Of a stretch of DNA of 64,000 nucleotides, positions 1 through 64,000 are shown piece after piece. The notes beneath the pieces are model-generated. The model was not told the origin of the DNA. It made no database searches and saw nothing but the letters and a program-made list of their open reading frames with translations. How positions within the stretch are numbered: the stretch's first letter is position 1; every line of letters begins with the position of its first letter. The position numbers and the translations under genes were made by a program. The stretch is from Williamsia deligens (lineage in GTDB: Bacteria; Actinomycetota; Actinomycetes; Mycobacteriales; Mycobacteriaceae): NCBI RefSeq assembly GCF_024171765.1, contig NZ_JAMTCI010000001.1, forward strand, positions 2,280,796 through 2,344,795, in the 5' to 3' direction.

Positions 1-396
1 CGCACCGCGATCCGCGCGCTCTCGTCGTTCGGGGCCGCCCTGGTCCCCGCCGACCGCAGCGATCTCGGCGCACAGTCGCAGTACTTCTTCGGTGCGTCCC
101 TGATGACCGCGCCGTCCGCCCGGGCGGGGTTGTTCGCCCGCGCCGTCTCCCACGACGACCTGCTGCGGTCGCTCCGGATGCCGGTGTTGGTGCTGCACGG
201 CACCGACGACACCGTCGTCGACGTGAGTGCGGCGCACCACGCCGCGTCGATGCTGTCCGACGGCGATGTCCACCTCGATCTGTGGGACGGCGCCGGGCAC
301 GCGCCGTTCGTCGAGGACCCGACCCGCTTCGCGGCCGCGCTCGACGGGCTCGTGTCGCGGTCGGCGGCCGCCTCTGTGAGCGAGGCCGTGCGATGA
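1..396 (+). CDS. Alpha/beta hydrolase, C-terminal part (5' end outside window)
   Basis: The reading frame is open from base 1, so the N-terminus and the nucleophile elbow lie outside the window. The visible 131 residues carry the last part of an alpha/beta hydrolase fold. There is a strand-turn HGTDDTVVD that normally supplies the acidic residue, and [14 protein letters not shown] that supplies the catalytic His. The substrate cannot be told. Its stop overlaps the mshA start (ATGA), so the two genes are probably co-transcribed. Some hydrolases of this shape act in cofactor synthesis (BioH-like), but nothing here decides that. Confidence 0.85.
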
Positions 397-1748
397 CGCT
401 GCGTCGCGTCGCCGTCCTGTCGGTGCACACCTCGCCTCTGGCCCAGCCCGGCACCGGCGACGCCGGGGGCATGAACGTCTACGTCTGGCAGACCGCGCGG
501 GAACTCGCGCGACGCGGCGTCGAAGTGGAGATCTTCACCCGGGCGACGTCGTCCGCGGACGAGCCGGTGGTGCACGCGGCCGACGGGATCACCGTCCGCC
601 ACGTGATCGCGGGCCCGTTCGAGGGCCTGGACAAGCGGGACCTGCCGACGCAGCTGTGCGCGTTCGCGGCCGGGGTGCTGCGGGCCGAGGCCGTGCACCC
701 GCCCGGCCACTACGACCTCGTGCACTCCCACTACTGGCTGTCGGGTCAGGTCGGATGGCTGGCGCGCGACCGCTGGCGGGTGCCGCTGGTGCACACCGCG
801 CACACCCTGGCCGCCGTGAAGAACGCCTCCCTGGCCGCCGGCGACGAGCCCGAGCCGATGCTGCGTCAGGTCGGGGAACAACAGGTCGTCGACGAGGCGG
901 ACCGGTTGGTGGCCAACACCGTCGCCGAGGCGCGCCAACTGATCTCGATCCACCACGCCGATCCGGCTCGCGTGGACGTCGCGACGCCCGGCGTCGACCT
1001 GGACGTCTACCGGCCGGGCTCCCGGGCACAGGCCCGTCGCGACCTGCGGGCACTGGGCGTCGACATCGCCGACGACGAGACCGTCGTCACCTTCGTCGGA
1101 CGGATCCAGCCGCTCAAGGCCCCCGACGTGCTGCTCCGGGCCATCGCACCGCTGATCGCCGCACCGGGCTCGCGGATGCGTCTGCTCGTCGTCGGCGGGC
1201 CCTCGGGCAGCGGCCTGGCCCGGCCCACCGCCCTCATCGACCTCGCCCGCGAACTCGGTGTCGCCGACTCCGTGACCTTCCTGCCCCCGCAGCCGCCGCA
1301 GCGACTCGCGCAGATCTACCGGGCGACGGACCTCGTGGGGGTGCCGAGCCATTCCGAGAGCTTCGGCCTGGTCGCCATCGAGGCGCAGGCCAGCGGTGTC
1401 CCGGTCGTCGCCGCCGACGTGGGCGGACTCGGTGTGGCCGTCGACGACGGCGTCACCGGCACGCTGGTCGCCGGGCACGACATCGATCGCTGGACCGCCG
1501 CGCTGGCGGGCACACTCGCCTCGCCCGCGGAGCTCGCGCGGATGGGGCAGGCGGCGGCACTCCACGCCCGCCGGTTCTCCTGGGCGTCCACGGCCGACCA
1601 ACTCCTCGACAGCTACCACCGCGCCGTCGCCGACTACTCCGCGCTCGGGCGTCCGGCCGATCCTGCCGACGCCGTCCGGGCGACCCGGCCACCGGCCACC
1701 GGTCGTGCCCGACGGTGGGCACGCCGTCGCGCCGGCATCCGCGCCTGA
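393..1748 (+). CDS. mshA: D-inositol-3-phosphate glycosyltransferase MshA
   Basis: This GT4-family, GT-B fold enzyme makes the first committed step of mycothiol synthesis, joining GlcNAc from UDP-GlcNAc to 1L-inositol-1-phosphate in the cytosol. The predicted protein has 451 residues, normal for the family. The N-terminal motif [11 protein letters not shown] lines the acceptor site, and the C-terminal donor domain has the E(x7)E motif at E322 ([10 protein letters not shown]) and E330. I chose ATG 393, which overlaps the upstream stop. An earlier in-frame ATG at 282 would add 37 residues of Arg-rich shadow sequence. The next gene, YbjN, follows as in M. tuberculosis (Rv0486-Rv0487). The C-terminal 30 residues are Arg-rich and probably disordered. 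Confidence 0.96.
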
Positions 1749-1775
1749 CCCGTTCCCGACACGAAGGAGTCCCCC

Positions 1776-2441
1776 ATGACGCAGTCGGTCGATCCGCACC
1801 TCAGTGGACGGCGCCGTCCGCCCCGCATCGTCGAACAGTCCGACGCCATCCAGAAGGCGTTGCACGAGCGCGGGATCGAGTTCTCGCTGAAGAACTCCGG
1901 CGGCGCGGACACCGAGCACATCGTCATCGAGCTGCCCGGTGAGCGGAAGCTCAAGACGACGGTGCTGCTGACCGTCGGCAAGCCGGGTGTGCGGATCGAG
2001 GCCTTCGTCTGCCGTCGGCCCGACGAGAACCACGAGGGCGTCTACCGCTTCCTGCTCAAGCGCAACCGTCGCCTGTACGGCGTCGCGTACACCATCGACA
2101 ACATCGGCGACATCTACCTCGTGGGGCGGATGTCGGCGGAGTCGGTGAGCCCCGGCGAGCTCGACCGCGTCCTGGGCCAGGTGCTCGAGGCCGCCGACGG
2201 CGACTTCAACACGCTGCTGGAGATCGGCTTCTTCACCTCGATCCGCCGCGAGTGGGCGTGGCGGGTGTCGCGTGGTGAGTCGTTGCGCAACCTGCTCGCG
2301 TTCGAGCACCTCATCGACAAGGAGAACCTCCCCACGATCCGTCCCGAGGAGGGGGCGCCGGAGAAGTCGGTGACGGCACTCGCGCAGGACGGACCGGCTC
2401 CGACCGGCCGTGCTGCGGACTCGGGCGAAACGGACAGCTGA
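1776..2441 (+). CDS. YbjN domain-containing protein
   Basis: This 221-residue soluble protein matches the actinobacterial YbjN family (type III secretion chaperone-like fold), equivalent to Rv0487 directly after mshA. A good ribosome site, AAGGAG at 1764-1769, sits before the ATG. The core, residues about 15-175, includes IQKALHERGIEF, RRPDENHEGVYRFLLKRN and VYTIDNIGDIYLVGRM-like strands. The last 40 residues are acidic and disordered. The biochemical function of the family is not established. It has been linked to stress tolerance and to a chaperone-like role, and that is known only from relatives. Confidence 0.85.
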   Translation: MTQSVDPHLSGRRRPPRIVEQSDAIQKALHERGIEFSLKNSGGADTEHIVIELPGERKLKTTVLLTVGKPGVRIEAFVCRRPDENHEGVYRFLLKRNRRLYGVAYTIDNIGDIYLVGRMSAESVSPGELDRVLGQVLEAADGDFNTLLEIGFFTSIRREWAWRVSRGESLRNLLAFEHLIDKENLPTIRPEEGAPEKSVTALAQDGPAPTGRAADSGETDS

Positions 2442-2481
2442 GAGTCGCCGGAGAACTCCCCGTCGCGCCACCGGGCGTTGT

Positions 2482-2487
2482 TAGGGT
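2482..2487 (+). promoter_or_regulatory. -10 element (TAGGGT), leaderless acyl-CoA ligase transcript
   Basis: TAGGGT fits the actinobacterial TANNNT -10 consensus and ends 7 bases before the ATG at 2495. There is no Shine-Dalgarno sequence before that ATG. This is the usual layout of a leaderless mRNA starting at or next to the start codon. Confidence 0.6.
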
Positions 2488-2494
2488 TCGTGCC

Positions 2495-4108
2495 ATGACC
2501 TTCGCGAGTCCGCATCCCGACGTGACGATCCCCGAGACCAGCGTCTACGACTATCTTTTCGGTGGTGTCGACGACGCCGACCTCGACCGGCCGGCCCTGA
2601 TCGACACCAAGCCGCAGACGGCGACCACCACCTACCGCGAGCTCATCGGTCGCGTCGACGCGTTCGCCGGGGCCCTGGCCGCGCGCGGGATCGCCGTCGG
2701 TGACGTCGTCGGTCTGCTGTCGCCGAACTCGTCGGCGTTCGCGATCGCCTTCCACGGGATCCTGCGTGCCGGTGCCACCGCGACGACGATCAACGCGCTG
2801 TTCACCCCGAACGACATCGCCAAGCAGCTGACCGACGCCAAGGCCACCATGCTGGTGACCGTGAGCGTGCTGGCCGACGGCGCGAAGGCCGCGGCGGAGC
2901 AGTTGGGCCTGGCCGCCGATCACCTGATCATCCTCGACGGCGAGGGTGAGGCGGCGAGCGGACATCCCAACGCCGCGGACCTGTTGGGCGCCAACGCCTC
3001 CGCCCCCGACGTGACGTTCGATCCGTCGACCCACATCGCGGTGCTGCCCTACAGCTCGGGCACCACGGCGAACCCCAAGGGCGTCATGCTGACCCACCGC
3101 AACCTGGTGGCCAACGTCTGTCAGATCCGCCCGCTGCAGGGGATGCAGGCCGACGACGCGATCCTCGCCGTGCTGCCGTTCTTCCACATCTACGGCATGA
3201 CCGTGCTGCTCAACGCGGCGCTGCACGCGCGGGCGAGCCTGGTGATCATGCCGCGGTTCGACCTTCCGGAGTTCCTCGACAACATCGCGACCCACAAGTG
3301 CACGTACGGCTTCATCGCGCCGCCCGTCGCCGTCGCGCTGGCCAAGCACCCGCTCGTCGACAAGTACGACCTGTCGTCGCTGCACACGGTCATGTCGGGG
3401 GCGGCGCCGCTCGACGCCGAACTCGGCCACGCCGTGGAGAAGCGCATCGGGTGCCGGATGGTGCAGGGCTACGGCATGAGCGAGCTCAGCCCCGTCAGCC
3501 ACGTCATCCCGTTCGACGGCGGCAAGGCCATCGCCGGCCACGACGCCGAACTCAGCTCGTCGGGCTGGACCGTCCCGAACGCGGTGAGCAAGCTCGTCGA
3601 CCCCGCGACCGGCGACGAGATCGAGCTCCCCACCGAGGGACTCAGCGATACCGGCGAGCTGTGGTTCAAGGGTCCGAACGTGATGGCCGGCTACCTCAAC
3701 AACGACGCCGCCACCGCCGAGACGATCGATGCCGACGGGTTCCTGCACACCGGTGACCTCGCCCAGGTCGACCCGACGGGCTGCGTGTTCATCGTCGACC
3801 GGCTCAAGGAGCTCATCAAGTACAAGGGCTACCAGGTGCCGCCGGCCGAGCTCGAGGCCCTGCTGCTGAGCAACCCCGACATCGCCGACGCCGCCGTCAT
3901 CGGCGTCACCGACACCGAGTCGGGCGAGGAGGTGCCCAAGGCGTTCGTGGTGAAGCAGGGCGACGCCGCGATCACCGCCGAGGAGGTCATGGCCTTCGTC
4001 GCCGAGAAGGTGGCGCCGTACAAGAAGGTGCGCCAGGTCGAGTTCATCGACGCGATCCCGAAGTCCACGGCGGGCAAGATCCTCCGCAAGGACCTGCGCA
4101 GCAGGTAG
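2495..4108 (+). CDS. AMP-dependent acyl-CoA ligase (4-coumarate/fatty acid CoA ligase type)
   Basis: This 537-residue adenylate-forming enzyme activates a carboxylic acid to its CoA thioester through an acyl-AMP. Core motifs are intact: YSSGTTANPKG (A3, residues 186-196), GYGMSE (A5, from 325), HTGDL (A7), VDRLKELIKYKGYQVPPAE (A8 hinge) and PKSTAGKILRKDL (A10) with the catalytic Lys. The overall pattern is closest to the 4-coumarate-CoA ligase group, which in actinobacteria includes many fatty-acid and aryl-acid ligases. The substrate cannot be read from sequence. It lies alone between YbjN and a convergent transporter, with its own promoter. M. tuberculosis has no ligase at this point, so it is an insertion relative to that order. 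Confidence 0.9.
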   Translation: MTFASPHPDVTIPETSVYDYLFGGVDDADLDRPALIDTKPQTATTTYRELIGRVDAFAGALAARGIAVGDVVGLLSPNSSAFAIAFHGILRAGATATTINALFTPNDIAKQLTDAKATMLVTVSVLADGAKAAAEQLGLAADHLIILDGEGEAASGHPNAADLLGANASAPDVTFDPSTHIAVLPYSSGTTANPKGVMLTHRNLVANVCQIRPLQGMQADDAILAVLPFFHIYGMTVLLNAALHARASLVIMPRFDLPEFLDNIATHKCTYGFIAPPVAVALAKHPLVDKYDLSSLHTVMSGAAPLDAELGHAVEKRIGCRMVQGYGMSELSPVSHVIPFDGGKAIAGHDAELSSSGWTVPNAVSKLVDPATGDEIELPTEGLSDTGELWFKGPNVMAGYLNNDAATAETIDADGFLHTGDLAQVDPTGCVFIVDRLKELIKYKGYQVPPAELEALLLSNPDIADAAVIGVTDTESGEEVPKAFVVKQGDAAITAEEVMAFVAEKVAPYKKVRQVEFIDAIPKSTAGKILRKDLRSR

Positions 4109-4128
4109 TCCCGACAGGGTCCCGACAC

Positions 4129-4168
4129 ACGACACCGCCGCCCGGAGATCTCCGTGCGGCGGTGTCGT
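4129..4168. terminator. Bidirectional terminator hairpin
   Basis: A perfect 13-bp stem (4129-4141 with 4156-4168) encloses a second small palindrome, CGGAGATCTCCG at 4143-4154. It lies between the convergent CoA ligase (stop 4108) and MFS gene (stop at 4182) and can serve both. There is no U tract, as is usual in GC-rich actinobacteria. Confidence 0.75.
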
Positions 4169-4181
4169 CGTTCGGGTGCCT

Positions 4182-5738
4182 CTAGCAGCCGGCCGGCGCC
4201 GCGTGACGTCCGGGCGCGGGGGTGCCGTCGGCGAGGAGTTCGCCGTCGACGATCTCCTCGGCGATCGACTCGTCGGGGCGGTCCTTGTTCTCCGGCAGGT
4301 CGACGGGTTGGCGGCCCGGCAGGTTCGCCTTCGCGTCGCCCGGGATGAGCAGGATCAGCAGCGCGGCGACCAGCGTGGCGACGGCGCCGATGACGAACAC
4401 CATCTGGAACGCCGAGCGGTCGGGCACGGTCGCCGGGCCGATGTCGACGGTGGAGCTCGCGAGGATCGTCGCCAGCAGCGCCGAGGCGATCGCCGTACCG
4501 ATGGAGCGCATCAGCGAGTTCAGGCCGTTCGCGGACGCCGTCTCGCTGAGCGGGACCGCGGACATGATCAGTGACGGCATCGCCGAGTACGCGATCCCGA
4601 CGCCCGAGCTGGTGACGATGACGGCCAACGCGACCTCCCACGGGGCGGCGGCGAACACGATCGCCAGCGCGTACCCGAGGCCGATCACGATGGTCCCGAT
4701 GAACAGCGTGAACTTCGGCCCGATGGTGACGTTGAGACGCGCGGAGACCGGCGACAAAAACATCATCATCAGTCCACCGGGTGCCATCCACAGGCCGGCC
4801 TCGATGATGCTGCGGCCCATGCCGTAGTCGAGGACGCCGGGGATGTGGGGGAGCTGCAGCAGCTGCGGCGCCGCCAGGCTGATGCCCATCAGGGCGAAGC
4901 CGATGACGATCGACACCGCGTTCGTCAGCGCGACGCGAGGGATGATCGACGTGCGGATGTTGACCATCGGCGAGCTGGTGCGCAGCTCGTAGACGACCCA
5001 CACGGCGAGGACGACGAGGCCGGCGACGACGAGGCCGAGCGTCAGCCCGCTGGTCCAGCCCCACGAGCGGCCCTTGCTCAGCGCGAGCAGCAGGCAGATC
5101 AGGCCGACGGTCAGCCCGACCGCGCCGATCCCGTCGAACGTGCCGCCCGAGCGCGCCGGCGATTCCCGGACCATCGTCAGCACCAGCAGGAACACGACGG
5201 TGCCCAACGCGGCCGACGTCCAGAACAGGACGTGCCAGCTGAAGTTCTGCGAGATCCACGCCGCGACGGGCAGGCCGATCGCACCGCCGACGCCGAGCGT
5301 CGCGCTCATGGTCGCGATCGCGCCGGCGATCCGGTTCGGGGGCAGCTCGTCGCGCAGGAGGCTGATGCCGACGGGGATGACGCCCATCGCCATGCCCTGC
5401 AGCCCGCGGCCGACGATGACCGGGATGAGGGAGTCGAACGTCGCACTGACGATCGAGCCGATCACCATCAGCGCGATGCTGGCGAGGATCACCGACCGCT
5501 TGCCGAACATGTCGGCGATGCGGCCCGCGATCGGCATGACGACGGCCGCGGCCAGCAGCGTCGCGGTGATGACCCAGGACGCGTTGTCGGCCGAGGTGTG
5601 CAGGTAGGTCGGCAGCAGTCCGACGATCGGGACCACCAGCGTCTGCATGTAGGAGGCGAGGAGTCCGCCGAAGCACAGCACCGCGATGAGAACAGTCGGT
5701 GACGGCGATCGGGAGGGCTGGAGCCGGAAGGTACTCAT
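4182..5738 (-). CDS. MFS multidrug efflux transporter, DHA2 (EmrB/QacA) type
   Basis: This 518-residue membrane protein has about 14 hydrophobic segments, the DHA2 drug:H+ antiporter layout. Motif A appears as [12 protein letters not shown] between segments 2 and 3, and motif C-like glycines follow in [12 protein letters not shown]. The C-terminal 50 residues are a charged cytosolic tail. I chose the ATG at 5738. An in-frame ATG at 5747 would add three residues, and the much longer reading frame upstream is the antisense of gpmA. No ribosome site is visible, so the transcript may be leaderless. A near-perfect 25-bp palindrome covers the start codon (5736-5760), so the gene is probably repressed by a ligand-sensing regulator encoded elsewhere. 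The exported compound is unknown. Confidence 0.9.
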
Positions 5739-5760
5739 TACTTGCATGATGCACGTAATG
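5736..5760. promoter_or_regulatory. 25-bp palindromic operator over the MFS start codon
   Basis: Two 12-base arms, CATTACTTGCAT and ATGCACGTAATG, match at 11 of 12 positions around a single G. A related half-copy (AATGCAAGCAATT, 5765-5777) follows on the gpmA side. Size and symmetry fit a MarR- or TetR-type operator. A dimer bound here would block the MFS start and perhaps affect divergent gpmA. No such regulator gene lies in the window. Confidence 0.7.
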
Positions 5761-5810
5761 GCGCAATGCAAGCAATTCGGACGAGGGTGACGTATGAAAC
5801 ACTGTCGCGC

Positions 5811-6554
5811 ATGGCAACCGGCACGCTGATCCTGATGCGCCACGGCGAGAGCGAGTGGAACGAGTCCAACCAGTTCACCGGCTGGGTGGACGTCGCGTTG
5901 ACCGAGAAGGGCAAGGCGGAGGCGAAGCGGGCCGGCGAACTGCTCGTCGAGCACGACCTCCTGCCCGACGTCCTCTACACGTCGCTGCTGCGTCGGGCGA
6001 TCGCCACCGCACAGATCGCGCTCGACGTCGCCGACCGCCACTGGATCCCCGTCGTCCGCGACTGGCGGATCAACGAGCGGCACTACGGCGCGCTGCAGGG
6101 CCTCGACAAGGCGGCCACGAAGGAGAAATACGGCGACGAGCAGTTCATGCTGTGGCGCCGCAGCTACGACACGCCGCCGCCGGCCATCGAGCCCAATGCC
6201 GAGTACAGCCAGGTCGGCGACCCGCGCTATGCCGATCTCGACGAGGTCCCGCTGACCGAGTGCCTCAAGGACGTCGTCGCGCGGATGATCCCGTACTTCA
6301 CCGACGTGATCGCCGCCGATCTCCGCGCGGGCAAGACCGTGCTGATCGCCGCGCACGGGAACTCGCTGCGGGCGCTCGTGAAGCACCTCGAGCAGATCTC
6401 CGACGACGACATCGCCGGGCTGAACATCCCCACCGGCAACCCGTTGCGCTACGACCTCGACGAGAACCTGACCCCCCGGGGCAAGGGCGAGTACCTCGAT
6501 CCGGAGGCCGCTGCCGCCGGTGCCGCGGCCGTCGCGGCGCAGGGCTCGACGTAG
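5811..6554 (+). CDS. gpmA: 2,3-bisphosphoglycerate-dependent phosphoglycerate mutase
   Basis: This 247-residue glycolytic enzyme interconverts 3- and 2-phosphoglycerate. The catalytic phospho-His lies in [10 protein letters not shown], followed by [24 protein letters not shown] (active-site Glu and lid) and [15 protein letters not shown] with the second His. Length and motifs are those of GpmA/Gpm1 rather than a general phosphatase of the same superfamily. The start at 5811 gives the standard N-terminus. An upstream in-frame ATG at 5742 lies inside the palindrome and is unlikely. The gene precedes senX3-regX3 as Rv0489 does in M. tuberculosis. Confidence 0.97.
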
Positions 6555-6590
6555 GGGCTCATCTCCCTGTCGCAGGTGCGTCCGCGGCGC

Positions 6591-6596
6591 TATCCT
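6591..6596 (+). promoter_or_regulatory. -10 element (TATCCT), leaderless acetyltransferase transcript
   Basis: TATCCT ends 5 bases before the ATG at 6602 and no ribosome site is present, consistent with a leaderless mRNA. Confidence 0.55.
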
Positions 6597-6601
6597 CGTG
6601 T

Positions 6602-6901
6602 ATGGCCGACGTCACAGCTATTGCACGCGTTGTTCATTCGCTGTCACAAGAGCGATATGAAGCATTCGTCGATGACGAGTTGGTCGGATACCTCGACTAC
6701 CAACCCCGCGACGACCAGGTGGTCATCACCCACACGGTCGTCTTCGACCGGCACGCGCACCACGGCATCGGCGGCAACCTCGTCCGCCACGTCCTCGACG
6801 ACATCGCGCAGAGCGGGCGCAAGGTGGTCCCGGTCTGCTCGTTCGTCCAGCGGTACATCGCCGAGCACCCCGCGTACGCGCCGATGGTCGCGCGGCGCTG
6901 A
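6602..6901 (+). CDS. Small GNAT-like N-acetyltransferase (YidJ/Gcn5-like)
   Basis: This 99-residue protein corresponds to the short single-domain GNAT group (Acetyltransf_CG). It has an antiparallel sheet, FVDDELVGYLDYQ and QVVITHTVVF, then the acetyl-CoA pyrophosphate loop HHGIGGNLVRHVLDD, and a C-terminal KVVPVCSFVQRYIAEHPAY. These proteins bind acetyl-CoA; their physiological substrates are mostly unknown. The start is ATG 6602. It lies between gpmA and senX3 with its own predicted promoter. Confidence 0.88.
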   Translation: MADVTAIARVVHSLSQERYEAFVDDELVGYLDYQPRDDQVVITHTVVFDRHAHHGIGGNLVRHVLDDIAQSGRKVVPVCSFVQRYIAEHPAYAPMVARR

Positions 6902-6921
6902 CCGGCCGCAAGGGTGCGTCG

Positions 6922-6939
6922 GACGAAATCCGGGTGAAC
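6922..6939 (-). promoter_or_regulatory. Possible PHO-box-like direct repeat upstream of senX3
   Basis: On the minus strand GTTCACC (6933-6939) is followed 11 bases on by TTTCGTC (6922-6928). The 11-base period and the first unit resemble the direct-repeat box bound by Streptomyces PhoP, the relative of RegX3. It could be an autoregulatory site for senX3-regX3. The second unit is weak. Confidence 0.35.
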
Positions 6940-7038
6940 AGCGTCCCAACTGGGCACACCCGGCTTGTTACGCGTGACGTACCTCGTCCATCCTGTCGTG
7001 GTGTCACGTCGTCCCACCCGCTGCACCGCTGACGTCGG

Positions 7039-8523
7039 GTGGACCGCGTGACCGTCGTGCTCGTGGTCGTCGTGGTCCTCGCCGTCGTGCTCGTCGCGGT
7101 CGCCGCGATGGTCGGCTGGACGCTGGGGCGTCGTCGATCGGTCGCCGAGGGACACCGGGCCGCCCTGCTGCGCGCGGCCTCCAATCTCGGACCGGCCGCA
7201 CCCCGTCCCGATCTCGCCGACGACGTCGCCGGGCCGGCGGCCGACGAGCCCGTCCCGGCGCCGGTCGGCACCCGGCCGGAGGTCCTGCTCGAGCGGGGGA
7301 CCGAGACCGTCGACGGACGGATGTCGAAGGCGGCACTGCTCGCGATGATCGTGCAGAGCACCGACACCGGCGTCGCCGTCGTCGACGAACACCGTGACGT
7401 CGTGCTGTTCAACGGGCGGGCGTCGTCGCTCGGTCTGGTGTCGGGCGGACTCCTCGACGACGAGGTCTGGCGCGCGGCGTCGACCGTCCTGCAGTCCGGC
7501 GACGACTGTGACGTCGAGCTGGTCCCGACGACCCCGGTCAACGGGTTCGTCTCGACCGCCCGCGCGGTGGTGCCGCCCGTCGCCGTGCGGTGCCTCATCC
7601 GCCTGGTCACCGACGGCACCGAGCGCTACGCCGTCGTCTACGGCACCGACGACTCCGACAACATGCGGCTCGAGGCCACGCGCCGCGACTTCGTCGCCAA
7701 CGTCTCCCATGAGCTCAAGACACCGGTCGGTGCGATCGGCCTGCTCACCGAGGCGCTGCTGGAGGCGCAGGACGATCCCGAGGCCGTCCGGCACTTCGGC
7801 GAGCGGGTCATGACCGAGTCGGTCCGGATGGGCAACATGGTCAACGAGCTCATCGCGCTGTCGCGGTTGCAGGGCGCGGAGAAGCTGCACGAGATCGACG
7901 ACGTCTCCGTCGACGAGCTGATCGACGAGGCCGTGCACCGCGCGCAGGTCGGCGCGGAGGCCGCGGGCATCATCCTCGACACCGACCGTCCCAGCGGGTT
8001 GTTCGTCCGCGGGGACCGCACACTGCTGCTCACCGCGCTGAACAACCTCATCGCCAACGCGGTCGCCTACTCTCCCGCCAACACGAGGGTGTCGGTGAGT
8101 CGGCGCGTCATCACCGATCGCACACCCGTCGGGACGGTCCCGGGCATCACGCCGACGACGCCCGCGCGTCCGATGGTCGCGATCGCCGTGACCGACCGCG
8201 GCATCGGCATCGCCCCCCGCGATCAGCAGCGCGTGTTCGAGCGGTTCTTCCGCGTCGACAAGGCGCGCTCGCGGGCGACGGGCGGCACCGGGCTGGGTCT
8301 CGCCATCGTCAAACACGTCGCCGCCAACCACGACGGCACGATCACGCTGTGGAGCCGACCGGGCACCGGTTCGACCTTCACCCTGGCCATCCCGCAGGCG
8401 CAGGTGACGTCGTCCCCCGACGACGCATCGCCCGCGGCACGCACCACCGGCCGACCGGCCGGCTCACGCACCCACCCGCCCCGGATGAACCCCGACAACC
8501 GGGTTCTCGAGACGAAGGAATGA
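7039..8523 (+). CDS. senX3: Sensor histidine kinase SenX3
   Basis: This membrane kinase partners RegX3 in the phosphate-limitation response of mycolate actinobacteria. In the 494-residue protein a hydrophobic N-terminal anchor (about residues 4-28) is followed by a linker and a PAS-like region (about 95-190). Next come the phosphoacceptor motif NVSHELKTP with H224, the N box NNLIANAVAYSPA, the G1 box DRGIGIAPRDQ, the F region ERFFRVDKARSR and the G2 box GGTGLGLAIVKH. It starts with GTG at 7039; a GTG at 7048 is an alternative. It ends in a basic, Pro-rich tail of about 40 residues with no clear counterpart in the shorter (410-residue) M. tuberculosis protein. Only four bases separate it from regX3. 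Confidence 0.95.
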   Translation: MDRVTVVLVVVVVLAVVLVAVAAMVGWTLGRRRSVAEGHRAALLRAASNLGPAAPRPDLADDVAGPAADEPVPAPVGTRPEVLLERGTETVDGRMSKAALLAMIVQSTDTGVAVVDEHRDVVLFNGRASSLGLVSGGLLDDEVWRAASTVLQSGDDCDVELVPTTPVNGFVSTARAVVPPVAVRCLIRLVTDGTERYAVVYGTDDSDNMRLEATRRDFVANVSHELKTPVGAIGLLTEALLEAQDDPEAVRHFGERVMTESVRMGNMVNELIALSRLQGAEKLHEIDDVSVDELIDEAVHRAQVGAEAAGIILDTDRPSGLFVRGDRTLLLTALNNLIANAVAYSPANTRVSVSRRVITDRTPVGTVPGITPTTPARPMVAIAVTDRGIGIAPRDQQRVFERFFRVDKARSRATGGTGLGLAIVKHVAANHDGTITLWSRPGTGSTFTLAIPQAQVTSSPDDASPAARTTGRPAGSRTHPPRMNPDNRVLETKE

Positions 8524-8527
8524 ACCG

Positions 8528-9217
8528 GTGACGCACGTCCTGATCGTCGAAGACGAGGAGTCCCTCGCCGACCCCCTGGCGTTCCTGCTGCGCAAGGAGG
8601 GGTTCGACACCACCGTCGTCAACGACGGCACCCGCGCGCTCAGCGAGTTCGACCGGGTCGCCCCCGACATCGTCCTGCTCGACCTCATGCTGCCCGGCGC
8701 GTCGGGCACGGAGGTGTGCAAGGCGTTGCGGACGAAGTCCAGCGTGCCGGTCATCATGGTCACCGCCCGCGACAGCGAGATCGACAAGGTCGTCGGGCTC
8801 GAGCTCGGTGCCGACGACTACGTGACCAAGCCGTACTCCGCGCGCGAGTTGATCGCCCGGATCCGCGCGGTGCTCCGCCGCGGCGCCGACACCGCCGACG
8901 ACGTCATCGACGACGGCGGGACGCTCGAGGCCGGACCGGTCTCCATGGACGTCGACCGCCACACCGTCTCGGTGCGCGGGTCGTCGGTGACGCTGCCGCT
9001 CAAGGAGTTCGACCTGCTGGAGTACCTGCTCCGCAACGCCGGTCGCGTCCTCACGCGAGGGCAGTTGATCGACCGCGTCTGGGGTGCCGACTATGTGGGT
9101 GACACCAAGACCCTCGACGTCCACGTCAAGCGGTTGCGGTCGAAGATCGAGGAGGACCCGGGCAACCCGAAGCACCTCGTCACCGTCCGGGGCCTGGGCT
9201 ACAAGCTCGAGTTCTGA
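8528..9217 (+). CDS. regX3: Response regulator RegX3 (OmpR family)
   Basis: In this 229-residue OmpR/PhoB-type regulator the receiver domain has the acidic pair in VEDEE, phosphoacceptor D52 in LLDLMLPG, T in MVTARD and K in YVTKPYS. The C-terminal winged helix spans about residues 128-226 (LKEFDLLEYLLRNAGRVLTR to DVHVKRLRSKIEEDPGNPKHLVTVRGLGYK). It is phosphorylated by SenX3 and controls phosphate uptake and related genes in relatives. It starts with GTG, four bases after senX3. M. tuberculosis has repeat elements in that gap and this window does not. Confidence 0.96.
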   Translation: MTHVLIVEDEESLADPLAFLLRKEGFDTTVVNDGTRALSEFDRVAPDIVLLDLMLPGASGTEVCKALRTKSSVPVIMVTARDSEIDKVVGLELGADDYVTKPYSARELIARIRAVLRRGADTADDVIDDGGTLEAGPVSMDVDRHTVSVRGSSVTLPLKEFDLLEYLLRNAGRVLTRGQLIDRVWGADYVGDTKTLDVHVKRLRSKIEEDPGNPKHLVTVRGLGYKLEF

Positions 9218-9224
9218 CCACAGG

Positions 9225-9263
9225 CGACGCAGTTCCTCCCGCTCGGCGGGAAGAACTGCGTCG
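9225..9263. terminator. Bidirectional terminator between regX3 and the Rv0495c-like gene
   Basis: An 11-bp perfect stem (9225-9235 with 9253-9263) encloses a second short stem, TCCCGC/GCGGGA. It lies in the 54-base gap between convergent stops and fits a shared terminator. Confidence 0.75.
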
Positions 9264-9271
9264 GATGGCGA

Positions 9272-10117
9272 CTACTCGGGTGCGAGTTCTTCGTACTTGA
9301 TGTCGGTCTCGCGGCGGCTCGTGGCGGCTGCGGTGGCGGGGTGCACGGCGACGATGCCCAGACCGGCGCGGCGACGGCAGATGCGCGCGAGTTCCTCGTA
9401 GGCGGATGCACCGATCAGCTCGGTCAGCTCCGGTCCGTAGGACTTCCACACCTGATCGGCACCGACATGCGCCTCGGGGGAGCCGCTGCAGTACCACTGC
9501 AGGTCGTGACCGCCCTCGCCCCAGCCGCGACGGTCGTACTCGGTGATCGTCGTCTTGAGGATCTGTGTGCCGTCCGGGCGCTCCACCCAGTCCTGCTCAC
9601 GACGGACCGGCAACTGCCAGCAGACGTCGGGCTTCACGGTGAGCGGCTCGAGGCCCTTCTTCAGGGCCATCGCGTGCAGCGCGCACCCGACGCCCCCGGC
9701 GAAACCGGGACGGTTGAGGAAGATGCACGCGCCCTTGTGGACCCGGGTCTTCAGCGCAGGCTCGTCCTCGAGCTCGCCCTCCTCGAGATATCCGCGCTTG
9801 CCCAAGGGGTCGCGCCCGGACCCCTTCGAGTGGAACTGCCAGTCGTCGGCGGTGAGCATCGCCATGCCGGCGGCGAGGCGTTTCCGATCATCCTTGTCCG
9901 ACAGGTATGCGCCGTGGCTGCAACAGCCGTCGTCGGGTCGTCCCTCGATGATCCCGTGGCAGGCGGGTGTGCCGAACACGCAGGTCCAGTGCGACAACAG
10001 CCACGTCAGATCAGCACTGATGAGGTGTTCGGGATCGGCCGGGTCGAAGAACTCGATCCACTCGCGCGCGAAGTCGAGGGATACCTCGGGAACCGGCGCG
10101 CTGTCACTTGCCTGCAC
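9272..10117 (-). CDS. Conserved Cys-rich protein of unknown function (Rv0495c-like)
   Basis: This protein of about 281 residues matches the Rv0495c family by position, divergent from ppx, and by content. Cysteines and histidines cluster in [35 protein letters not shown] and [14 protein letters not shown], which looks like a metal or Fe-S binding pattern. A Trp/Tyr-rich C-terminal half follows ([15 protein letters not shown]). The start is not certain. I prefer GTG at 10117, just after a TACCGT -10 element (10127-10132, minus). A TTG at 10126 is possible. The function is unknown, and I infer metal binding only from the residue pattern. Confidence 0.8.
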
Positions 10118-10184
10118 GAGCGTCAACGGTAGTCGGCCGGGGCGGGGGTGCGTCGCCCTCCCCACGGCCACGAAACCGACACAG

Positions 10185-10190
10185 TAGGTT
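10185..10190 (+). promoter_or_regulatory. -10 element (TAGGTT), leaderless ppx transcript
   Basis: TAGGTT ends 6 bases before the GTG at 10197. The opposing TACCGT for the divergent gene lies about 55 bases away, so the two promoters share a short intergenic region. Confidence 0.55.
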
Positions 10191-10196
10191 GTCCCC

Positions 10197-11171
10197 GTGC
10201 GATTGGGAGTTCTCGACGTGGGCAGCAACACCGTCCACCTGTTGGTGGTCGATGCGCATCGCGGTGGGCACCCCACGCCGATGAGTTCGACGAAGTCGAC
10301 GCTGCGCCTCGCCGAGCAGATCGGGACCTCGGGCGAACTCTCCGCCGACGGCGCCCGCGCGCTGACCGAGGCCGTCGACGAGTTCACCACCATCGCCCGC
10401 AGTTCCGGATGCGAACAGGTGATGGCGTTCGCGACGTCGGCGGTCCGCGACGCCACCAACTGCGACGACGTCCTCGACGCCGTGGCCGATCAGACCGGCG
10501 TCCGCGTCGAGGTGCTCTCCGGCACCGACGAGGCGCGACTGACCTCGCTGGCCGTGCGCCGCTGGTACGGCTGGAGCGCGGGCCGGATCCTCGCCCTGGA
10601 CATCGGCGGCGGCTCCCTTGAGCTGAGCAACGGGGTCGACGAGGAGCCCGACGTGGCGGTGTCGCTGCCGCTGGGCGCCGGACGGTTGACCCGCGAATGG
10701 CTGTCGGAGGACCCGCCGGGCAAACGCCGGGTCGCCGTGCTGCGCGACTGGCTCGACGCGGAGCTCGCCGGCACCGCGAAGGCCATGGCTGACCTCGGTG
10801 CGCCCGACCTCGCCGTCGGCACGTCGAAGACCTTCCGATCGCTCGCGCGACTGACCGGCGCGGCACCGTCGAGTGCGGGTCCGCGGGTGAAGCGCACCCT
10901 GACGAGCAGCGGCCTGCGGCAGCTCATCGCGTTCATCTCCCGGATGTCGACGGCCGACCGCGCCGAGCTCGAGGGCGTCAGCGAGGACCGCGCGGGTCAA
11001 CTCGTCGCCGGCGCGCTGGTGGCGGAGGCGTCGATGCGGGCGATGGGTGTCGATACCCTCGAGATCTGTCCGTGGGCGTTGCGGGAGGGTGTGATCCTGC
11101 GTCGACTCGACGCCGAGGCGACCGCGACCGACGCGCCGGCGGCTCACCGCCCGTCGGTCCGCGCGACCTAG
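10197..11171 (+). CDS. ppx1: Exopolyphosphatase / Ppx-GppA family phosphatase
   Basis: This 324-residue protein has the actin-like ASKHA fold of the Ppx/GppA family. Visible motifs are the phosphate-1 loop [14 protein letters not shown], the conserved [21 protein letters not shown] and the phosphate-2 loop [11 protein letters not shown]. It is the short, single-module form corresponding to Rv0496, which degrades short-chain polyphosphate in M. tuberculosis. A pppGpp phosphatase role is the alternative. It starts with GTG 10197, leaderless. Placement two genes after senX3-regX3 fits a phosphate theme, which is inference. Confidence 0.9.
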
Positions 11172-11220
11172 GGGACCCGGCGGCACGACCGCCCAGAACC
11201 GACGAGAGCAGAGGACGACG

Positions 11221-12732
11221 ATGGCGAGAGAACCCGACCCGGACTCACGACCGATCTCGGTCGCCGAGATCCTGGCGCGCAGGGCCGCGGAGGACGCCTC
11301 CGACGCAGCCCCGTCGGGTGGTCGGCGTCGTCGAGGGTCCGAGGGGTCGGTGTCGTTCGCCGAGCTGACCGGCGAGATCCCCCGCATCCGCGGTGGCGCG
11401 CACTCGGGACAGTTCCGTGCGATCGACCGCTCCGAGGTCGAGGCCGCCGGTGGCGTGGCCGACGAGATCACCGAGGACGCCCCGTCCACGGACACCCTCG
11501 CGGCGCGCTCGGGCTTCGTCCCCGACGAGCCGCAGGTCACCGAGGACCAGGACGCCGACCGGTTCCCGCGGTCGGAGCGACCTGTCGCACCCGAGCAGGA
11601 CGCTGCGTTCCCGCGGTCCGAGTCGCCGCAGCCCGGCGCCGGCCGCCGCGCCGCGTGGTCGGCCCCGACCGATCAGCCGCCCGCCACCCGCGACCTGAAC
11701 AGCGCCGACGTCCGCGAGCGGTTCTCGCGCCCGGGTCCTCCCGCCGCGCCCGAGCGCGATGACGAGGTCACCGGCATCATCCCGCGGTTCGCTGCGCCCG
11801 ACGCCGGCGCGGCCCCCGTCGAGGATGACTTCTCGGGGATGTCCCCGGAGGAGCGCGACCGCGCGTTCGAGAGCTACCGCAACTTCGACGACGTCGACGT
11901 CGAGGAGCCCGCGCCGCGTCGACGCCGTGGACTGTTCGCCGCGCTGCGGCGCTCCGGCCGCGACGACGACACCACCGACCGTCCCGACGCCGCCCCGGCC
12001 GCCGACAGCGCGGACGACGCCGGGTCCACCGCTCACCTCGACCTGCTGTCGGGGACCCGCGTCGACGACCGCAGCACCGACGACGGCCAGCTGCACGTCG
12101 TCGACGACACCCCCACCGAGCTGACCGACGTCTCGGAGCCGTCGTGGGGAGCGCGCGCGTGGTCCGGCCGTCCCGACGTCGACGCCGAGACACCCGCCGC
12201 GGCCGTCGGGGAGACCACCGGCGCCACGACCGAGGACGTCCCGGAGGAGGACTTCGCGGCCGACGATGTCGCGCCGGCCGCCGCCGCGACCACCCGATTC
12301 ACGCCCCGCCCGGACGCCGGCGACGATCCCGTGGTCGACCTCGACAAGTCGCAGCGGTCGTCGTACGAGGCCCGCAGCTGGCGCGGCCAGGCCGATGCCC
12401 CCGCCGTCGACGGGGAGACCACCGACCGGGAGACCACCGACCGCGATCAGCCCGCCGCCGACGGGCCGTCGCCCGCGAAGCAGTGGGCGATCCTCGGACT
12501 GCAGGTGATCATCGGGCTCGCCGTCGGCGTGGGCCTGTTCCTCGGGTTCACCGAGCTGTGGCGCTGGAACGTCTACTTCGCGTTGGTGCTGGCCATCGTC
12601 GTCATCTTCGGGCTCGTCACCTTCGTCCACGTGGTGCGGCGCAGCTCGGACCTCGTCTCCACGCTCATCGCTCTGGCGGTCGGACTGATCGTCACCATCG
12701 GCCCCCTGGCGCTGCTCGCGTCGGGGAGCTGA
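11221..12732 (+). CDS. Membrane protein with long acidic disordered N-terminus (Rv0497-like)
   Basis: The first 415 or so of the 503 residues are low-complexity and rich in Asp, Glu, Ala, Pro and Arg, with repeated phrases such as RSSYEARSWRGQ and RAWSGR. The last 85 residues hold three hydrophobic segments (WAILGLQVIIGLAVGVGLFL, VYFALVLAIVVIFGLVTFV, TLIALAVGLIVTIGPLALLA). This is the layout of Rv0497, which also follows ppx. The protein should be anchored by its C-terminus with a long cytosolic tail. No catalytic motif is visible and the function is unknown. GC skew is strong in the disordered part, which creates long false frames on the other strand. Confidence 0.85.
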   Translation: MAREPDPDSRPISVAEILARRAAEDASDAAPSGGRRRRGSEGSVSFAELTGEIPRIRGGAHSGQFRAIDRSEVEAAGGVADEITEDAPSTDTLAARSGFVPDEPQVTEDQDADRFPRSERPVAPEQDAAFPRSESPQPGAGRRAAWSAPTDQPPATRDLNSADVRERFSRPGPPAAPERDDEVTGIIPRFAAPDAGAAPVEDDFSGMSPEERDRAFESYRNFDDVDVEEPAPRRRRGLFAALRRSGRDDDTTDRPDAAPAADSADDAGSTAHLDLLSGTRVDDRSTDDGQLHVVDDTPTELTDVSEPSWGARAWSGRPDVDAETPAAAVGETTGATTEDVPEEDFAADDVAPAAAATTRFTPRPDAGDDPVVDLDKSQRSSYEARSWRGQADAPAVDGETTDRETTDRDQPAADGPSPAKQWAILGLQVIIGLAVGVGLFLGFTELWRWNVYFALVLAIVVIFGLVTFVHVVRRSSDLVSTLIALAVGLIVTIGPLALLASGS

Positions 12733-12735
12733 GAC

Positions 12736-13632
12736 ATGAGCACACCGGGGACGAGACCGGTGAGGGGGGACATCCCGATCGGCCTGTCGACGGCGTCGGT
12801 CTACCCGCAGAACACCGAGGCCGCCTTCCAGTACGCCAACGAACTCGGGTTCGACGGTGTGGAACTGATGGTGTGGGGGGAGGCCGTCAGCCAGGACATC
12901 GACCACGTCGCCTTCCTGTCCGACCGCTACGCCATGCCGGTCCTCAGCGTGCACGCGCCGTGCCTGCTGATCTCCCAGCGCGTGTGGGGTCGTGACCCGA
13001 TCGCCAAACTCGGCCGCTCCGTCGACGCCGCCGCGCAGCTCGGCGCGGGAACGGTCGTCGTGCACCCGCCGTTTCGGTGGCAGCGGCGCTACGTGAAGCA
13101 GTTCGCCGAGACCGTCGCCGAACTCGAGGACCGCACCGACGTGGCCGTCGCGGTGGAGAACATGTTCCCCGTCCGAGCCGACCGTGTGTTCGGCAAGTAC
13201 ACCGAGGCCGCCGAGCGGATGGCCCGTCGCGGCGGGCCCGGCGCGTCGGTGTCGGCGTTCGGCACCTCCATCGACCCCACCGACGACGGGTTCGCGCACT
13301 ACACGCTGGACCTGTCGCACACCGCGACCGCCGGGCACGACGCGATCGCCATGTTCGACCGCATGGGCCGCGGCCTGAACCACCTGCACCTCACCGACGG
13401 TGTCGGCGCCGCCGTGGACGAGCACCTCGTTCCGGGCGACGGCAATCAGCCGTGCGTCGAGGTCTGCCGCCGTCTCGCCGAGAGCGACTTCGACGGCGCC
13501 GTCGTGCTCGAGGTCTCGACCGGGTCCGCCCGAAACAAACCCGAGCGCAGCGAGATCCTCGCGCGGTCGCTGGCCTTCGCCCGCGAACACCTCGCCCGCG
13601 ACACCACGACGGTGAGAGGGGACCGCCCGTGA
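12736..13632 (+). CDS. Sugar phosphate isomerase/epimerase-like TIM-barrel protein (Rv0498-like)
   Basis: This 298-residue AP-endonuclease-2 type TIM barrel begins IGLSTASVYPQNTEAAFQYA. Typical metal-binding positions are seen in FDGVELMVWG, VVVHPPFRW, VAVENMFP, YTLDLSHTATAGHD, LNHLHLTDG and VVLEVSTG. The family includes isomerases, epimerases and endonuclease IV. Length and the HPPFRW motif place it with Rv0498 rather than with Nfo. It starts three bases after the upstream stop and ends overlapping the next gene (GTGA), so these genes are translationally coupled. The substrate is unknown. Confidence 0.87.
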   Translation: MSTPGTRPVRGDIPIGLSTASVYPQNTEAAFQYANELGFDGVELMVWGEAVSQDIDHVAFLSDRYAMPVLSVHAPCLLISQRVWGRDPIAKLGRSVDAAAQLGAGTVVVHPPFRWQRRYVKQFAETVAELEDRTDVAVAVENMFPVRADRVFGKYTEAAERMARRGGPGASVSAFGTSIDPTDDGFAHYTLDLSHTATAGHDAIAMFDRMGRGLNHLHLTDGVGAAVDEHLVPGDGNQPCVEVCRRLAESDFDGAVVLEVSTGSARNKPERSEILARSLAFAREHLARDTTTVRGDRP

Positions 13633-14480
13633 CCGTCTCGGTCACCGATCTCGGTGCGCTGATGCGCGCCCCCGGCGGTGGACCCGCCGACCCGGTCGCG
13701 TTCACGACCGTCGTCGACCCCGTCTTCACCATCGGTCCGAAGGTGCACGGTGGCGCGCTGCAGGTCGTGACCGCGCACGCGGCCGTCGCCGCCGTCGAAC
13801 GACCCGAGATGGTCCCCGTCGCGATCTCCAGCGACTACCTGCGTGCACCCGAGCCGCGCGAGGTCGCCGTCGTCGCCACCGTGGTGAAACGCGGACGCCG
13901 CGTCTGCCTCGTCGACGTCGTCGTCACGCAGGACGGGCGCGACGCCGTGCGCTCGGTGGTCACGCTCGCCGAACCCGACCACGGTGCCCCCCGCCACTCG
14001 GGCGTGCCCGCCGCCCTCGCGGCGATGCCGCCGGAACCCACCTCCGACGCGGTGCCCGTCCGCGACTCGCCCATCGCGGACATCGTCCACCTCGCCGCCG
14101 CGGTCGACATGTCCTACGACCGTTCCTCGGTCCCCGTGCTCACCGGGGAGCGCGGAGCCCCGGAGACGCGGTTCTGGGCGCGGCCCGTCGACGGTGACCC
14201 CGACGGCTTCTTCGCGATACTCGGCTGCGACCTGTCGATGCCGGTCGTGATGAACCTCGGGCTCCTCGGGTGGGCGCCCACGCTGCAGATGACCACCTAC
14301 CTGCGGCGGCACCCGGCGCCGGGCTGGTTGCGCGCGCGGACCACCTCGAGCGAGATCGGGCAGGGGTGGTTCGAGGAGGACCACCTCATCATCGACAGCA
14401 CCGGTGCGGTGGTGGCGCAGTCGCGCCAACTCGCGCTGATACCCGACACGGCCGAGCGGCCACAGGAGGAGCAGGGATGA
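13629..14480 (+). CDS. Acyl-CoA thioesterase-like double hotdog protein (Rv0499-like)
   Basis: This 283-residue protein has two hotdog-like halves. The N-terminal half (FTIGPKVHGGALQVVTAHAAVAAV, then ISSDYLRAPEPREVAVVATVVKRGRRVCLVDV) and the C-terminal half (MTTYLRRHPAPGWLRARTTSSEIGQGWFEEDHLIID) match TesB-like acyl-CoA thioesterases. It starts with GTG 13629 overlapping the upstream stop, and its own stop overlaps proC. The substrate is not evident. Some members of this family lack measurable thioesterase activity, so the call is for the fold. Confidence 0.85.
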   Translation: MTVSVTDLGALMRAPGGGPADPVAFTTVVDPVFTIGPKVHGGALQVVTAHAAVAAVERPEMVPVAISSDYLRAPEPREVAVVATVVKRGRRVCLVDVVVTQDGRDAVRSVVTLAEPDHGAPRHSGVPAALAAMPPEPTSDAVPVRDSPIADIVHLAAAVDMSYDRSSVPVLTGERGAPETRFWARPVDGDPDGFFAILGCDLSMPVVMNLGLLGWAPTLQMTTYLRRHPAPGWLRARTTSSEIGQGWFEEDHLIIDSTGAVVAQSRQLALIPDTAERPQEEQG

Positions 14481-15313
14481 CCACACGGGTCGCGATCATC
14501 GGTGGCGGCAAGATCGGGGAGGCCCTGCTGTCGGGTCTCGTCCGGTCGGGGCACGCCACGCGGGATCTCGTCGTCGCGGAGAAGCACGAGGGCCGCGCGA
14601 AGGAGCTCGTCGACGAGTACGGCGTCCGCGTCACCGACATCGCCGACGCTGTCGAGGGCGCCGCCATCGTGGTGCTGGCCGTGAAGCCGGCCGACGTCGA
14701 CGCGGTGCTCGCGATCATCTCCGACGTCGAGGACACCGGCGAGGTGGAGCGGCTGACCGTCACCCTCGTCGCCGGGTTGCCCACCCGCCGCTACGAGGAC
14801 GCGCTGCCCGCCGGTGCGCCCGTCGTCCGCGTCATGCCGAACACACCGATGCTGGTGGGGGAGGCCATGTCGGCGGTGACCGGTGGGCGTTACGCCACCG
14901 ACGAGCACGTCGCGACCGTCGCATCGCTGCTGGAGTCCGTCGGCAAGGTGCTCGTGGTCGCGGAGAAGCAGATGGACGCCGTCACCGCGGTCTCCGGGTC
15001 AGGACCGGCCTACGCGTTCCTCATGGCCGAGGCGATGATCGACGCCGGCGTCGGGCTCGGGCTCACCCGCGCGACGGCCACGCTGCTCGCCGCCCAGAGC
15101 ATCCGCGGTGCGGGAGTGCTGCTCACCGACTCGGGGCTGTCGCCGGTGGACCTGCGTGCCGCCGTCACCTCCCCGGCCGGGACGACCGCCGAGGCGATCC
15201 GCGAGCTCGAGGCCAACGGCTTCCGCCACGGCTTCTACGAGGCACTTCGCGCCAACGCCGCCGCCAGCGCCGCTCTCGGTGCGGCGTCGTCGGCATCCGA
15301 TTCCGAGAGCTGA
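14477..15313 (+). CDS. proC: Pyrroline-5-carboxylate reductase
   Basis: ProC catalyses the last step of proline synthesis, NAD(P)H reduction of pyrroline-5-carboxylate. The 278-residue protein has the Rossmann motif IIGGGKIGEALLSGL at the N-terminus, VLAVKPADVD, RVMPNTPMLVGEAM, and the C-terminal signature AVSGSGPAYAFLMAEAMIDAGV through LLTDSGLSPVDLRAAVTSPAGTT. ATG 14477 overlaps the upstream stop. It ends a coupled run of genes starting at the Rv0497-like gene. Confidence 0.97.
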   Translation: MTTRVAIIGGGKIGEALLSGLVRSGHATRDLVVAEKHEGRAKELVDEYGVRVTDIADAVEGAAIVVLAVKPADVDAVLAIISDVEDTGEVERLTVTLVAGLPTRRYEDALPAGAPVVRVMPNTPMLVGEAMSAVTGGRYATDEHVATVASLLESVGKVLVVAEKQMDAVTAVSGSGPAYAFLMAEAMIDAGVGLGLTRATATLLAAQSIRGAGVLLTDSGLSPVDLRAAVTSPAGTTAEAIRELEANGFRHGFYEALRANAAASAALGAASSASDSES

Positions 15314-15455
15314 ACCGGCCCCCGACGACCCTCGTCGACGCCGATCGCGCAGATATCGGCCAGGTGACCGAGAAATATCGGAAAGGTCACCCACTCACGT
15401 CGCATCTTTCCCATGCGCCACGCTAAGGTGCACTGAGCACGTGCGTGTCTGGTGT

Positions 15456-15477
15456 CCGCGGGAGGGGAAGCCCGCGG
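15456..15477 (+). other. Hairpin in the leader of the small HTH gene
   Basis: CCGCGGG (15456-15462) pairs with CCCGCGG (15471-15477) across an 8-base purine-rich loop. It lies 33 bases before the ATG of the small HTH gene in a 196-base intergenic region, and could be a leader structure or the terminator of proC. Confidence 0.4.
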
Positions 15478-15509
15478 CCGCGACGCGTGCACCGGAGGTC
15501 GAAAATTTC

Positions 15510-15755
15510 ATGGCGCCTGCAAACACGCCTGGCGACCGACCCAGCGCCGCCGGCGCAGGGCCTGTCGGTCCGGGTTCGGGCACACAGTTCCTCACCGTCG
15601 CGGAGGTCGCGGCGCTGATGCGCGTGTCGAAGATGACCGTCTACCGACTGGTCCACAACGGGGAACTCCCCGCGGTCCGCGTCGGACGGTCCTTCCGCGT
15701 GCACGCGAAGGCTGTGCACGACTACCTGGAGACCTCCTACTTCGACGTGGGCTGA
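15510..15755 (+). CDS. Small HTH (excisionase/MerR-fold) DNA-binding protein, Rv0500A-like
   Basis: This 81-residue protein has a disordered first 27 residues and one winged-helix domain of the excisionase/BldC type: FLTVAEVAALMRVSKMTVYRLVHNGELPAVRVGRSFRVHAKAVHDYL. GGAGG at 15494-15498 precedes the ATG by 11 bases. It occupies the place of Rv0500A between proC and bS22 and is a chromosomal regulator. Nothing nearby suggests a phage. The targets are unknown. Confidence 0.85.
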   Translation: MAPANTPGDRPSAAGAGPVGPGSGTQFLTVAEVAALMRVSKMTVYRLVHNGELPAVRVGRSFRVHAKAVHDYLETSYFDVG

Positions 15756-15845
15756 TCCGCGTCTGTCGACGCGGTGATCCCAGGTCTCCGGCCCGGGGCG
15801 GATTTCGCCTCGTCTCCATCGCCCGGTAACCTGGCTCCTTGTTGC

Positions 15846-15921
15846 GCTCGTCGGTCCGGCGTGCGCCCGCAGGCCTCGTGCCTGCCGGGCCGCCCGCTTC
15901 CACGACATGCGACCGACGAGC
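15846..15921 (+). promoter_or_regulatory. Structured leader upstream of bS22
   Basis: GCTCGTCGGTC (15846-15856) is perfectly complementary to 15911-15921. Inside it an inner hairpin forms from CCCGCAGGC with GCCTGCCGGG. A TAACCT -10-like element near 15827-15832 would start the transcript just before this structure. It may be a leader controlling the ribosomal protein gene. Confidence 0.45.
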
Positions 15922-15964
15922 CCGTAGTCCGCGAATCGCTTGGTGCGAGAACGAGAGGTGCCCG

Positions 15965-16066
15965 ATGGGGTCAGTGATCAAGAAGCGCCGCAAGCGCATG
16001 TCGAAGAAGAAGCACCGTAAGCTTCTCCGCCGCACGCGCGTGCAGCGTCGCAAACTCGGTAAATGA
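15965..16066 (+). CDS. 30S ribosomal protein bS22 (AURKAIP1/COX24 domain)
   Basis: This 33-residue, extremely basic protein begins [16 protein letters not shown] and is almost identical to the actinobacterial small-subunit protein bS22, seen in mycobacterial ribosome structures near 16S helix 44 and encoded by Rv0500B. AGAGGTG lies shortly upstream of the ATG. Upstream in-frame ATGs would add Arg/Pro-rich shadow sequence and are not used. A strong hairpin follows the stop. Confidence 0.95.
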
Positions 16067-16067
16067 T

Positions 16068-16102
16068 CCACAGGCCGGACGGTTCGTCCTCCGGCCCTGT
16101 GG
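16068..16102 (+). terminator. Terminator after bS22
   Basis: CCACAGGCCGGA pairs with TCCGGCCCTGTGG (one bulged base) around a roughly 10-base loop, beginning one base after the bS22 stop. Confidence 0.8.
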
Positions 16103-16153
16103 TCTCCGCCCTCGACCCGTCGCTCTCGCGGCGGGTCGTCGTGCGTCTGGGGT

Positions 16154-16159
16154 TAGTCT
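16154..16159 (+). promoter_or_regulatory. -10 element (TAGTCT), leaderless SDR transcript
   Basis: TAGTCT ends 6 bases before the ATG at 16166, and no ribosome site lies in between. Confidence 0.55.
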
Positions 16160-16165
16160 GGCGCC

Positions 16166-17215
16166 ATGACTGACGCCCCTGACCCGCCCAAGGTGGTCCT
16201 GGTCACCGGTGCGTCGACCTTTCTCGGCGGATATCTGACCACCCGCCTGGCCCGCAACCCCGACATCGACCGCGTCATCACCGTCGACTCGCGGGTGCCC
16301 AGCAAGGACATGATGCGACGGATGGGTCGCGCGGAGTTCGTCCGCGCCGACATCCGTCGACCCACCATCTCGCGGATCATCGACTCCGCCTCGGTCGACA
16401 CCGTCGTCCATGCCGCCACCTCCGTGATGGACACCGTCGGCCACTCGCCCGCCATCAAAGAGCTCACCGTCATCGGTGCCATGCAGGTGTGCGCGGCCTG
16501 CCAGCGCGCGCCGTCGGTGAAGCGCGTGATCGTGCGGTCGTCGGGGATGGTCTACGGGGCCAGCTCGTCGGACCCCGCACACTTCTCGGAGGAGACCCGC
16601 GCCCACGACGAGCCGACCTCGGGGTACGCGCGAGACCTGCTCGACGTCGAGTCCTACGCACGCGGCCTGTCGCGGCGGCGACAGGACATCGCGGTCACCA
16701 TCCTGCGGCCCACCGCGATCCTGGGTCCACAGATCTCGACCCGGATGAGCAACTACTTCTCGTCGCCGATCATCCCGGTGGTGATCGGCTACCAGCCCCG
16801 GCTGCAGTTCCTGCACGAGGAGGACGCGCTGGCGGCGATCGAGCATGCCACCCTCCTCGGCCGACCCGGCACCTTCAACCTCGCCGCGGACGGCGTCGTG
16901 ACCCTCGCGCAGGCGATCCGCCGCGCCGGCCGCATCGAACTGCCGGTGCCCGCCGGCCTCCTCGGCACCGTCGCCGGTGTGTTCCGCAACATGGGCATCA
17001 ACACCCTCCACAGCGACCAGGCCGGGTACCTCACGTACGGACGCGTGCTCGACACGACCCGCATGCGCGCCGACCTGGGGTTCGCCCCACGGCGCACGAG
17101 TCTGGAGACCCTGGACGACTTCATCGCCCGCAAACCGCTGGAGCCCGTGATCTCCGCCGGCGCGTGGCACCGGCTCGAGCGGCGCGTCGTCGAGTCCGCC
17201 CGCGCGCTCGCCTGA
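16166..17215 (+). CDS. NAD-dependent epimerase/dehydratase-like atypical SDR (Rv0501-like)
   Basis: This 349-residue extended SDR corresponds to the gene annotated galE2 (Rv0501) after bS22. The N-terminal nucleotide loop is VTGASTFLGGYLTTRL, followed by VVHAATSVMD, RSSGMVYGASSSD and the C-terminal substrate domain. The usual YxxxK catalytic pair reads Y-A-R-D-L, so the Lys is replaced by Leu. I therefore doubt a true UDP-galactose epimerase activity. It may act as an NAD(P)-binding regulator or use different chemistry. It precedes the acyltransferase as in M. tuberculosis. Confidence 0.85.
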   Translation: MTDAPDPPKVVLVTGASTFLGGYLTTRLARNPDIDRVITVDSRVPSKDMMRRMGRAEFVRADIRRPTISRIIDSASVDTVVHAATSVMDTVGHSPAIKELTVIGAMQVCAACQRAPSVKRVIVRSSGMVYGASSSDPAHFSEETRAHDEPTSGYARDLLDVESYARGLSRRRQDIAVTILRPTAILGPQISTRMSNYFSSPIIPVVIGYQPRLQFLHEEDALAAIEHATLLGRPGTFNLAADGVVTLAQAIRRAGRIELPVPAGLLGTVAGVFRNMGINTLHSDQAGYLTYGRVLDTTRMRADLGFAPRRTSLETLDDFIARKPLEPVISAGAWHRLERRVVESARALA

Positions 17216-17310
17216 TCGGCGAGTTGCCCCGGCGAGTTGCCGGCGCGGTCGGGCGAGTCGCCGCGTCACCTCCTACACTGGTCGGCGCAGGTACTCGGGG
17301 GAGCGAAGCA

Positions 17311-18510
17311 GTGGGGGACGATGGTGTCGGCAGGGGTGTGACGGTAGTGGCAAAGGGCAACAACGCTCCCGATTCCCGCACCGCGAAGGTGATCCAGCTG
17401 TACGCGTCCCCGCCGTCGTCGGCCTCGCCGTCGGATGCGGGTCGTCGTCGGCATCCCTCCCAGCAGCGATCCGAGCCGGTACAACCCCGGCGGATGGCGC
17501 CTCGTCCTGTCCCGCGTGTCAGCGATCTCGGTCACCCCAACACCGACGGCTTCGACGAGACGGCGGACATCACCCCCATCAACGCCGACGTGGCGCCCCG
17601 GATCGACGAGTCCGGGCTCCCCGTCCAGCGCACCGGCAGCCCGCTGTTCAGCCTCGGCGGCATCCGGTCGGCCGTCGCGGACACGGTGGTGACGAGTGCG
17701 GGATACCTGCGTGAGCGACTGACCGGCGACTACGAGATCGACGACTTCGGCTTCGACCGCCACTTCACCGAGAACGTCTTCCTCCCCGCGATGCGGGTCC
17801 TCTTCGACAAGTGGTTCCGCGTCGAGGTCACCGGTGTCGAGAACCTCCCCACCGAGGGCGGTGCGCTCCTCGTCTCCAACCATGCGGGCAGCATCCCCGT
17901 CGACGCGCTGATGCTGTCGGTGGCCGTCCACGACCACCACCCGCGGCAGCGCTTCCTGCGGATGCTCGCCGCCGACCTCGCGCTCGAGTCGCCGTTCATC
18001 GGTGCGCTCTCGCGGCGTACCGGGTCGACGCTGGCGTGCACCGCGGACGCCGAGCGGCTGCTGCGGTCGGGCGAGCTGACCGCGGTCTGGCCGGAGGGCT
18101 TCAAGGGCGTCGGCAAGCTCTACCGAGACCGGTACAAGCTGCAGCGGTTCGGCCGCGGCGGCTTCGTGACCACCGCGTTGCGCACTGCCGTGCCGATCAT
18201 CCCGGTGTCGATCGTCGGGTCGGAGGAGATCTACCCGATGCTCAGCGACCTCAAGCCGCTCGCGCGGGTGCTGGGGCTGCCGTACATCCCGGTGACCCCG
18301 ACGTTCCCGCTGCTCGGCCCGCTGGGTCTGGTCCCGCTGCCCGCCAAGTGGCACATCCACTTCGGCAAGCCCATCGAGACCAACCGCTACGACGAGCAGG
18401 CGGCCGAGGACCCCATGGTCGTCTTCGATCTCACCGACCATGTGCGCGAGGAGATCCAGCAGACCCTCTACCGCATGCTCAGCCGCCGCGGATCCGTCTA
18501 CTTCGGCTGA
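17311..18510 (+). CDS. PlsC-type lysophospholipid acyltransferase (Rv0502-like)
   Basis: Residues about 1-110 of 399 are disordered. The LPLAT domain (about 150-395) has the acceptor motif NHAGSIPVD, the variant H-x6-D spacing of the diacylglycerol/monoacyl acyltransferase-like subgroup, and VWPEGFKGVGK with the conserved EG. It transfers an acyl chain to a lipid acceptor at the inner face of the membrane; the exact lipid is unknown. I chose GTG 17311 because GGGGGAG (17297-17303) lies 7 bases upstream. GTG 17338 or 17347 are possible. It probably forms a unit with the SDR upstream. Confidence 0.87.
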   Translation: MGDDGVGRGVTVVAKGNNAPDSRTAKVIQLYASPPSSASPSDAGRRRHPSQQRSEPVQPRRMAPRPVPRVSDLGHPNTDGFDETADITPINADVAPRIDESGLPVQRTGSPLFSLGGIRSAVADTVVTSAGYLRERLTGDYEIDDFGFDRHFTENVFLPAMRVLFDKWFRVEVTGVENLPTEGGALLVSNHAGSIPVDALMLSVAVHDHHPRQRFLRMLAADLALESPFIGALSRRTGSTLACTADAERLLRSGELTAVWPEGFKGVGKLYRDRYKLQRFGRGGFVTTALRTAVPIIPVSIVGSEEIYPMLSDLKPLARVLGLPYIPVTPTFPLLGPLGLVPLPAKWHIHFGKPIETNRYDEQAAEDPMVVFDLTDHVREEIQQTLYRMLSRRGSVYFG

Positions 18511-18535
18511 TCCGCTCCACAGACCACACCGCTGC

Positions 18536-18589
18536 GCACCGGCGTGTGCACTGTGCCCGCGCCGCGGCTCATCCGTGTCGGTTGTGGCG
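18536..18589 (+). repeat. Direct repeat copy A flanking the DUF559 gene
   Basis: This 54-base segment matches 19466-19519 without gaps at about 43 of 54 positions, both on the plus strand. It overlaps the 3' end and stop of the DUF559 gene. A core GTGCACTGTGC is followed by a shared GGTTGTGG end. Confidence 0.7.
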
Positions 18590-19393
18590 CGGTCTGCGAT
18601 GACGTCGCTGCCGGACCATCTCGAGGATGAGCTGTTCGGTCGGCCCCCACAGATCGACGACGTCCGCGTACGTGAGTCGCAGGGTGATGTAGCCGAGGCG
18701 AGCGGCCTCCCGGTCGCGTCGGCGGTCCTCGGTGTACCTCTCGATCCCCGAGTGGTAGCGCTCGCCGTCGGTCTCGATGATCAGCCTCTCGCCGACGACG
18801 AGATCCACGCGACCGACACCGGGGATGGTCACCTGTGTCCGGACCGGGATGTTCCGAGCGCGCAGCCGCAGACGCACCATGCTCTCGGTCCCCGACTGCG
18901 CCTCGCCGTCACACCGGTCGAGCAGCGCACGTACGGACACAGGGGTGTCCCGGAGGATCGCGGCGAGGTCGTCGAGGGTGAAGTGGCCGCCGTTCAGGAT
19001 CGAGTCGCACACCACGACGAGCCCCTCGGCGTCGAGGCATCGCGCCGCGTGTCGCAGCGCGATGGGGATCTCGTCGACCGGGCCGGTCACCGACTCGGGC
19101 CTGCCGTGTTGCGAACAGAACCGTCCGGTGCGGTCGCGGCTCGCGTTCGCCCGGGCATGGACGTCGTCCGAGCACCCGGGCACCCAGATCCCTCGGAACC
19201 GCAGCGCCGACACGCAACTCAGCACCCCGCCGCGCGTCACGGCGTCGACGACGCGGCTGTCCGCGTCGGACCTGGCGTACCAACCGCGGCGGAGCCGTAG
19301 GAGTGTCTCGTCGGCCAGTGCCTGTCGCACACTGGCCTGGGTCTCGCCCCGCGCGCGCAGTTCGTCCCAGGTCAGCACCCCCGTGTCTCGCAT
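18569..19393 (-). CDS. AbiEi-like winged helix plus DUF559 (Vsr-like nuclease fold) protein
   Basis: The N-terminal 60 or so residues of this 274-residue protein (LTWDELRARGETQASVRQALADETLLRLRRGWYARSD) match the winged helix of type IV toxin-antitoxin AbiEi-like proteins. The C-terminal 100 residues match DUF559, a PD-(D/E)xK/Vsr-like fold: GTESMVRLRLRARNIP, then VGRVDLVVGERLIIETDGERYH. The usual Lys of the motif is replaced by Asp (ETDG). This family is common and variable in actinobacterial genomes and its role is not established. No partner toxin gene lies beside it. Imperfect direct repeats flank it, which suggests insertion or loss of a neighbouring paralogue. Confidence 0.85.
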   Translation of the reverse strand: MRDTGVLTWDELRARGETQASVRQALADETLLRLRRGWYARSDADSRVVDAVTRGGVLSCVSALRFRGIWVPGCSDDVHARANASRDRTGRFCSQHGRPESVTGPVDEIPIALRHAARCLDAEGLVVVCDSILNGGHFTLDDLAAILRDTPVSVRALLDRCDGEAQSGTESMVRLRLRARNIPVRTQVTIPGVGRVDLVVGERLIIETDGERYHSGIERYTEDRRRDREAARLGYITLRLTYADVVDLWGPTEQLILEMVRQRRHRRPRHNRHG

Positions 19394-19465
19394 GGCGACA
19401 GCATCCGGTCACGGCGCGACATCTCTGCGGTCGCGGGCGGGGTTGTCCCCAGGCAGCACCGATGG

Positions 19466-19519
19466 GCACCGACCTGTGCACAGTGCACGCGCCGAGGCCT
19501 GTCGGTGACGGTTGTGGAG
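19466..19519 (+). repeat. Direct repeat copy B flanking the DUF559 gene
   Basis: This is the second copy of the 54-base repeat, in the 146-base gap between the DUF559 start and the HAD stop. Similarity continues more weakly about 15 bases upstream of both copies. Confidence 0.7.
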
Positions 19520-19539
19520 CTACGCGGGGTGCACGGCGA

Positions 19540-20598
19540 TCAGTCGCGGAAACGACGGGCCGCGGCGACGGCACCGCCGCCGGCGGCGCCGAGCAGCACC
19601 GCGGTCGGGAGGCCGATCTTGGCCGCCTTGCGGGCGGTGCGGTAGTCGCGGATCTCCCAGCCGCGGACGCGGGCCACGTCACGCAGGTCGGCGTCGGGGT
19701 TGATCGCGACGGCGGTGCCGCACAGCGACAGCATCGGGACGTCGTTGTGGGAGTCGGAGTACGCGGTGCAGCGCTTGAGGTTCAGGCCCTCCCGGATGGC
19801 GAGGCTGCGCACCGCGTGCGCCTTGCCCAGGCCGTGCAGGATGTCGCCGACGAGCCGCCCGGTGAACTTCCCGTCGACGCTCTCGGCGACGGTCCCGAGT
19901 GCACCGGTGAGACCGAGGCGGTCGGCGATGGTCTGCGCGAGTTCGACGGGCGTGGCGGTCACCAGCCACACCTGCTGGCCCGCGTCGAGGTGCATCTGCG
20001 CCAGCGTGCGGGTGCCCGGCCAGATCTTGTCCGCGATGACCTCGTCGAAGATCTCCTCGCCGAGACGCACCAGTTCCTCGGTCGACCGGCCGGCGATGAA
20101 GCTCAACGCCTTCTCCCGACCGGACGCGACGTCGTCGGCGTTCTCGCGGCCACTGATCCGGAATTTCGCCTGGGCCCAGGCGAACTCGGCCATGTCGCGG
20201 TAGGAGAAGTAGTCCCGGGCGGCGAGCCCACGGGCGAAGTGGACGATCGACGCGCCCTGGACCAGCGTGTTGTCGACGTCGAAGAAGGCGGCGGCGGTGA
20301 GGTCCGGCGGGACGTCGGTCGGGACGCCGGGCTCGTCGTCGAGGTGATCACCGTCGGCGCGGCCGCGCTCCTGCAGCGTGGCGTAGGCGGCCTGTGCACT
20401 CGCCTCACCGGCGAGGGAATGACGCAGTTCCGCGGCGGACTGCCGGAAGCGTCCGACGCGGCCGGACTGCGCCGACTTCACGGCGCGCGAAGAGATCCAG
20501 TTGCTGACGGTGCCGCCGACGTCGCGGTCGTCGTCGGGCCGACCGGGATCGGCCGCCGAGGACCGGTCCGGATCGGTGTCGCCGGGCGTGTCGCTCAC
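19540..20598 (-). CDS. HAD-IB family phosphatase, SerB1-like
   Basis: This 352-residue HAD superfamily hydrolase corresponds to Rv0505c (annotated serB1). Motif I is [13 protein letters not shown] with both Asp residues, motif II is VTATPVE, motif III Lys lies in GKAHAVR, and motif IV is [11 protein letters not shown]. The first 85 residues are disordered. A short hydrophobic stretch near the C-terminus ([20 protein letters not shown]) may anchor it to the membrane. Start GTG 20598 has AGGAGG at 20607-20612. Phosphoserine phosphatase activity is possible, but related proteins use lipid or sugar phosphates, so I give no symbol. Confidence 0.88.
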
Positions 20599-20697
20599 CG
20601 GGTTCGCCTCCTGCTGTGCGGGGTTCCCACAGTAGTCGTCGGCCGCGACAGCGCCCGGGCCGCCGTGCGGTCTCGGGCCGGTGGGATGATCGAAGCC

Positions 20698-20943
20698 ATG
20701 GTCGTCACGCTGCTCACCCGCGCCGGCTGTTCGGCCTGCGCGCGCGCCCAGGCCGAGCTCACGCCGATCTGCGACGAGTTCGGCGTCGCGGTCGAGGTGG
20801 TCGACGTCGACGCCGCCGCAGCACACGACCCCGAACTGCGGATGGAGTTCGGCGACCGTCTGCCCGTCGTCCTGCTCGACGGTGAGGAGCACGGGTACGG
20901 CGAGGTCGACGAGGCGCGACTGCGCGCCGACCTGGCCCGGTGA
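20698..20943 (+). CDS. Glutaredoxin-like thioredoxin-fold protein (Rv0508-like)
   Basis: This 81-residue thioredoxin-fold protein has the redox pair CSAC in [17 protein letters not shown], the cis-Pro loop RLPVVLLDG and the usual beta-alpha-beta ends. It sits immediately before the rex/hem genes as Rv0508 precedes hemA. Start is ATG 20698; an ATG 12 bases upstream is possible. It may be a thiol reductant for heme enzymes or a general redoxin, and there is no direct evidence. It is divergent from the HAD gene. Confidence 0.87.
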
Positions 20944-20961
20944 GGCCCCCGTCGACCGCTT

Positions 20962-20979
20962 TTGTGAACGTGTTCACAA
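20962..20979. promoter_or_regulatory. Rex operator (ROP) upstream of rex-hemACDB
   Basis: TTGTGAACGTGTTCACAA matches the Rex consensus TTGTGAA-N4-TTCACAA at every defined position. It overlaps the -35 region of the rex promoter, so Rex should repress its own operon when NADH is low and release it when NADH/NAD+ rises. Confidence 0.95.
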
Positions 20980-20983
20980 GCGG

Positions 20984-20989
20984 TATACC
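20984..20989 (+). promoter_or_regulatory. rex operon promoter (-10 TATACC)
   Basis: TATACC lies 16 bases after TTGTGA (20962-20967), which can act as -35. The predicted transcript start near 20996 gives a leader of about 50 bases that includes the AGGGAGG ribosome site of rex. Confidence 0.65.
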
Positions 20990-21049
20990 GTGGACCCCCG
21001 TATGTCCCGACCGGCCCCGCACCGCGTCGGCAGCGACAGGGAGGTGGCG

Positions 21050-21787
21050 ATGACGCGAGGCCCGGATCCGTCCGCCGCGCACATCCCGTCGGCGTCCGTC
21101 GCCCGACTGGCCGTGTACCTGCACGTCCTGCGCGCACTGAGCGAGAACGGCGTCGTCGTGACTTCCAGCGGACAGCTCGCGACAGCCGCGGGCGTGAACC
21201 CCGCGATCCTGCGCAAGGACCTCTCCCACGTCGGCGCGAACGGTGTGCGCGGTGTCGGATACGACGTCGCTCGGCTCATCGCCCGCATCTCCCGCGCCCT
21301 GCGCACCTCCGACACCCACAACGTCGCCCTGGCCGGGGCCGGTCTCCTCGGTCGCGCGCTCGTCGCCCACACCGGTTTCGGACGGGGCTTCCGCGTCGTT
21401 GCGATGTTCGACACTGACCCGGCCGTGGTGGGTACCGGATTCCGGTCGGACACCGTTGACATCACCGTGGCACCGATGACGGAACTGGCGCACCAGTGCG
21501 CCGAGCGCGAGGTGGACGTGGCGGTCATCGCCACCCCGGACACCATCGCCCAGACGACCTGCGACGCGTTCGTGCGCGCCGGGGTCCGACAGATCCTCAA
21601 CGTCAGCACCGTGACCCTGCGGACGCCGCCGAGCGTGCACGTCCGCCCGGTGGACCTGGCGTTGGAACTCCAGGTGCTCTCGTTCAACGCCTCGCAGGAC
21701 GTGGACCCGGCGGAGATGCCCGCCCCGGACGCGACCGCGAGCCGGATCGACTCCCGCGATGACTGCGGGGAGAAGGTGACAGTGTGA
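21050..21787 (+). CDS. rex: Redox-sensing transcriptional repressor Rex
   Basis: This 245-residue Rex senses the NADH/NAD+ ratio and represses respiratory and heme genes. The N-terminal winged helix has [24 protein letters not shown] (recognition helix) and GVRGVGYDV. The Rossmann domain starts with [15 protein letters not shown], with FDTDPAVVG for the adenine ribose. I chose ATG 21050 because AGGGAGG (21038-21044) sits 5 bases upstream. An in-frame ATG at 21002 would add 16 residues. The stop overlaps hemA (GTGA). Mycobacteria lack rex at this place; Streptomyces has a rex-hemACD operon with the same logic. Confidence 0.96.
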
Positions 21788-23160
21788 GCGTCTTCTTGTT
21801 CGGGGTGTCGCATCGCAGCGCGCCCGTGCCGGTGCTGGAGCGGTTGGCCGTCGCAGACGGTGACCGACCCAAGCTGGTCGATGCCCTGCTGCGGGTCCCG
21901 CAGATCTCCGAGGCCATGGTCGTCTCGACCTGCAACCGCGTCGAGGTGTACGCGGTCGTCGACGCCTTCCACCCCGCCCTCGAGGCGGTCGGTGACGTCC
22001 TCGGGGAGCACGCGGGGATGTCGGTGACGGAGATGACCCGCCACGCATACGTCCGGTACTCCGAGGCCGCCGTCGAGCACCTTTTCACCGTCGCCGCCGG
22101 GCTCGACTCGATGGTCGTCGGCGAGCAGCAGATCCTCGGTCAGATCCGCGCCGCCTACGCCAGCGCCGACGAGCACTCGTCGGCCGGTCGGGTATTGCAC
22201 GAGCTCGCCCAACAGGCCCTGCGCGTGGGCAAGCGTGTCCACAGTGAGACCGGCATCGACCGCGCCGGTGCGTCCGTCGTGTCGGTCGCCGTCGACCGTG
22301 CCCGCGAGCTCCTCGCCCGCGACGGCGGCGCATCGCTGGACTCCGCGGTCGTCTTCGGCGCCGGTGCCATGGGTGGTCTCGCCGCCGCGCATCTTGCCCG
22401 TGACGGCGTCACCGACCTCACGCTGGTCAACCGCACCGCCGAGAAGGCCCAGCACCTGGCCGAGACCGTGCGCACCCACCACGGTGTGGCCGCCCGCGCG
22501 GTGGACCTCGCCGATCTGGCTGACGCTGTCGCCGACGCCGACCTCCTCGTCAGCTGCACCGGCACCGTCGGCTCCGTGGTGAGCGTCGGCGAGATCCACT
22601 CCGCGCTCGCCCGTCGTACCCGCAGGTCGCCCCTGGTGATCTGCGATCTCGGACTGCCGCGCAACGTCGACCCCGCCGCCGCGCGTCTGCCCGGCGTCCA
22701 CATCGTCGACATCGAGAGCCTGCGCGGCACCCCGGCGACGCAGGCCGCGACCGCCGACGCCACCGCGGCCAAGGACATCGTCGCCGGCGAGCTGGCCGAC
22801 TACCTCGCCCACCAGCGACAGGCCGAGGTGACACCCACGGTCACGGCGCTGCGTCAGCGCGCGGCGGAGATGGTCGAGGCGGAGATCCTGCGCCTCGAGA
22901 CGCGCCTGCCGGGCCTCGACGAGCCGCAGCGCGACGAGGTCGCCAAGGCGGTCCGCCGCGTCGTCGACAAGCTGCTGCACGCCCCGACGGTGCGCGTGAA
23001 GCAGCTGGCCTCCACCCCCAACGGCGACCACTACGCCGAGGCGCTGCGCGAGCTGTTCGAGCTGACGCCGGGTGCGGCCGAGTCGGTCTCGGCGCCCGAG
23101 ACGGGCCTCGCCGTCGACGAGGCGGCCCCCGCGGGTGACGTCGTGCGGGGAGCCCGGTGA
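21784..23160 (+). CDS. hemA: Glutamyl-tRNA reductase
   Basis: HemA reduces Glu-tRNA(Glu) to glutamate-1-semialdehyde, the first step of C5-pathway heme synthesis. In the 458-residue protein the N-terminal catalytic domain has [17 protein letters not shown] and the active Cys C50 in STCNRVEVY, followed by [13 protein letters not shown]. The NADPH domain has [16 protein letters not shown], and a C-terminal dimer helix follows (ELFELTPG). It starts with GTG overlapping the rex stop, so translation is coupled and Rex controls entry into heme synthesis. Confidence 0.98.
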
Positions 23161-24092
23161 CCGCCGGACCCATCCGGATCGGCACGCGCGGCTCGTTGTT
23201 GGCGCGCACCCAGTCCGGTGACGTGCGCGAGGCCCTCGTCGCCGCCGGCCACGACGCCGAGCTGGTCATCATCACGACCGCCGGCGACCTGTCGGCCGAG
23301 CCCGTCGAGAAGATCGGCGTGGGTGTGTTCACCACCGCCATCCGGACCGCACTGCACGCCGGTGAGATCGACGTGGCCGTGCACTCCTACAAGGACCTGC
23401 CCACCGCGCCCGAGGACGGACTGACGATCGCGGCGGTGCCGCCCCGCGCCGACACCCGTGACGCCCTCGTCGCCGCCGGTGGGCGCGTGCTCGGCGAACT
23501 GCCGCCCGGGTCCACCGTGGGCACGTCGGCCCCGCGGAGGGTCGCGCAGCTTAACGCACTGGGTCTGGGTTTGGAAATCCGCCCCCTACGAGGCAACCTG
23601 GACACTCGGTTGGGCAAAGTCTCCGGCGGTGAACTCGACGCCGTGGTGGTGGCCCGAGCCGGGTTGGTCCGCATCGGTCGCGAAGACGAGGTGACCGAGG
23701 CGTTCGACCCGGTCGTGCTGCTTCCCGCGCCTGCTCAGGGCGCGCTCGCGGTCGAGTGCCGCTCCGACGATGCCGAACTGGTGAGTATCCTCGCCGAACT
23801 CGACGACGCCCCATCACGGGCGACGGTCGACGCGGAGCGGTCGGTGCTGGCGGCCCTGGAGGCCGGATGCACCGCGCCGGTCGGCGCGATCGCCGAGGTG
23901 GTGGAGTCGCTCGACGACGACGGGCGCGTCGTCCTCGAGCTGTCGCTGCGGGCGGGCGTGGCCGCGCTGGACGGATCCGACGAGATCCGCGCCTCCGTGG
24001 TCGGGCCGGTCGCACGCGCAGCCGAACTCGGCCGGGAACTCGCCGCAGAACTACTGGATCGTGGGGCCGCAGAGGTCATGCGCGACCGGTAG
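23157..24092 (+). CDS. hemC: Porphobilinogen deaminase (hydroxymethylbilane synthase)
   Basis: HemC polymerises four porphobilinogens to hydroxymethylbilane. The 311-residue protein has [61 protein letters not shown] and the dipyrromethane cofactor Cys C238 in [11 protein letters not shown]. It starts with GTG overlapping the hemA stop. A patch of about 100 bases (23547-23650) uses codons rare elsewhere here (CTT, TTG, CTA, CGA, AAA, ACT) while encoding the most conserved motif. Confidence 0.98.
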
Positions 24093-24134
24093 CCACCTCG
24101 GACGACCCTCACGGGTCAGGAGAGTGCTAAACGC

Positions 24135-25742
24135 ATGAGCCGTACGAAGAAGGCAAGCCCCGGTCGCATCCTGTTCGTCGGGTCGGGTCCGGGGAACCCT
24201 GCGCTGCTGACCGTCCGGGCGCGCGACGCCATCGCCGGCGCCACCACCGTCTTTGTCGACCCCGACGTGCCGGCCGGTGTCCTCGACATCGTGGGTGCCG
24301 ACGCTCTCGCCGACGAGACCCCTGCCGAGGCCGAGGCGACCGCCGAGGCCACCGAGGGCGACGAGTCCACCCGGGTGCGTCCCGCGCTGGGCGACCCGAG
24401 TGAGGTCGCCAAGACCCTCCTCGCCGCGGCCAAGGCCGGCGAGGACGTCGTCCGCCTCGTCGCAGGCGACCCGCTGACCACCGACTCCGTGCTCACCGAG
24501 GTGTCCGCCGTCGCACGCACCTCGGTCCCGTTCGAGGTCATCCCGGGCCTGCCCGCCGCCGCGGCCGTCCCGAGCTACGCCGGCATGCCGCTCGGGTCGG
24601 GCCACACCGAGGCCGACGTCCGCGGCGAGGTCGACTGGGCGGCGCTCGCCGCCGCCCCCGGCCCGCTGGTGCTGCACGCCGGTGCCGCGCACCTGGCCGA
24701 GGCGGCCAGCGCCCTCACCGAGCACGGACTCGCCCCGCAGACCCCCGTCGCGGTCACCGTCAACGGCACGACCTGCCAGCAGCGGACCATCGAGGCGACG
24801 CTGGCCACCCTCAACGACTCCGCCGCCGGCCTGCAGGGCCCGCTGGTGGTGACCGTCGGCAAGGTGGTCTCCCAGCGAGGCAAGCTCAACTGGTGGGAGT
24901 CGCGGGCGCTCTACGGCTGGACCGTCCTGGTGCCACGCACCAAGGACCAGGCCGGTGAGATGAGCGACCGTCTCGTCACCCACGGCGCCATCCCCATGGA
25001 GGTGCCGACCATCGCCGTCGAGCCGCCGCGCAGCCCCGCGCAGATGGAACGTGCGGTGAAGGGTCTCGTCGACGGCCGCTACCAGTGGGTCGTCTTCACC
25101 TCCACCAACGCGGTCCGCGCGGTGTGGGACAAGTTCGCCGAGTTCGGTCTCGACGCCCGTGCGTTCAGCGGCGTGAAGATCGCCTGCGTCGGTGAGGCGA
25201 CCGCCGCGAAGGTCCGTGCCTTCGGCATCAACCCCGAGCTCATCCCGTCCGGCGAGCAGTCGTCGCTCGGTCTGCTCGAGGACTTCCCGCCCTACGACGA
25301 CGTGTTCGACCCGGTGAACCGGATCCTGCTGCCGCGCGCCGACATCGCCACCGAGACCCTCTCGGAGGGCCTGCGCGACCGCGGCTGGGAGATCGACGAC
25401 GTCACCGCCTACCGCACGGTCCGCGCAGCACCGCCGCCGGCGACGACCCGCGAGATGATCAAGACCGGCGGGTTCGACGCGGTCTGCTTCACCTCGAGCT
25501 CGACCGTCCGCAACCTGGTCGGCATCGCGGGCAAGCCGCATGCCCGCACCATCGTGGCGTGCATCGGGCCCAAGACCGCCGAGACGGCGACGGAGTTCGG
25601 CCTCCGGGTCGACGTGCAGCCGGAGACGGCGTCTGTGCCCGACCTCGTCGACGCCCTCGCCGAGCACGCCGCCCGTCTGCGCGCCGAGGGTGCTCTGCCC
25701 CCGCCGCGGAAGAAGGCCCGCCGCACCTCGCGGTCGTCCTGA
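24135..25742 (+). CDS. hemD: HemD: uroporphyrinogen-III synthase fused to a methyltransferase-like domain
   Basis: The N-terminal half (about 1-250) of this 535-residue fusion resembles uroporphyrinogen-III methyltransferase (LFVGSGPGNPALLTVRARDAI, VVRLVAGDPL, VIPGLPAAAAVPSYAGMPLG). The C-terminal half (about 265-520) is uroporphyrinogen-III synthase, cyclising hydroxymethylbilane (VLVPRTKDQAGEMSDRL, VVFTSTNAVRAVWDKF, VCFTSSSTVRNLVG, CIGPKTAETATEFGL). The methyltransferase half lacks the usual GGDPFVFGRGGEE loop and has an acidic insert, so its catalysis is doubtful. The same architecture occurs in mycobacterial HemD (Rv0511). AGGAG lies at 24118-24122. Confidence 0.92.
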   Translation: MSRTKKASPGRILFVGSGPGNPALLTVRARDAIAGATTVFVDPDVPAGVLDIVGADALADETPAEAEATAEATEGDESTRVRPALGDPSEVAKTLLAAAKAGEDVVRLVAGDPLTTDSVLTEVSAVARTSVPFEVIPGLPAAAAVPSYAGMPLGSGHTEADVRGEVDWAALAAAPGPLVLHAGAAHLAEAASALTEHGLAPQTPVAVTVNGTTCQQRTIEATLATLNDSAAGLQGPLVVTVGKVVSQRGKLNWWESRALYGWTVLVPRTKDQAGEMSDRLVTHGAIPMEVPTIAVEPPRSPAQMERAVKGLVDGRYQWVVFTSTNAVRAVWDKFAEFGLDARAFSGVKIACVGEATAAKVRAFGINPELIPSGEQSSLGLLEDFPPYDDVFDPVNRILLPRADIATETLSEGLRDRGWEIDDVTAYRTVRAAPPPATTREMIKTGGFDAVCFTSSSTVRNLVGIAGKPHARTIVACIGPKTAETATEFGLRVDVQPETASVPDLVDALAEHAARLRAEGALPPPRKKARRTSRSS

Positions 25743-25746
25743 CACG

Positions 25747-26739
25747 GTGAGCGAGACCGGTCGCGGCAGCGACATCCGGCCGCGCCGGCTACGTACCTCG
25801 CCGGCGATGCGGCGGCTGGTCGCGCAGACGTCGGTGGAACCGCGGCACCTGGTGCTGCCGGTGTTCGTCGCCGACGGCATCGATGCTCCCCGACCGATCT
25901 CGTCGATGCCGGGCGTCGTCCAGCACACGCTGGACTCGCTGCGCGCCGCGGCCGACGAGGCTGTCGCTGCGGGCGTCGGCGGACTGATGCTGTTCGGTGT
26001 GCCGCGCCCCGAGGACAAGGACGCCACGGGATCCGGCGCCGACGACCCCGACGGCATCCTCAACCGCGCGCTGCGTGCGCTGCGGGACGACCTCGGCGAC
26101 TCGACGGTCGTCATGGCCGACACGTGCCTCGACGAGTTCACCGACCACGGCCACTGCGGCGTCCTCGACGACCACGGTCGCGTGGACAACGACGCGTCCG
26201 TCGAGCGCTACGTCTCGATGGCCGTCGCGCAGGCGCAGGCCGGGGCCCACCTGCTCGGCCCCAGCGGGATGATGGACGGCCAGGTCGGGGCCATCCGCGC
26301 CGGTCTCGACGACGCCGGCCTCCACGACACCGGCATCCTCGCCTACACGGCGAAGTACGCGTCGGCGTTCTACGGGCCGTTCCGCGAGGCGGTCGGGAGC
26401 ACTCTCCAGGGCGACCGTCGGACCTATCAGCAGGACACCGCGAACCGGGGCGAGGCGATGCGGGAACTGGAACTCGATCTCGCCGAGGGCGCCGACATCG
26501 TCATGGTCAAGCCGGCGATGAGCTACCTCGACATCGTCCGCGACGTCGCGAACGTCGTCGACGTGCCGGTCGCGGCGTATCAGATCTCAGGGGAGTACGC
26601 GATGATCACTGCCGCTGCCGAGCGGGGATGGATCGACCGTGACGCCGCGATCGTCGAGTCGGTGACGTCGATCCGCCGGGCGGGTGCGTCGATCGTCCTG
26701 ACCTACTGGGCGACCGAGCTCGCCACCCGTCTGCTCTAG
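25747..26739 (+). CDS. hemB: Delta-aminolevulinic acid dehydratase (porphobilinogen synthase)
   Basis: HemB condenses two 5-aminolevulinates to porphobilinogen. The TIM barrel (330 residues) has both Schiff-base Lys residues, K203 in YTAKYASAFYGPFR and K255 in VMVKPAMSYLD. ADTCLDEFTDHGHCGVL carries Cys/His ligands, and ISGEYAMI follows. It starts with GTG 25747, four bases after the hemD stop, so it is the last clear heme gene of the Rex-controlled operon. Confidence 0.97.
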   Translation: MSETGRGSDIRPRRLRTSPAMRRLVAQTSVEPRHLVLPVFVADGIDAPRPISSMPGVVQHTLDSLRAAADEAVAAGVGGLMLFGVPRPEDKDATGSGADDPDGILNRALRALRDDLGDSTVVMADTCLDEFTDHGHCGVLDDHGRVDNDASVERYVSMAVAQAQAGAHLLGPSGMMDGQVGAIRAGLDDAGLHDTGILAYTAKYASAFYGPFREAVGSTLQGDRRTYQQDTANRGEAMRELELDLAEGADIVMVKPAMSYLDIVRDVANVVDVPVAAYQISGEYAMITAAAERGWIDRDAAIVESVTSIRRAGASIVLTYWATELATRLL

Positions 26740-26787
26740 CTCGACGGCCCCGCCTGCAGGTCGACGGGACCCACCCGTACCGACGAC

Positions 26788-26793
26788 TACCCT
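26788..26793 (+). promoter_or_regulatory. -10 element (TACCCT), leaderless transcript
   Basis: TACCCT ends 7 bases before ATG 26801 with no ribosome site between, so the membrane protein genes after hemB can be transcribed separately. Confidence 0.5.
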
Positions 26794-26800
26794 GGCGGCC

Positions 26801-27667
26801 ATGTCAGACCGTTCGCCCACCCCGTCGGGGCCCGCGCCGCAGGAGCCCGGCGGCAAGCCGGCCCTCCCGAACCCGTTGGCGATCGCGACCGAACTGTGGC
26901 TGGTCGTGGTGGCCGGGCAGGCGATCGCTTACGCCGGGCAGTACCCGACGGCGTCGGACTCGGTACGCGAGGCCGCGAGGTCCGCCTCGACGGGTGCGAG
27001 TGCCGACGAGGTCCGGATGCTCACCTCCACCGGCACCATCGTCGGTGTCTACGTCGCGGTGGGCGTCGTGCTGACGCTGCTGTCGTTGCTCGTCGTGTGG
27101 ATGGCGCGCTCCGGACGCAACTGGGCCCGGCTCGCGCTCATGTTCTTCAGTGCGTTCATCGTCGCGCAGACCGCCGTCGGGTTGTTCGGGGACGCGGCGT
27201 CGTCGTGGACGACGATCCCGGCCGTGCTCAGCGGCGTCGCCGCGCTCGGTGCGGCCTACCTGCTGGTGCAACGGGACACCGAGAAGTACTGCCGGGCGAT
27301 GGCGGCCCATCGTCGCGGCGGGGGCCCGACGACCTGGGGCACAACGCCGCCCGCCGGGCCGACGCCGCCGCAGCAGCCCCCGTACCCGCCGCAGAACCCG
27401 TACCCGCAGAACCAGTACACCCAGCAACACCCGCCGCAGAATCAGTACTCCCAGCAGAACCAGTACCCGCCGCAGCAGCAGTACCAGTACCCGCCGACGC
27501 AGGGTCCCGATCAGCGGTCGTACCCCCAGCAGTCGCCGCGGTACGACCCGCATGCGCGGTGGGAGCCCGCGCGCGGGGAGAACGTCCGTGAGCGTGGGCT
27601 CGGTGACCGAGACGATGCGCCGAGGGCCGACCCGACCCCGGACGAGCGATCCGACCGGGGAGAATGA
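26801..27667 (+). CDS. Membrane protein with Pro/Gln/Tyr-rich repeat tail
   Basis: The 288 residues begin with a short Pro-rich stretch. Four hydrophobic segments follow (about 30-155: ATELWLVVVAGQAIAYAGQY, VGVYVAVGVVLTLLSLLVVWM, ARLALMFFSAFIVAQTAVGLF, IPAVLSGVAALGAAYLLV). A cytosolic tail repeats PPQNQY-, YPPQ- and QNQYPPQQQ-like units (about 185-245) and ends in a charged stretch. The tail resembles low-complexity tails of actinobacterial membrane proteins. The function is unknown. It lies after hemB like Rv0513. Confidence 0.8.
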   Translation: MSDRSPTPSGPAPQEPGGKPALPNPLAIATELWLVVVAGQAIAYAGQYPTASDSVREAARSASTGASADEVRMLTSTGTIVGVYVAVGVVLTLLSLLVVWMARSGRNWARLALMFFSAFIVAQTAVGLFGDAASSWTTIPAVLSGVAALGAAYLLVQRDTEKYCRAMAAHRRGGGPTTWGTTPPAGPTPPQQPPYPPQNPYPQNQYTQQHPPQNQYSQQNQYPPQQQYQYPPTQGPDQRSYPQQSPRYDPHARWEPARGENVRERGLGDRDDAPRADPTPDERSDRGE

Positions 27668-27701
27668 CGCGCATGCACGCTCTTGCACCCCGGGATCGGT
27701 C

Positions 27702-28085
27702 ATGACGGCGCCCGCGTCCACGCCACGACAGGCCCTGTGGGCCGGCCGGCTCTGGCTCGCCTCCGGCGTGGTGCTGGTGGTCACGGCCATCTGGGCGCTC
27801 GTGGTCGGGATCCTCAACACGAGTGCCTTCTTCGTCGGGATCGCCGTCGTGTCGGTGGCGGCCGGCGCGGCGACGGTGGTCCTCGGGCGACGCGCCGGAC
27901 TGGGTGATCCCCGGTGGCGCTCGACGGTGGCAGTCCTGACCCTGGTGGTGACCATCCTCGGCATGCTGCTCGCGGTGTTGCTCGGCATCCCGTTCGTCCT
28001 GATCGGTGGTCTGCTCGGCCTCGTCGGATCGATGCTCGCCTACCGCCCGGCCGCCGAGCCGTGGTTCACGGAGAAGCGTGCCTGA
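27702..28085 (+). CDS. Small four-helix membrane protein, unknown
   Basis: This 127-residue protein has hydrophobic segments LWLASGVVLVVTAIWALVVGIL, FFVGIAVVSVAAGAATVVLG and TVAVLTLVVTILGMLLAVLLGIPFVLIGGLLGLVGSML, so four spans are likely. No motif is recognised. It lies 34 bases after the previous gene and its 3' end overlaps the next start by 8 bases, so it is probably co-transcribed with its neighbours. Confidence 0.75.
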   Translation: MTAPASTPRQALWAGRLWLASGVVLVVTAIWALVVGILNTSAFFVGIAVVSVAAGAATVVLGRRAGLGDPRWRSTVAVLTLVVTILGMLLAVLLGIPFVLIGGLLGLVGSMLAYRPAAEPWFTEKRA

Positions 28086-28704
28086 GACGCCGGGATCCGA
28101 TCTCCCCGACGATCCTGACCGGGACGATCCCGACCGGGACGACGACGAGCCCGCCGTCACCCCCGCGAAGTCCGAGGACTCGCTGCCCTCACCGTCGGAG
28201 CGCGGTGACGTGCTGTTCCGGGAGTCCGGCGGCAGCTGGTCGGTGGTGCTGATCGGACCGATCCTCATCGGTGCCGTGGTCGCGGTCGAGGCGAGCGGGC
28301 CGGGCCAGATCCACTGGCCGGTGCTGTCGATCTTCTTCGTCGTGCTCACCGCGTTCTCGGCGATCCAGGTCTACGCCGCGCGCCAACACGTCAGCGTCGA
28401 ACTGACCGAGACGACCTTGCGGCAGGGTGTCCGCACCATCGCGCTGTCGGAGATCGAGACCATCCACCCCGAGAACCAGGGCGGTGACGCCCAGAAGTGG
28501 GAGAGCGCGCCGGCGCTGGGCGAGTTGTCCGGTGTACCGCGACGCCGCAAGGGCGTCGGTCTGACCCTCACCTCGGGTGCGCTGGTGCAGGCGTGGGCGC
28601 GTGATCACCAGCGGTTCCGGCAGGAGTTGACCGAGGCGGTCCTGGCCGTGCAGATGGGACTGGCGCCGAGGGGTCGCCGCGACGACCGCGGGTCCGGTCG
28701 ATGA
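28078..28704 (+). CDS. Membrane protein with acidic N-terminus and PH-like C-terminal part
   Basis: The first 50 of 208 residues are acidic with a DDPDRDD repeat. Two hydrophobic segments (VVLIGPILIGAVVAVEA, HWPVLSIFFVVLTAFSAIQVYA) follow, then a beta-rich cytosolic part (VSVELTETTLRQGVRTIALSEIETI, VGLTLTSGALVQAW) of the kind seen in small bacterial PH-like domains. I infer that fold only from pattern. It starts with GTG 28078, overlapping the upstream gene, and its stop overlaps the next gene (ATGA). Confidence 0.75.
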   Translation: MPETPGSDLPDDPDRDDPDRDDDEPAVTPAKSEDSLPSPSERGDVLFRESGGSWSVVLIGPILIGAVVAVEASGPGQIHWPVLSIFFVVLTAFSAIQVYAARQHVSVELTETTLRQGVRTIALSEIETIHPENQGGDAQKWESAPALGELSGVPRRRKGVGLTLTSGALVQAWARDHQRFRQELTEAVLAVQMGLAPRGRRDDRGSGR

Positions 28705-28958
28705 CCCGACGAGCGGCCGCGCTCGGGGTGGTGGTCCTTGCCGTGGTGCTGATGGCTGTCACGGTGTGGCTCGGCGTCACCGCCGTCCACACCGCGACCT
28801 ACCCGCCGCTCGAACTCGGCGGTCGCACCGTCGCCGGGCCGTACACGCTCACCGAGTATCGCGGTGACCGCATCGGCGCGGCGACGGTGTGTGCGATCGC
28901 CGCGGTGGTCGCGGCGGCCTGGGCACTGCCGTCGCTCAGGGCTGCATCTCGACCTTGA
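28701..28958 (+). CDS. Small two-span membrane protein (Rv0514-like position)
   Basis: This 85-residue protein has an N-terminal span (ALGVVVLAVVLMAVTVWLGVTAV), an extracytoplasmic loop YPPLELGGRTVAGPYTLTEY and a C-terminal span (AATVCAIAAVVAAAWALPSL). ATG overlaps the upstream stop. Its last 23 bases overlap the 3' end of the convergent acyl-CoA dehydrogenase gene. The function is unknown. Confidence 0.75.
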   Translation: MTRRAAALGVVVLAVVLMAVTVWLGVTAVHTATYPPLELGGRTVAGPYTLTEYRGDRIGAATVCAIAAVVAAAWALPSLRAASRP

Positions 28959-30951
28959 GCAGCGCCGGCGGCACGCCGAACGCGTCGACCAGCGTCTGCG
29001 CGTGCGGTCGGAGCTGGGCGCAGAGCTCGTTGATCCCGCGACGGATCGCCTTCGCCCGCTCCACCGAGACATGGCGGTGCATGAGGAACCAGCCGATGTC
29101 GGACTCGATCGTCGTGTAGACGTACAGGTCGCAGACCTTCCAGAGCAGGTCCTTGGCCGACTGCGAGTCGCAGGAGTCGATGGCCGAGATGAACGACTCG
29201 AGCACGACGCGGTCGATGTGCGCCTGACCGACCTTGAGGATGTGGTCCTGCGCGTCGTTGAAGACCTCGAACTCGTCGGCGTCGTCGGACAGTGCGCGAC
29301 GCATGCGGTTGGCCGCCGTGCGCAGCAGGTGGTCCTCGCGGTTGCGGAACAGGCGGATCTGCGTGCCGCGGTTGGTGAGGTCGGACTTCTCGGGGTCCTC
29401 GTCGGAGGAGTCGAGGAGGGTCTGCACGACCTGCCGGGCGGCGGACTTCTCCAGGAACACGTCGCGGGCCATGCCGGCGATGAACCGTGCCCAGCCACGG
29501 GTGTCGTAGCCCTGGACCTCCTCGGCGTAGGCCGAGAGCAGTTCTTTCGCGACGAGCTGGGTCAGGACGGTGTTGTCGCCCTCGAACGTGGTGAACACGT
29601 CGATGTCGCCGCGCATGATCGGCAGCTGGTTCTCCGAGAGGTACCCGGCGCCGCCGCATGCCTCGCGGCACACGTTGATCGTGTGCGACGCATGCCATGT
29701 GGTCGCGGCCTTCAGGCCGGCGGCGGTGCCCTCGAGCTCACGCTGGCGTCCCGCCATGGAGTCGTCGCCCTCGGTGCCCTCGGGGTTGGCCGACTGCACC
29801 TCGTGCAGTTCCTCGATCATCTCGTTGATCGCGAACTGCAGCGCGTAGGACTTCGCCACGAGCGGCAGCAGCTTGCGCTGGTGCGCCCGGTAGTCGAGCA
29901 CGGGGATCTCGTCGTCCCCGGACGGCGCGTCGAACTGGCGGCGCTGGCTGCCGTAGTTCACCGCGATGGCCAGGGCCTTGCGACCGGCGGCGCCGGCGGT
30001 GGCGCCGACGCTGGCCCGGCCGCGGATCAGCGTGCCGAGCATGGTGAAGAAGCGACGGTTGTCGCTCTCGATGGGCGAGGTGTACGTGCCGTCGGGTTCG
30101 ACGTCGGCGTACTTGTTGAGCAGGTTCTCCCGCGGGATGCGGATGTGATCGAAGGCGAGGTTGCCGTTGTCGACGCCGGCGAGACCACCCTTGGGGCCGT
30201 CGTCGCCGATGGTGACGCCGGGCAGGGCGTTGCCGTCCTCGTCGCGGATCGGCACCACGAAGCAGTGCACACCGCGGCTCACCGGCTCCTCGCCGGGGGC
30301 GCCGGTCACCAACTGTGCGAACACCGTTGCGATGCGTGCGTGCTTCGCCGCGCCACCGATGTAGTCCTTGGTCGCCGACGGCGTGGAGGAGTGGACGACG
30401 AACTCGTCGGCGTCACGGTCGTAGGTGGCGATGGTCTCGAGCGCCTGGACGTTCGAGCCGTGGCCCTTCTCGGTCATCGCGAAACAGCCGAGCAGCTCGA
30501 GGTCGATGAGCGGCTTGACGTACTTGTCGTGGTGACGCTTGGTGCCCAGGTTCTCGATCGCGCCGCCGAAGAGGCCCCACTGCACACCGGCTTTGACCAT
30601 CAGCGACAGATCCGCGTAACCGAGCATCTCGATCGCGGTGACCGACGCACCGACGTCCCCGGTGCCGCCGTGCTCCTCGCGGAAGCCGTAGGCGGCGAAG
30701 TCGAGCTGGGCGAGCTCCTTCATCTTCGCGAAGGTGGCGTCGCGCGCCTCGTCGATGGTCAGCGTGGGATCGGGGAGGAGGTCAGCACGGTCCATGTGCT
30801 GACGCGCGTACTCCCGCAGACCGCGCCAGCGGCCGTCGAGCACGTACTTCAGGTTGTCGACGAGGAGGCGACGATCGGACTCACCATCCCCCGACGGTGC
30901 GACTCCCGCGGTGCCCGCGGACGGATTCTCGGGTGCTTCTGCGACGGTCAT
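28936..30951 (-). CDS. Acyl-CoA dehydrogenase / acyl-CoA oxidase-like flavoenzyme
   Basis: This 671-residue FAD enzyme of fatty acid beta-oxidation is longer than classical acyl-CoA dehydrogenases and closer to the oxidase-like group. It has LGCFAMTEKGHGSNVQALET (substrate/FAD loop) and RIPRENLLNKYADV. YGSQRRQFDA, INVCREACGGAGYLSENQLP (FAD signature) and FEGDNTVLTQLVAKELL follow, with the catalytic base probably in EGDNT. A helical C-terminal domain of about 200 residues follows. I chose ATG 30951 (MTVAEAP); an upstream ATG adds 13 residues. Chain-length preference is unknown. Confidence 0.9.
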   Translation of the reverse strand: MTVAEAPENPSAGTAGVAPSGDGESDRRLLVDNLKYVLDGRWRGLREYARQHMDRADLLPDPTLTIDEARDATFAKMKELAQLDFAAYGFREEHGGTGDVGASVTAIEMLGYADLSLMVKAGVQWGLFGGAIENLGTKRHHDKYVKPLIDLELLGCFAMTEKGHGSNVQALETIATYDRDADEFVVHSSTPSATKDYIGGAAKHARIATVFAQLVTGAPGEEPVSRGVHCFVVPIRDEDGNALPGVTIGDDGPKGGLAGVDNGNLAFDHIRIPRENLLNKYADVEPDGTYTSPIESDNRRFFTMLGTLIRGRASVGATAGAAGRKALAIAVNYGSQRRQFDAPSGDDEIPVLDYRAHQRKLLPLVAKSYALQFAINEMIEELHEVQSANPEGTEGDDSMAGRQRELEGTAAGLKAATTWHASHTINVCREACGGAGYLSENQLPIMRGDIDVFTTFEGDNTVLTQLVAKELLSAYAEEVQGYDTRGWARFIAGMARDVFLEKSAARQVVQTLLDSSDEDPEKSDLTNRGTQIRLFRNREDHLLRTAANRMRRALSDDADEFEVFNDAQDHILKVGQAHIDRVVLESFISAIDSCDSQSAKDLLWKVCDLYVYTTIESDIGWFLMHRHVSVERAKAIRRGINELCAQLRPHAQTLVDAFGVPPALLKVEMQP

Positions 30952-31135
30952 GACACCACGGTAGGCGGGGATCATCGGCGGGGTCTGCAATATCGGTCAC
31001 AGTTGCCGACCGATTCGCCCAGCTCGGATGCGCCGGGTAACGGAACGGTCTCGGTGTAGAGCACGCCGGTGGGTCCCTCGGCCCGAAGATGCTGTCGCGG
31101 TGACGAACTGGGCCAAAAATTCTTCGACGACGACT

Positions 31136-31162
31136 CTGGCACTCGACGTCATCGAGTGCTAA
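31136..31162. promoter_or_regulatory. CIRCE element (HrcA operator) upstream of hsp20
   Basis: CTGGCACTC and GAGTGCTAA are separated by exactly 9 bases. Against the consensus TTAGCACTC-N9-GAGTGCTAA the left arm matches 7 of 9 and the right arm 9 of 9. A TAAATT -10-like element begins within the right arm, so HrcA binding would block the promoter. Confidence 0.85.
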
Positions 31163-31241
31163 ATTCGGTGGCGCACCAGCGAACGGCGGCCGCGACTGCG
31201 GGGCCGGATGTCACGAACGGAACACAGGAGGTGTGGTGACG

Positions 31242-31685
31242 ATGCTGCGATTCGATCCCTTCACGGAACTGGACACCCTGACCCGCGGTCTGCTCAACGG
31301 AGGCCAGGCGGGCTCGGCCCGGGTGCCGCGTTTCATGCCGATGGACCTGTGCAAGGTCGACGACCACTACCTGCTCACCGCCGACCTGCCCGGCGTCGAC
31401 CCAGGTTCGATCGACGTCGACGTCGACAACGGGACGCTCACCCTGTCGGCGCAACGCACGGCCCGGTCCGACGACTCCGTGCAGTGGCTGACCGGTGAAC
31501 GCTTCTTCGGCACCTACCGGCGGCAGCTGAGCCTCGGGGACAACATCGACGCCGCCGGCATCACCGCGTCGTACGAGAACGGCGTGCTGACCGTGACGAT
31601 CCCCGTCGCCGAGCGCGCGAAGCCGCGCAAGATCCAGATCGCGCACAGCGACACCCCGCGATCGATCGAGACCGAATCAGCCTGA
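31242..31685 (+). CDS. Hsp20/alpha-crystallin small heat shock protein
   Basis: This 147-residue ATP-independent chaperone holds unfolding proteins. The alpha-crystallin domain spans about residues 33-125: MDLCKVDDHYLLTADLPGVD, GTLTLSAQRT, RRQLSLGDNIDAAGITASYENGVLTVTIPV with the GVLTVTIP signature. The first part (MLRFDPFTELD) is typical of mycobacterial Hsp18-type proteins. I prefer ATG 31242 because AGGAGG at 31226-31231 leaves 10 bases. GTG 31236 or 31233 are alternatives. HrcA control is indicated by a CIRCE element about 80 bases upstream. Confidence 0.95.
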   Translation: MLRFDPFTELDTLTRGLLNGGQAGSARVPRFMPMDLCKVDDHYLLTADLPGVDPGSIDVDVDNGTLTLSAQRTARSDDSVQWLTGERFFGTYRRQLSLGDNIDAAGITASYENGVLTVTIPVAERAKPRKIQIAHSDTPRSIETESA

Positions 31686-31716
31686 GGCGCAGCGTGTGAG
31701 GGCGAGGTGACGCGGT

Positions 31717-31757
31717 GACGACGCCCGCGGGTCCGTAGGGGACCCGCGGGCGTCGTC
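31717..31757. terminator. Strong terminator after hsp20
   Basis: A perfect 18-bp stem (31717-31734 with 31740-31757) has a 5-base loop and lies 32 bases after the hsp20 stop. It isolates hsp20 from the ABC transporter genes. Confidence 0.88.
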
Positions 31758-31878
31758 GTGTCCGGCATGGACGACCCGGACCCGACACGCGTGAGGTTTC
31801 CGCGCGAAACGAAACCCACGCGAAACACTTCGTGTGCACAATGACCGAGGTTTGTTCGGTCGGCGAAGGGTGCACTGC

Positions 31879-32853
31879 GTGGCGGGATATCTCGCGCGGA
31901 GGTTTCTCAACTACCTCGTGCTCCTCTTCGTCGCGACGTTCCTGACCTATCTGCTCGCCTCGCTGACCTTCGATCCCCTGGCGAACCTGCTGGGGCGCAA
32001 CCCGCCCCCGGCGCCGGAGGTCATCGCGGCCAAGCGCGCGGCGCTGCATCTCGGCGACAACCCCGTCGTCCGGTACTTCGCCTGGCTGCGTGACGTTCTG
32101 ACCGGCAACTTCGGCGAGACCGTCGCCGCCGGGTCGGTCAACGACGAGTTGTGGCGACGAATCCTGGTGTCGCTGCGCCTCGTGGTGCTCGGCACGGTCC
32201 TCGGCGCTGTCATCGGGACACTGATCGGCGCCTACAGTGCTGTACGCCAGTACAAATTGTTCGACCACATCGCGACCATCGTGACGTTCGTCCTGCTGAG
32301 CGTTCCGGTCCTCGTCCTCGCGCCGGTGCTCAAATACGTGGCGGTACAGGTCAACCAGTCGACCGGTTCCACGATCTTCCAGTACACCGGCGAGACGTCG
32401 ACCACCGTCGGACCGGGCCTGTGGACCGAAGTCGTCGACCGCGCACAGCATCTCGTGGTGCCGACGCTCGTCCTGATCCTGTTCACACTCGGCAGCTACA
32501 GCCGGTACATGCGGGGGTCGATGCTCGACGAACTCGGGTCGGACTACATCCGGACGGCGCGCGGCAAGGGACTGACCCGCGGGCGGGCGGTCTTCCGACA
32601 CGGGTTCCGCACCGCGCTGATCCCGATGGCGACACTGTTCGCGTTCGGCATGGGTGCGGTCATCACCGGTGCGACGTTCACCGAGCGCGTCTTCGGGTGG
32701 TACGGGATGGGCGACTGGCTGGTGTACGGGATCACGAGTCAGGACATCAACATCACGCTCGCGGTGTCGCTCTTCACCGCCTTGTCGGTGCTGATCTCGG
32801 GGATGCTGACCGACATCCTCACCGCCGCACTCGATCCGAGGGTGCGGGTGTGA
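31879..32853 (+). CDS. Peptide/nickel-type ABC transporter permease (DppB-like)
   Basis: This inner-membrane subunit of an oligopeptide-class importer, about 324 residues, has an N-terminal anchor (YLARRFLNYLVLLFVATFLTYLLASL) and five further spans. The EAA loop GSDYIRTARGKGL contacts the ATPase. An unusually long extracytoplasmic stretch (about 165-195, VNQSTGSTIFQYTGETSTTVG) lies between spans. I prefer GTG 31879 after GAAGGG; GTG 31834 or 31870 are possible. It is first in a four-gene importer set and absent from the M. tuberculosis order. Confidence 0.88.
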   Translation: MAGYLARRFLNYLVLLFVATFLTYLLASLTFDPLANLLGRNPPPAPEVIAAKRAALHLGDNPVVRYFAWLRDVLTGNFGETVAAGSVNDELWRRILVSLRLVVLGTVLGAVIGTLIGAYSAVRQYKLFDHIATIVTFVLLSVPVLVLAPVLKYVAVQVNQSTGSTIFQYTGETSTTVGPGLWTEVVDRAQHLVVPTLVLILFTLGSYSRYMRGSMLDELGSDYIRTARGKGLTRGRAVFRHGFRTALIPMATLFAFGMGAVITGATFTERVFGWYGMGDWLVYGITSQDINITLAVSLFTALSVLISGMLTDILTAALDPRVRV

Positions 32854-32881
32854 CCGGCGTGCGATCGGGAGGATCCCCGCG

Positions 32882-33832
32882 ATGACCGTGCCCATCCGTC
32901 CGGCCGGTGATGCCGCCGACCCGGACCGTGATGTCCCCGCCGACACCGCGGCTGATGTCGAGGTCACCGCTCCGATCAGCCGTCGGCGGCTCGTGCTGCG
33001 TCGATTCCTGCGGAACCGCTTGGCGCTCCTGGGAATCGTCGTGCTGGTGCTGCTCGTGCTCGCCGCATTCGTGCTGCCGTCGGTCATCCCGTACGGCTAC
33101 GAGGAGATCGACCCGTTCGCCCTGAACTCCCCACCCACCACCAACCACTGGTTCGGCACCAATCAGATCGGCCAGGACGTGCTCGCGCAGACGCTGCGTG
33201 GTCTGCAGAAGTCGTTGATCATCGGCGTGCTCGTGGCGCTCATCTCGACGATCGTCGCCGGAGTGGTCGGTGCGGCAGCCGGCTACTTCGGCAACTGGCC
33301 CGACCGTGTGCTCATGTGGATCGCCGACGCGCTGCTCGTGGTGCCCAGCTTCCTGATCATCGCGATCGCCAGCCCGTTCTTCCGCGGCAAGAGCTTCCTC
33401 ATCCTCGTTCTCCTGCTGGCCGCGTTCTCGTGGATGATCACGTCGCGGATCGTGCGGGCGCTCACCCGGTCGCTGCGTGAGCGGGAGTACATCCGTGCGG
33501 CGCGCTACATGGGAGCGACACCCGCGAGCATCATCGGCAAGCACATCCTGCCCGCGATGGCCTCCATCCTCATCGTCGACGTCACCCTCAACGTCGGTAT
33601 CGCGATCATCGGCGAGGCGACGCTGAGCTACTTCGGGTTCGGGGTGCAACGGCCCGACGTCTCGCTCGGAACCCTCATCGCCGACGGGACGTCGTCGGCG
33701 CTCACCTACCCGTGGCTGTTCGCGTTCTGTTGTGGCGCACTGGTAATGATCGTGTTGGCCGCGAACTTCATCGGCGACGGACTCCGCGACGCGTTCGACC
33801 CGACGTCCGGACGGGGGCAGGCCCGTGACTGA
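32882..33832 (+). CDS. Peptide/nickel-type ABC transporter permease (DppC-like)
   Basis: In this 316-residue permease a charged, disordered first 30 residues is followed by RRFLRNRLALLGIVVLVLLVLAAFVLP. Then come the family motif HWFGTNQIGQDVLAQTLRGLQ, five further spans and the EAA loop REYIRAARYMGATPASIIGKHILP. It pairs with the DppB-like subunit to form the pore. The stop overlaps the ATPase gene by 8 bases. Confidence 0.92.
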   Translation: MTVPIRPAGDAADPDRDVPADTAADVEVTAPISRRRLVLRRFLRNRLALLGIVVLVLLVLAAFVLPSVIPYGYEEIDPFALNSPPTTNHWFGTNQIGQDVLAQTLRGLQKSLIIGVLVALISTIVAGVVGAAAGYFGNWPDRVLMWIADALLVVPSFLIIAIASPFFRGKSFLILVLLLAAFSWMITSRIVRALTRSLREREYIRAARYMGATPASIIGKHILPAMASILIVDVTLNVGIAIIGEATLSYFGFGVQRPDVSLGTLIADGTSSALTYPWLFAFCCGALVMIVLAANFIGDGLRDAFDPTSGRGQARD

Positions 33833-35711
33833 CGCGACACCGGTCCTCGCCGTGTCCGACCTGCGGGTCACGTTCCCCAGCGAGGAGGGGACGATCACCG
33901 CCGTCCGTGGGCTCGACTACGAGGTCGCACCCGGCGAGGTGCTGGCGATCGTGGGGGAGTCGGGCTCGGGGAAGTCCGTGTCGTCGTTGGCGGTGATGGG
34001 TCTGTTGCCCGACAGTGCCCGCGTGTCGGGGTCGATCGAGCTGAACGGCCGTCAACTGCTGGGACTCTCGGACAGGGAGATGTCGGGCGAGCGCGGACGG
34101 ACGGTCGCGATGATCTCCCAGGACCCGCTCACCGCACTGACGCCGATCTACCGCGTCGGCGACCAGATCGCCGAGGCCCTGCGCATCCACCAGCCGTCGC
34201 TGAGCACGGCGGCGGCGACCGACCGAGCGATCGAACTCCTCGAGACGGTCGGGATCGCCGATGCGCGAACACGATCGCGGTCCTATCCGCACGAGTTCTC
34301 CGGCGGAATGCGACAACGCGTCATGATCGCCATGGCGATCGCGAACGACCCCGACCTCATCATCGCCGACGAGCCGACGACCGCGCTCGACGTGACCGTC
34401 CAGGCGCAGATCCTCGACCTGCTCCGGACCGCGCGTGACGTCACCGGTGCGGCCGTCGTGTTCATCACCCACGATCTCGGGGTGGTCGCCGGTGTGGCCG
34501 ACCGCGTGATGGTGATGTACGCCGGACGGGCGGTCGAGACCGCGCCCGTGGCCGACCTCTTCGCCTCGCCGTCGATGCCCTACACCGTGGGTCTGCTCGG
34601 TTCGATCCCCCGGCCGGACAGGCCCGCCCAGAAGCGTCTCGTTCCGATCGAGGGCACACCTCCCGCCCTCGCCGACGTGCCGACGGGGTGCCCGTTCGCA
34701 CCGCGGTGTCCTCTGCACGTCGACGCGTGTGACGAGCAGGAGCCGGCCCTCGTCGAGGTGACGCCGGGACACCGCGTGGCCTGCATCCGGGTCGATGACG
34801 CCGCCGATGGACCGGCCGCCGAGGTGTTCGGTGTCGACGCCACGACGCCGGCCGCGGCGGACACGACGGCCGAGGTGGTCCTCGCCGTCCGTGATCTGCA
34901 CAAGAGCTACCCGCTCTATCGGGGATCCGTGCTGCGTCGCCGGTCCGGCTCCTTCGCGGCCGTGCGGGGTATCAGCTTCGACGTCCGCGCGGGCGAGACC
35001 CTCGCGATCGTCGGCGAATCCGGATGCGGGAAGTCGACGACCCTTCTGCAGATCATGGACTTCGTGCGACCCGAACAGGGGTCCGTCGAGATCCGCGGGC
35101 AGCGTCCGTACGAGCTGTCGCGCGCCGACCAGCGCGCCCTGCGCGCACACATCCAGATCGTGTTCCAGGATCCGATGGCTTCGCTCGATCCCCGGATGCC
35201 GGTGGGGGAGATCATCGCCGAGCCGTTGCGGATCGCCGGTGTCGACGCAGGTGGTCGAGCCCGGCGCGTGCGCGAGCTGATGGACACCGTCGGGCTCCGA
35301 CCCGCGCTGGCAGACCGGTTCCCGGCGCAGTTCTCGGGTGGCCAACGCCAGCGGGTGGGGATCGCGCGGGCACTGGCCACCAAGCCGTCGATCCTCGTCC
35401 TCGACGAGCCGGTGTCCGCGCTGGACGTCTCGATCCAGGCCGGTGTGCTGAACCTGCTACAGGACCTCCAGGCGGAACTGGGACTGGCGTACCTGTTCGT
35501 GTCCCATGATCTCGGCGTCGTCCGCCACCTCGCGAACGAGGTCGCGGTGATGCGCGACGGCGTGTTCGTCGAGAAGGGACCGACCGAGAACGTCTTCACG
35601 TCACCCAGGGACACTTACACCCGAGCGCTGCTCGCCGCCATCCCGATCCCCGACCCCGCGTTGCAGCGGGAGCGCATCACGACCGCCGCCGAACTGGCAC
35701 AACAGATCTGA
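33825..35711 (+). CDS. Fused peptide ABC transporter ATPase (DppD-DppF in one chain)
   Basis: Two complete nucleotide-binding domains are fused in 628 residues. The first (about 5-320) has Walker A GESGSGKS, signature SGGMRQRV and Walker [13 protein letters not shown]. It ends with the Cys cluster of the oligopeptide family ([19 protein letters not shown], then HRVACIR), which in relatives can hold a 4Fe-4S centre. The second (about 345-620) has [24 protein letters not shown] and [12 protein letters not shown]. The fusion replaces separate dppD and dppF genes. It energises import through the two permeases. Confidence 0.93.
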
Positions 35712-35749
35712 CACCGCCGACACGGTGGTGCGTCGAGAGAGGACACACG

Positions 35750-37441
35750 ATGACACGTCGACTACTCCGAGCGGCGATCCCGCTCGCGGTCGCCGTCACG
35801 GCCGCCGGGCTGCTCGCAGGCTGCTCGTCCGGCGAGTCGGGGAACCCCAACGCACCGGCGTCGTTCGCGGCGACGGCCGCCATGAACCCACACCCGCTGA
35901 CTGATCTCAAGCAGGGCGGGAACATGAACTTCCCGCTGTCGCAGGTTCCACAGAACTTCAACTACGACCAGATCGACGGCACGCAGGTCGACACCAACCG
36001 CTTCTATCTGGCGCTCATGCCGCGGGCGTTCACCGCGGCGGCCGACGCGTCGTTGTCTGTCGACACCGACTACTTCTCGTCGATCACCGAGGGCACGGTG
36101 AACGGCAAGCAGACCATCACCTACGACATCAACCCGAAGGCGACCTGGAGCACCGGTCGCCCGATCGACTACACCGACCTCGTCACCAACTGGACGGCGC
36201 AGAACGGCAAGAACACCGAGTACCAGGCATCCTCGACGGCCGGTTACGACCGCGTCGAGTCCCTCGTACGTGGTTCGTCGGACAAGCAGGCGATCCTGAC
36301 CTTTGCCGCCGGCAAGAACTTCGGCGACTGGCGCAGCCTGTTCAATCCGCTTCTCCCGCGTGAGGCGATGTCCTCCCCGCAGGCGTTCAACACCGGCTCG
36401 ATCAACACCTTCCCCGCCACTGCCGGGCCTTTCCGCATCCGTTCCATCGAGCCGGGCAAGAAGCGATTCGTGGCCGAGCGCAACCCGAACTGGTGGGGCG
36501 CGAACAAGGCCGTCCTCGACACGATCACCTTCATCCCGCTGGACTCGACCGCATCCATCGGCGCCCTGCAGAGCGGTGAGATCGACTACTACGAGCTCGG
36601 CAGTTCGGCGGACGCCTTCAAGACAGCGCGCGGGATCCCCGATGTCGATCTGCGGCAGAGCCTCGGATTCCAGTACCGGCACTTCGACTTCAACGGCGCG
36701 CAAGGCCGGGTCACGTCGGACAAGGCGGTGCGACTCGCGCTGATGAAGGCGATCAACCGGAGCATCATCGCCCAGTCGCAGCTGGGTCAGATCACCTCCA
36801 AGCCGACGATCCTCGACAACCACCTCTTCGTGAACGGCCAGAAGGGATACCAGGCCAACAACGGCGACATCACCTTCAACCCCGACCAGGCGAAGAAGGA
36901 GCTCGCCGCGGCCGGCTGGGTGATGGACGGCCAGTTCCGCAAGAAGAACGGCAAGCAGCTCGACCTGCAGGACGTGATCCCGGCGGACACGCCGAACGCG
37001 ACGCAGGAGGCGCAGATCATGCAGCAGAACCTCAAGGACGTGGGCGTGAACCTCGTCATCGACGCCGTCCCGTCCGACGACTTCTTCACCAAGTACATCC
37101 TGCGCGGTGACTTCGACGTCACCCACTTCACCTGGGAGGGAACACCGTTCACGTCGAGCAGCGACGGCATCTACCGGCTGACCCCGGGCATCACGCTGCA
37201 GAACTACGGGCAGATCGGCAGCCCCGAGATCAACGCCCTTGCCGACCAGGCGCTGGCGGAGACCGACGACACCAAGCGCATCGCGCTGTACAACCAGCTC
37301 GATCAGAAGGTCTGGCAGGAGGGGCACAGCCTCACCCTGTTCCAGCGTCCGTCGACGTACGCGACCAAGAAGAACCTCGCGAACTTCGGCGCTCCGGCGT
37401 TCGGTGACACCGACTTCTCGAAGGTCGGGTTCCTGAAATAG
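35750..37441 (+). CDS. Extracellular solute-binding lipoprotein, family 5 (peptide type)
   Basis: The 563-residue lipoprotein precursor has the signal MTRRLLRAAIPLAVAVTAAG with lipobox LLAGC, Cys about 24. The mature part is a family 5 binding protein with IDYTDLVTNWTAQNG, FPATAGPFRIRSIEPGKKRFVAERNPNWWG, LRQSLGFQYRHFDFNGAQG and a C-terminal lobe. It captures substrate outside the membrane for the importer encoded just upstream. Peptides are the most likely substrate, but this family also binds other solutes. RBS-like AGAGAGGA precedes the ATG. Confidence 0.92.
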   Translation: MTRRLLRAAIPLAVAVTAAGLLAGCSSGESGNPNAPASFAATAAMNPHPLTDLKQGGNMNFPLSQVPQNFNYDQIDGTQVDTNRFYLALMPRAFTAAADASLSVDTDYFSSITEGTVNGKQTITYDINPKATWSTGRPIDYTDLVTNWTAQNGKNTEYQASSTAGYDRVESLVRGSSDKQAILTFAAGKNFGDWRSLFNPLLPREAMSSPQAFNTGSINTFPATAGPFRIRSIEPGKKRFVAERNPNWWGANKAVLDTITFIPLDSTASIGALQSGEIDYYELGSSADAFKTARGIPDVDLRQSLGFQYRHFDFNGAQGRVTSDKAVRLALMKAINRSIIAQSQLGQITSKPTILDNHLFVNGQKGYQANNGDITFNPDQAKKELAAAGWVMDGQFRKKNGKQLDLQDVIPADTPNATQEAQIMQQNLKDVGVNLVIDAVPSDDFFTKYILRGDFDVTHFTWEGTPFTSSSDGIYRLTPGITLQNYGQIGSPEINALADQALAETDDTKRIALYNQLDQKVWQEGHSLTLFQRPSTYATKKNLANFGAPAFGDTDFSKVGFLK

Positions 37442-37479
37442 GCGCACTGCGATACCCGCTCGGCGCCGCGGCGATCTGC

Positions 37480-38091
37480 GTGATCGTCGCGGCGTCGGCC
37501 GTCGGGGTGCTGGGAGCGCTGTCGGTGATCGTCATGGTGATCGTCGTCGGCGTGACCGGCTGGCGGTGCCTCGTCGTCTCTCGTACCGTCCGAATGCTCC
37601 GAGACGGTCGGGGTGACGCGGTGACGGTGCGACGGGTCCGCGTGCACCACCGGATGTCGTCCCGCGGTTTCCTCGAAGTCGCCGATCCCGGCGAGATCAC
37701 CTGGTGGCCGATCTATTTCGACCCGAGTGTTCTCTCTCTGATCCCGGGGGAGTGTGCTCGCCGGGGACAGTGGGCGGGTGCTGCGTCCTTCTCGACCGAG
37801 AGGGGCGTCGTCGCGGTCCCCGCCGGTCGTGCGCGGCACACCGCGCCGCGCGGCACCATCGTCGACGCCCCACGCCTGAACGACGACGACCTCCGTCTCC
37901 GCTCCGCGCGGTTCGGTTCCCTCCGACGACGAGTTCTGCTCGATTTCCCTCGCGCTGTCGGGGCGCCCATCGTCGCCGTCCTGTGGGTGTCCGTCGGAGG
38001 CGGCGGGTTCGACGCATTCGTCGCCGCGACGGTGCTCGCCGCGGCGGTCGCGGTGTGGTCGAGCGCGATCGGCGGTAGCGATCCGAGCTGA
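37480..38091 (+). CDS. Membrane protein, unknown function
   Basis: This protein of about 203 residues has an N-terminal span or hairpin (IVAASAVGVLGALSVIVMVIVVGVTGW), a soluble basic middle (RRVRVHHRMSSRGFLEVADPGEITWWPIYFDP) and a C-terminal pair of spans. The start is uncertain; GTG 37480 is used and there is no clear ribosome site. No family is recognised. It follows the binding protein by about 40 bases and may be co-transcribed, but nothing ties it to transport. Confidence 0.65.
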   Translation: MIVAASAVGVLGALSVIVMVIVVGVTGWRCLVVSRTVRMLRDGRGDAVTVRRVRVHHRMSSRGFLEVADPGEITWWPIYFDPSVLSLIPGECARRGQWAGAASFSTERGVVAVPAGRARHTAPRGTIVDAPRLNDDDLRLRSARFGSLRRRVLLDFPRAVGAPIVAVLWVSVGGGGFDAFVAATVLAAAVAVWSSAIGGSDPS

Positions 38092-38117
38092 TCACGCCTG
38101 CGGTGGATGATGGCCCC

Positions 38118-38915
38118 ATGGATCTGCAGTTGACGGGCAAGCGCGCGATCGTGACCGGGGGGAGTCGGGGGATCGGGCGCGCGATCGCCCGGGCGCTGGC
38201 CGGCGAGGGTGTCGACGTGGTGATCGCGGCACGCGGGCAGGAGGCGCTCGAGGCCGCGGCGGACGAGATCGCCCGCGAGACCGGGGCACGGGTGGTCGCG
38301 GTGACCGTGGACACCGGGGACCAGGCTTCGGTCGACGACCTCGTCGCACGGACGGTCGAGGAGTTCGGTGGTGTCGACATCCTGGTGAACTCCGCCGCGA
38401 CACCGTGGAGCGCAGGCCGCCCCACCGACTTCGCGGGCACCACCGACGACGTGGTGCGTGAGGAAGTCGAGATCAAGGTCCTCGGGTACCTGCGCACGGC
38501 GCGGGCCGTCGCTCCCCACCTCACCGAGCAGGGTTGGGGTCGCATCATCAACATCAGTGGACTCGGTGCGCGGCAGGCGAAGTCGATCGCGCAGACCATC
38601 CGCAACGTCAGTGTGTCCGCCCTGACGAAGAACCTCGCCGACGAACTCGGCCCGCACGGCGTCACGGTCACCGTGGTGCATCCGGGCATGACGCGCACCG
38701 AGCGTCTCGTGGAGCGACTCGAGAAGCGATCCGCCGACGAGGGGGTCCCGGTCGCGGAGCTGGAACGGGAACTGGCGACGAACTCCATCCGCCGCATCGT
38801 CGACGCGTCCGAGGTCGCCGACGTGGTCACCTTCCTGGCGTCACCGCGGGGCGGTGCCATCACCGGGGACGCGGTCGCCGTCGGCGGCGGGATCCCGGGC
38901 CCCGTCTACTACTGA
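38118..38915 (+). CDS. Short-chain dehydrogenase/reductase-like protein lacking the catalytic Tyr
   Basis: This 265-residue classical SDR has the cofactor loop VTGGSRGIGRAIARAL, DTGD, LVNSAATP (NAG-like) and IINISGLGARQAKS with the catalytic Ser. At the YxxxK position the sequence reads S-A-L-T-K, so the Lys remains and the Tyr is Ser. The C-terminal VHPGMTRTERLVERL and GGAITGDAVAVGGG are normal. It may be inactive as a redox enzyme, or use another residue. ATG 38118 is leaderless-like, with GATGAT 7 bases upstream. The 3' 75 bases overlap the convergent EAL gene. Confidence 0.88.
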   Translation: MDLQLTGKRAIVTGGSRGIGRAIARALAGEGVDVVIAARGQEALEAAADEIARETGARVVAVTVDTGDQASVDDLVARTVEEFGGVDILVNSAATPWSAGRPTDFAGTTDDVVREEVEIKVLGYLRTARAVAPHLTEQGWGRIINISGLGARQAKSIAQTIRNVSVSALTKNLADELGPHGVTVTVVHPGMTRTERLVERLEKRSADEGVPVAELERELATNSIRRIVDASEVADVVTFLASPRGGAITGDAVAVGGGIPGPVYY

Positions 38916-40190
38916 GCCCGCGATAGTGATCGGTCCTGCTCGCACCATCGCGACGGGCACCTCGCGGGGCGCGAGTCGACGGACGATGCACTGTCCGACA
39001 TCGCGCACCGCGGCGCGGTCGTGGGTGAGACACCAGGCGTAGCGACGGTTCTCCAGCGGGCCGCGGTCGCCGAGGTCGCGGGCGACGACGGCCTGCGTGT
39101 ACATCGGCGTCATGATGACCATCGCGAACTCGCCCGGGAAGGCGTCGTCGGTGTCGGCCGGGCCCCGGACACCCGGGATGTCGAGACGGCCGGCGCCGAT
39201 GACCCCGACGAGGGTGTGCTTACGCGCGAACGCCGCGTACCGGCTGCCGAACCGACGGACGAAGGCCTCGGCGTTCTGTGCGGACACGAGCAGGCATCCC
39301 GCGCCCGGCCGCGCGTCGCCCAGGACGCTCAGCTCGTCGAAGACGCGGGCGATCGTCCCGTACTCCGCGACCCGGCTCGGCAGGCGGTCGAGGATCTCCG
39401 ACGGCCTGCCGATCGGGTCGCGGAGGGGGTCGAACAGCCGGAGCGGGCGCACCGGATCGGGCGCCACGGGACCCAGGGGTGCGGGCGCGCCGAAGAGATA
39501 CCCCTGACCGAGGGTCGCGCCGGCGACGGTCGCGAGTTGCGCGTCGCGTTCGGTCTCGATGCCCTCGGCGACGATGCGTGCGCCGGTGTTGACGGCGTAG
39601 TCGATGACGAAGTCCACGACGGCGGCGTTGCGCGGATGCGTGGGGTCGACGACGACACCGCGATCGAGTTTGACCACGTCGGGCAGTACGAGCGGGAGCA
39701 GTGTCAGCGAGTCGGGGTTGACGCCGACATCGTCGAGGGCGATGCCACAGCCGAACTCGCGGGCCCAGTCGATCGCCGCCATCACCGCCGCGGGATCGGC
39801 GAGGAGCTCCCGCTCGGTGAACTCGACGACGATCTGCAGCTCGGAGGCCGCGATCTCCCGGAACCGCTCCTCGGGGAGGCGCCAGCGCGGCATCGGCCCC
39901 AGGGCGCGTGGCTCGACGTTGACGAACAGCGTGAGCGGCCTGCGCAGCCCGCCGTCGAGCGCGCCCTCGACGGCCGCGCGACGGCAGATCCAGTCCAGGT
40001 CGAGCAGGGTTCCCGCGGCGGCGGCAGCGTCGAACACGGCGTCGGGGGTGGCGCCCGGGACGTCCGGCCAGCGGGCCAACGCCTCGTAGCCGAGGACCTC
40101 CCGGGTGGCGAGGTCCACGATGGGTTGGAACTGCGGGACCACACGGGCACCCAGGGCGCGCACGGCCGGGGATCCCGGCGTCGGCTGCAT
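38841..40190 (-). CDS. EAL-domain c-di-GMP phosphodiesterase with C-terminal DICT domain
   Basis: The EAL domain (about 15-245 of 449 residues) is largely intact: YEALARW, NVEPRALG, EFTEREL, the metal-binding IALDDVG, VVKLDRG, VAEGIETERD and GQGYLFGAP. This suggests it can hydrolyse c-di-GMP, although DDFG reads DDVG. The C-terminal DICT sensory domain (about 265-425) is typical of actinobacterial signalling proteins. The last 25 residues are read antisense to the SDR gene. Start ATG 40190 has GGAAGGTG just upstream; the upstream extension is not supported. A CRP-like palindrome lies 46 bases before the start. Confidence 0.9.
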   Translation of the reverse strand: MQPTPGSPAVRALGARVVPQFQPIVDLATREVLGYEALARWPDVPGATPDAVFDAAAAAGTLLDLDWICRRAAVEGALDGGLRRPLTLFVNVEPRALGPMPRWRLPEERFREIAASELQIVVEFTERELLADPAAVMAAIDWAREFGCGIALDDVGVNPDSLTLLPLVLPDVVKLDRGVVVDPTHPRNAAVVDFVIDYAVNTGARIVAEGIETERDAQLATVAGATLGQGYLFGAPAPLGPVAPDPVRPLRLFDPLRDPIGRPSEILDRLPSRVAEYGTIARVFDELSVLGDARPGAGCLLVSAQNAEAFVRRFGSRYAAFARKHTLVGVIGAGRLDIPGVRGPADTDDAFPGEFAMVIMTPMYTQAVVARDLGDRGPLENRRYAWCLTHDRAAVRDVGQCIVRRLAPREVPVAMVRAGPITIAGSVVDGARDPAADGDRVPGDGTAPR

Positions 40191-40235
40191 GAGGGCACCT
40201 TCCGTAGCTGCGGGACCACGTTGTCTCGAGTCCCG

Positions 40236-40251
40236 AGTGACGATTGTCACT
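40236..40251. promoter_or_regulatory. CRP/GlxR-like palindrome between EAL gene and hemL
   Basis: AGTGACGATTGTCACT is a perfect 6+6 palindrome with core GTGA-N6-TCAC, the core of the Crp/GlxR site TGTGA-N6-TCACA. It lies in the 187-base divergent region, nearer to the EAL gene. Confidence 0.55.
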
Positions 40252-40377
40252 GGCTGATTAGCGGTCTGCAACTATTCGCGCGGCCAGGCGCGCCGCACAA
40301 CGTCGGTCTCCTGGTCATCGGTGCAGGTCGACGAGGTGCACACCGGGTTCTCGCGTCGCGTTTGGAACACTGGTGAG

Positions 40378-41697
40378 GTGACCGCGCAGACGACTCGATC
40401 GGCAGAACTGTTCCACCGGGCGACCGAGGCGATCCCGGGTGGTGTCAACTCTCCGGTGCGGGCGTTCTCCGCCGTCGGCGGCACACCGCGCTTCATCACC
40501 TCCGCCACCGGCTGCCGGATGACCGACGCCGACGGGAACACCTACGTCGACCTGATCAGCTCGTGGGGCCCGATGATCCTGGGGCACGCCCATCCGCAGG
40601 TCGTGGAGGCGGTGAGTCGGGCCGCTGCGACGGGCCTGTCGTTCGGTGCCCCGACCGAGGCGGAGATCGCCCTCGCCGAGGAGATCATCGGCCGCGTGGC
40701 GCCCGTCGAGCGCGTGCGGCTGGTCAACTCCGGCACCGAGGCCACCATGTCCGCGGTCCGTCTGGCGCGCGGGTTCACCGGTCGCACCAAGATCGTGAAG
40801 TTCTCCGGCTGTTACCACGGCCACGTCGACGCACTCCTCGCCGACGCCGGGTCCGGCGTCGCGACGCTGGGTCTGCCCACGACGCCCGGTGTGACCGGTG
40901 CGCAGGCGGCCGACACCATCGTCCTGCCCTACAACGACCTCGCGGCCGTCGAGGCGGTGTTCGCCGAGCACCCCGGTGAGATCGCGTGCGTCATCACCGA
41001 GGCCGCCGCAGGCAACATGGGCGCGATCGCCCCGGCCGCAGGCTTCAACGAGGGTCTGCGGTCGGTCACCGCCCGCGACGGCGCGCTGCTGATCATGGAC
41101 GAGGTGATGACCGGGTTCCGGGTGAGCGCGGCGGGCTGGTTCGGCATCGACGGTGTCGCCGGCGACCTCTACACCTTCGGGAAGGTCATGAGCGGTGGTC
41201 TCCCGGCCGCCGCGTTCGGTGGCCGGGCCGACATCATGGGCCACCTCGCGCCCACCGGGCCCGTCTACCAGGCGGGCACCCTCTCGGGGAACCCCGTCGC
41301 GGTGGCGTCCGGCCTGACGACGCTGCGTCTGGCCGACGCGGAGGTCTACCGGAAGCTCGACGCCAACGCGGAGCGTCTCGGCGGGCTCATCACCGACGCG
41401 TTGACCGCCGAAGGGGTGGCGCACCGGGTGCAGTTCGCCGGGTCGATGCTCAGTGTGTTCTTCACAACCGCGACCGAGACGCCCGTCGTCGACTACGCGG
41501 GGGTCAAGGCGACCGAGACCTGGCGTTTCGCGCCGTTCTTCCACGCCCTGCTCGAGCGGGGGGTCTACCCGCCCCCGAGCGCGTTCGAGGCGTGGTTTGT
41601 GTCGGCGGCGCTCGACGAGGATGCTTTCGGTGTCCTGGCCGACGCCCTTCCCGCGGCCGCTCGGGCCGCGGGAGCAGCCGCGGAGCCGCAGGCGTGA
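40378..41697 (+). CDS. hemL: Glutamate-1-semialdehyde 2,1-aminomutase
   Basis: HemL converts glutamate-1-semialdehyde from HemA to 5-aminolevulinate, using PLP. The 439-residue class III aminotransferase has [50 protein letters not shown] and the PLP Lys K269 in [12 protein letters not shown]. It starts with GTG 40378, with an AACACT -10-like element 6 bases upstream; an in-frame ATG at 40321 is less likely. It begins a run with the phosphatase and cytochrome c genes, so 5-aminolevulinate supply and cytochrome assembly are linked here. Confidence 0.97.
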
Positions 41698-41740
41698 GCG
41701 GCACCGAGATCCAGGGCGCAACACCCGAGGAGCTCCACTG

Positions 41741-42370
41741 ATGCAGCGCACCATCGTGCACATGATGCGGCACGGCGAGGTCCACAATCCCGACGGCATC
41801 CTCTACGGCCGCCTGCCGAACTTCCGTCTCTCCGAGACCGGCGCGGCCCAGGCGCAGCGCGTCGCCGACGAGCTCGCCGACCACGACATCACCGCCGTGT
41901 TCGCCTCACCGCTGCAGCGCGCGCAGGAGACCGCGACACCGATCGCCGCGTCGCACGGACTGCAGATCATCACCGACGAGGGCCTCATCGAGGCCGAGAA
42001 CGTCTTCGAGGGACTGCGGGTGTCCGTCGGTGACGGTGCCCTCCGACGTCCGCGCCACTGGGCGAAGCTGCGGGACCCGTTCACGCCGTCGTGGGGTGAG
42101 CCGTACATCCAGCTCGCCCACCGCATGCTCGCCGTGGCCGGCAAGGCCCGCGACACCGCCCGCGGCCACGAGGCCGTCTGCGTCAGCCACCAGCTCCCCG
42201 TCTACATCCTGCGTCGCTTCCTCGAGGGGCAGCGCCTGTGGCACGACCCGCGTCGTCGCCAGTGCTCGCTCGCGTCGCTGACCAGCCTTCTCTACGACGG
42301 TGACGCCCTCGTCGACATCGTCTACTCCGAGCCTGCCGGCGCCTCCGACCCGCTCGCCACGGGGGCGTGA
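41741..42370 (+). CDS. Histidine phosphatase family protein (Rv0525-like)
   Basis: In this 209-residue phosphoglycerate mutase-like phosphatase the catalytic motif is MRHGEVHNP, with FASPLQRAQETATPIA, GLIEAENVFEGL and the second His in CVSHQLPVYILRRF. It lacks the GpmA insertions, so it acts on another phosphate ester, unidentified. GAGGAG lies 9-14 bases before the ATG. It sits between hemL and the thioredoxin lipoprotein exactly as Rv0525 does. Confidence 0.9.
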   Translation: MQRTIVHMMRHGEVHNPDGILYGRLPNFRLSETGAAQAQRVADELADHDITAVFASPLQRAQETATPIAASHGLQIITDEGLIEAENVFEGLRVSVGDGALRRPRHWAKLRDPFTPSWGEPYIQLAHRMLAVAGKARDTARGHEAVCVSHQLPVYILRRFLEGQRLWHDPRRRQCSLASLTSLLYDGDALVDIVYSEPAGASDPLATGA

Positions 42371-42379
42371 GCGACGATC

Positions 42380-43030
42380 GTGAGGACGGTGTGCAGAGCG
42401 TTCGGGATCGTGCTGACGGCGGTGGCGCTCGTCGCTGCCCTCGCCGCCTGCGGCACCGGCAAGGACGCCGTCGCCCAGGGTGACACCTTCGAGTTCGTCT
42501 CACCGGGCGGCAAGACCGAGATCACCTACGACCCGCCGTCGAGCCGCAAGCGCGTCCGCGACCTGTCCGGGGAGAACGTCGTCACCGGCGCCCGGCTGGG
42601 CCTGTCCGACTTCGACGGCAAGGTCGTCGTGATCAACGTGTGGGGCCAGTGGTGCGCCCCGTGCCGCGCGGAGGTCGGCGATCTCGAGCAGGTCTACACC
42701 GACACCGCGCCGCTGGGCGTCGAGTTCCTGGGCATCAACTTCCGCGACAACCGTCAGGAAGCCCAGGACTACATCCGCAACAACGACGTCACCTACCCGT
42801 CGATCTTCGACTACCCCGGCCGCACCCTGGTCCGGCTGACGACGCCGACGTCGGTGGTCCCGACGACGGTCGTGCTGGACCGCTACCACCGGGCGGCCGC
42901 GGTCTTCCTGCGGACCATCTCCGCCGCCGAGCTCGACCCGCTCGTGCGCCGCCTGGCCGCCGAGCCGTACACACCGCCCGCGTCCCCGTCGGGCACCGGT
43001 ACGTCGGTGGTCCGCGGGGAACCGTCGTGA
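42380..43030 (+). CDS. TlpA/ResA-like thioredoxin lipoprotein (Rv0526-like)
   Basis: This 216-residue lipoprotein has a signal peptide ending in the lipobox LAAC (Cys about 24). A thioredoxin domain follows with the redox pair C92/C95 in [12 protein letters not shown], and [15 protein letters not shown] and a cis-Pro loop [13 protein letters not shown]. It reduces the CXXCH heme-binding cysteines of apocytochrome c on the outer face of the membrane, using electrons from CcdA. It starts with GTG, and its stop overlaps ccdA. Confidence 0.93.
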
Positions 43031-43821
43031 TCCTCGCGTCGGTGGGCAGCTCGTTCGCCTCGACCGCCGCGTCCGGCCCGATCGTCCTCGCGCTCGTCGC
43101 GTGCGCCGCCGCCGGTCTGATCTCGTTCGCGTCCCCGTGCGTGGTGCCGTTGGTGCCCGGCTACCTGTCGTACCTGGCCGGCCTGGTCGGTGCCGAGGCG
43201 CCGCCGGTGCGTGCCGGCGACAAGCCGTCGACCGGACGCGGACGCGTCGCCGGGGCGGCCCTGCTGTTCGTCCTCGGGTTCACCGTCGTCTTCGTCCTCG
43301 CCACGGCCACAGTCTTCGGACTCACATCGTCGGTGCTGGTCAACCGGGAGCTGCTGCAGCGCATCGGCGGTGTGGTCACCATCCTCATGGGCCTGGTGTT
43401 CATCGGGCTCGTCCCAATGCTGCAGCGCGACGCGCGGTTCCACCCGCGGCTGGTGTCCAACCTCGTCGGCGCACCACTGCTCGGCGCCGTCTTCGCGCTC
43501 GGCTGGACGCCCTGCCTCGGGCCGACGCTGGCGGCCGTCGTCGCCACCGCCTCGGGCACCGAGGGGTCGACCGCGGCCCGCGGTGTCGCGCTCATCGTCG
43601 CCTACTGCCTCGGGCTGGGCCTGCCGTTCGTCCTGCTGGCCTTCGGGTCGGCCACGGCCCTGCGCGCCGTCGGGTGGATGCGGACCCACGCCCGCGCCAT
43701 CCAGGTCGTCGGGGGCGTCCTGCTCATCCTGGTGGGGATCGCCCTGGTGACCGGACTCTGGGACGGCTTCGTCACCTGGGTCCGCGACGCCTTCATCACG
43801 AACACGGAACTGCCGATATGA
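43027..43821 (+). CDS. ccdA: Cytochrome c biogenesis thiol transporter CcdA
   Basis: CcdA is a six-span membrane protein (264 residues) that moves electrons from cytosolic thioredoxin to the ResA-like protein. The two redox cysteines are in [19 protein letters not shown] and [14 protein letters not shown]. It starts with GTG overlapping the upstream stop (GTGA) and ends overlapping resB (ATGA), so the four cytochrome genes are translationally coupled. Confidence 0.95.
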
Positions 43822-45512
43822 CCGACACCCAGACCCGTCCCGCGGCCGCGACGCCGCCGCAGCAGCCGACACCGTCGGTGCTGCGACGCCGACTGCTCTG
43901 GCCGGTCCGCAACCTGTGGCGCTCGCTGACGTCGATGCGGACGGCGCTCGCGCTGCTGTTCCTCCTCGCGCTGGCCGCGGTCCCCGGCGCGCTGCTCCCG
44001 CAGCGGGAGCTCAACTCGCAGAAGACCCAGGCCTACATCGACTCCCACGGTCTCGCCGGCCGCATCCTCGACCGCCTGCAGTTCTTCGAGGTCTTCTCCT
44101 CGGCCTGGTTCACCGCGATCTACGTCCTGCTGTTCATCTCGCTGGTCGGGTGCCTCACGCCGCGGATGATCGAGCACGCGAAGTCGCTGCGTGCCCAGCC
44201 CGTCGCGACACCCCGCAACCTGACCCGCATGCCCCGCCACGAGACGCGCGAGGTCGCCGGCGACCCCGAGCAGGTGGCCGACCGCATCAGCGGCAACCTG
44301 CGCGGCTGGCGTCGGAAGACCACTGTCCGTGACGACGGCGTCGTCGAGATCTCCGCGGAGAAGGGGTACCTGCGCGAGTTCGGCAACCTCGTCTTCCACT
44401 TCGCGCTGCTGGCGCTGCTCGTGTCCATCGCGGTGGGCAAGCTGTGGGGCTACGAGGGCACCCGCATCCTCGTCGCCGACGGTCAGCAGGGCCTGTGCAA
44501 CACCTCGACCGCGGTCTACGACTCGTTCCGCGGCGGCAACCTCGTCGACGGCACCGACCTCACACCGTTCTGCATCAAGATCGACAGCTTCTCCGCGAAG
44601 TACCTGCAGACCGGCCAGCCCGACATGTACTCGGCCAAGCTGGACTACCAGACCGGCGCCGACATCGACTCCGACCGCACCCGGTCGGCGACGGTGAAGG
44701 TCAACGACCCGCTGCGCGTCGCCGGTGACCGCGTCTACCTCCTCGGCCACGGGTACGCGCCCACGTTCACGGTGCGGTTCGCCAACGGGGAGACCCGCAC
44801 GCAGACCGTGCCGTTCACACCGAACGAGACGGTCACCCTGCTCTCGTCGGGTGCGGCCCGCTTCGACACACCCGCCGGGCTCTACCCCGACCCCGACACC
44901 CGTCGCAAGAACCAGATCGCGCTCGAGGGGATCTTCGCCCCGACCGCGGCGTTCAGCGGGACCAACAACACCCTGCTGTCGTCGTCGTTCCCCGACGCGC
45001 GTGACCCGGCCGTCGCCATCCGGATCTACGAGGGCGACACCGGTCTCGACACCGGCCGGGCGCAGAACGTCTACTCGCTCGACCAGAACCTCATCAACCA
45101 GGGCCGCCTGCGCCAACAGGTGACCACGGGCGGGTCGAAGCTCGGCACCAACCTGAAGGTGGGCCAGTCGACGCGTCTGCCCGACGGCACCACGGTCAGC
45201 TTCGACGGTTACCAGCAGTGGGCGTCGTTGCAGGTCAGCCACGACCCGGCGCAGCAGTACGTCCTCATCTCCGCGATCGCGATGCTCGCGGGGCTGCTCG
45301 TGTCGCTGCTGGTCAAGCGACGTCGCGTGTGGGCCCGGGTGTCACCGGTCACCGGTGGGGACGGCGCGGGCGACAAACGACTTACAGTAGTAGAGATGGC
45401 CGGTCTGGCCCGGACCGATCAGGCCGGGTGGGGCGAGGGGTTCGCGACCCTCGTCGACAAGGTCACTGCAGACAAGGTCGGCACCGATGCGGCGCCGACG
45501 ACCGAGAGGTGA
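43818..45512 (+). CDS. resB: Cytochrome c biogenesis protein ResB
   Basis: ResB (564 residues) with CcsB forms the system II heme lyase. It has a disordered Pro-rich start, then spans in [23 protein letters not shown] and [23 protein letters not shown], a third near residue 200 ([21 protein letters not shown]), a large outer domain and a last span near 475. It overlaps ccdA (ATGA) and ccsB (GTGA). Confidence 0.94.
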
Positions 45513-46513
45513 ACCAGGTGCAGATCGACGAGAACCTGTCGCGCTACTCCGACCTCCTGTTCGGCACCACGCTGACGGTGTACGTGCTGGCGATGATCCT
45601 GTTCCTCGCCGCGCTGGCGTCGTCGACGGGTCGTGCGAGCGCACCGGCCGCCGCCGAGAACCAGTTGGTCAAGGCCGGTGTGGGGGGCGGATCCGTCCCG
45701 GCCGGTCGGGACACGACGGTGCGGGTGCCCGGTCGCGTTGCCGACAAGGAACGACTCCCGTGGGGTGACCGCCTCGCGCGCATGGCGTTCCCGGTGGTCA
45801 TCGTCGGCGCGTTGGCCCACATCGGGTCGGTGGTCCTGCGCGGTCTCGCGACCGACCGCATGCCCTGGGGCAACATGTACGAGTTCATCAGCCTGTCGTG
45901 CGTGGCGGGCGTGGTGGCCGGCATCGTCGTGCTGCGGCGCCCCGAGCACCGCCCGCTGCTGACGTTCGTGCTGGTGCCCGTCACCCTGCTGATGTTCATC
46001 GCCGGTAAGTGGCTGTACACGCAGGCCGCGCCCGTGGTCCCCGCGCTGAAGTCGTACTGGCTGGCGATCCACGTGTCGATCGTGTCGGTCGGATCGGGCG
46101 TCTTCCTGGTGTCCGGTGTCGCGAGCGCCCTGTACCTGATCAAGCTGCGCTGGCCCGACGCCGGATCGTCGCTCGGCGGTCGCATCCTCGACCGGCTCCC
46201 GAGCCCGGAGGCGCTCGACCGGCTGGCCTACAAGACCGTCGTCTTCGCGTTCCCGCTGTTCGGCCTGGGCGTCATCTGCGGCGCCATCTGGGCCGAGTCG
46301 GCCTGGGGTCGTTTCTGGGGCTGGGATCCCAAGGAGACGGTGTCGTTCATCGCGTGGATCATCTACGCGGCCTACCTGCACGCACGCGCGACCGCCGGGT
46401 GGCGCAACACGAACGCGGCGTGGATCAACATCGCCGGGTTCGTGGCGATGCTGTTCAACCTCTTCATCATCAACCTGGTCGTCTCGGGGCTGCACTCCTA
46501 CGCCGGTCTGTGA
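45509..46513 (+). CDS. ccsB: Cytochrome c biogenesis heme handling protein CcsB/CcsA
   Basis: This 334-residue polytopic protein delivers heme to the outside and, with ResB, ligates it to apocytochrome c. It has the WWD heme motif WGRFWGWDPKETVSFIAW (about 263-280) with flanking His residues (HIGS, HVSI, HARATAGW). A 45-residue polar loop after the first span is longer than in many relatives. It starts with GTG overlapping resB. It ends the coupled cytochrome c set. Confidence 0.95.
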   Translation: MNQVQIDENLSRYSDLLFGTTLTVYVLAMILFLAALASSTGRASAPAAAENQLVKAGVGGGSVPAGRDTTVRVPGRVADKERLPWGDRLARMAFPVVIVGALAHIGSVVLRGLATDRMPWGNMYEFISLSCVAGVVAGIVVLRRPEHRPLLTFVLVPVTLLMFIAGKWLYTQAAPVVPALKSYWLAIHVSIVSVGSGVFLVSGVASALYLIKLRWPDAGSSLGGRILDRLPSPEALDRLAYKTVVFAFPLFGLGVICGAIWAESAWGRFWGWDPKETVSFIAWIIYAAYLHARATAGWRNTNAAWINIAGFVAMLFNLFIINLVVSGLHSYAGL

Positions 46514-46543
46514 CCGCGGCGGGGTGCGCCCAGAGACGAGCGG

Positions 46544-46969
46544 TCAGGACGCGCCGGCCTGCTTCTTGACGACCTTCAGCAGCTCGATGACGGTGTCGAT
46601 CGTGGACTCCGACAGGGCGCCGTGGCGGAACGCGGCGATGTGCGCACCGGTCTCCGCGGCCATGGCCACGTACTCACGCTGCTGCTCGACCCGCTTGAGG
46701 TCTTCCTCGGGGTCGGACAGGAAGTAGGTCACGCTGATCTCGAAGGCCCGTGAGATGGCCTCGACGGTCCGGAACGACGGCGTCTTCGCCTTTCCCGTGC
46801 GCAGCTGCGAGATGTAGGCGTCCGACAACGTATAGCCCAGGTGGTTGGCCTTGAGGGCGATCTTCTTGCCGGTGTAGGGGATGCCGTTCTCGTCGCGGAC
46901 CGTGTCGAACAGCTCGTTGAGGCTGTCGGCGAACGGCTTCGCGACGCGGACGTCGTCTGAGATGGTCAT
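46544..46969 (-). CDS. EspR-like XRE-family DNA-binding protein
   Basis: The 141-residue protein resembles EspR (Rv3849) in length and layout. It has FADSLNELFDTVRDENGIPYTGKKIALKANHLG, the helix-turn-helix LSDAYISQLRTGKAKTPSFRTVEAISRAFEISVTYFL, and a helical C-terminal dimer region (about 85-141). EspR-type proteins act as nucleoid-associated regulators binding distant sites as dimer-dimers. Start ATG 46969 is chosen with GGGAGAG upstream. It may be a paralogue of EspR; the targets cannot be read here. Confidence 0.85.
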   Translation of the reverse strand: MTISDDVRVAKPFADSLNELFDTVRDENGIPYTGKKIALKANHLGYTLSDAYISQLRTGKAKTPSFRTVEAISRAFEISVTYFLSDPEEDLKRVEQQREYVAMAAETGAHIAAFRHGALSESTIDTVIELLKVVKKQAGAS

Positions 46970-47200
46970 GAATGCTCTCCCGAATCCATCGGAGCGCCGA
47001 CGTCCGTGGAATCGCGCCGACATCTCGCCCGGTTTGTTGTGATCACGCGAGACGGAGCACGCCTCGCATGTTTGACGAACTCTACCGCCCGTCGAGCTGT
47101 TTGCGGCGTGTCGCGCACCACCGGGAACACATGCCCGGTGTGTCGGAAAAGTTCTGAAGCACAACGAATCAGGCTGGTCGAGCCATGGGACCCGGGAAAT

Positions 47201-47218
47201 CCGCCACCGCGGTGGCGG
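47201..47218 (-). terminator. Candidate terminator: perfect 18-base palindrome
   Basis: CCGCCACCGCGGTGGCGG lies 8 bases past the stop of the small membrane protein gene (minus strand). It can fold as a short hairpin. There is no loop beyond the central bases, so an operator is an alternative. Confidence 0.5.
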
Positions 47219-47226
47219 TCATCGGG

Positions 47227-47442
47227 TCAGGAGACGGTCGGCGCCTGCGGGTCGTCGTCCTGGTCGGCGTCGTGGCGACCGGTGCGGCGGCGTTCCTTGC
47301 CGAGGTCCCACAGGAAGTCGACGTCGTCGTCGGGACCGATCGGACCTCGACGCGGCGGCGTCACATCCTGCTCGGGCTTGAACGCCCGCCAGACCAGATA
47401 GGCCACCCCGACAGCCACCACGAACGCGATCACATAGACCAC
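47227..47442 (-). CDS. Small single-span membrane protein (Rv0530A-like)
   Basis: In this 71-residue protein one N-terminal span (VYVIAFVVAVGVAYLVWRAF) is followed by a conserved acidic cytosolic stretch, GPDDDVDFLWDLGKERR. Rv0530A near ccsA has the same short form with an FLW motif. GTG 47442 has GGAGG at 47449-47453. The function is unknown. Confidence 0.78.
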   Translation of the reverse strand: MVYVIAFVVAVGVAYLVWRAFKPEQDVTPPRRGPIGPDDDVDFLWDLGKERRRTGRHDADQDDDPQAPTVS

Positions 47443-47527
47443 CGCACACCTCCACTACCCGTTGTTCCAGGGTACGCGAGCCGGACGGGCCGGAGGCGTG
47501 GGCGAGAGACCGCAGGGCAGACGCAGA

Positions 47528-47558
47528 ACGGGCCCGTGATCGACGATCACGGACCCGT
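47528..47558 (-). terminator. Terminator after the BldC-like gene
   Basis: A 14-bp stem (47528-47541 with 47545-47558, one mismatch) has a 3-base loop and lies 15 bases beyond the stop of the minus-strand HTH gene. Confidence 0.75.
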
Positions 47559-47573
47559 CACCGCAGGGGTGTG

Positions 47574-47804
47574 TCAGTCGGTGCGACGGTTGAGCAGCGC
47601 CACCACGTCGGCCTCGCGGAACCGGCGGTGGCCACCCGGGGTGCGGATGGCGCCCAGCAGACCGGAGCTGGCCCAGCGGGCGACGGTCTTGGGGTTGACG
47701 TTGAACATCGCGGCGACCTGACCGGGCGTGAGCGTGTGCTGACTCGCCAGTCGCGGGGTGATCATCGCGGAGCCGGAGATCCCGGTGGGGTGAGCGGCGG
47801 TCAT
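47574..47804 (-). CDS. BldC-like MerR-fold transcription factor
   Basis: The 76-residue protein has a single MerR/BldC-type domain: TLTPGQVAAMFNVNPKTVARWASSGLLGAIRTPGGHRRFREADVVALL. The GGHRRF wing is the BldC signature. BldC in Streptomyces is a small developmental regulator that binds DNA cooperatively in direct repeats. AGGAGG at 47809-47814 precedes the ATG. The gene is divergent from the DUF4229 gene. Confidence 0.88.
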   Translation of the reverse strand: MTAAHPTGISGSAMITPRLASQHTLTPGQVAAMFNVNPKTVARWASSGLLGAIRTPGGHRRFREADVVALLNRRTD

Positions 47805-47946
47805 GGTGCCTCCTGAGAAAGGGTCGAACGTGGTTTCCGTAGCGACGTCGTCATGGTTACACCGGAAATGCCAGGTGTTCGAACCGTCAGGCGCTGGTAA
47901 ACCATCAGTAAAAATCGGACATCGCGGGCGTGGGACCCGTCCGTCG

Positions 47947-47952
47947 TAGGCT
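47947..47952 (+). promoter_or_regulatory. -10 element (TAGGCT), leaderless DUF4229 transcript
   Basis: TAGGCT ends 6 bases before GTG 47959 and there is no ribosome site. Confidence 0.6.
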
Positions 47953-47958
47953 GGCGGG

Positions 47959-48312
47959 GTGAGCGAAACCCCTGATCCCGCCCTGTCCGCAGGCGCGCCG
48001 CAGGCCGCGCCCCAGCCCGGGGCGGGCCGTCGGCTCGCCGTCGCGCTCGCCCTGTACACCGGCGTGCGCCTCCTCCTGGTGGTGGTGATCGCCGCGATCA
48101 TCTACGGCGTCGGTCGCGCCGCCGGCATCGACGTCCCGATCCTCGTCGCCGCCATCTTCGCCGTGCTCATCGCGCTGCCGCTGGGCATGATCGCGTTCAA
48201 GTCGCTGCGCCTGCGGGTCAACGCCGCCATCGCCGAGGTGGACGAGGACCGGCGGATCAAGCGGGAGTCGCTGCAGGCGCGCCTGCGGGGTGAGCCGGGC
48301 TCGCCGTCGTGA
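47959..48312 (+). CDS. DUF4229 membrane protein (Rv0531-like)
   Basis: This 117-residue protein has two spans ([27 protein letters not shown] and [22 protein letters not shown]) followed by a basic amphipathic tail ([27 protein letters not shown]). This is the DUF4229 pattern; the function is unknown. Its stop overlaps the next gene (GTGA). Confidence 0.85.
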
Positions 48313-49460
48313 CCACCGCACTCGGCGGCGGCGTCTGGACCGACCACCGCGCCGACCGCAGCTGGACGCAGAACGCGATCCGCCTCATCGAGGCCGACGC
48401 GACCCGCAGCGCGGACACGCATCTGCTGCGGTTCCCGTTGCCGACGTGGAGCACCTCCTCGGGGGGCATCGACCTGTATCTCAAGGACGAGAGCACCCAC
48501 ATCACCGGATCCCTCAAGCACCGCTTGGCGCGGTCGCTGTTCCTCTACGCGCTGTGCAACGGGTGGATCCGCCAGGGGGCGCCGGTGATCGAGGCGTCGT
48601 CCGGGTCGACGGCGGTGTCCGAGGCGTACTTCGCGGCGCTCATCGGGGTGCCGTTCGTGGCGGTGATGCCGCGGACCACCTCGGCCAGCAAGGTCGCGCT
48701 CATCGAGCGGCAGGGCGGTCGGTGCCACTTCGTCGACGCCGCCGGCGAGGTGTACACCGCCGCAGCCGATCTGGCCCGCCAGACCGGCGGTCACTTCATC
48801 GACCAGTTCACGATGGCCGAGCGCGCCACCGACTGGCGCGGCAACAACAACATCGCCGAGTCGATCTTCACCCAACTCGCCGACGAGCGGCACCCGGTGC
48901 CGACGTGGGTGGTGGTCGGCGCGGGCACCGGCGGGACGTCGGCGACCATCGGTCGCTACATCCGGTACCGCCGTCACCCGACGTGGCTCGCCGTCGTCGA
49001 CCCCGAGAACTCCGTGTTCGCACCGGCGTACGCGACCGGCGACCCGACGGTGTCGTCGTCGACCGGCTCCCGGATCGAGGGGATCGGCCGTCCCCGCGTC
49101 GAGCCGTCGTTCGTCTCCCAGGTCATCGACGCGATGGTGACCGTCCCGGACGCGGCGTCGATCGCGACCGCCCGGCTCGTCAGCGACGTCCTCGGGCGGC
49201 GGGTGGGCGGATCCACCGGCACCAACATGTGGGGTGCCTTCGCGCTCGTGGCGCAGATGGCCGCGGCCGGGCGGCCGGGCAGCGTCGTGACCCTGCTCTG
49301 CGACGCCGGTGACCGCTACGGCGACACCTACTTCGACGACGCGTGGGTCGCCGCCCAGGGGATCTCCCTCGACGCCCCGCGCGCCGTCCTCGACGAGTTC
49401 TGGGCCGACGGCTCCTGGCCGACAGGTTCTGGGCCGACCGGTTCCGGACCCACGGCGTGA
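48309..49460 (+). CDS. PLP-dependent cysteine synthase-fold enzyme, possible L-cysteine desulfhydrase (Cds1-like)
   Basis: This 383-residue fold-type II PLP enzyme has the Lys in [14 protein letters not shown], the substrate loop [17 protein letters not shown], and the phosphate-binding glycine loop [30 protein letters not shown] follows near the C-terminus. The pattern matches the group including the mycobacterial cysteine desulfhydrase Cds1, which releases H2S from cysteine. Cysteine synthase is the alternative. The C-terminus is extended by three 15-bp repeats encoding GS(W/G)PT. It starts with GTG overlapping the DUF4229 gene and ends overlapping the ABC ATPase. Confidence 0.85.
49410..49454 (+). 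repeat. Three tandem 15-bp repeats at the 3' end of the PLP enzyme gene
   Basis: Three degenerate units (49410-49424, 49425-49439, 49440-49454) encode [10 protein letters not shown] and GSGPT. They directly precede the overlapped start of the next gene. Confidence 0.7.
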
Positions 49461-50146
49461 CGGGGGCGGGGGGCCCGGCGATCGACGCGGTCGACCTGGT
49501 GCGCGAGTACCGCATGGGCGACGCGACCGTGCGCGCTCTGGACGGCCTGACGCTGCGGTTGGACGCCGGGCAGTTCGTGTCGGTCGTCGGACCGTCCGGG
49601 GCGGGCAAGTCGACGCTGCTGCACGTGATGGGGGCGCTCGACGTCCCGGACTCGGGTCGCATCCTCGTCGACGGCAGCGACATCTCCGCCATGGACGACG
49701 ACGAGCTGTCGACGTTCCGGCGTCGCCGCGTCGGGTTCGTGTTCCAGTTCTTCAACCTCGTGCCGACGTTGTCGGCGTGGGAGAACGTCGCGCTGCCCCG
49801 ACTGCTCGACGGGACACCGTTGCGGCGCAGCCGGACCGACGCGCAGGAACTCCTCGACCGTGTCGGGCTGGGCAACCGGGCCGACCACCGACCCGGTGAG
49901 CTGTCCGGCGGCCAGATGCAGCGCGTGGCCATCGCCCGCTCGCTCATCATGGGTCCGCGGATCCTCCTCGCCGACGAGCCGACGGGGAACCTGGACTCGC
50001 AGACCGGTGCGGCCATCCTCGACCTGCTGGGCGACGTCGCCCGCGACGGGGAGGGCCGCCTGGTGGTGATGGTGACCCACGACGTGAACGCCGCGGAGGT
50101 CGCAGACCGCACCGTCACCGTGCGCGACGGCCGCATCGCGTCGTGA
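49457..50146 (+). CDS. MacB/LolD-type ABC transporter ATPase
   Basis: This 229-residue ATPase has Walker [11 protein letters not shown] loop QFFNL, signature [14 protein letters not shown], Walker [13 protein letters not shown] and the H loop VTHD. The VRALDGLTL start and EPTGNLDS are typical of the type VII (mechanotransmission) FtsE/LolD/MacB class. It starts with GTG overlapping the upstream stop and its stop overlaps the permease. It powers the large permease that follows. Confidence 0.93.
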
Positions 50147-52719
50147 GCTCCCCGGCACCCCAGACCCCGGCACCCCTGGCCCGCGGCCTCGCCGCGGTCG
50201 GGCGCCTGCGTGTGCTCAACCTGCGCGAGACACGGACGCACCAGCTGCGTCTGATCACGTCACTGCTGGTGATCGCGGTGTCGTCGCTGCTGCTGGTCGC
50301 GGTGCTCAGCACGTACGGGTCCATCACCGACTCGGTCTCGCGGTTGTCCGCCACGATTGCCGGTGACGCCGACCTCGACGTCGGTGCGATCGGCGACGCC
50401 GGCGTCGACGCGTCACTGGTCGGCGAGATCCGCCGGGGGGTGCCGCAGGCGTCGACCGTGGCGCCGCTGGTGCGCTCGTCGGCGACGCTCGGGACCGGGT
50501 CCGATCGCGTCGCCGTGCTCGGCGCCGACACCTCCGTCCTCGGCCTCGGCGGCGCGCTGCGGTCTGTCCTGGCGTCCGGCTCCGGTGGTTCCACGACTCG
50601 CTTCGACCCGGCCACCTCGGTCGCGGTGGGGCCGGGGCTGGGACTGTCGGTGGGGGACCGCATCCGTGTCGGCGGCGTACCGGTGACCGTCGCCGAGGTG
50701 GTCCGCTCCGACGCCGCGCGCCCGATCGCGTCGGGTCGGTTCATCGCCGCGTTCCTGCCACTCGCACAACGCATCACGGGGGAGTCCGGTCGGGTCGACT
50801 CCGTCCTCGTCGCCGCCGCGCCCGGTGTCTCGACCGACGATCTGCGCGCCCGCGTCGAGGCTGTCGTGGAGGGACGCGCCGTCGTCAACGACCCCGACTA
50901 CCGCGCGGCACAGGTCGCGACGGCCAGTGCGGTGACCCGTGATTCGACGCTGCTCGTCGCCCTGATCTCCGTCGTGATCGCGGCGTTCCTCGTCTTCAAC
51001 ACCATGACGATGGCGGTCGCGTCACGCCGCCCCGTGCTCGCGATGGTGCGGGCGATCGGTGGGCGACGGGGACCGCTGGTCCGCGACCTCATCGGCGAGG
51101 CCGCGGTCATCGGGGCGCTCGGCGGCCTCATCGGCGTGCCGCTGGGGATGCTCGCCGGACGCTGGATCATCGGACGGCTGCCGTCGGCGAACATCGACAG
51201 CGTCTCGGCGACGGTCACGTACTCGGTCGCCTGGTACGCGCCCGTGGTGGCGCTCGTCGCGTGCGTCGCGGCCTGTGCGGCGGCCAGTCTCCTGGCGGCG
51301 CGGTCGGTGCTGCGCCTCTCGCCGGTCGAGGCGATGTCGCCGGTGCAGTCCGACGAGCAGTCGCGCGGCTCCACCCGACTCGAGATCGCCGCCGGCGCCG
51401 CCGGTCTGGGCGCGATCGCCGTCGGCTGGGTGATCGCCTACACCGTCACCGGGCGTGCGGTGTTCTCCGCCGCGGTCCTCTCCAGCATCGGTGGGCTGCT
51501 GGTCTTCTTCGCCCTGACACGGCCGATCGTGGCGGCGATCGTGGGTCTCGCCCGCCGCATCGGTGGGCCCGGCCAACTCGCTGCTGTGACCGCCGAACGC
51601 ACGCCGCGGCGGGTGTGGACGACGGCGATGACGGTGGCCGTCGCGGTGTCGGTGGGCATCGGGACGTCCGGGGCGATGAACGACCTGATCGGGTCGGTGT
51701 CCGGCGCGCTCGACGGCGTCGGCGATCCCGACCTCTACGTCTCCACCCAGCCCGTCAGCGACATCCCCGCCGGACCCGTCCTCGATCCGGCTGTGCGCGA
51801 GGCGGTCTCGACCGTCCCAGGTGTGTCGCGGGTCGTCGGCGGGCAGTGGGCCTATCTCAACCTCGGTGCGGCGCGCGTCGTCGTGCAGGGGCTGACGCCC
51901 GGCGTGCAGTCGCCGTTTGTCAAGCGCGCGTCGCCGCAGGTGGTGCGACAGGCCATCGCCGGCGACGGCATCGTGTTGTCGAAGGTGCTGTCGGCGACGG
52001 TCGGCAAGGGTGTCGGCGACGAGGTCCGACTCGCTACGCCCGTCGGATACCGGACGCTGCGGGTGCTGCAGGTCGTCGACTACCCGGCGATCGAGTCGGG
52101 GACGGCGGCGATGTCGTTCGACCTGCTGCAGCAGTGGTTCCAGCGGTCGGGGGACACGTTCCTGCAGGTGACGATCGCGCCGGGCGCCGACCCGGCACAG
52201 GTGCGCACCGCGGTGACGCGGGCCGCGCAGGGTGCTGTCGTCGGGCAGGCCGGTGCGGTGCGGCCGTACGTCTACACCGGCCCGGAGACGCTCGACGCGA
52301 CGCGCGCGTCGGTGGAGCAGTCGGGATCGTTCACCATCGCCATCCAGTGGATCGTCGCGCTGGTCGCGGCCGTCGCGCTGCTCAACACGCTGCTGCTGTC
52401 GGTGATCGAACGGCGACGCGAGATCGGTGTGTTGCGGGCGATGGGTGCGTCGCGGCGGTTCGCCTCGCGCATGGTGGTGGCCGAGGCGGCCGCCATCGCC
52501 GGGGTCGGTGCCGTGCTGGGTGTCGCGAGCGGGGAACTGCTGCACGCCGTCAGCGACCAGGTTCTCGGCGTCACCACCGCGGTCTCCATCGACTACCGGC
52601 CGCAGCTGTTCACGGTGGTCTACGTCGTCGCGGCGTTCGTGCTGTGCGTCGTCGGGGCGGTGGTCCCCGCCCTGCGCGCCGGCCGCCTCACCATCGTCGA
52701 CGCCATCGCGGACGAGTAG
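50143..52719 (+). CDS. FtsX-like ABC permease with two core domains
   Basis: The 858-residue duplicated FtsX-family permease has an N-terminal span (LRLITSLLVIAVSSLLLVAVLST) and an outer domain. A first three-span block (about 265-400, with VASRRPVLAMVRAIGGRRG) comes next, then two further spans, a second outer domain, and a final block (about 725-850, VIERRREIGVLRAMGASRRF). It resembles DUF214-type permeases of actinobacteria that export or remodel envelope components rather than importing solutes. The cargo is unknown. A repeat array follows the stop. Confidence 0.9.
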   Translation: MSSPAPQTPAPLARGLAAVGRLRVLNLRETRTHQLRLITSLLVIAVSSLLLVAVLSTYGSITDSVSRLSATIAGDADLDVGAIGDAGVDASLVGEIRRGVPQASTVAPLVRSSATLGTGSDRVAVLGADTSVLGLGGALRSVLASGSGGSTTRFDPATSVAVGPGLGLSVGDRIRVGGVPVTVAEVVRSDAARPIASGRFIAAFLPLAQRITGESGRVDSVLVAAAPGVSTDDLRARVEAVVEGRAVVNDPDYRAAQVATASAVTRDSTLLVALISVVIAAFLVFNTMTMAVASRRPVLAMVRAIGGRRGPLVRDLIGEAAVIGALGGLIGVPLGMLAGRWIIGRLPSANIDSVSATVTYSVAWYAPVVALVACVAACAAASLLAARSVLRLSPVEAMSPVQSDEQSRGSTRLEIAAGAAGLGAIAVGWVIAYTVTGRAVFSAAVLSSIGGLLVFFALTRPIVAAIVGLARRIGGPGQLAAVTAERTPRRVWTTAMTVAVAVSVGIGTSGAMNDLIGSVSGALDGVGDPDLYVSTQPVSDIPAGPVLDPAVREAVSTVPGVSRVVGGQWAYLNLGAARVVVQGLTPGVQSPFVKRASPQVVRQAIAGDGIVLSKVLSATVGKGVGDEVRLATPVGYRTLRVLQVVDYPAIESGTAAMSFDLLQQWFQRSGDTFLQVTIAPGADPAQVRTAVTRAAQGAVVGQAGAVRPYVYTGPETLDATRASVEQSGSFTIAIQWIVALVAAVALLNTLLLSVIERRREIGVLRAMGASRRFASRMVVAEAAAIAGVGAVLGVASGELLHAVSDQVLGVTTAVSIDYRPQLFTVVYVVAAFVLCVVGAVVPALRAGRLTIVDAIADE

Positions 52720-52742
52720 CCGCCGCAACACCACCCCTCCGG

Positions 52743-52886
52743 CGTCGAGTGGGCGGTTGGAGACGTTCGTTGGGCGGTTAGAGACGTTCGTTGGGCGGTA
52801 GGAGCCGTCGAGTGGGCAGTTAGCCGATCAGCCGCCCACTCGACGTCCATAGCCGCCCACTCGACGTGTAAACCGCCCAGTCGACG
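52743..52886. repeat. 21-bp phased repeat array with inverted halves
   Basis: Four units related to CGTCGAGTGGGCGGTT begin at 52743, 52764, 52785 and 52806, exactly 21 bases apart. Three units in opposite orientation (CCGCCCACTCGACG) follow at about 52831, 52852 and 52872. The halves are mirror images around 52826, so the RNA could fold into a long hairpin. It lies between the FtsX gene and the HTH/Clp-N operon. Confidence 0.9.
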
Positions 52887-52914
52887 GGGTGGTAACGACC
52901 GCGCGTCAAGAAAG

Positions 52915-52938
52915 GTTGACAACCCTCGCCGTGTCAAC
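52915..52938. promoter_or_regulatory. Inverted-repeat operator on the HTH/Clp-N promoter
   Basis: GTTGACA-N10-TGTCAAC is a perfect inverted repeat with 7-base arms. It covers the -35 hexamer TTGACA and most of the spacer, so a bound dimer would block transcription. Confidence 0.8.
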
Positions 52939-52945
52939 ATAACCT
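52916..52945 (+). promoter_or_regulatory. Promoter of the HTH/Clp-N operon
   Basis: TTGACA (52916-52921), an 18-base spacer and TAACCT (52940-52945) form one of the best promoters in the window. The -10 ends 7 bases before ATG 52953, so the mRNA is likely leaderless. Confidence 0.8.
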
Positions 52946-52952
52946 GACGCCC

Positions 52953-53174
52953 ATGCACGACGAGAACGACGACATCACCACCGCGGCCGCGAGTACCGAC
53001 CCCGCTCAGGGGCTCGCTGCGGTCCGGGCTCTGCGAACGCTCGCCGACCGCCTCGAGGAGGTCCAGGTCGGCAATGCGCGGGAGCAGGGATGGAGTTGGC
53101 AGGCGATCGCCGAGGTCCTCGGGATCAGCCGTCAGGCCGTGCATCAGAAGCACTCGACCCCGAAGGGACACTGA
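52953..53174 (+). CDS. Small HTH protein paired with a Clp-N gene
   Basis: The first 20 of 73 residues are acidic. Then LAAVRALRTLADRLEEVQVGNAREQGWSWQAIAEVLGISRQAVHQKHS contains a homeodomain-like/sigma-70 region 4-like helix-turn-helix (WSWQAIAEVLGISRQAVHQK). It is probably the repressor acting at the inverted repeat on its own promoter. The next gene starts one base after its stop, so the two are a coupled pair. The pairing of this HTH with a Clp-N protein recurs in actinobacteria, but the function is not described to my knowledge. Confidence 0.85.
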   Translation: MHDENDDITTAAASTDPAQGLAAVRALRTLADRLEEVQVGNAREQGWSWQAIAEVLGISRQAVHQKHSTPKGH

Positions 53175-53175
53175 C

Positions 53176-53979
53176 ATGTTCGACCACATGACCCGCGAGA
53201 ACAGGCACATCCTGTCCTTCGCCATGGAAGAGGCCGCCGACCTCGGGCACGCCCAACTCGGCACCGATCACCTGATCCTGGGCATGCTCTGCAACGCCCG
53301 CAGCGACGTGTTCGCACTGCTCACCGAGCAGGGCTTCACGCTCGCCACCGCCCGCGACACCGTCCGCGAGATCCACGGCGACGACGACGGCACCGACAGC
53401 GCCGGCGCGGAAGCCGACGCCGAGCAGGTCGCCGACGACCGCGAAGCCCTCAAGTCCGTCGGCATCGACCTCGACAAGGTCGCCGACGCCATCAAGCGCG
53501 CGTTCGGCACCGACATCACCGACGGGTGGTCGAAGCGCGGCCCGGAACGTCGTGGCCGCGGCGGACCGCACCGCCACCACCATCACGACCACGGCGGTCG
53601 CGACCGCGATCACCGTCGCGGACGCGGCGGTCCGTGGGATGGCCCCGATGTCGGACCGGGGGCGCGTCGCGGCCCCGGTGGACCCGGCGGATGGGACGAC
53701 GACGAGGCCGGGCCGTGGCAGCACGGCCGGGGCCGACGCGGCCCGCGCGGTCGTGGCGGCCCGTGGGGTCGCCCGCGGTTCTCGGCCTCGGCACGCGCGG
53801 CTCTCGGCGAGGCGGTCCGCATCGCCCGCGAGTCCGACGATGACGAGCGCGGTGGCCGGCTACGCGCCGAGCACGTGCTGCTCGGGATCCTGGCCGTCGG
53901 CGACGAGCGTTCGCGCCGGCTGATCGAGTCGGTCACCACCGTGGATCAGCTGCGCGCCGCGCTCACCGCGGCGGTCTGA
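53176..53979 (+). CDS. Stand-alone Clp N-domain protein with Gly/Arg/His-rich linker
   Basis: An N-terminal Clp repeat domain (about 1-120; FDHMTRENRHILSFAMEEAADLGHAQLGTDHLILGML) and a second repeat at the C-terminus (about 200-267; RFSASARAALGEAVRIARE then RLRAEHVLLGILAVGD) are split by about 75 residues. These are almost only Gly, Arg, His, Asp and Pro, with HRHHHHDH. No AAA+ module is present, so it is not ClpC. Clp-N domains bind adaptors and substrates. It could be an adaptor, decoy or sensor for Clp proteolysis, and the His-rich linker could bind metal. That is inference. Confidence 0.87.
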   Translation: MFDHMTRENRHILSFAMEEAADLGHAQLGTDHLILGMLCNARSDVFALLTEQGFTLATARDTVREIHGDDDGTDSAGAEADAEQVADDREALKSVGIDLDKVADAIKRAFGTDITDGWSKRGPERRGRGGPHRHHHHDHGGRDRDHRRGRGGPWDGPDVGPGARRGPGGPGGWDDDEAGPWQHGRGRRGPRGRGGPWGRPRFSASARAALGEAVRIARESDDDERGGRLRAEHVLLGILAVGDERSRRLIESVTTVDQLRAALTAAV

Positions 53980-53993
53980 TCCGATCGTGCAGG

Positions 53994-54026
53994 GTTCCCG
54001 CGGCCGTCACGGGCGGTCGCGGGGAC
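53994..54026. terminator. Terminator between Clp-N gene and menA
   Basis: A 13-bp stem (53994-54006 with 54014-54026, allowing two G-U type pairs) has a 7-base loop. It lies between convergent genes and touches the menA stop codon. Confidence 0.65.
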
Positions 54027-54901
54027 TACACGCTCCCGGCGATGAGCCCGGCGGTGGTCGCCACCGACCAGACCACCATCGCCATGCCTGTCTGCGCGAG
54101 CGCGGGGATGAGCGCCATCCCCTGTGCGCCCGATCGGACCGGCGCGTTGGCGCGCACGGCCAGTGGGATGACCAGCAGGCCGAGCAGGGCCCACGGCGTC
54201 GCGGCGACGAGAACCAGCGTCGCGATCGTGGGTACCGCGATCAACGCCAGATGCGTTGTCCGCGTCCGGGAGTCGCCCAGTCGCACGGCCAGCGTCGTCT
54301 TCCCGGTGACGGAGTCGCTGGGGATGTCGCGCAGGTTGTTCGCGACGAGCACCGCACTGGAGTAGCTGCCGACGGCGATCGCCGAGACGACACCCACCCA
54401 GTCGATCCGTCCGGCCTGCACGAACTGGGTGCCGAGCACCGCGACGAGACCGAAGAACACGAACACCGCGACCTCACCGAAACCGGCGTACCCGTACGGC
54501 TTCGACCCACCGGTGTAGAACCAGGCGCCGGCGATGCAGACCGCGCCGACGATGATCAGCCACCACGCCGACGTCAGCGCGAGCACCACGCCGGCGACGG
54601 CGGCCAGCGCGAACGCCGCGAACGCCGCCTTCTTCACCGCGGCGGCCGGGGCGGCACCGGACCCGACGAGCCGCATCGGGCCGACGCGGTCGTCGTCGGT
54701 GCCGCGGATGCCGTCGGAGTAGTCGTTCGCGTAGTTCACCCCGACGATCAACGCCACGGACACGACGAGGGCCAGCAGCGCCTTCCACCACACGGCGTCC
54801 CCCAGCCACGCCGCGGCGCCCGTGCCGGCGACCACCGGGGCGATCGCGTTCGGGAACGTCCGCGGTCGTGCACCCTCGACCCAGTCCTTCGCACCTGCCA
54901 T
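54026..54901 (-). CDS. menA: 1,4-dihydroxy-2-naphthoate polyprenyltransferase MenA
   Basis: MenA attaches the polyprenyl chain to DHNA in menaquinone synthesis, in the membrane. The 291-residue UbiA-superfamily protein has about nine spans. The first Asp-rich motif is N59-D60-Y-S-D63 ([17 protein letters not shown]) and the second is [22 protein letters not shown]. The start at 54901 gives [16 protein letters not shown], the normal N-terminus, which includes the conserved R-P-x-T-F. It is divergent from the AfsR-type regulator and corresponds to Rv0534c. Confidence 0.96.
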
Positions 54902-54926
54902 GGCGCGATTCTCCCACCCCGCGGCC

Positions 54927-54932
54927 TACGCT
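54927..54932 (+). promoter_or_regulatory. -10 element (TACGCT) of the AfsR-like gene
   Basis: TACGCT would start transcription near 54939, giving a leader of about 40 bases with a GAGG ribosome site before ATG 54979. Confidence 0.4.
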
Positions 54933-54978
54933 GATCGCACGCCCGCCGTTCCCCACCAGCCAGCTCGCGAGGTCCACC

Positions 54979-57900
54979 ATGTCGATCGTGACCGTCGGGC
55001 TGCTCGGCCCGATCGCCGTCGACACCGGCGCCGGGATGACCGTCGTCCCCGGGGCCCGGGCGCGTCGACTGCTCGCGGCCCTCGCACTCGACCCGGGTGC
55101 GTTGCGGTCGTCGCGGGCGTTGATCGACGCGGTCTGGGGCGACGACCCGCCGCGCTCGCCGCAGGCCGCCCTGCACACCCAGGTGTCGCGCCTGCGCCAG
55201 AACCTGCCCGACGGTGTGCTGATCGCAGAACCCTCCGGCTACCGACTGCAGGGGACCGCCGTCACCACCGACGTCCTGCGCGCCCGCGACCTCCTCGACG
55301 TCGCGACGCCCAAGGCACTCGACGAGGCCGTCTCCCTGTGGCGCGGCACCCCCGGCGACGACCTCGACGGTGACCTCGCCGACAGCGTGCGGTCCCTCGC
55401 CGACGATCTCCGCCGTCGCCTCGACGCCCGTCGGGCCCAGGTCGCCCTCGACGACGGTGACGCGGAGACCGCCCGACGGATCGCCGCCGCGCTCTGTGCC
55501 GCCGACCCCCTCGACGAACCCGCCCACCTGCTGCACATGCGGGCCCTCGCCGCCGCGGGACGCACCGGCGACGCGCTGAGCGTCTTCGCCCGCATCCGGC
55601 GTGCACTGTCGGAGGAGCTCGGCGCGGATCCCGGTGCCGAGCTCGCCGCTCTGCACCAGTCGCTGCTGCAGGGGCCGACGGCCTCGGCATCCGACGAGCC
55701 GTCCGGGCAGCCGCGTCGTCCGGTCCCCGCCGCCCGCTCGATCGGGCTGCGCGCTGAGCCGAACCCCCTTCTCGGACGCGACGACGAGATCGACACGCTG
55801 CGAACGGCTCTCGACGTCCATCGGGTGGTCACCGTCCTGGGCCCCGGCGGCGCCGGCAAGACCCGCATCGCGCAGGCGGTCGCCCGCAGCGTCCACGCCG
55901 ACGGGCGCGAGGTGGATGTCATCGAGCTCGCATCGGTCCGCTCCGACGACGACGTGCTCGCGGCGATCGCGTCGACCCTCGGCGTCGGCGAGAACGACGT
56001 CGTCGCGACGAACCGCGGCCGGATACCGGTCGGTGATCTCGCGGCGCGACTGGCCGACGAGCTGGCCGGACGTGGCGCGCTGCTCGTCCTGGACAACTGT
56101 GAACAGATCGTGGACGGGGCGGCGCGCGTCGTCGCGGATCTCATCGCGGCCGTCGCCGATCTGACCGTCCTCACCACCTCGCGATCGCCGCTCATGATCG
56201 CCGGCGAGTCCACACATCGACTGCGGCCGTTGACCATCGAGGAGACCGCGGTTGCGTCCTCGCCCGCGGTGGACCTGTTCGTCGCGCGGGCGAGCGCCGT
56301 GCGGCCCGACATCGTCATCGACCGTGCGCAGGTCGCCGAGCTCTGCGCCGGCCTCGACGGACTGCCGCTCGCCATCGAACTCGCCGCCGCCCGCGCCCGG
56401 ACGCTGTCGGTGGCCGACATCGCCGACCTGCTCAGCCGCAGACTGGCCTCGGGACGACTGTCGTTGTTGCGCAGCGGCGATCGGACGGCGCCCCAGCGAC
56501 ACCGGACTCTGCAGGCCGTCATCGAGTGGAGTTGGGATCTCCTCGACGACGACGCCCGAGCGCTGATGCGAGCGGTCTGCCGCTTCCCGTCGGGCTTCTC
56601 CGGCGACGCGGCACGATCGGTCACGAGCGACGTCACCGGCGGCGCGGTCGCCGTCGACGACGCGCTGGAGACGGTGGTCAACCAGTCGCTGCTCGGGGTC
56701 GACGAGGTCGACGGCCACATCCGCTACCGCATGCTGGAGATGGTGCGGGAGTTCGGTGAGGAGCAGCTCGTCGCTGTCGGTGACGGTGCCGCCGTCGACG
56801 CGGCAATGGTGCGCTGGGCCATCCGCGGTGCAGACGAGATCTACGTCCGCTACGACGGGGGTGACGACCGGGGATCGCTCGAGGAGATCGCCCGGGAGGG
56901 CGGCAACCTGGTGTGGATCCTGCGTCGCTGCCTCGATCCCGACGCCGCGTCCCGACCCGTCGGTGCGCTCGACGCCGTCGTGGCGGTGTTCCCGGTCGTC
57001 GCCGCGAGCTGGGTGGCGCGGGGACTGCACGCGGAGGTCCGCGCCTTCGCCCCGCGGGTGGTGTCCGTGCTGCGGACACCACCGACGACGGGGCCGTTCG
57101 ACGAGTCCGTGCGGGAACGGTGGCTCGCGGCCCTGCTGATGGCGACCGGCCACCTCCTGATGATCCGGCCCGACCTGCGAGCCACCGCGCGGGGTATGGC
57201 GGCCGTCCGTGCGGCACACCGGCCGTCGGAGACCATGCGACGCCGCGCGGATTTCGCCGCCGCGATCATGCTCGGTCGAAGTCGACTGGGTGCGCTGCGG
57301 ACCATCGTCCGGGGGAGCACGGCGCAGGACCAGCAGGTGCGGGCCATCGCGCTCTCGCTGCGGTCGAACGTCGCCGAGAACTTCGGCGACCTCGATGCCG
57401 CACTGCGGGATTCGCTCGCCGCACAGGAGATCGCAGCCACGCGCGGCGACAGCTGGATCCTGACGATGGGTGCCACCGAGATCGCCGGCATCCATGGGCA
57501 GTCGGGGCGATACGGACAGGCCGTCGACTGCTACCGGAACGCCCTGGACGGGCTCGCGAGCATGGGGGCCGTCGAGGAGTCCCTGCAGGTCCGGTGCTAC
57601 CTCGCCGCGGCGCTCGCCGGACTGGGTCGGCTCGACGAGGCGACCGCCGAGTACGACCAGACCTCCGGCGGCTGGAAGCCGGGTGATCCGCTGCCGACGG
57701 GTGCGCCGGAGAGCGTGGCGCTGATGCTCATCGTCGCAGCCGAGCTGGCCTGGCAGCGGGGCGATCTGTCCGTCGCGGCCGAGATCGCCCTGATGACACT
57801 GCGGTTCGTGGTGGGCGAACACACGGAGACGACCGCCGACCCGTCGTTCCTGCTCACGATCAGCGCCGGCATGGCTGTCGCGGCGAGCTGTGGCCGGGCG

Positions 57901-58266
57901 CCGGAGGCGCTGGCCTTCGTCTCCGCGCTCGCGACGATGATCGGTGCCCATCACCCGGGTGGGTTCGAGGATCTGCCCCAGTGCGGCGCCGCGGCGACCG
58001 CCGTCGGGGCCGCGCTGTGCGCGGTACGCCCGGGCGACCCGGTGGGGGCGCACCTGCTCGCGGCCGGGATCCGGGTCCGCGGACGGCGCGATCACCCGGC
58101 GCTGCTGCGCGTCGTCGACGACGCGCGCGGGGTGTCGGGCCTCGGCGAGGAGGAATGGGCGGACGTCACACGAGCGGTCGGGCGCACGCCCCGGCGACGG
58201 GCCGCACTGGACATCATCGCGACGCTGACGGCGATCACCCCGGCGTCGGTGGGGACGCCGGGGTGA
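54979..58266 (+). CDS. Large AfsR/SARP-type regulator: wHTH-BTAD-NTPase-TPR
   Basis: This multidomain regulator has 1,095 residues. An OmpR-like DNA-binding domain (about 1-90, GLLGPIAVDTG to EPSGYRL) is followed by the bacterial transcriptional activation domain (about 95-235). A STAND/NB-ARC-type ATPase has the P loop GPGGAGKT at 288-295, Walker B LLVLDNCEQI, and QRHRTLQAVIEWSWDLLDDD. The C-terminal half is TPR-like helices. Relatives such as AfsR activate secondary metabolism or envelope genes in response to a signal sensed by the repeats. ATG 54979 is chosen; an upstream ATG is not supported. It is convergent with an ABC exporter, a plausible but unproven target. Confidence 0.9.
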   Translation: MSIVTVGLLGPIAVDTGAGMTVVPGARARRLLAALALDPGALRSSRALIDAVWGDDPPRSPQAALHTQVSRLRQNLPDGVLIAEPSGYRLQGTAVTTDVLRARDLLDVATPKALDEAVSLWRGTPGDDLDGDLADSVRSLADDLRRRLDARRAQVALDDGDAETARRIAAALCAADPLDEPAHLLHMRALAAAGRTGDALSVFARIRRALSEELGADPGAELAALHQSLLQGPTASASDEPSGQPRRPVPAARSIGLRAEPNPLLGRDDEIDTLRTALDVHRVVTVLGPGGAGKTRIAQAVARSVHADGREVDVIELASVRSDDDVLAAIASTLGVGENDVVATNRGRIPVGDLAARLADELAGRGALLVLDNCEQIVDGAARVVADLIAAVADLTVLTTSRSPLMIAGESTHRLRPLTIEETAVASSPAVDLFVARASAVRPDIVIDRAQVAELCAGLDGLPLAIELAAARARTLSVADIADLLSRRLASGRLSLLRSGDRTAPQRHRTLQAVIEWSWDLLDDDARALMRAVCRFPSGFSGDAARSVTSDVTGGAVAVDDALETVVNQSLLGVDEVDGHIRYRMLEMVREFGEEQLVAVGDGAAVDAAMVRWAIRGADEIYVRYDGGDDRGSLEEIAREGGNLVWILRRCLDPDAASRPVGALDAVVAVFPVVAASWVARGLHAEVRAFAPRVVSVLRTPPTTGPFDESVRERWLAALLMATGHLLMIRPDLRATARGMAAVRAAHRPSETMRRRADFAAAIMLGRSRLGALRTIVRGSTAQDQQVRAIALSLRSNVAENFGDLDAALRDSLAAQEIAATRGDSWILTMGATEIAGIHGQSGRYGQAVDCYRNALDGLASMGAVEESLQVRCYLAAALAGLGRLDEATAEYDQTSGGWKPGDPLPTGAPESVALMLIVAAELAWQRGDLSVAAEIALMTLRFVVGEHTETTADPSFLLTISAGMAVAASCGRAPEALAFVSALATMIGAHHPGGFEDLPQCGAAATAVGAALCAVRPGDPVGAHLLAAGIRVRGRRDHPALLRVVDDARGVSGLGEEEWADVTRAVGRTPRRRAALDIIATLTAITPASVGTPG

Positions 58267-58303
58267 CCGGGACTCGCAGCGGAGCTGTTCTGGGCGGGGG
58301 CCG

Positions 58304-59121
58304 TCAGGCGTTGCGCATGTAGGCACGCACGGTCAGTGGCGCGAAGATCGCGGTGATCACCGCCGCACCCACCAGCGACCACAGGACGTGGATCCCGACG
58401 TGGCCGTTGTTCGTCAGCTCGCGCACCGCCGAGACGAGGTGCGAGACGGGGTTGACCTTGACGAAGGCCTGCAGCCATCCGGGCATGGTCTCGACGTCGA
58501 CGAACGCGTTCGAGAGGAACGTCAGCGGGAACAGCAGCATGAGCGAGAAGCCCTGCACCGCAGAGGCGCTCTTCACGAGCATGCCCATCAGGGCCCAGAT
58601 CCACGACACCGCGAAGCTGCACACCAGCACGAGCAGGGCGGCACCGATCAGGCCGAGGACCTCGGGGCGCCAGCCGATCGCGACACCGACGACGAACGTG
58701 ATGACCGTCGCGATGAGGTAGCGCAGGACGTCGGCGAGCAGAGCGCCCGCCAGGGGGCTGACCCGGGCGATGGGCAGGGCCCGGAAGCGGTCGAACACAC
58801 CCTTGTTCATGTCCTCCCGCAGCTGCGTGCCCGTGACGACAGACGTGGTGATGACCGTCTGGACGAGGATGCCGGGGATGATCACCGGCAGATACGCCGA
58901 GACGCTGCCGGCGAGCGCGCCGCCGAAGATGTAGGTGAACATCAGCGTGAAGATGACGGGCTGCAGCACCACGTCGAACAGCTGCTCGGGGTTGTGGCGG
59001 ATCTTCAGCATGCCGCGGTAGCCCATCGTGAAGGACTGCGCGACGGTGGCGGCGAGGCCGACGGAACGGATGGGATCGATGGTTCGCCCGGCGGGTGCGG
59101 GTCGGTCGAGGGTGGCGGTGC

Positions 59122-59125
<4 letters not shown>
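58304..59125 (-). CDS. ABC-2 type exporter permease (DrrB-like)
   Basis: This 273-residue permease has six spans of the ABC-2 family. RHNPEQLFDVVLQPVIFTLMFTYIFGGAL starts the core, and LMLLFPLTFLSNAFVDVETMPGWLQAFVKVNPVSHLVSAVREL is the family's C-terminal signature. The ATG at 59125 overlaps the ATPase stop (ATGA on the minus strand), so the two are coupled. It probably exports a lipid or lipophilic drug. Confidence 0.92.
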
Positions 59126-60123
<998 letters not shown>

Positions 60124-60202
60124 GGCGAGGACGATGCGCCCCGCCCCTGTCGTCACGCTGTCGTCGTCTGTCGTGTGCGCTGCCAGGCCCTGTCGCGGGC
60201 CC

Positions 60203-60260
60203 CGTCCGGTGGGCACCAGGAACCATCTGATGGGCGGTCGGGACCGTCGGTTGGGCGGCA
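60203..60260. repeat. Second, degenerate copy of the 21-bp-phased repeat
   Basis: Three GGGC-containing units (GGGCAC at 60211, GGGCGG at 60232 and 60253) are spaced exactly 21 bases. They resemble the units of the array at 52743-52886, with the third reading CGTCGGTTGGGCGG. It lies between the divergent ABC and LCP genes. Confidence 0.65.
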
Positions 60261-60336
60261 AAAGACCTGTTCGGGGCGTTTCGTCGCTTCGTCGGATCGC
60301 GTGTCGGCTCTCAGTCGCCTCTCAGTGCGACGTGCC

Positions 60337-60342
60337 TATCGT
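60337..60342 (+). promoter_or_regulatory. -10 element (TATCGT) of the LCP gene
   Basis: TATCGT ends 8 bases before ATG 60351; the transcript is leaderless or nearly so. Confidence 0.5.
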
Positions 60343-60350
60343 GTCCGACG

Positions 60351-61808
60351 ATGACGCCCGACCCCCCGCCCCGCCGCCGGCCCACCGCCGGTGAACTGCT
60401 GCGCGCGCAGGCCGAGCGGGACGGAGCCGTCTCCGACCTCGCCGCGGCGTTCGGGACGGCACCCGAACCGCCCGAGCGGGAGACGCCACCACGACGACCC
60501 CGCGCCGAGCGGCGGTCGCGCGAACCGCGTGCCCAGCGTGGACCGCGTCGGGCCGGTGCGCCCCGACCACCGCGAGCGGCACGACGTCGCTCACCGCTGG
60601 CGGTCCCACGGGTGACCGCGGCGGTGCTGTCGTGTGCGGTGCTCGTGGCGTGCGGCATCGGGTGGGCCGGCGCACGGCAGGTCACCTCCGGCTTCCACAC
60701 GTCCAACGTGCTCGCGAACGGCCCGAAGTCCCGTGACGGGGCCGAGAACATCCTGTTGATGGGACTCGACACCCGCAACGACCGGGACGGCAACCCGCTC
60801 CCGCCCGACGTCCTCGCGCAGTTGCACGCCGGCGACGGCTCCGAGGGTGGCTACAACACCAACACCCTGATCCTGCTGCACGTCCCGGCCGACGGGAAAC
60901 AGATCGTCGCGTTCTCGATCCCCCGCGACGACTACGTGTCGATGGTCAACCCCGACGGCAGCATCGGCATCGACGGCACCGACAAGGCCAAGATCAAGGA
61001 GGCCTACGGGCGTCGGAAGGCGCAGGCGGAGAACGAACTCGCCGCGCAGGGCGTCACCGACCCCACCCAGCTCGAGACGCAGGGTCGCGACGCGGGTCGC
61101 GCGGAGACCGTGGCGACGGTCCGTGCGCTCACGGGGGTGCCCATCGACCGGTTCGCCGAGGTGAGTCTCGTCGGGTTCTACGACATCGCGAAGGCACTCG
61201 GTGGCGTCACCGTGTGCCTGAACCACCCTGTGTCCGACAGCTATTCGGGCGCACGGTTCCCGGCCGGCGTCCACAAGCTGAACGCGGCGCAGGCGCTCGC
61301 CTTCGTCCGACAGCGCCACGGCCTCGACAACGGCGACCTCGACCGCACCCACCGACAGCAGGCGTTCCTGCTGTCGGTGGAGCACGAGCTGCAGTCGTCC
61401 GGGGTCTTCTCCGACCTCGGCAAGCTGAGCGCGCTCGTCGGTGTCGCCCAGCGCGACGTGGTGCTCTCGTCCGGGTGGAATCTGGTCGACGACGCCCAGC
61501 AGTTGGGCAGCATCGCCGGACAGTCGGTGACGTTCACGACCCTGCCCGTCGTCCGCTACGACACGGTCGACGGGCAGGACGTCAACGTCATCGACCCCGA
61601 CGCCATCCGACGTCAGGTGCAGACGGCGTTCGGCATCGCGCCGCCACCGTCGTCGACCAGCGCCGATCCCTCGTCGACCGCGTCCGAGGCCGTGGCGGCG
61701 TCATCGAGCGCGGTGTCGAGCGACACCGGCGACGGCGACACCGACTCGACCCCGGATCAGGGGCGTCCGGTGACGACGACCGCCTCCGGCATCCCCTGCG
61801 TGAACTGA
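60351..61808 (+). CDS. LytR-CpsA-Psr (LCP) family cell wall glycopolymer ligase
   Basis: This 485-residue protein has a long basic, Pro-rich cytosolic start (about 1-85) and one span (VTAAVLSCAVLVACGIGWAGA). The outer LCP domain has NILLMGLDTR, DTLILLH-like NTNTLILLHVP, the phosphate-binding IPRDDYVSM and LTGVPIDRFAEVSLVGFYDIAKALGGV. AQALAFVRQRHGLDNGDLDRTHRQQAFL follows, with the catalytic Arg residues. In mycolate bacteria LCP enzymes such as Lcp1 attach arabinogalactan to peptidoglycan. The C-terminal 60 residues are Ser/Thr/Asp-rich. Confidence 0.94.
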   Translation: MTPDPPPRRRPTAGELLRAQAERDGAVSDLAAAFGTAPEPPERETPPRRPRAERRSREPRAQRGPRRAGAPRPPRAARRRSPLAVPRVTAAVLSCAVLVACGIGWAGARQVTSGFHTSNVLANGPKSRDGAENILLMGLDTRNDRDGNPLPPDVLAQLHAGDGSEGGYNTNTLILLHVPADGKQIVAFSIPRDDYVSMVNPDGSIGIDGTDKAKIKEAYGRRKAQAENELAAQGVTDPTQLETQGRDAGRAETVATVRALTGVPIDRFAEVSLVGFYDIAKALGGVTVCLNHPVSDSYSGARFPAGVHKLNAAQALAFVRQRHGLDNGDLDRTHRQQAFLLSVEHELQSSGVFSDLGKLSALVGVAQRDVVLSSGWNLVDDAQQLGSIAGQSVTFTTLPVVRYDTVDGQDVNVIDPDAIRRQVQTAFGIAPPPSSTSADPSSTASEAVAASSSAVSSDTGDGDTDSTPDQGRPVTTTASGIPCVN

Positions 61809-61824
61809 CGCGCGGCGCGACCCG

Positions 61825-62088
61825 TCAGAGCTCGTCGAGACCGACGATGCCGTCCTGCAGAGCCCGCGCCAACAGCGCGGCCTTGGTGCTCGCGCCGCGG
61901 CCGACGGCCTCGTACTTGGTCCGGATACGGGACACGTGGGTGTTCACCGTCGACTCGGCGATGAAGAGGCGCTGCCCGACCTCGTCCTTGGAATCCGACA
62001 GGACCCACGCGCGCAGCACCTCCACCTCCCGTCGGCTCAGACCCGGATCGGGCAGTTCGGTACTTGGCGGATCGAGCACGGCGGTCAT
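61825..62088 (-). CDS. Receiver-less LuxR-type DNA-binding protein
   Basis: The 87-residue protein consists only of a LuxR/NarL helix-turn-helix: LSRREVEVLRAWVLSDSKDEVGQRLFIAESTVNTHVSRIRTKYEAVGR, then a helical end. There is no receiver domain, so it cannot be phosphorylated as a normal response regulator. AAGGAG sits just before the ATG. It is next to two sensor-like genes transcribed in the same direction and is the likely output of that system by an unknown mechanism. Confidence 0.88.
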   Translation of the reverse strand: MTAVLDPPSTELPDPGLSRREVEVLRAWVLSDSKDEVGQRLFIAESTVNTHVSRIRTKYEAVGRGASTKAALLARALQDGIVGLDEL

Positions 62089-62232
62089 GGATCTCCTTCA
62101 GGACTGCCGGAGCTGGGCTCGCCCGGCGTTGAAGAGACAGTAACCATCGGGTCGGACACTCTTCCAGACACCGAAATGGGGGACACCCGGATGCGGATCA
62201 CCCATAGCCGCAACAACTATGAGGCGCGCGAA

Positions 62233-63279
62233 TCAGTTGCGCGTCGCACACACCCGGCCGTCGGAGTCGAGGTCGAGGCGGCGGACACCGCCGTGGTCGT
62301 GAACGATCACCGATGCGGCCGCGGCCCGTCCCGGGGGCAGGAGGCGGACACGGACGTCCCCGTCGACGGCGTCGACGAGTGCATCGACGACGGCGTCGGT
62401 CACGTGCGCCCGGGCGTCGGGGGTGAACGCGTCGGGCATGCCGGAGTCGTCGAGGAGGATCACCTCCACCCCGCGCGCCCGGGCCGCGCGGGCGGCGTCG
62501 GCGATCGCGGGGGTGTCCAGACCCGGGGCGCGCAGCCTGTCGCGCAGGTGCGCCTCGAGCAGCCGACAGGTGGTGCGATCGACGTCGTCGAGGTGGTCGC
62601 CGGCGGCGATCCGGTTCAGCATCGGGCGCACCAGCCGGTCGAGCTCGCGCAGTTGGGCGTCTCGCTCGGCGCCGGCGGCCTGCGCTGCGGCCAGTTCCGC
62701 GCTGCGCCGGCGTCCCGCGTCGCGGAGGTCGAAGACGAGCTTGGCGCCCGGTCGCAGCGTCAGGCTGAAGACGGTGGCCATGACCAGCGGGCCGAGATCG
62801 ATGAGCACGTTGTCGATCCGGTGCAGCGGACCGTCGCCGACCAGGGTCGAGTGGACCATGTACACCGCGACCATCGCGGCCATCCCCACCCAGGCCCGCC
62901 CCGTGCGGCCGCGGACGCACATGAACGCCAGGACCATGGTGCCGATCCCGTGCGACCACCCCGAGACGGGTGCGGGCACATCGCGGCCACACGCACCGAG
63001 GATGAGCGCGCACGCGGTGGCTGGTGCCGCGGCCATCGCCGACGCGGTCCATCCCGGCAGCGGGTCGTCACGGACGGCGAGCAGTGCGATGGTCGCGCTC
63101 GCGGCGATCGTCAGGGCGGCGACCATCGCGATGACGGTGATCGGGTGCTTCGGGACGACGTAGAGCAGCGCGACGATGATGCAGACCAGATAGATGCCGA
63201 CGACGAGTCGCGCTGCGGGCGTGTGCATCCCGATGAGCGCGCGGGCGTCGCGAGGCGTGGTCTCGTCGATCAGCAGCAT
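62233..63279 (-). CDS. Membrane sensor-like protein with degenerate kinase-like C-terminus
   Basis: The 348-residue protein has an N-terminal region with about six spans (LVVGIYLVCIIVALLYVV onward to about residue 175). A coiled-coil-like helix follows (LRDAGRRRSAELAAAQAAGAERDAQLRELDRLV). The C-terminal part resembles the ATPase region of NarL-group histidine kinases but lacks clear N and G boxes and has no phospho-His motif. It starts 4 bases after the upstream kinase gene. I call it a partner or regulatory subunit; the function is not established. Confidence 0.78.
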   Translation of the reverse strand: MLLIDETTPRDARALIGMHTPAARLVVGIYLVCIIVALLYVVPKHPITVIAMVAALTIAASATIALLAVRDDPLPGWTASAMAAAPATACALILGACGRDVPAPVSGWSHGIGTMVLAFMCVRGRTGRAWVGMAAMVAVYMVHSTLVGDGPLHRIDNVLIDLGPLVMATVFSLTLRPGAKLVFDLRDAGRRRSAELAAAQAAGAERDAQLRELDRLVRPMLNRIAAGDHLDDVDRTTCRLLEAHLRDRLRAPGLDTPAIADAARAARARGVEVILLDDSGMPDAFTPDARAHVTDAVVDALVDAVDGDVRVRLLPPGRAAAASVIVHDHGGVRRLDLDSDGRVCATRN

Positions 63280-63283
63280 CGGG

Positions 63284-64000
63284 TCATCGCTTCCAGGTGA
63301 TCTCGACGCGGGTGCCGCGCCCCGGCCGCGACACCACCGCGGCGTCGCCGCCGTCGACCTGTCGCATCCGGCCGACGATGCTGACGGTGATGCCGAGTCG
63401 GTGCGGTTGCACCGCCTGCGGGTCGAATCCCCGGCCGTCGTCGGCGACGGTCACCGTGATGGCGTCGCTGTCGAGCGTGGCGACGACGTCGGTCACCGTC
63501 GCCTGCGAGTGGCGGGCGCTGTTGCGCACCGCCTCCGCTGTCGCGGCGGCGACGGTCTCGACGACGGTCGTCGGGTAGGCGACCGCGTCCGGGGTGTCCG
63601 GGAGGATCACGGTGGGTCGTGTGCTGTCGTCGACGTCCGCGACGGCGGCCCGGATCACGCGCGCGGCCGATGTCGAACCGACGTCGATCACCGTCGTTGT
63701 GGGCGAGGCGATCTGGGCGAGATCGGCGAGTGTGCGCTGCGCCAGTGCGCGGACGTCGTCGGTGGTCCCCATCCGCGCGGCACCGAGCAGCGCGGCCATC
63801 ACGCCGTCGTGGGTGAGCGCGTCGAAGCGAGCGCGTTCGGTGCTGCGTGCCTGCGCCGCGGCGGTGTCGGCGGCGATGCGATAGGTCTCCTCACGCGTGC
63901 GATCGAGCACCCGGGCCGTGCGGACCCCGATCAGCGTGGCGCACACGAAGGGCATGGAGAACGCGAACGCGAAGGCGATGTCAGGTAGGCGCGCGACGGC
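63284..64000 (-). CDS. Sensor histidine kinase, NarL group (5' end outside window)
   Basis: The frame stays open to the window edge, and the residues before the first internal Met are hydrophobic (AFAFAFSMPFVCATLIGV). The N-terminal membrane part is therefore truncated by the window and not absent. The visible 239 residues include a HisKA_3-like motif ERARFDALTHDGVMAALL with the candidate phospho-His. The ATPase domain has EAVRNSARHSQA (N box), VADDGRGFDP (G1) and VSRPGRGTRVEITW. It precedes the sensor-like protein and the receiver-less LuxR gene. Confidence 0.85.
   Translation of the reverse strand, partial: AVARLPDIAFAFAFSMPFVCATLIGVRTARVLDRTREETYRIAADTAAAQARSTERARFDALTHDGVMAALLGAARMGTTDDVRALAQRTLADLAQIASPTTTVIDVGSTSAARVIRAAVADVDDSTRPTVILPDTPDAVAYPTTVVETVAAATAEAVRNSARHSQATVTDVVATLDSDAITVTVADDGRGFDPQAVQPHRLGITVSIVGRMRQVDGGDAAVVSRPGRGTRVEITWKR

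Follow-up and report, generated by a model that had tools for sequence, protein, structure and literature searches.

A gene pair encoding a small HTH protein and a stand-alone Clp-N protein as a probable split counterpart of ClpC2 in Actinobacteria

The N-terminal domain of ClpC is a docking surface for adaptors, damaged substrates and antibiotics such as cyclomarin. ClpC1 is under study as a target of degraders and antibacterial cyclic peptides, from which ClpC2 is known to offer an escape. A 64-kb stretch of the Williamsia deligens genome (the window, meaning the whole stretch of DNA analyzed here) carries a gene for a Clp-N protein directly behind a small HTH gene, which raises two questions. 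What is the use of a Clp-N protein without an AAA+ module, and why is it paired with an HTH protein?

A single base separates the two ORFs, as an earlier note on this DNA had reported, and they lie in different frames (Table 1). Their promoter consists of TTGACA (52916-52921), an 18-base spacer and TAACCT (52940-52945), the elements named in that note; because this -10 box places the start site approximately at the ATG of the HTH gene, the transcript would be leaderless, judged by the position of the start site. A Clp_N family search of the genome returned only the Clp-N protein of the pair and frames of 845 and 875 aa, which by size and match are probably ClpC and ClpB. An HTH profile search gave one match, and neither search found a fused ClpC2 in this genome. 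The HTH gene is under purifying selection, with dN of 0.012 versus dS of 0.30 and 0.17 in comparisons of the window HTH with two close relatives (two of three were used, the third differing in length).

Table 1. Features of the HTH/Clp-N locus, in positions of the window
Feature	Position	Strand	Remarks
Operator O1, CGTCAA-GAAAGG-TTGACA	52904..52921	+	18-bp palindrome; right arm is the -35 element
Inverted repeat of the earlier note	52915..52938	+	right arm of O1 plus left arm of O2; unlikely to be the binding unit by itself
Operator O2, TGTCAA-CATAAC-CTGACG	52932..52949	+	18-bp palindrome; overlaps the -10 element TAACCT, ends 3 nt before the ATG
HTH gene	52953..53174	+	73 aa; homologous to the N-terminal domain of ClpC2, predicted to act as a dimeric autorepressor
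HTH recognition helix, SRQAVHQKH	53127..53153	+	aa 59-67
Clp-N gene	53176..53979	+	267 aa; stand-alone, ClpC N-domain-like, without AAA+ module
Clp repeat 1	53176..53379	+	aa 1-68; contains the residue corresponding to Phe2 in the antibiotic pocket of ClpC1
Inserted helical hairpin	53401..53505	+	aa 76-110; conserved GIDLDxV motif in split Clp-N proteins
Linker, Gly/Arg/His/Asp-rich	53524..53775	+	aa 117-200; low-confidence in the model; length and His run not conserved
Clp repeat 2	53776..53976	+	aa 201-267; aa 202 is the equivalent of ClpC1 Phe80

Apart from the Clp-N gene, the nearest neighbors of the HTH gene are a UbiA-family (MenA-like) gene and a gene for an FtsX permease. We matched menA in 62 loci of the family, which we regard as synteny, no functional link being seen. 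The FtsX-like permease gene (PF02687) and a gene resembling an ABC ATPase by eye lie directly upstream of the pair (49343-52719). This upstream permease was matched by phmmer in 24 loci, the named ones being Williamsia and Gordonia, within flanks of just ~1.5 to 3 kb, and it is probably local synteny and not a conserved partner. Between the permease gene and the HTH promoter, positions 52743-52887 hold an inverted array with a 21-bp-period repeat (CGTCGAGTGGGCGGTT and its complement). Exact copies of the repeat core CCGCCCACTCGACG number 60 in the genome; many of them are grouped in small clusters, and some are inverted. The array is REP-like or terminator-like in look.

The earlier note took a perfect inverted repeat, GTTGACA-N10-TGTCAAC, for the operator of the pair. 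This repeat is exact and lies over the promoter, but the operator unit is better described as two tandem N6 palindromes, O1 and O2 (Table 1). With up to three mismatches allowed, the N10 repeat has one match in the window versus 1.13 expected, so its weight lies in the exactness of the match; TTGACA-N10-TGTCAA occurs at two places in the 4.41-Mb genome, the pair promoter and contig C3. The exact pattern YGTCAA-N6-YTGACR has two sites in the same 4.41 Mb, both in the pair promoter and none elsewhere, and by this exact pattern there is no wider regulon.

How well is this architecture kept among relatives? Promoters were scored for four half-sites with free spacings (maximum, 24) in 149 split loci, or 142 after removal of seven duplicates. 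The W. deligens promoter scored 21; none of 345 base-shuffled upstream regions exceeded 18, the best of them reaching that value, and the best of 138 downstream control regions reached 16. N6/N6 was the best parse in 139 of the 142 non-redundant pairs, and 136 of them scored 20 or more. Among the six poorer loci, three have only the proximal palindrome clear (L049, L054 and L186, the last still within the 139), two have one weak arm each (L159 and L183), and L171 alone showed no tandem palindrome in this scoring. The earlier note had proposed that homologous pairs lacking the repeat would refute autoregulation, and these counts over the 142 pairs give the outcome of that check. The spacer between the two palindromes is 9 in 82 loci, 10 in 54 and 11 in 6, which sets a -35/-10 distance of 17 to 19 in the layout of the split loci; among the 148 loci with a score of at least 19 (duplicates included), 126 have a TANNNT box where one is expected. 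The spacing within TTGACA-N10-TGTCAA therefore differs between relatives, whereas the N6 arm spacing hardly changes, and we rejected the N10 repeat as the binding unit.

The pair itself is widespread. Searching 151 genomes of the GTDB family for Clp-N gave matches in 150, many of them to ClpC itself. We examined 70 family loci, 30 given as loci and 40 from the weaker matches, and found an HTH ORF beside Clp-N in 69, L077 being the exception. When named genomes were searched with the HTH alignment, the best 80 of at least 506 relatives were taken. Each of the 80 is followed by Clp-N, the gaps ranging from -8 to 79 nt; these best 80 come from Williamsia, Gordonia, Nocardia, Rhodococcus, Mycobacterium, Kitasatospora, Streptomyces, Actinomadura, Cellulosimicrobium and others, with Williamsia serinedens the nearest named relative. 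The gap falls between -8 and +8 nt in 104 of the 142 non-redundant pairs and outside this range, up to 134 nt, in 38. Counting the HTH alone, its profile at E 1e-15 matched 171 of 394 class genomes and 58 of 296 genomes of a phylum sample, some of these matches lying in other classes. Locus L054 was left out of the list for the split-HTH alignment (A1, 49 HTHs), L128 and the seven duplicate loci were left out of the protein counts or loci, respectively, and L171 was kept. The autoregulated HTH/Clp-N module of the earlier note thus holds up in its main part, as both the pair and the palindromic operator over its promoter are conserved across Actinobacteria, and the exact form of this operator recurs nowhere else in the genome; the operator unit had been misassigned. 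No phage record matched the HTH. Among 72,556 plasmid records, 7 carry a relative of it, and one of the 7 is apparently from outside Actinobacteria. One HTH relative (48.5% over 66 aa) is located at 51488-51685 of plasmid NZ_CP021745.1 of Agarilytica rhodophyticola, a genus that we take to be gammaproteobacterial.

Profile comparison relates the HTH protein to the N-terminal domain of ClpC2 (alignment A1 versus A4 with hhalign, 96.9%, E 1.7e-10). The A4 profile, built on the ClpC2 N-domain, finds PDB entry 8ADA at E 7.3e-37; 8ADA was not among the matches of direct PDB searches with the HTH sequence or the A1 profile, and Foldseek with the HTH model gave no significant match. The residues equivalent to the salt bridge D46-R57, which holds the ClpC2 dimer together, are D/E32 and R43, and they are kept in all 149 split HTHs. 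The recognition helix reads S/T-R/K-Q-A-V-H-Q/K-K-H/Y in the split form, with one exception, and Q61, A62, V63, H64 and K66 are present in 149 of 149 aligned split HTHs (seven duplicates included); in the fused form, it reads S/T-K-Q-A-A-Q-K-R-F, two positions showing one exception each. In an HTH tree limited by its few columns, the fused proteins form one clade (SH-aLRT 99) and the split ones do not cleanly do so. From these sequences, we strongly infer that the HTH protein represses its own operon.

The HTH protein also matches the antitoxin RelI (9sdc; E 0.003 by phmmer and 2.2e-4 by profile), and the pair could then be read as a toxin-antitoxin-like module. The small and often overlapping genes, the apparent autorepression and the few relatives on plasmids agree with such a module, but the partner protein matches no family other than Clp_N above the cut-off, the frequent place beside menA is unlike that of a mobile element, and phage records hold no match. 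We regard this reading as very improbable.

The Clp_N family (PF02861) matches the partner protein twice, and AAA+ families gave no match to it at E 1 or better, the ORF ending at 53979. The description of a Clp-N protein without AAA+ module is therefore borne out, as is that of a Gly/Arg/His/Asp-rich linker with an HHHH run between its Clp repeats. In the structure model, this linker (aa 117-200) is probably disordered. A long linker (protein of >230 aa) is present in 43 of the 142 proteins and absent from 99, and HHHH occurs in only 1 of the 43, that of W. deligens; we therefore rejected the metal sensing by the His run that had been suggested earlier. The inserted hairpin at aa 76-110 resembles the end of Clp repeat 1.

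Foldseek with the Clp-N model placed ClpC N-domains first (best E 3.4e-5), with a poor whole-length rmsd. Both aromatic residues of the cyclomarin pocket are well kept in the split proteins, Phe2 in 133 and Phe80 in 129 of 142; at the Phe80 position, 14 of 18 fused proteins have Tyr. The position of ClpC1 Glu89 is Gly in W. deligens and Glu in only 92 of 142 split relatives, so the range of ligands may differ. In a tree with 11 ClpC N-domains, the ClpC, split and fused sequences each form one clade (supports 96/80, 99/92 and 100/100, respectively); because the tree is unrooted, it is compatible with one origin or two origins of the split and fused forms from ClpC. A smaller tree, with one ClpC and a long ClpB branch, placed ClpB inside the fused clade and was set aside.

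Is the Clp-N protein a true ClpC adaptor that changes substrate choice, as the earlier note had supposed, with its dose controlled by the HTH protein? Being N-domain-like without AAA+ agrees with this role, and Arabidopsis ClpT1 and ClpT2 are among the fold matches of the model. A copy of the ClpC N-domain would, however, compete with ClpC for partners rather than bind ClpC, and we know of no bacterial ClpC adaptor that is itself such a copy. We therefore consider an adaptor improbable. A modulation of ClpC substrate choice is possible and is better stated as the work of a decoy of the ClpC N-domain.

Such a decoy has been described in fused form. ClpC2 represses its own leaderless promoter via CGTCAAC-n5-GTTGACG sites, which are often tandem; cyclomarin releases this repression, and ClpC2 protects as a sponge that shields ClpC1 (PMC10030653). 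Our weak HTH matches, mostly frames of 228 to 271 aa, gave 20 loci, of which 19 are fused HTH and Clp-N genes and one (L125) is not. An arm spacing of 7, CGTCAA-N7-TTGACG, is the best parse in 18 of the 19 fused loci, with one clear site in L114; L128 has no clear operator site and looks like a damaged fused gene. The published ClpC2 operator is the same as this N7 sequence. We then compared 15 genomes, the 14 that carry both systems and W. deligens. Tandem N6 sites stand at the pair in all 15, and tandem N7 sites at the clpC2 promoter in 13 of the 14 two-system genomes, the other (G041) having one N7 site. No N7 site was found at any pair and no N6 site at any clpC2 promoter in these genomes, in which scattered N6 and N7 sites also occur elsewhere. 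Thus, the split and fused circuits are apparently insulated by one base of arm spacing.

Further members of the superfamily were noticed. Two loci (L215 and L217, in genomes G065 and G144) have an HTH of another subfamily, followed by an ORF that is Clp-N-like by eye, and other palindromes, one built on TATCAAC...GTTGATA; they may represent a third decoy circuit, controlled by an operator of its own. In three more loci (L212, L213 and L218, in G008, G129 and G055), the HTH gene also belongs to this superfamily but has just one N6 palindrome close by, and inspection by eye showed no Clp-N partner.

Which part of these proteins reads DNA? In the ClpC2 report, the N-domain is called a four-helix bundle for dimerization, and DNA reading is assigned to the Clp-N part because an R185A/R189A mutant showed weaker DNA binding (PMC10030653). 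The crystallized fragments given there comprise residues 4-72 (8ADA) and 94-252 (PMC10030653). Since 8ADA ends at residue 72 and the other fragment begins at 94, residues 73-93 with the recognition helix are in neither structure. The position equivalent to R189 is Arg in 33 of 142 split proteins versus 16 of 18 fused ones, and that of R185 in 105 of 142 and 12 of 18. The rare retention of the R189 Arg in split proteins and the place of the recognition helix outside both fragments favor the HTH as the putative DNA reader in both systems. An HTH region in ClpC2 has already been noted in the RelI paper (PMC13284704). If the HTH does read DNA in both, the published assignment to Clp-N would need revision.

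The same residues bear on a simpler explanation, in which the HTH protein is a homeostatic autorepressor and Clp-N only an effector, a holdase or a competitor for ClpC adaptors that senses nothing, with induction by loss of the HTH protein, for example through ClpCP degradation or heat. HTH and Clp-N are separate polypeptides, and because the R189-position Arg is not kept, the split Clp-N need not touch DNA; heat induction of ClpC2 by about twofold (PMC10030653) also agrees. On the other hand, the R185 Arg is kept in most split proteins, and the near-constant pairing with mostly tight spacing suggests an obligate partnership. We judge this explanation unlikely, though the strongest of the alternatives.

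The reading that we prefer, and consider probable, is that the pair is a split, two-gene counterpart of ClpC2, made of an HTH autorepressor and a Clp-N sensor and sponge; it looks like a split ClpC2 because the HTH is homologous to the ClpC2 N-terminal domain and Clp-N resembles the ClpC N-domain. The HTH protein would dimerize as the ClpC2 N-terminal domain does, and the dimer would bind both tandem palindromes over the -35 and -10 elements and block RNA polymerase, keeping its own operon off, with no other target as far as the exact pattern tells. Clp-N, as a detached copy of the ClpC N-domain, would act on the HTH protein in trans, helping to keep the operon off in a complex with it or as a corepressor. 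Once a ClpC-targeting molecule or an unfolded protein occupies the docking face of Clp-N, repression would be lifted, more decoy would be made, and ClpC would be shielded. DNA binding and repression by the HTH protein are likely on homology and operator architecture, and ligand sensing, the decoy function and a physical HTH/Clp-N contact are suggested by analogy with ClpC2. Binding need not mean sensing, since ilamycin and an ecumicin analogue bind M. tuberculosis ClpC2 without inducing it (PMC12913811). More broadly, and with confidence a little short of even, we propose that there are two paralogous ClpC-decoy circuits in Actinobacteria, a phylum-wide split circuit and the fused ClpC2, which coexist in one cell and are kept apart by N6/N7 spacing and a matched recognition helix, and that in both the HTH would read DNA and Clp-N would sense the ligand.

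Has a split pair already been met in M. smegmatis? A review has cyclomarin and ecumicin binding ClpC2 and ClpC3 with comparable affinities (PMC10864484), both proteins are said to dampen degraders in M. smegmatis (PMC10914731), and MSMEG_3761 is named clpC3 in a cold-stress table that lists 10.94, 4.57 and 4.31 for it (PMC10454040). Two 16-bp palindromic motifs at -47 and -19 precede MSMEG_3760 and were not bound by the TetR regulator under study (PMC5660060). Placed with N10 between them and a single base ahead of the ATG, two 18-bp sites would start at -47 and -19, and the motifs as described fit the N6/N10 tandem operator. MSMEG_3760/3761 is therefore a lead for the HTH/Clp-N pair of M. smegmatis; if so, the RT-PCR result that the two genes are separate monocistronic units there (PMC5660060) speaks against a single operon. 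In the open-licence literature, we found no paper naming MSMEG_3760 as a repressor of clpC3, no paper describing the HTH/Clp-N pair and no binding, repression or induction data for it. The statement in the earlier note that no described function is known for the pair is thus right only in part, since the fused ClpC2 has one and a ClpC3 has been named in M. smegmatis.

A second and apparently much wider-spread decoy circuit would mean that inducible ClpC protection is old and general in Actinobacteria, and a split ClpC2 counterpart would go some way toward explaining the means by which many soil bacteria detect and sequester ClpC-attacking molecules. The N6/N7 operators would be a clean natural case of paralogous repressors, seemingly insulated by operator spacing. 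Because the split form separates the DNA reader from the sensor, it can be asked directly which part of ClpC2 reads DNA and how the ligand signal passes.

Among known systems, mycobacterial ClpC2 (Rv2667 type) is the closest. It shares a homologous HTH/dimer domain and a ClpC N-domain-like part, GTCAA/TTGAC operators, often in tandem, that cover the -35 and -10 elements of a leaderless promoter, and aromatic cyclomarin contacts, F96 and F172, that are matched by Phe2 and Phe202 in the W. deligens Clp-N. It differs in being one polypeptide instead of two ORFs, in its N7 rather than N6 operators, in its recognition helix (SKQAAQKRF) and in its cyclomarin-contacting Glu, E181, which aligns with Gly in W. 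deligens; the split Clp-N also falls in its own clade. ClpC3 of M. smegmatis, compared by description only, is likewise a small Clp protein said to bind cyclomarin and ecumicin (PMC10864484). RelI of RelS-RelI is a small HTH protein similar in sequence to the HTH of the pair and to the ClpC2 N-domain, but its partner is the RNase toxin RelS, whereas the gene adjacent to our HTH encodes Clp-N and not RelS; the authors of the RelI paper found no inverted repeats upstream (PMC13284704). The N-terminal domain of ClpC1 shares the Clp-N fold with Phe2 and Phe80. Unlike ClpC1, the Clp-N of the pair has an inserted hairpin and, in the W. deligens clade, a long linker, and it lacks the AAA+ modules that follow the N-domain in ClpC1 and in the class I Clp/Hsp100 ATPases in general (ClpC and ClpB).
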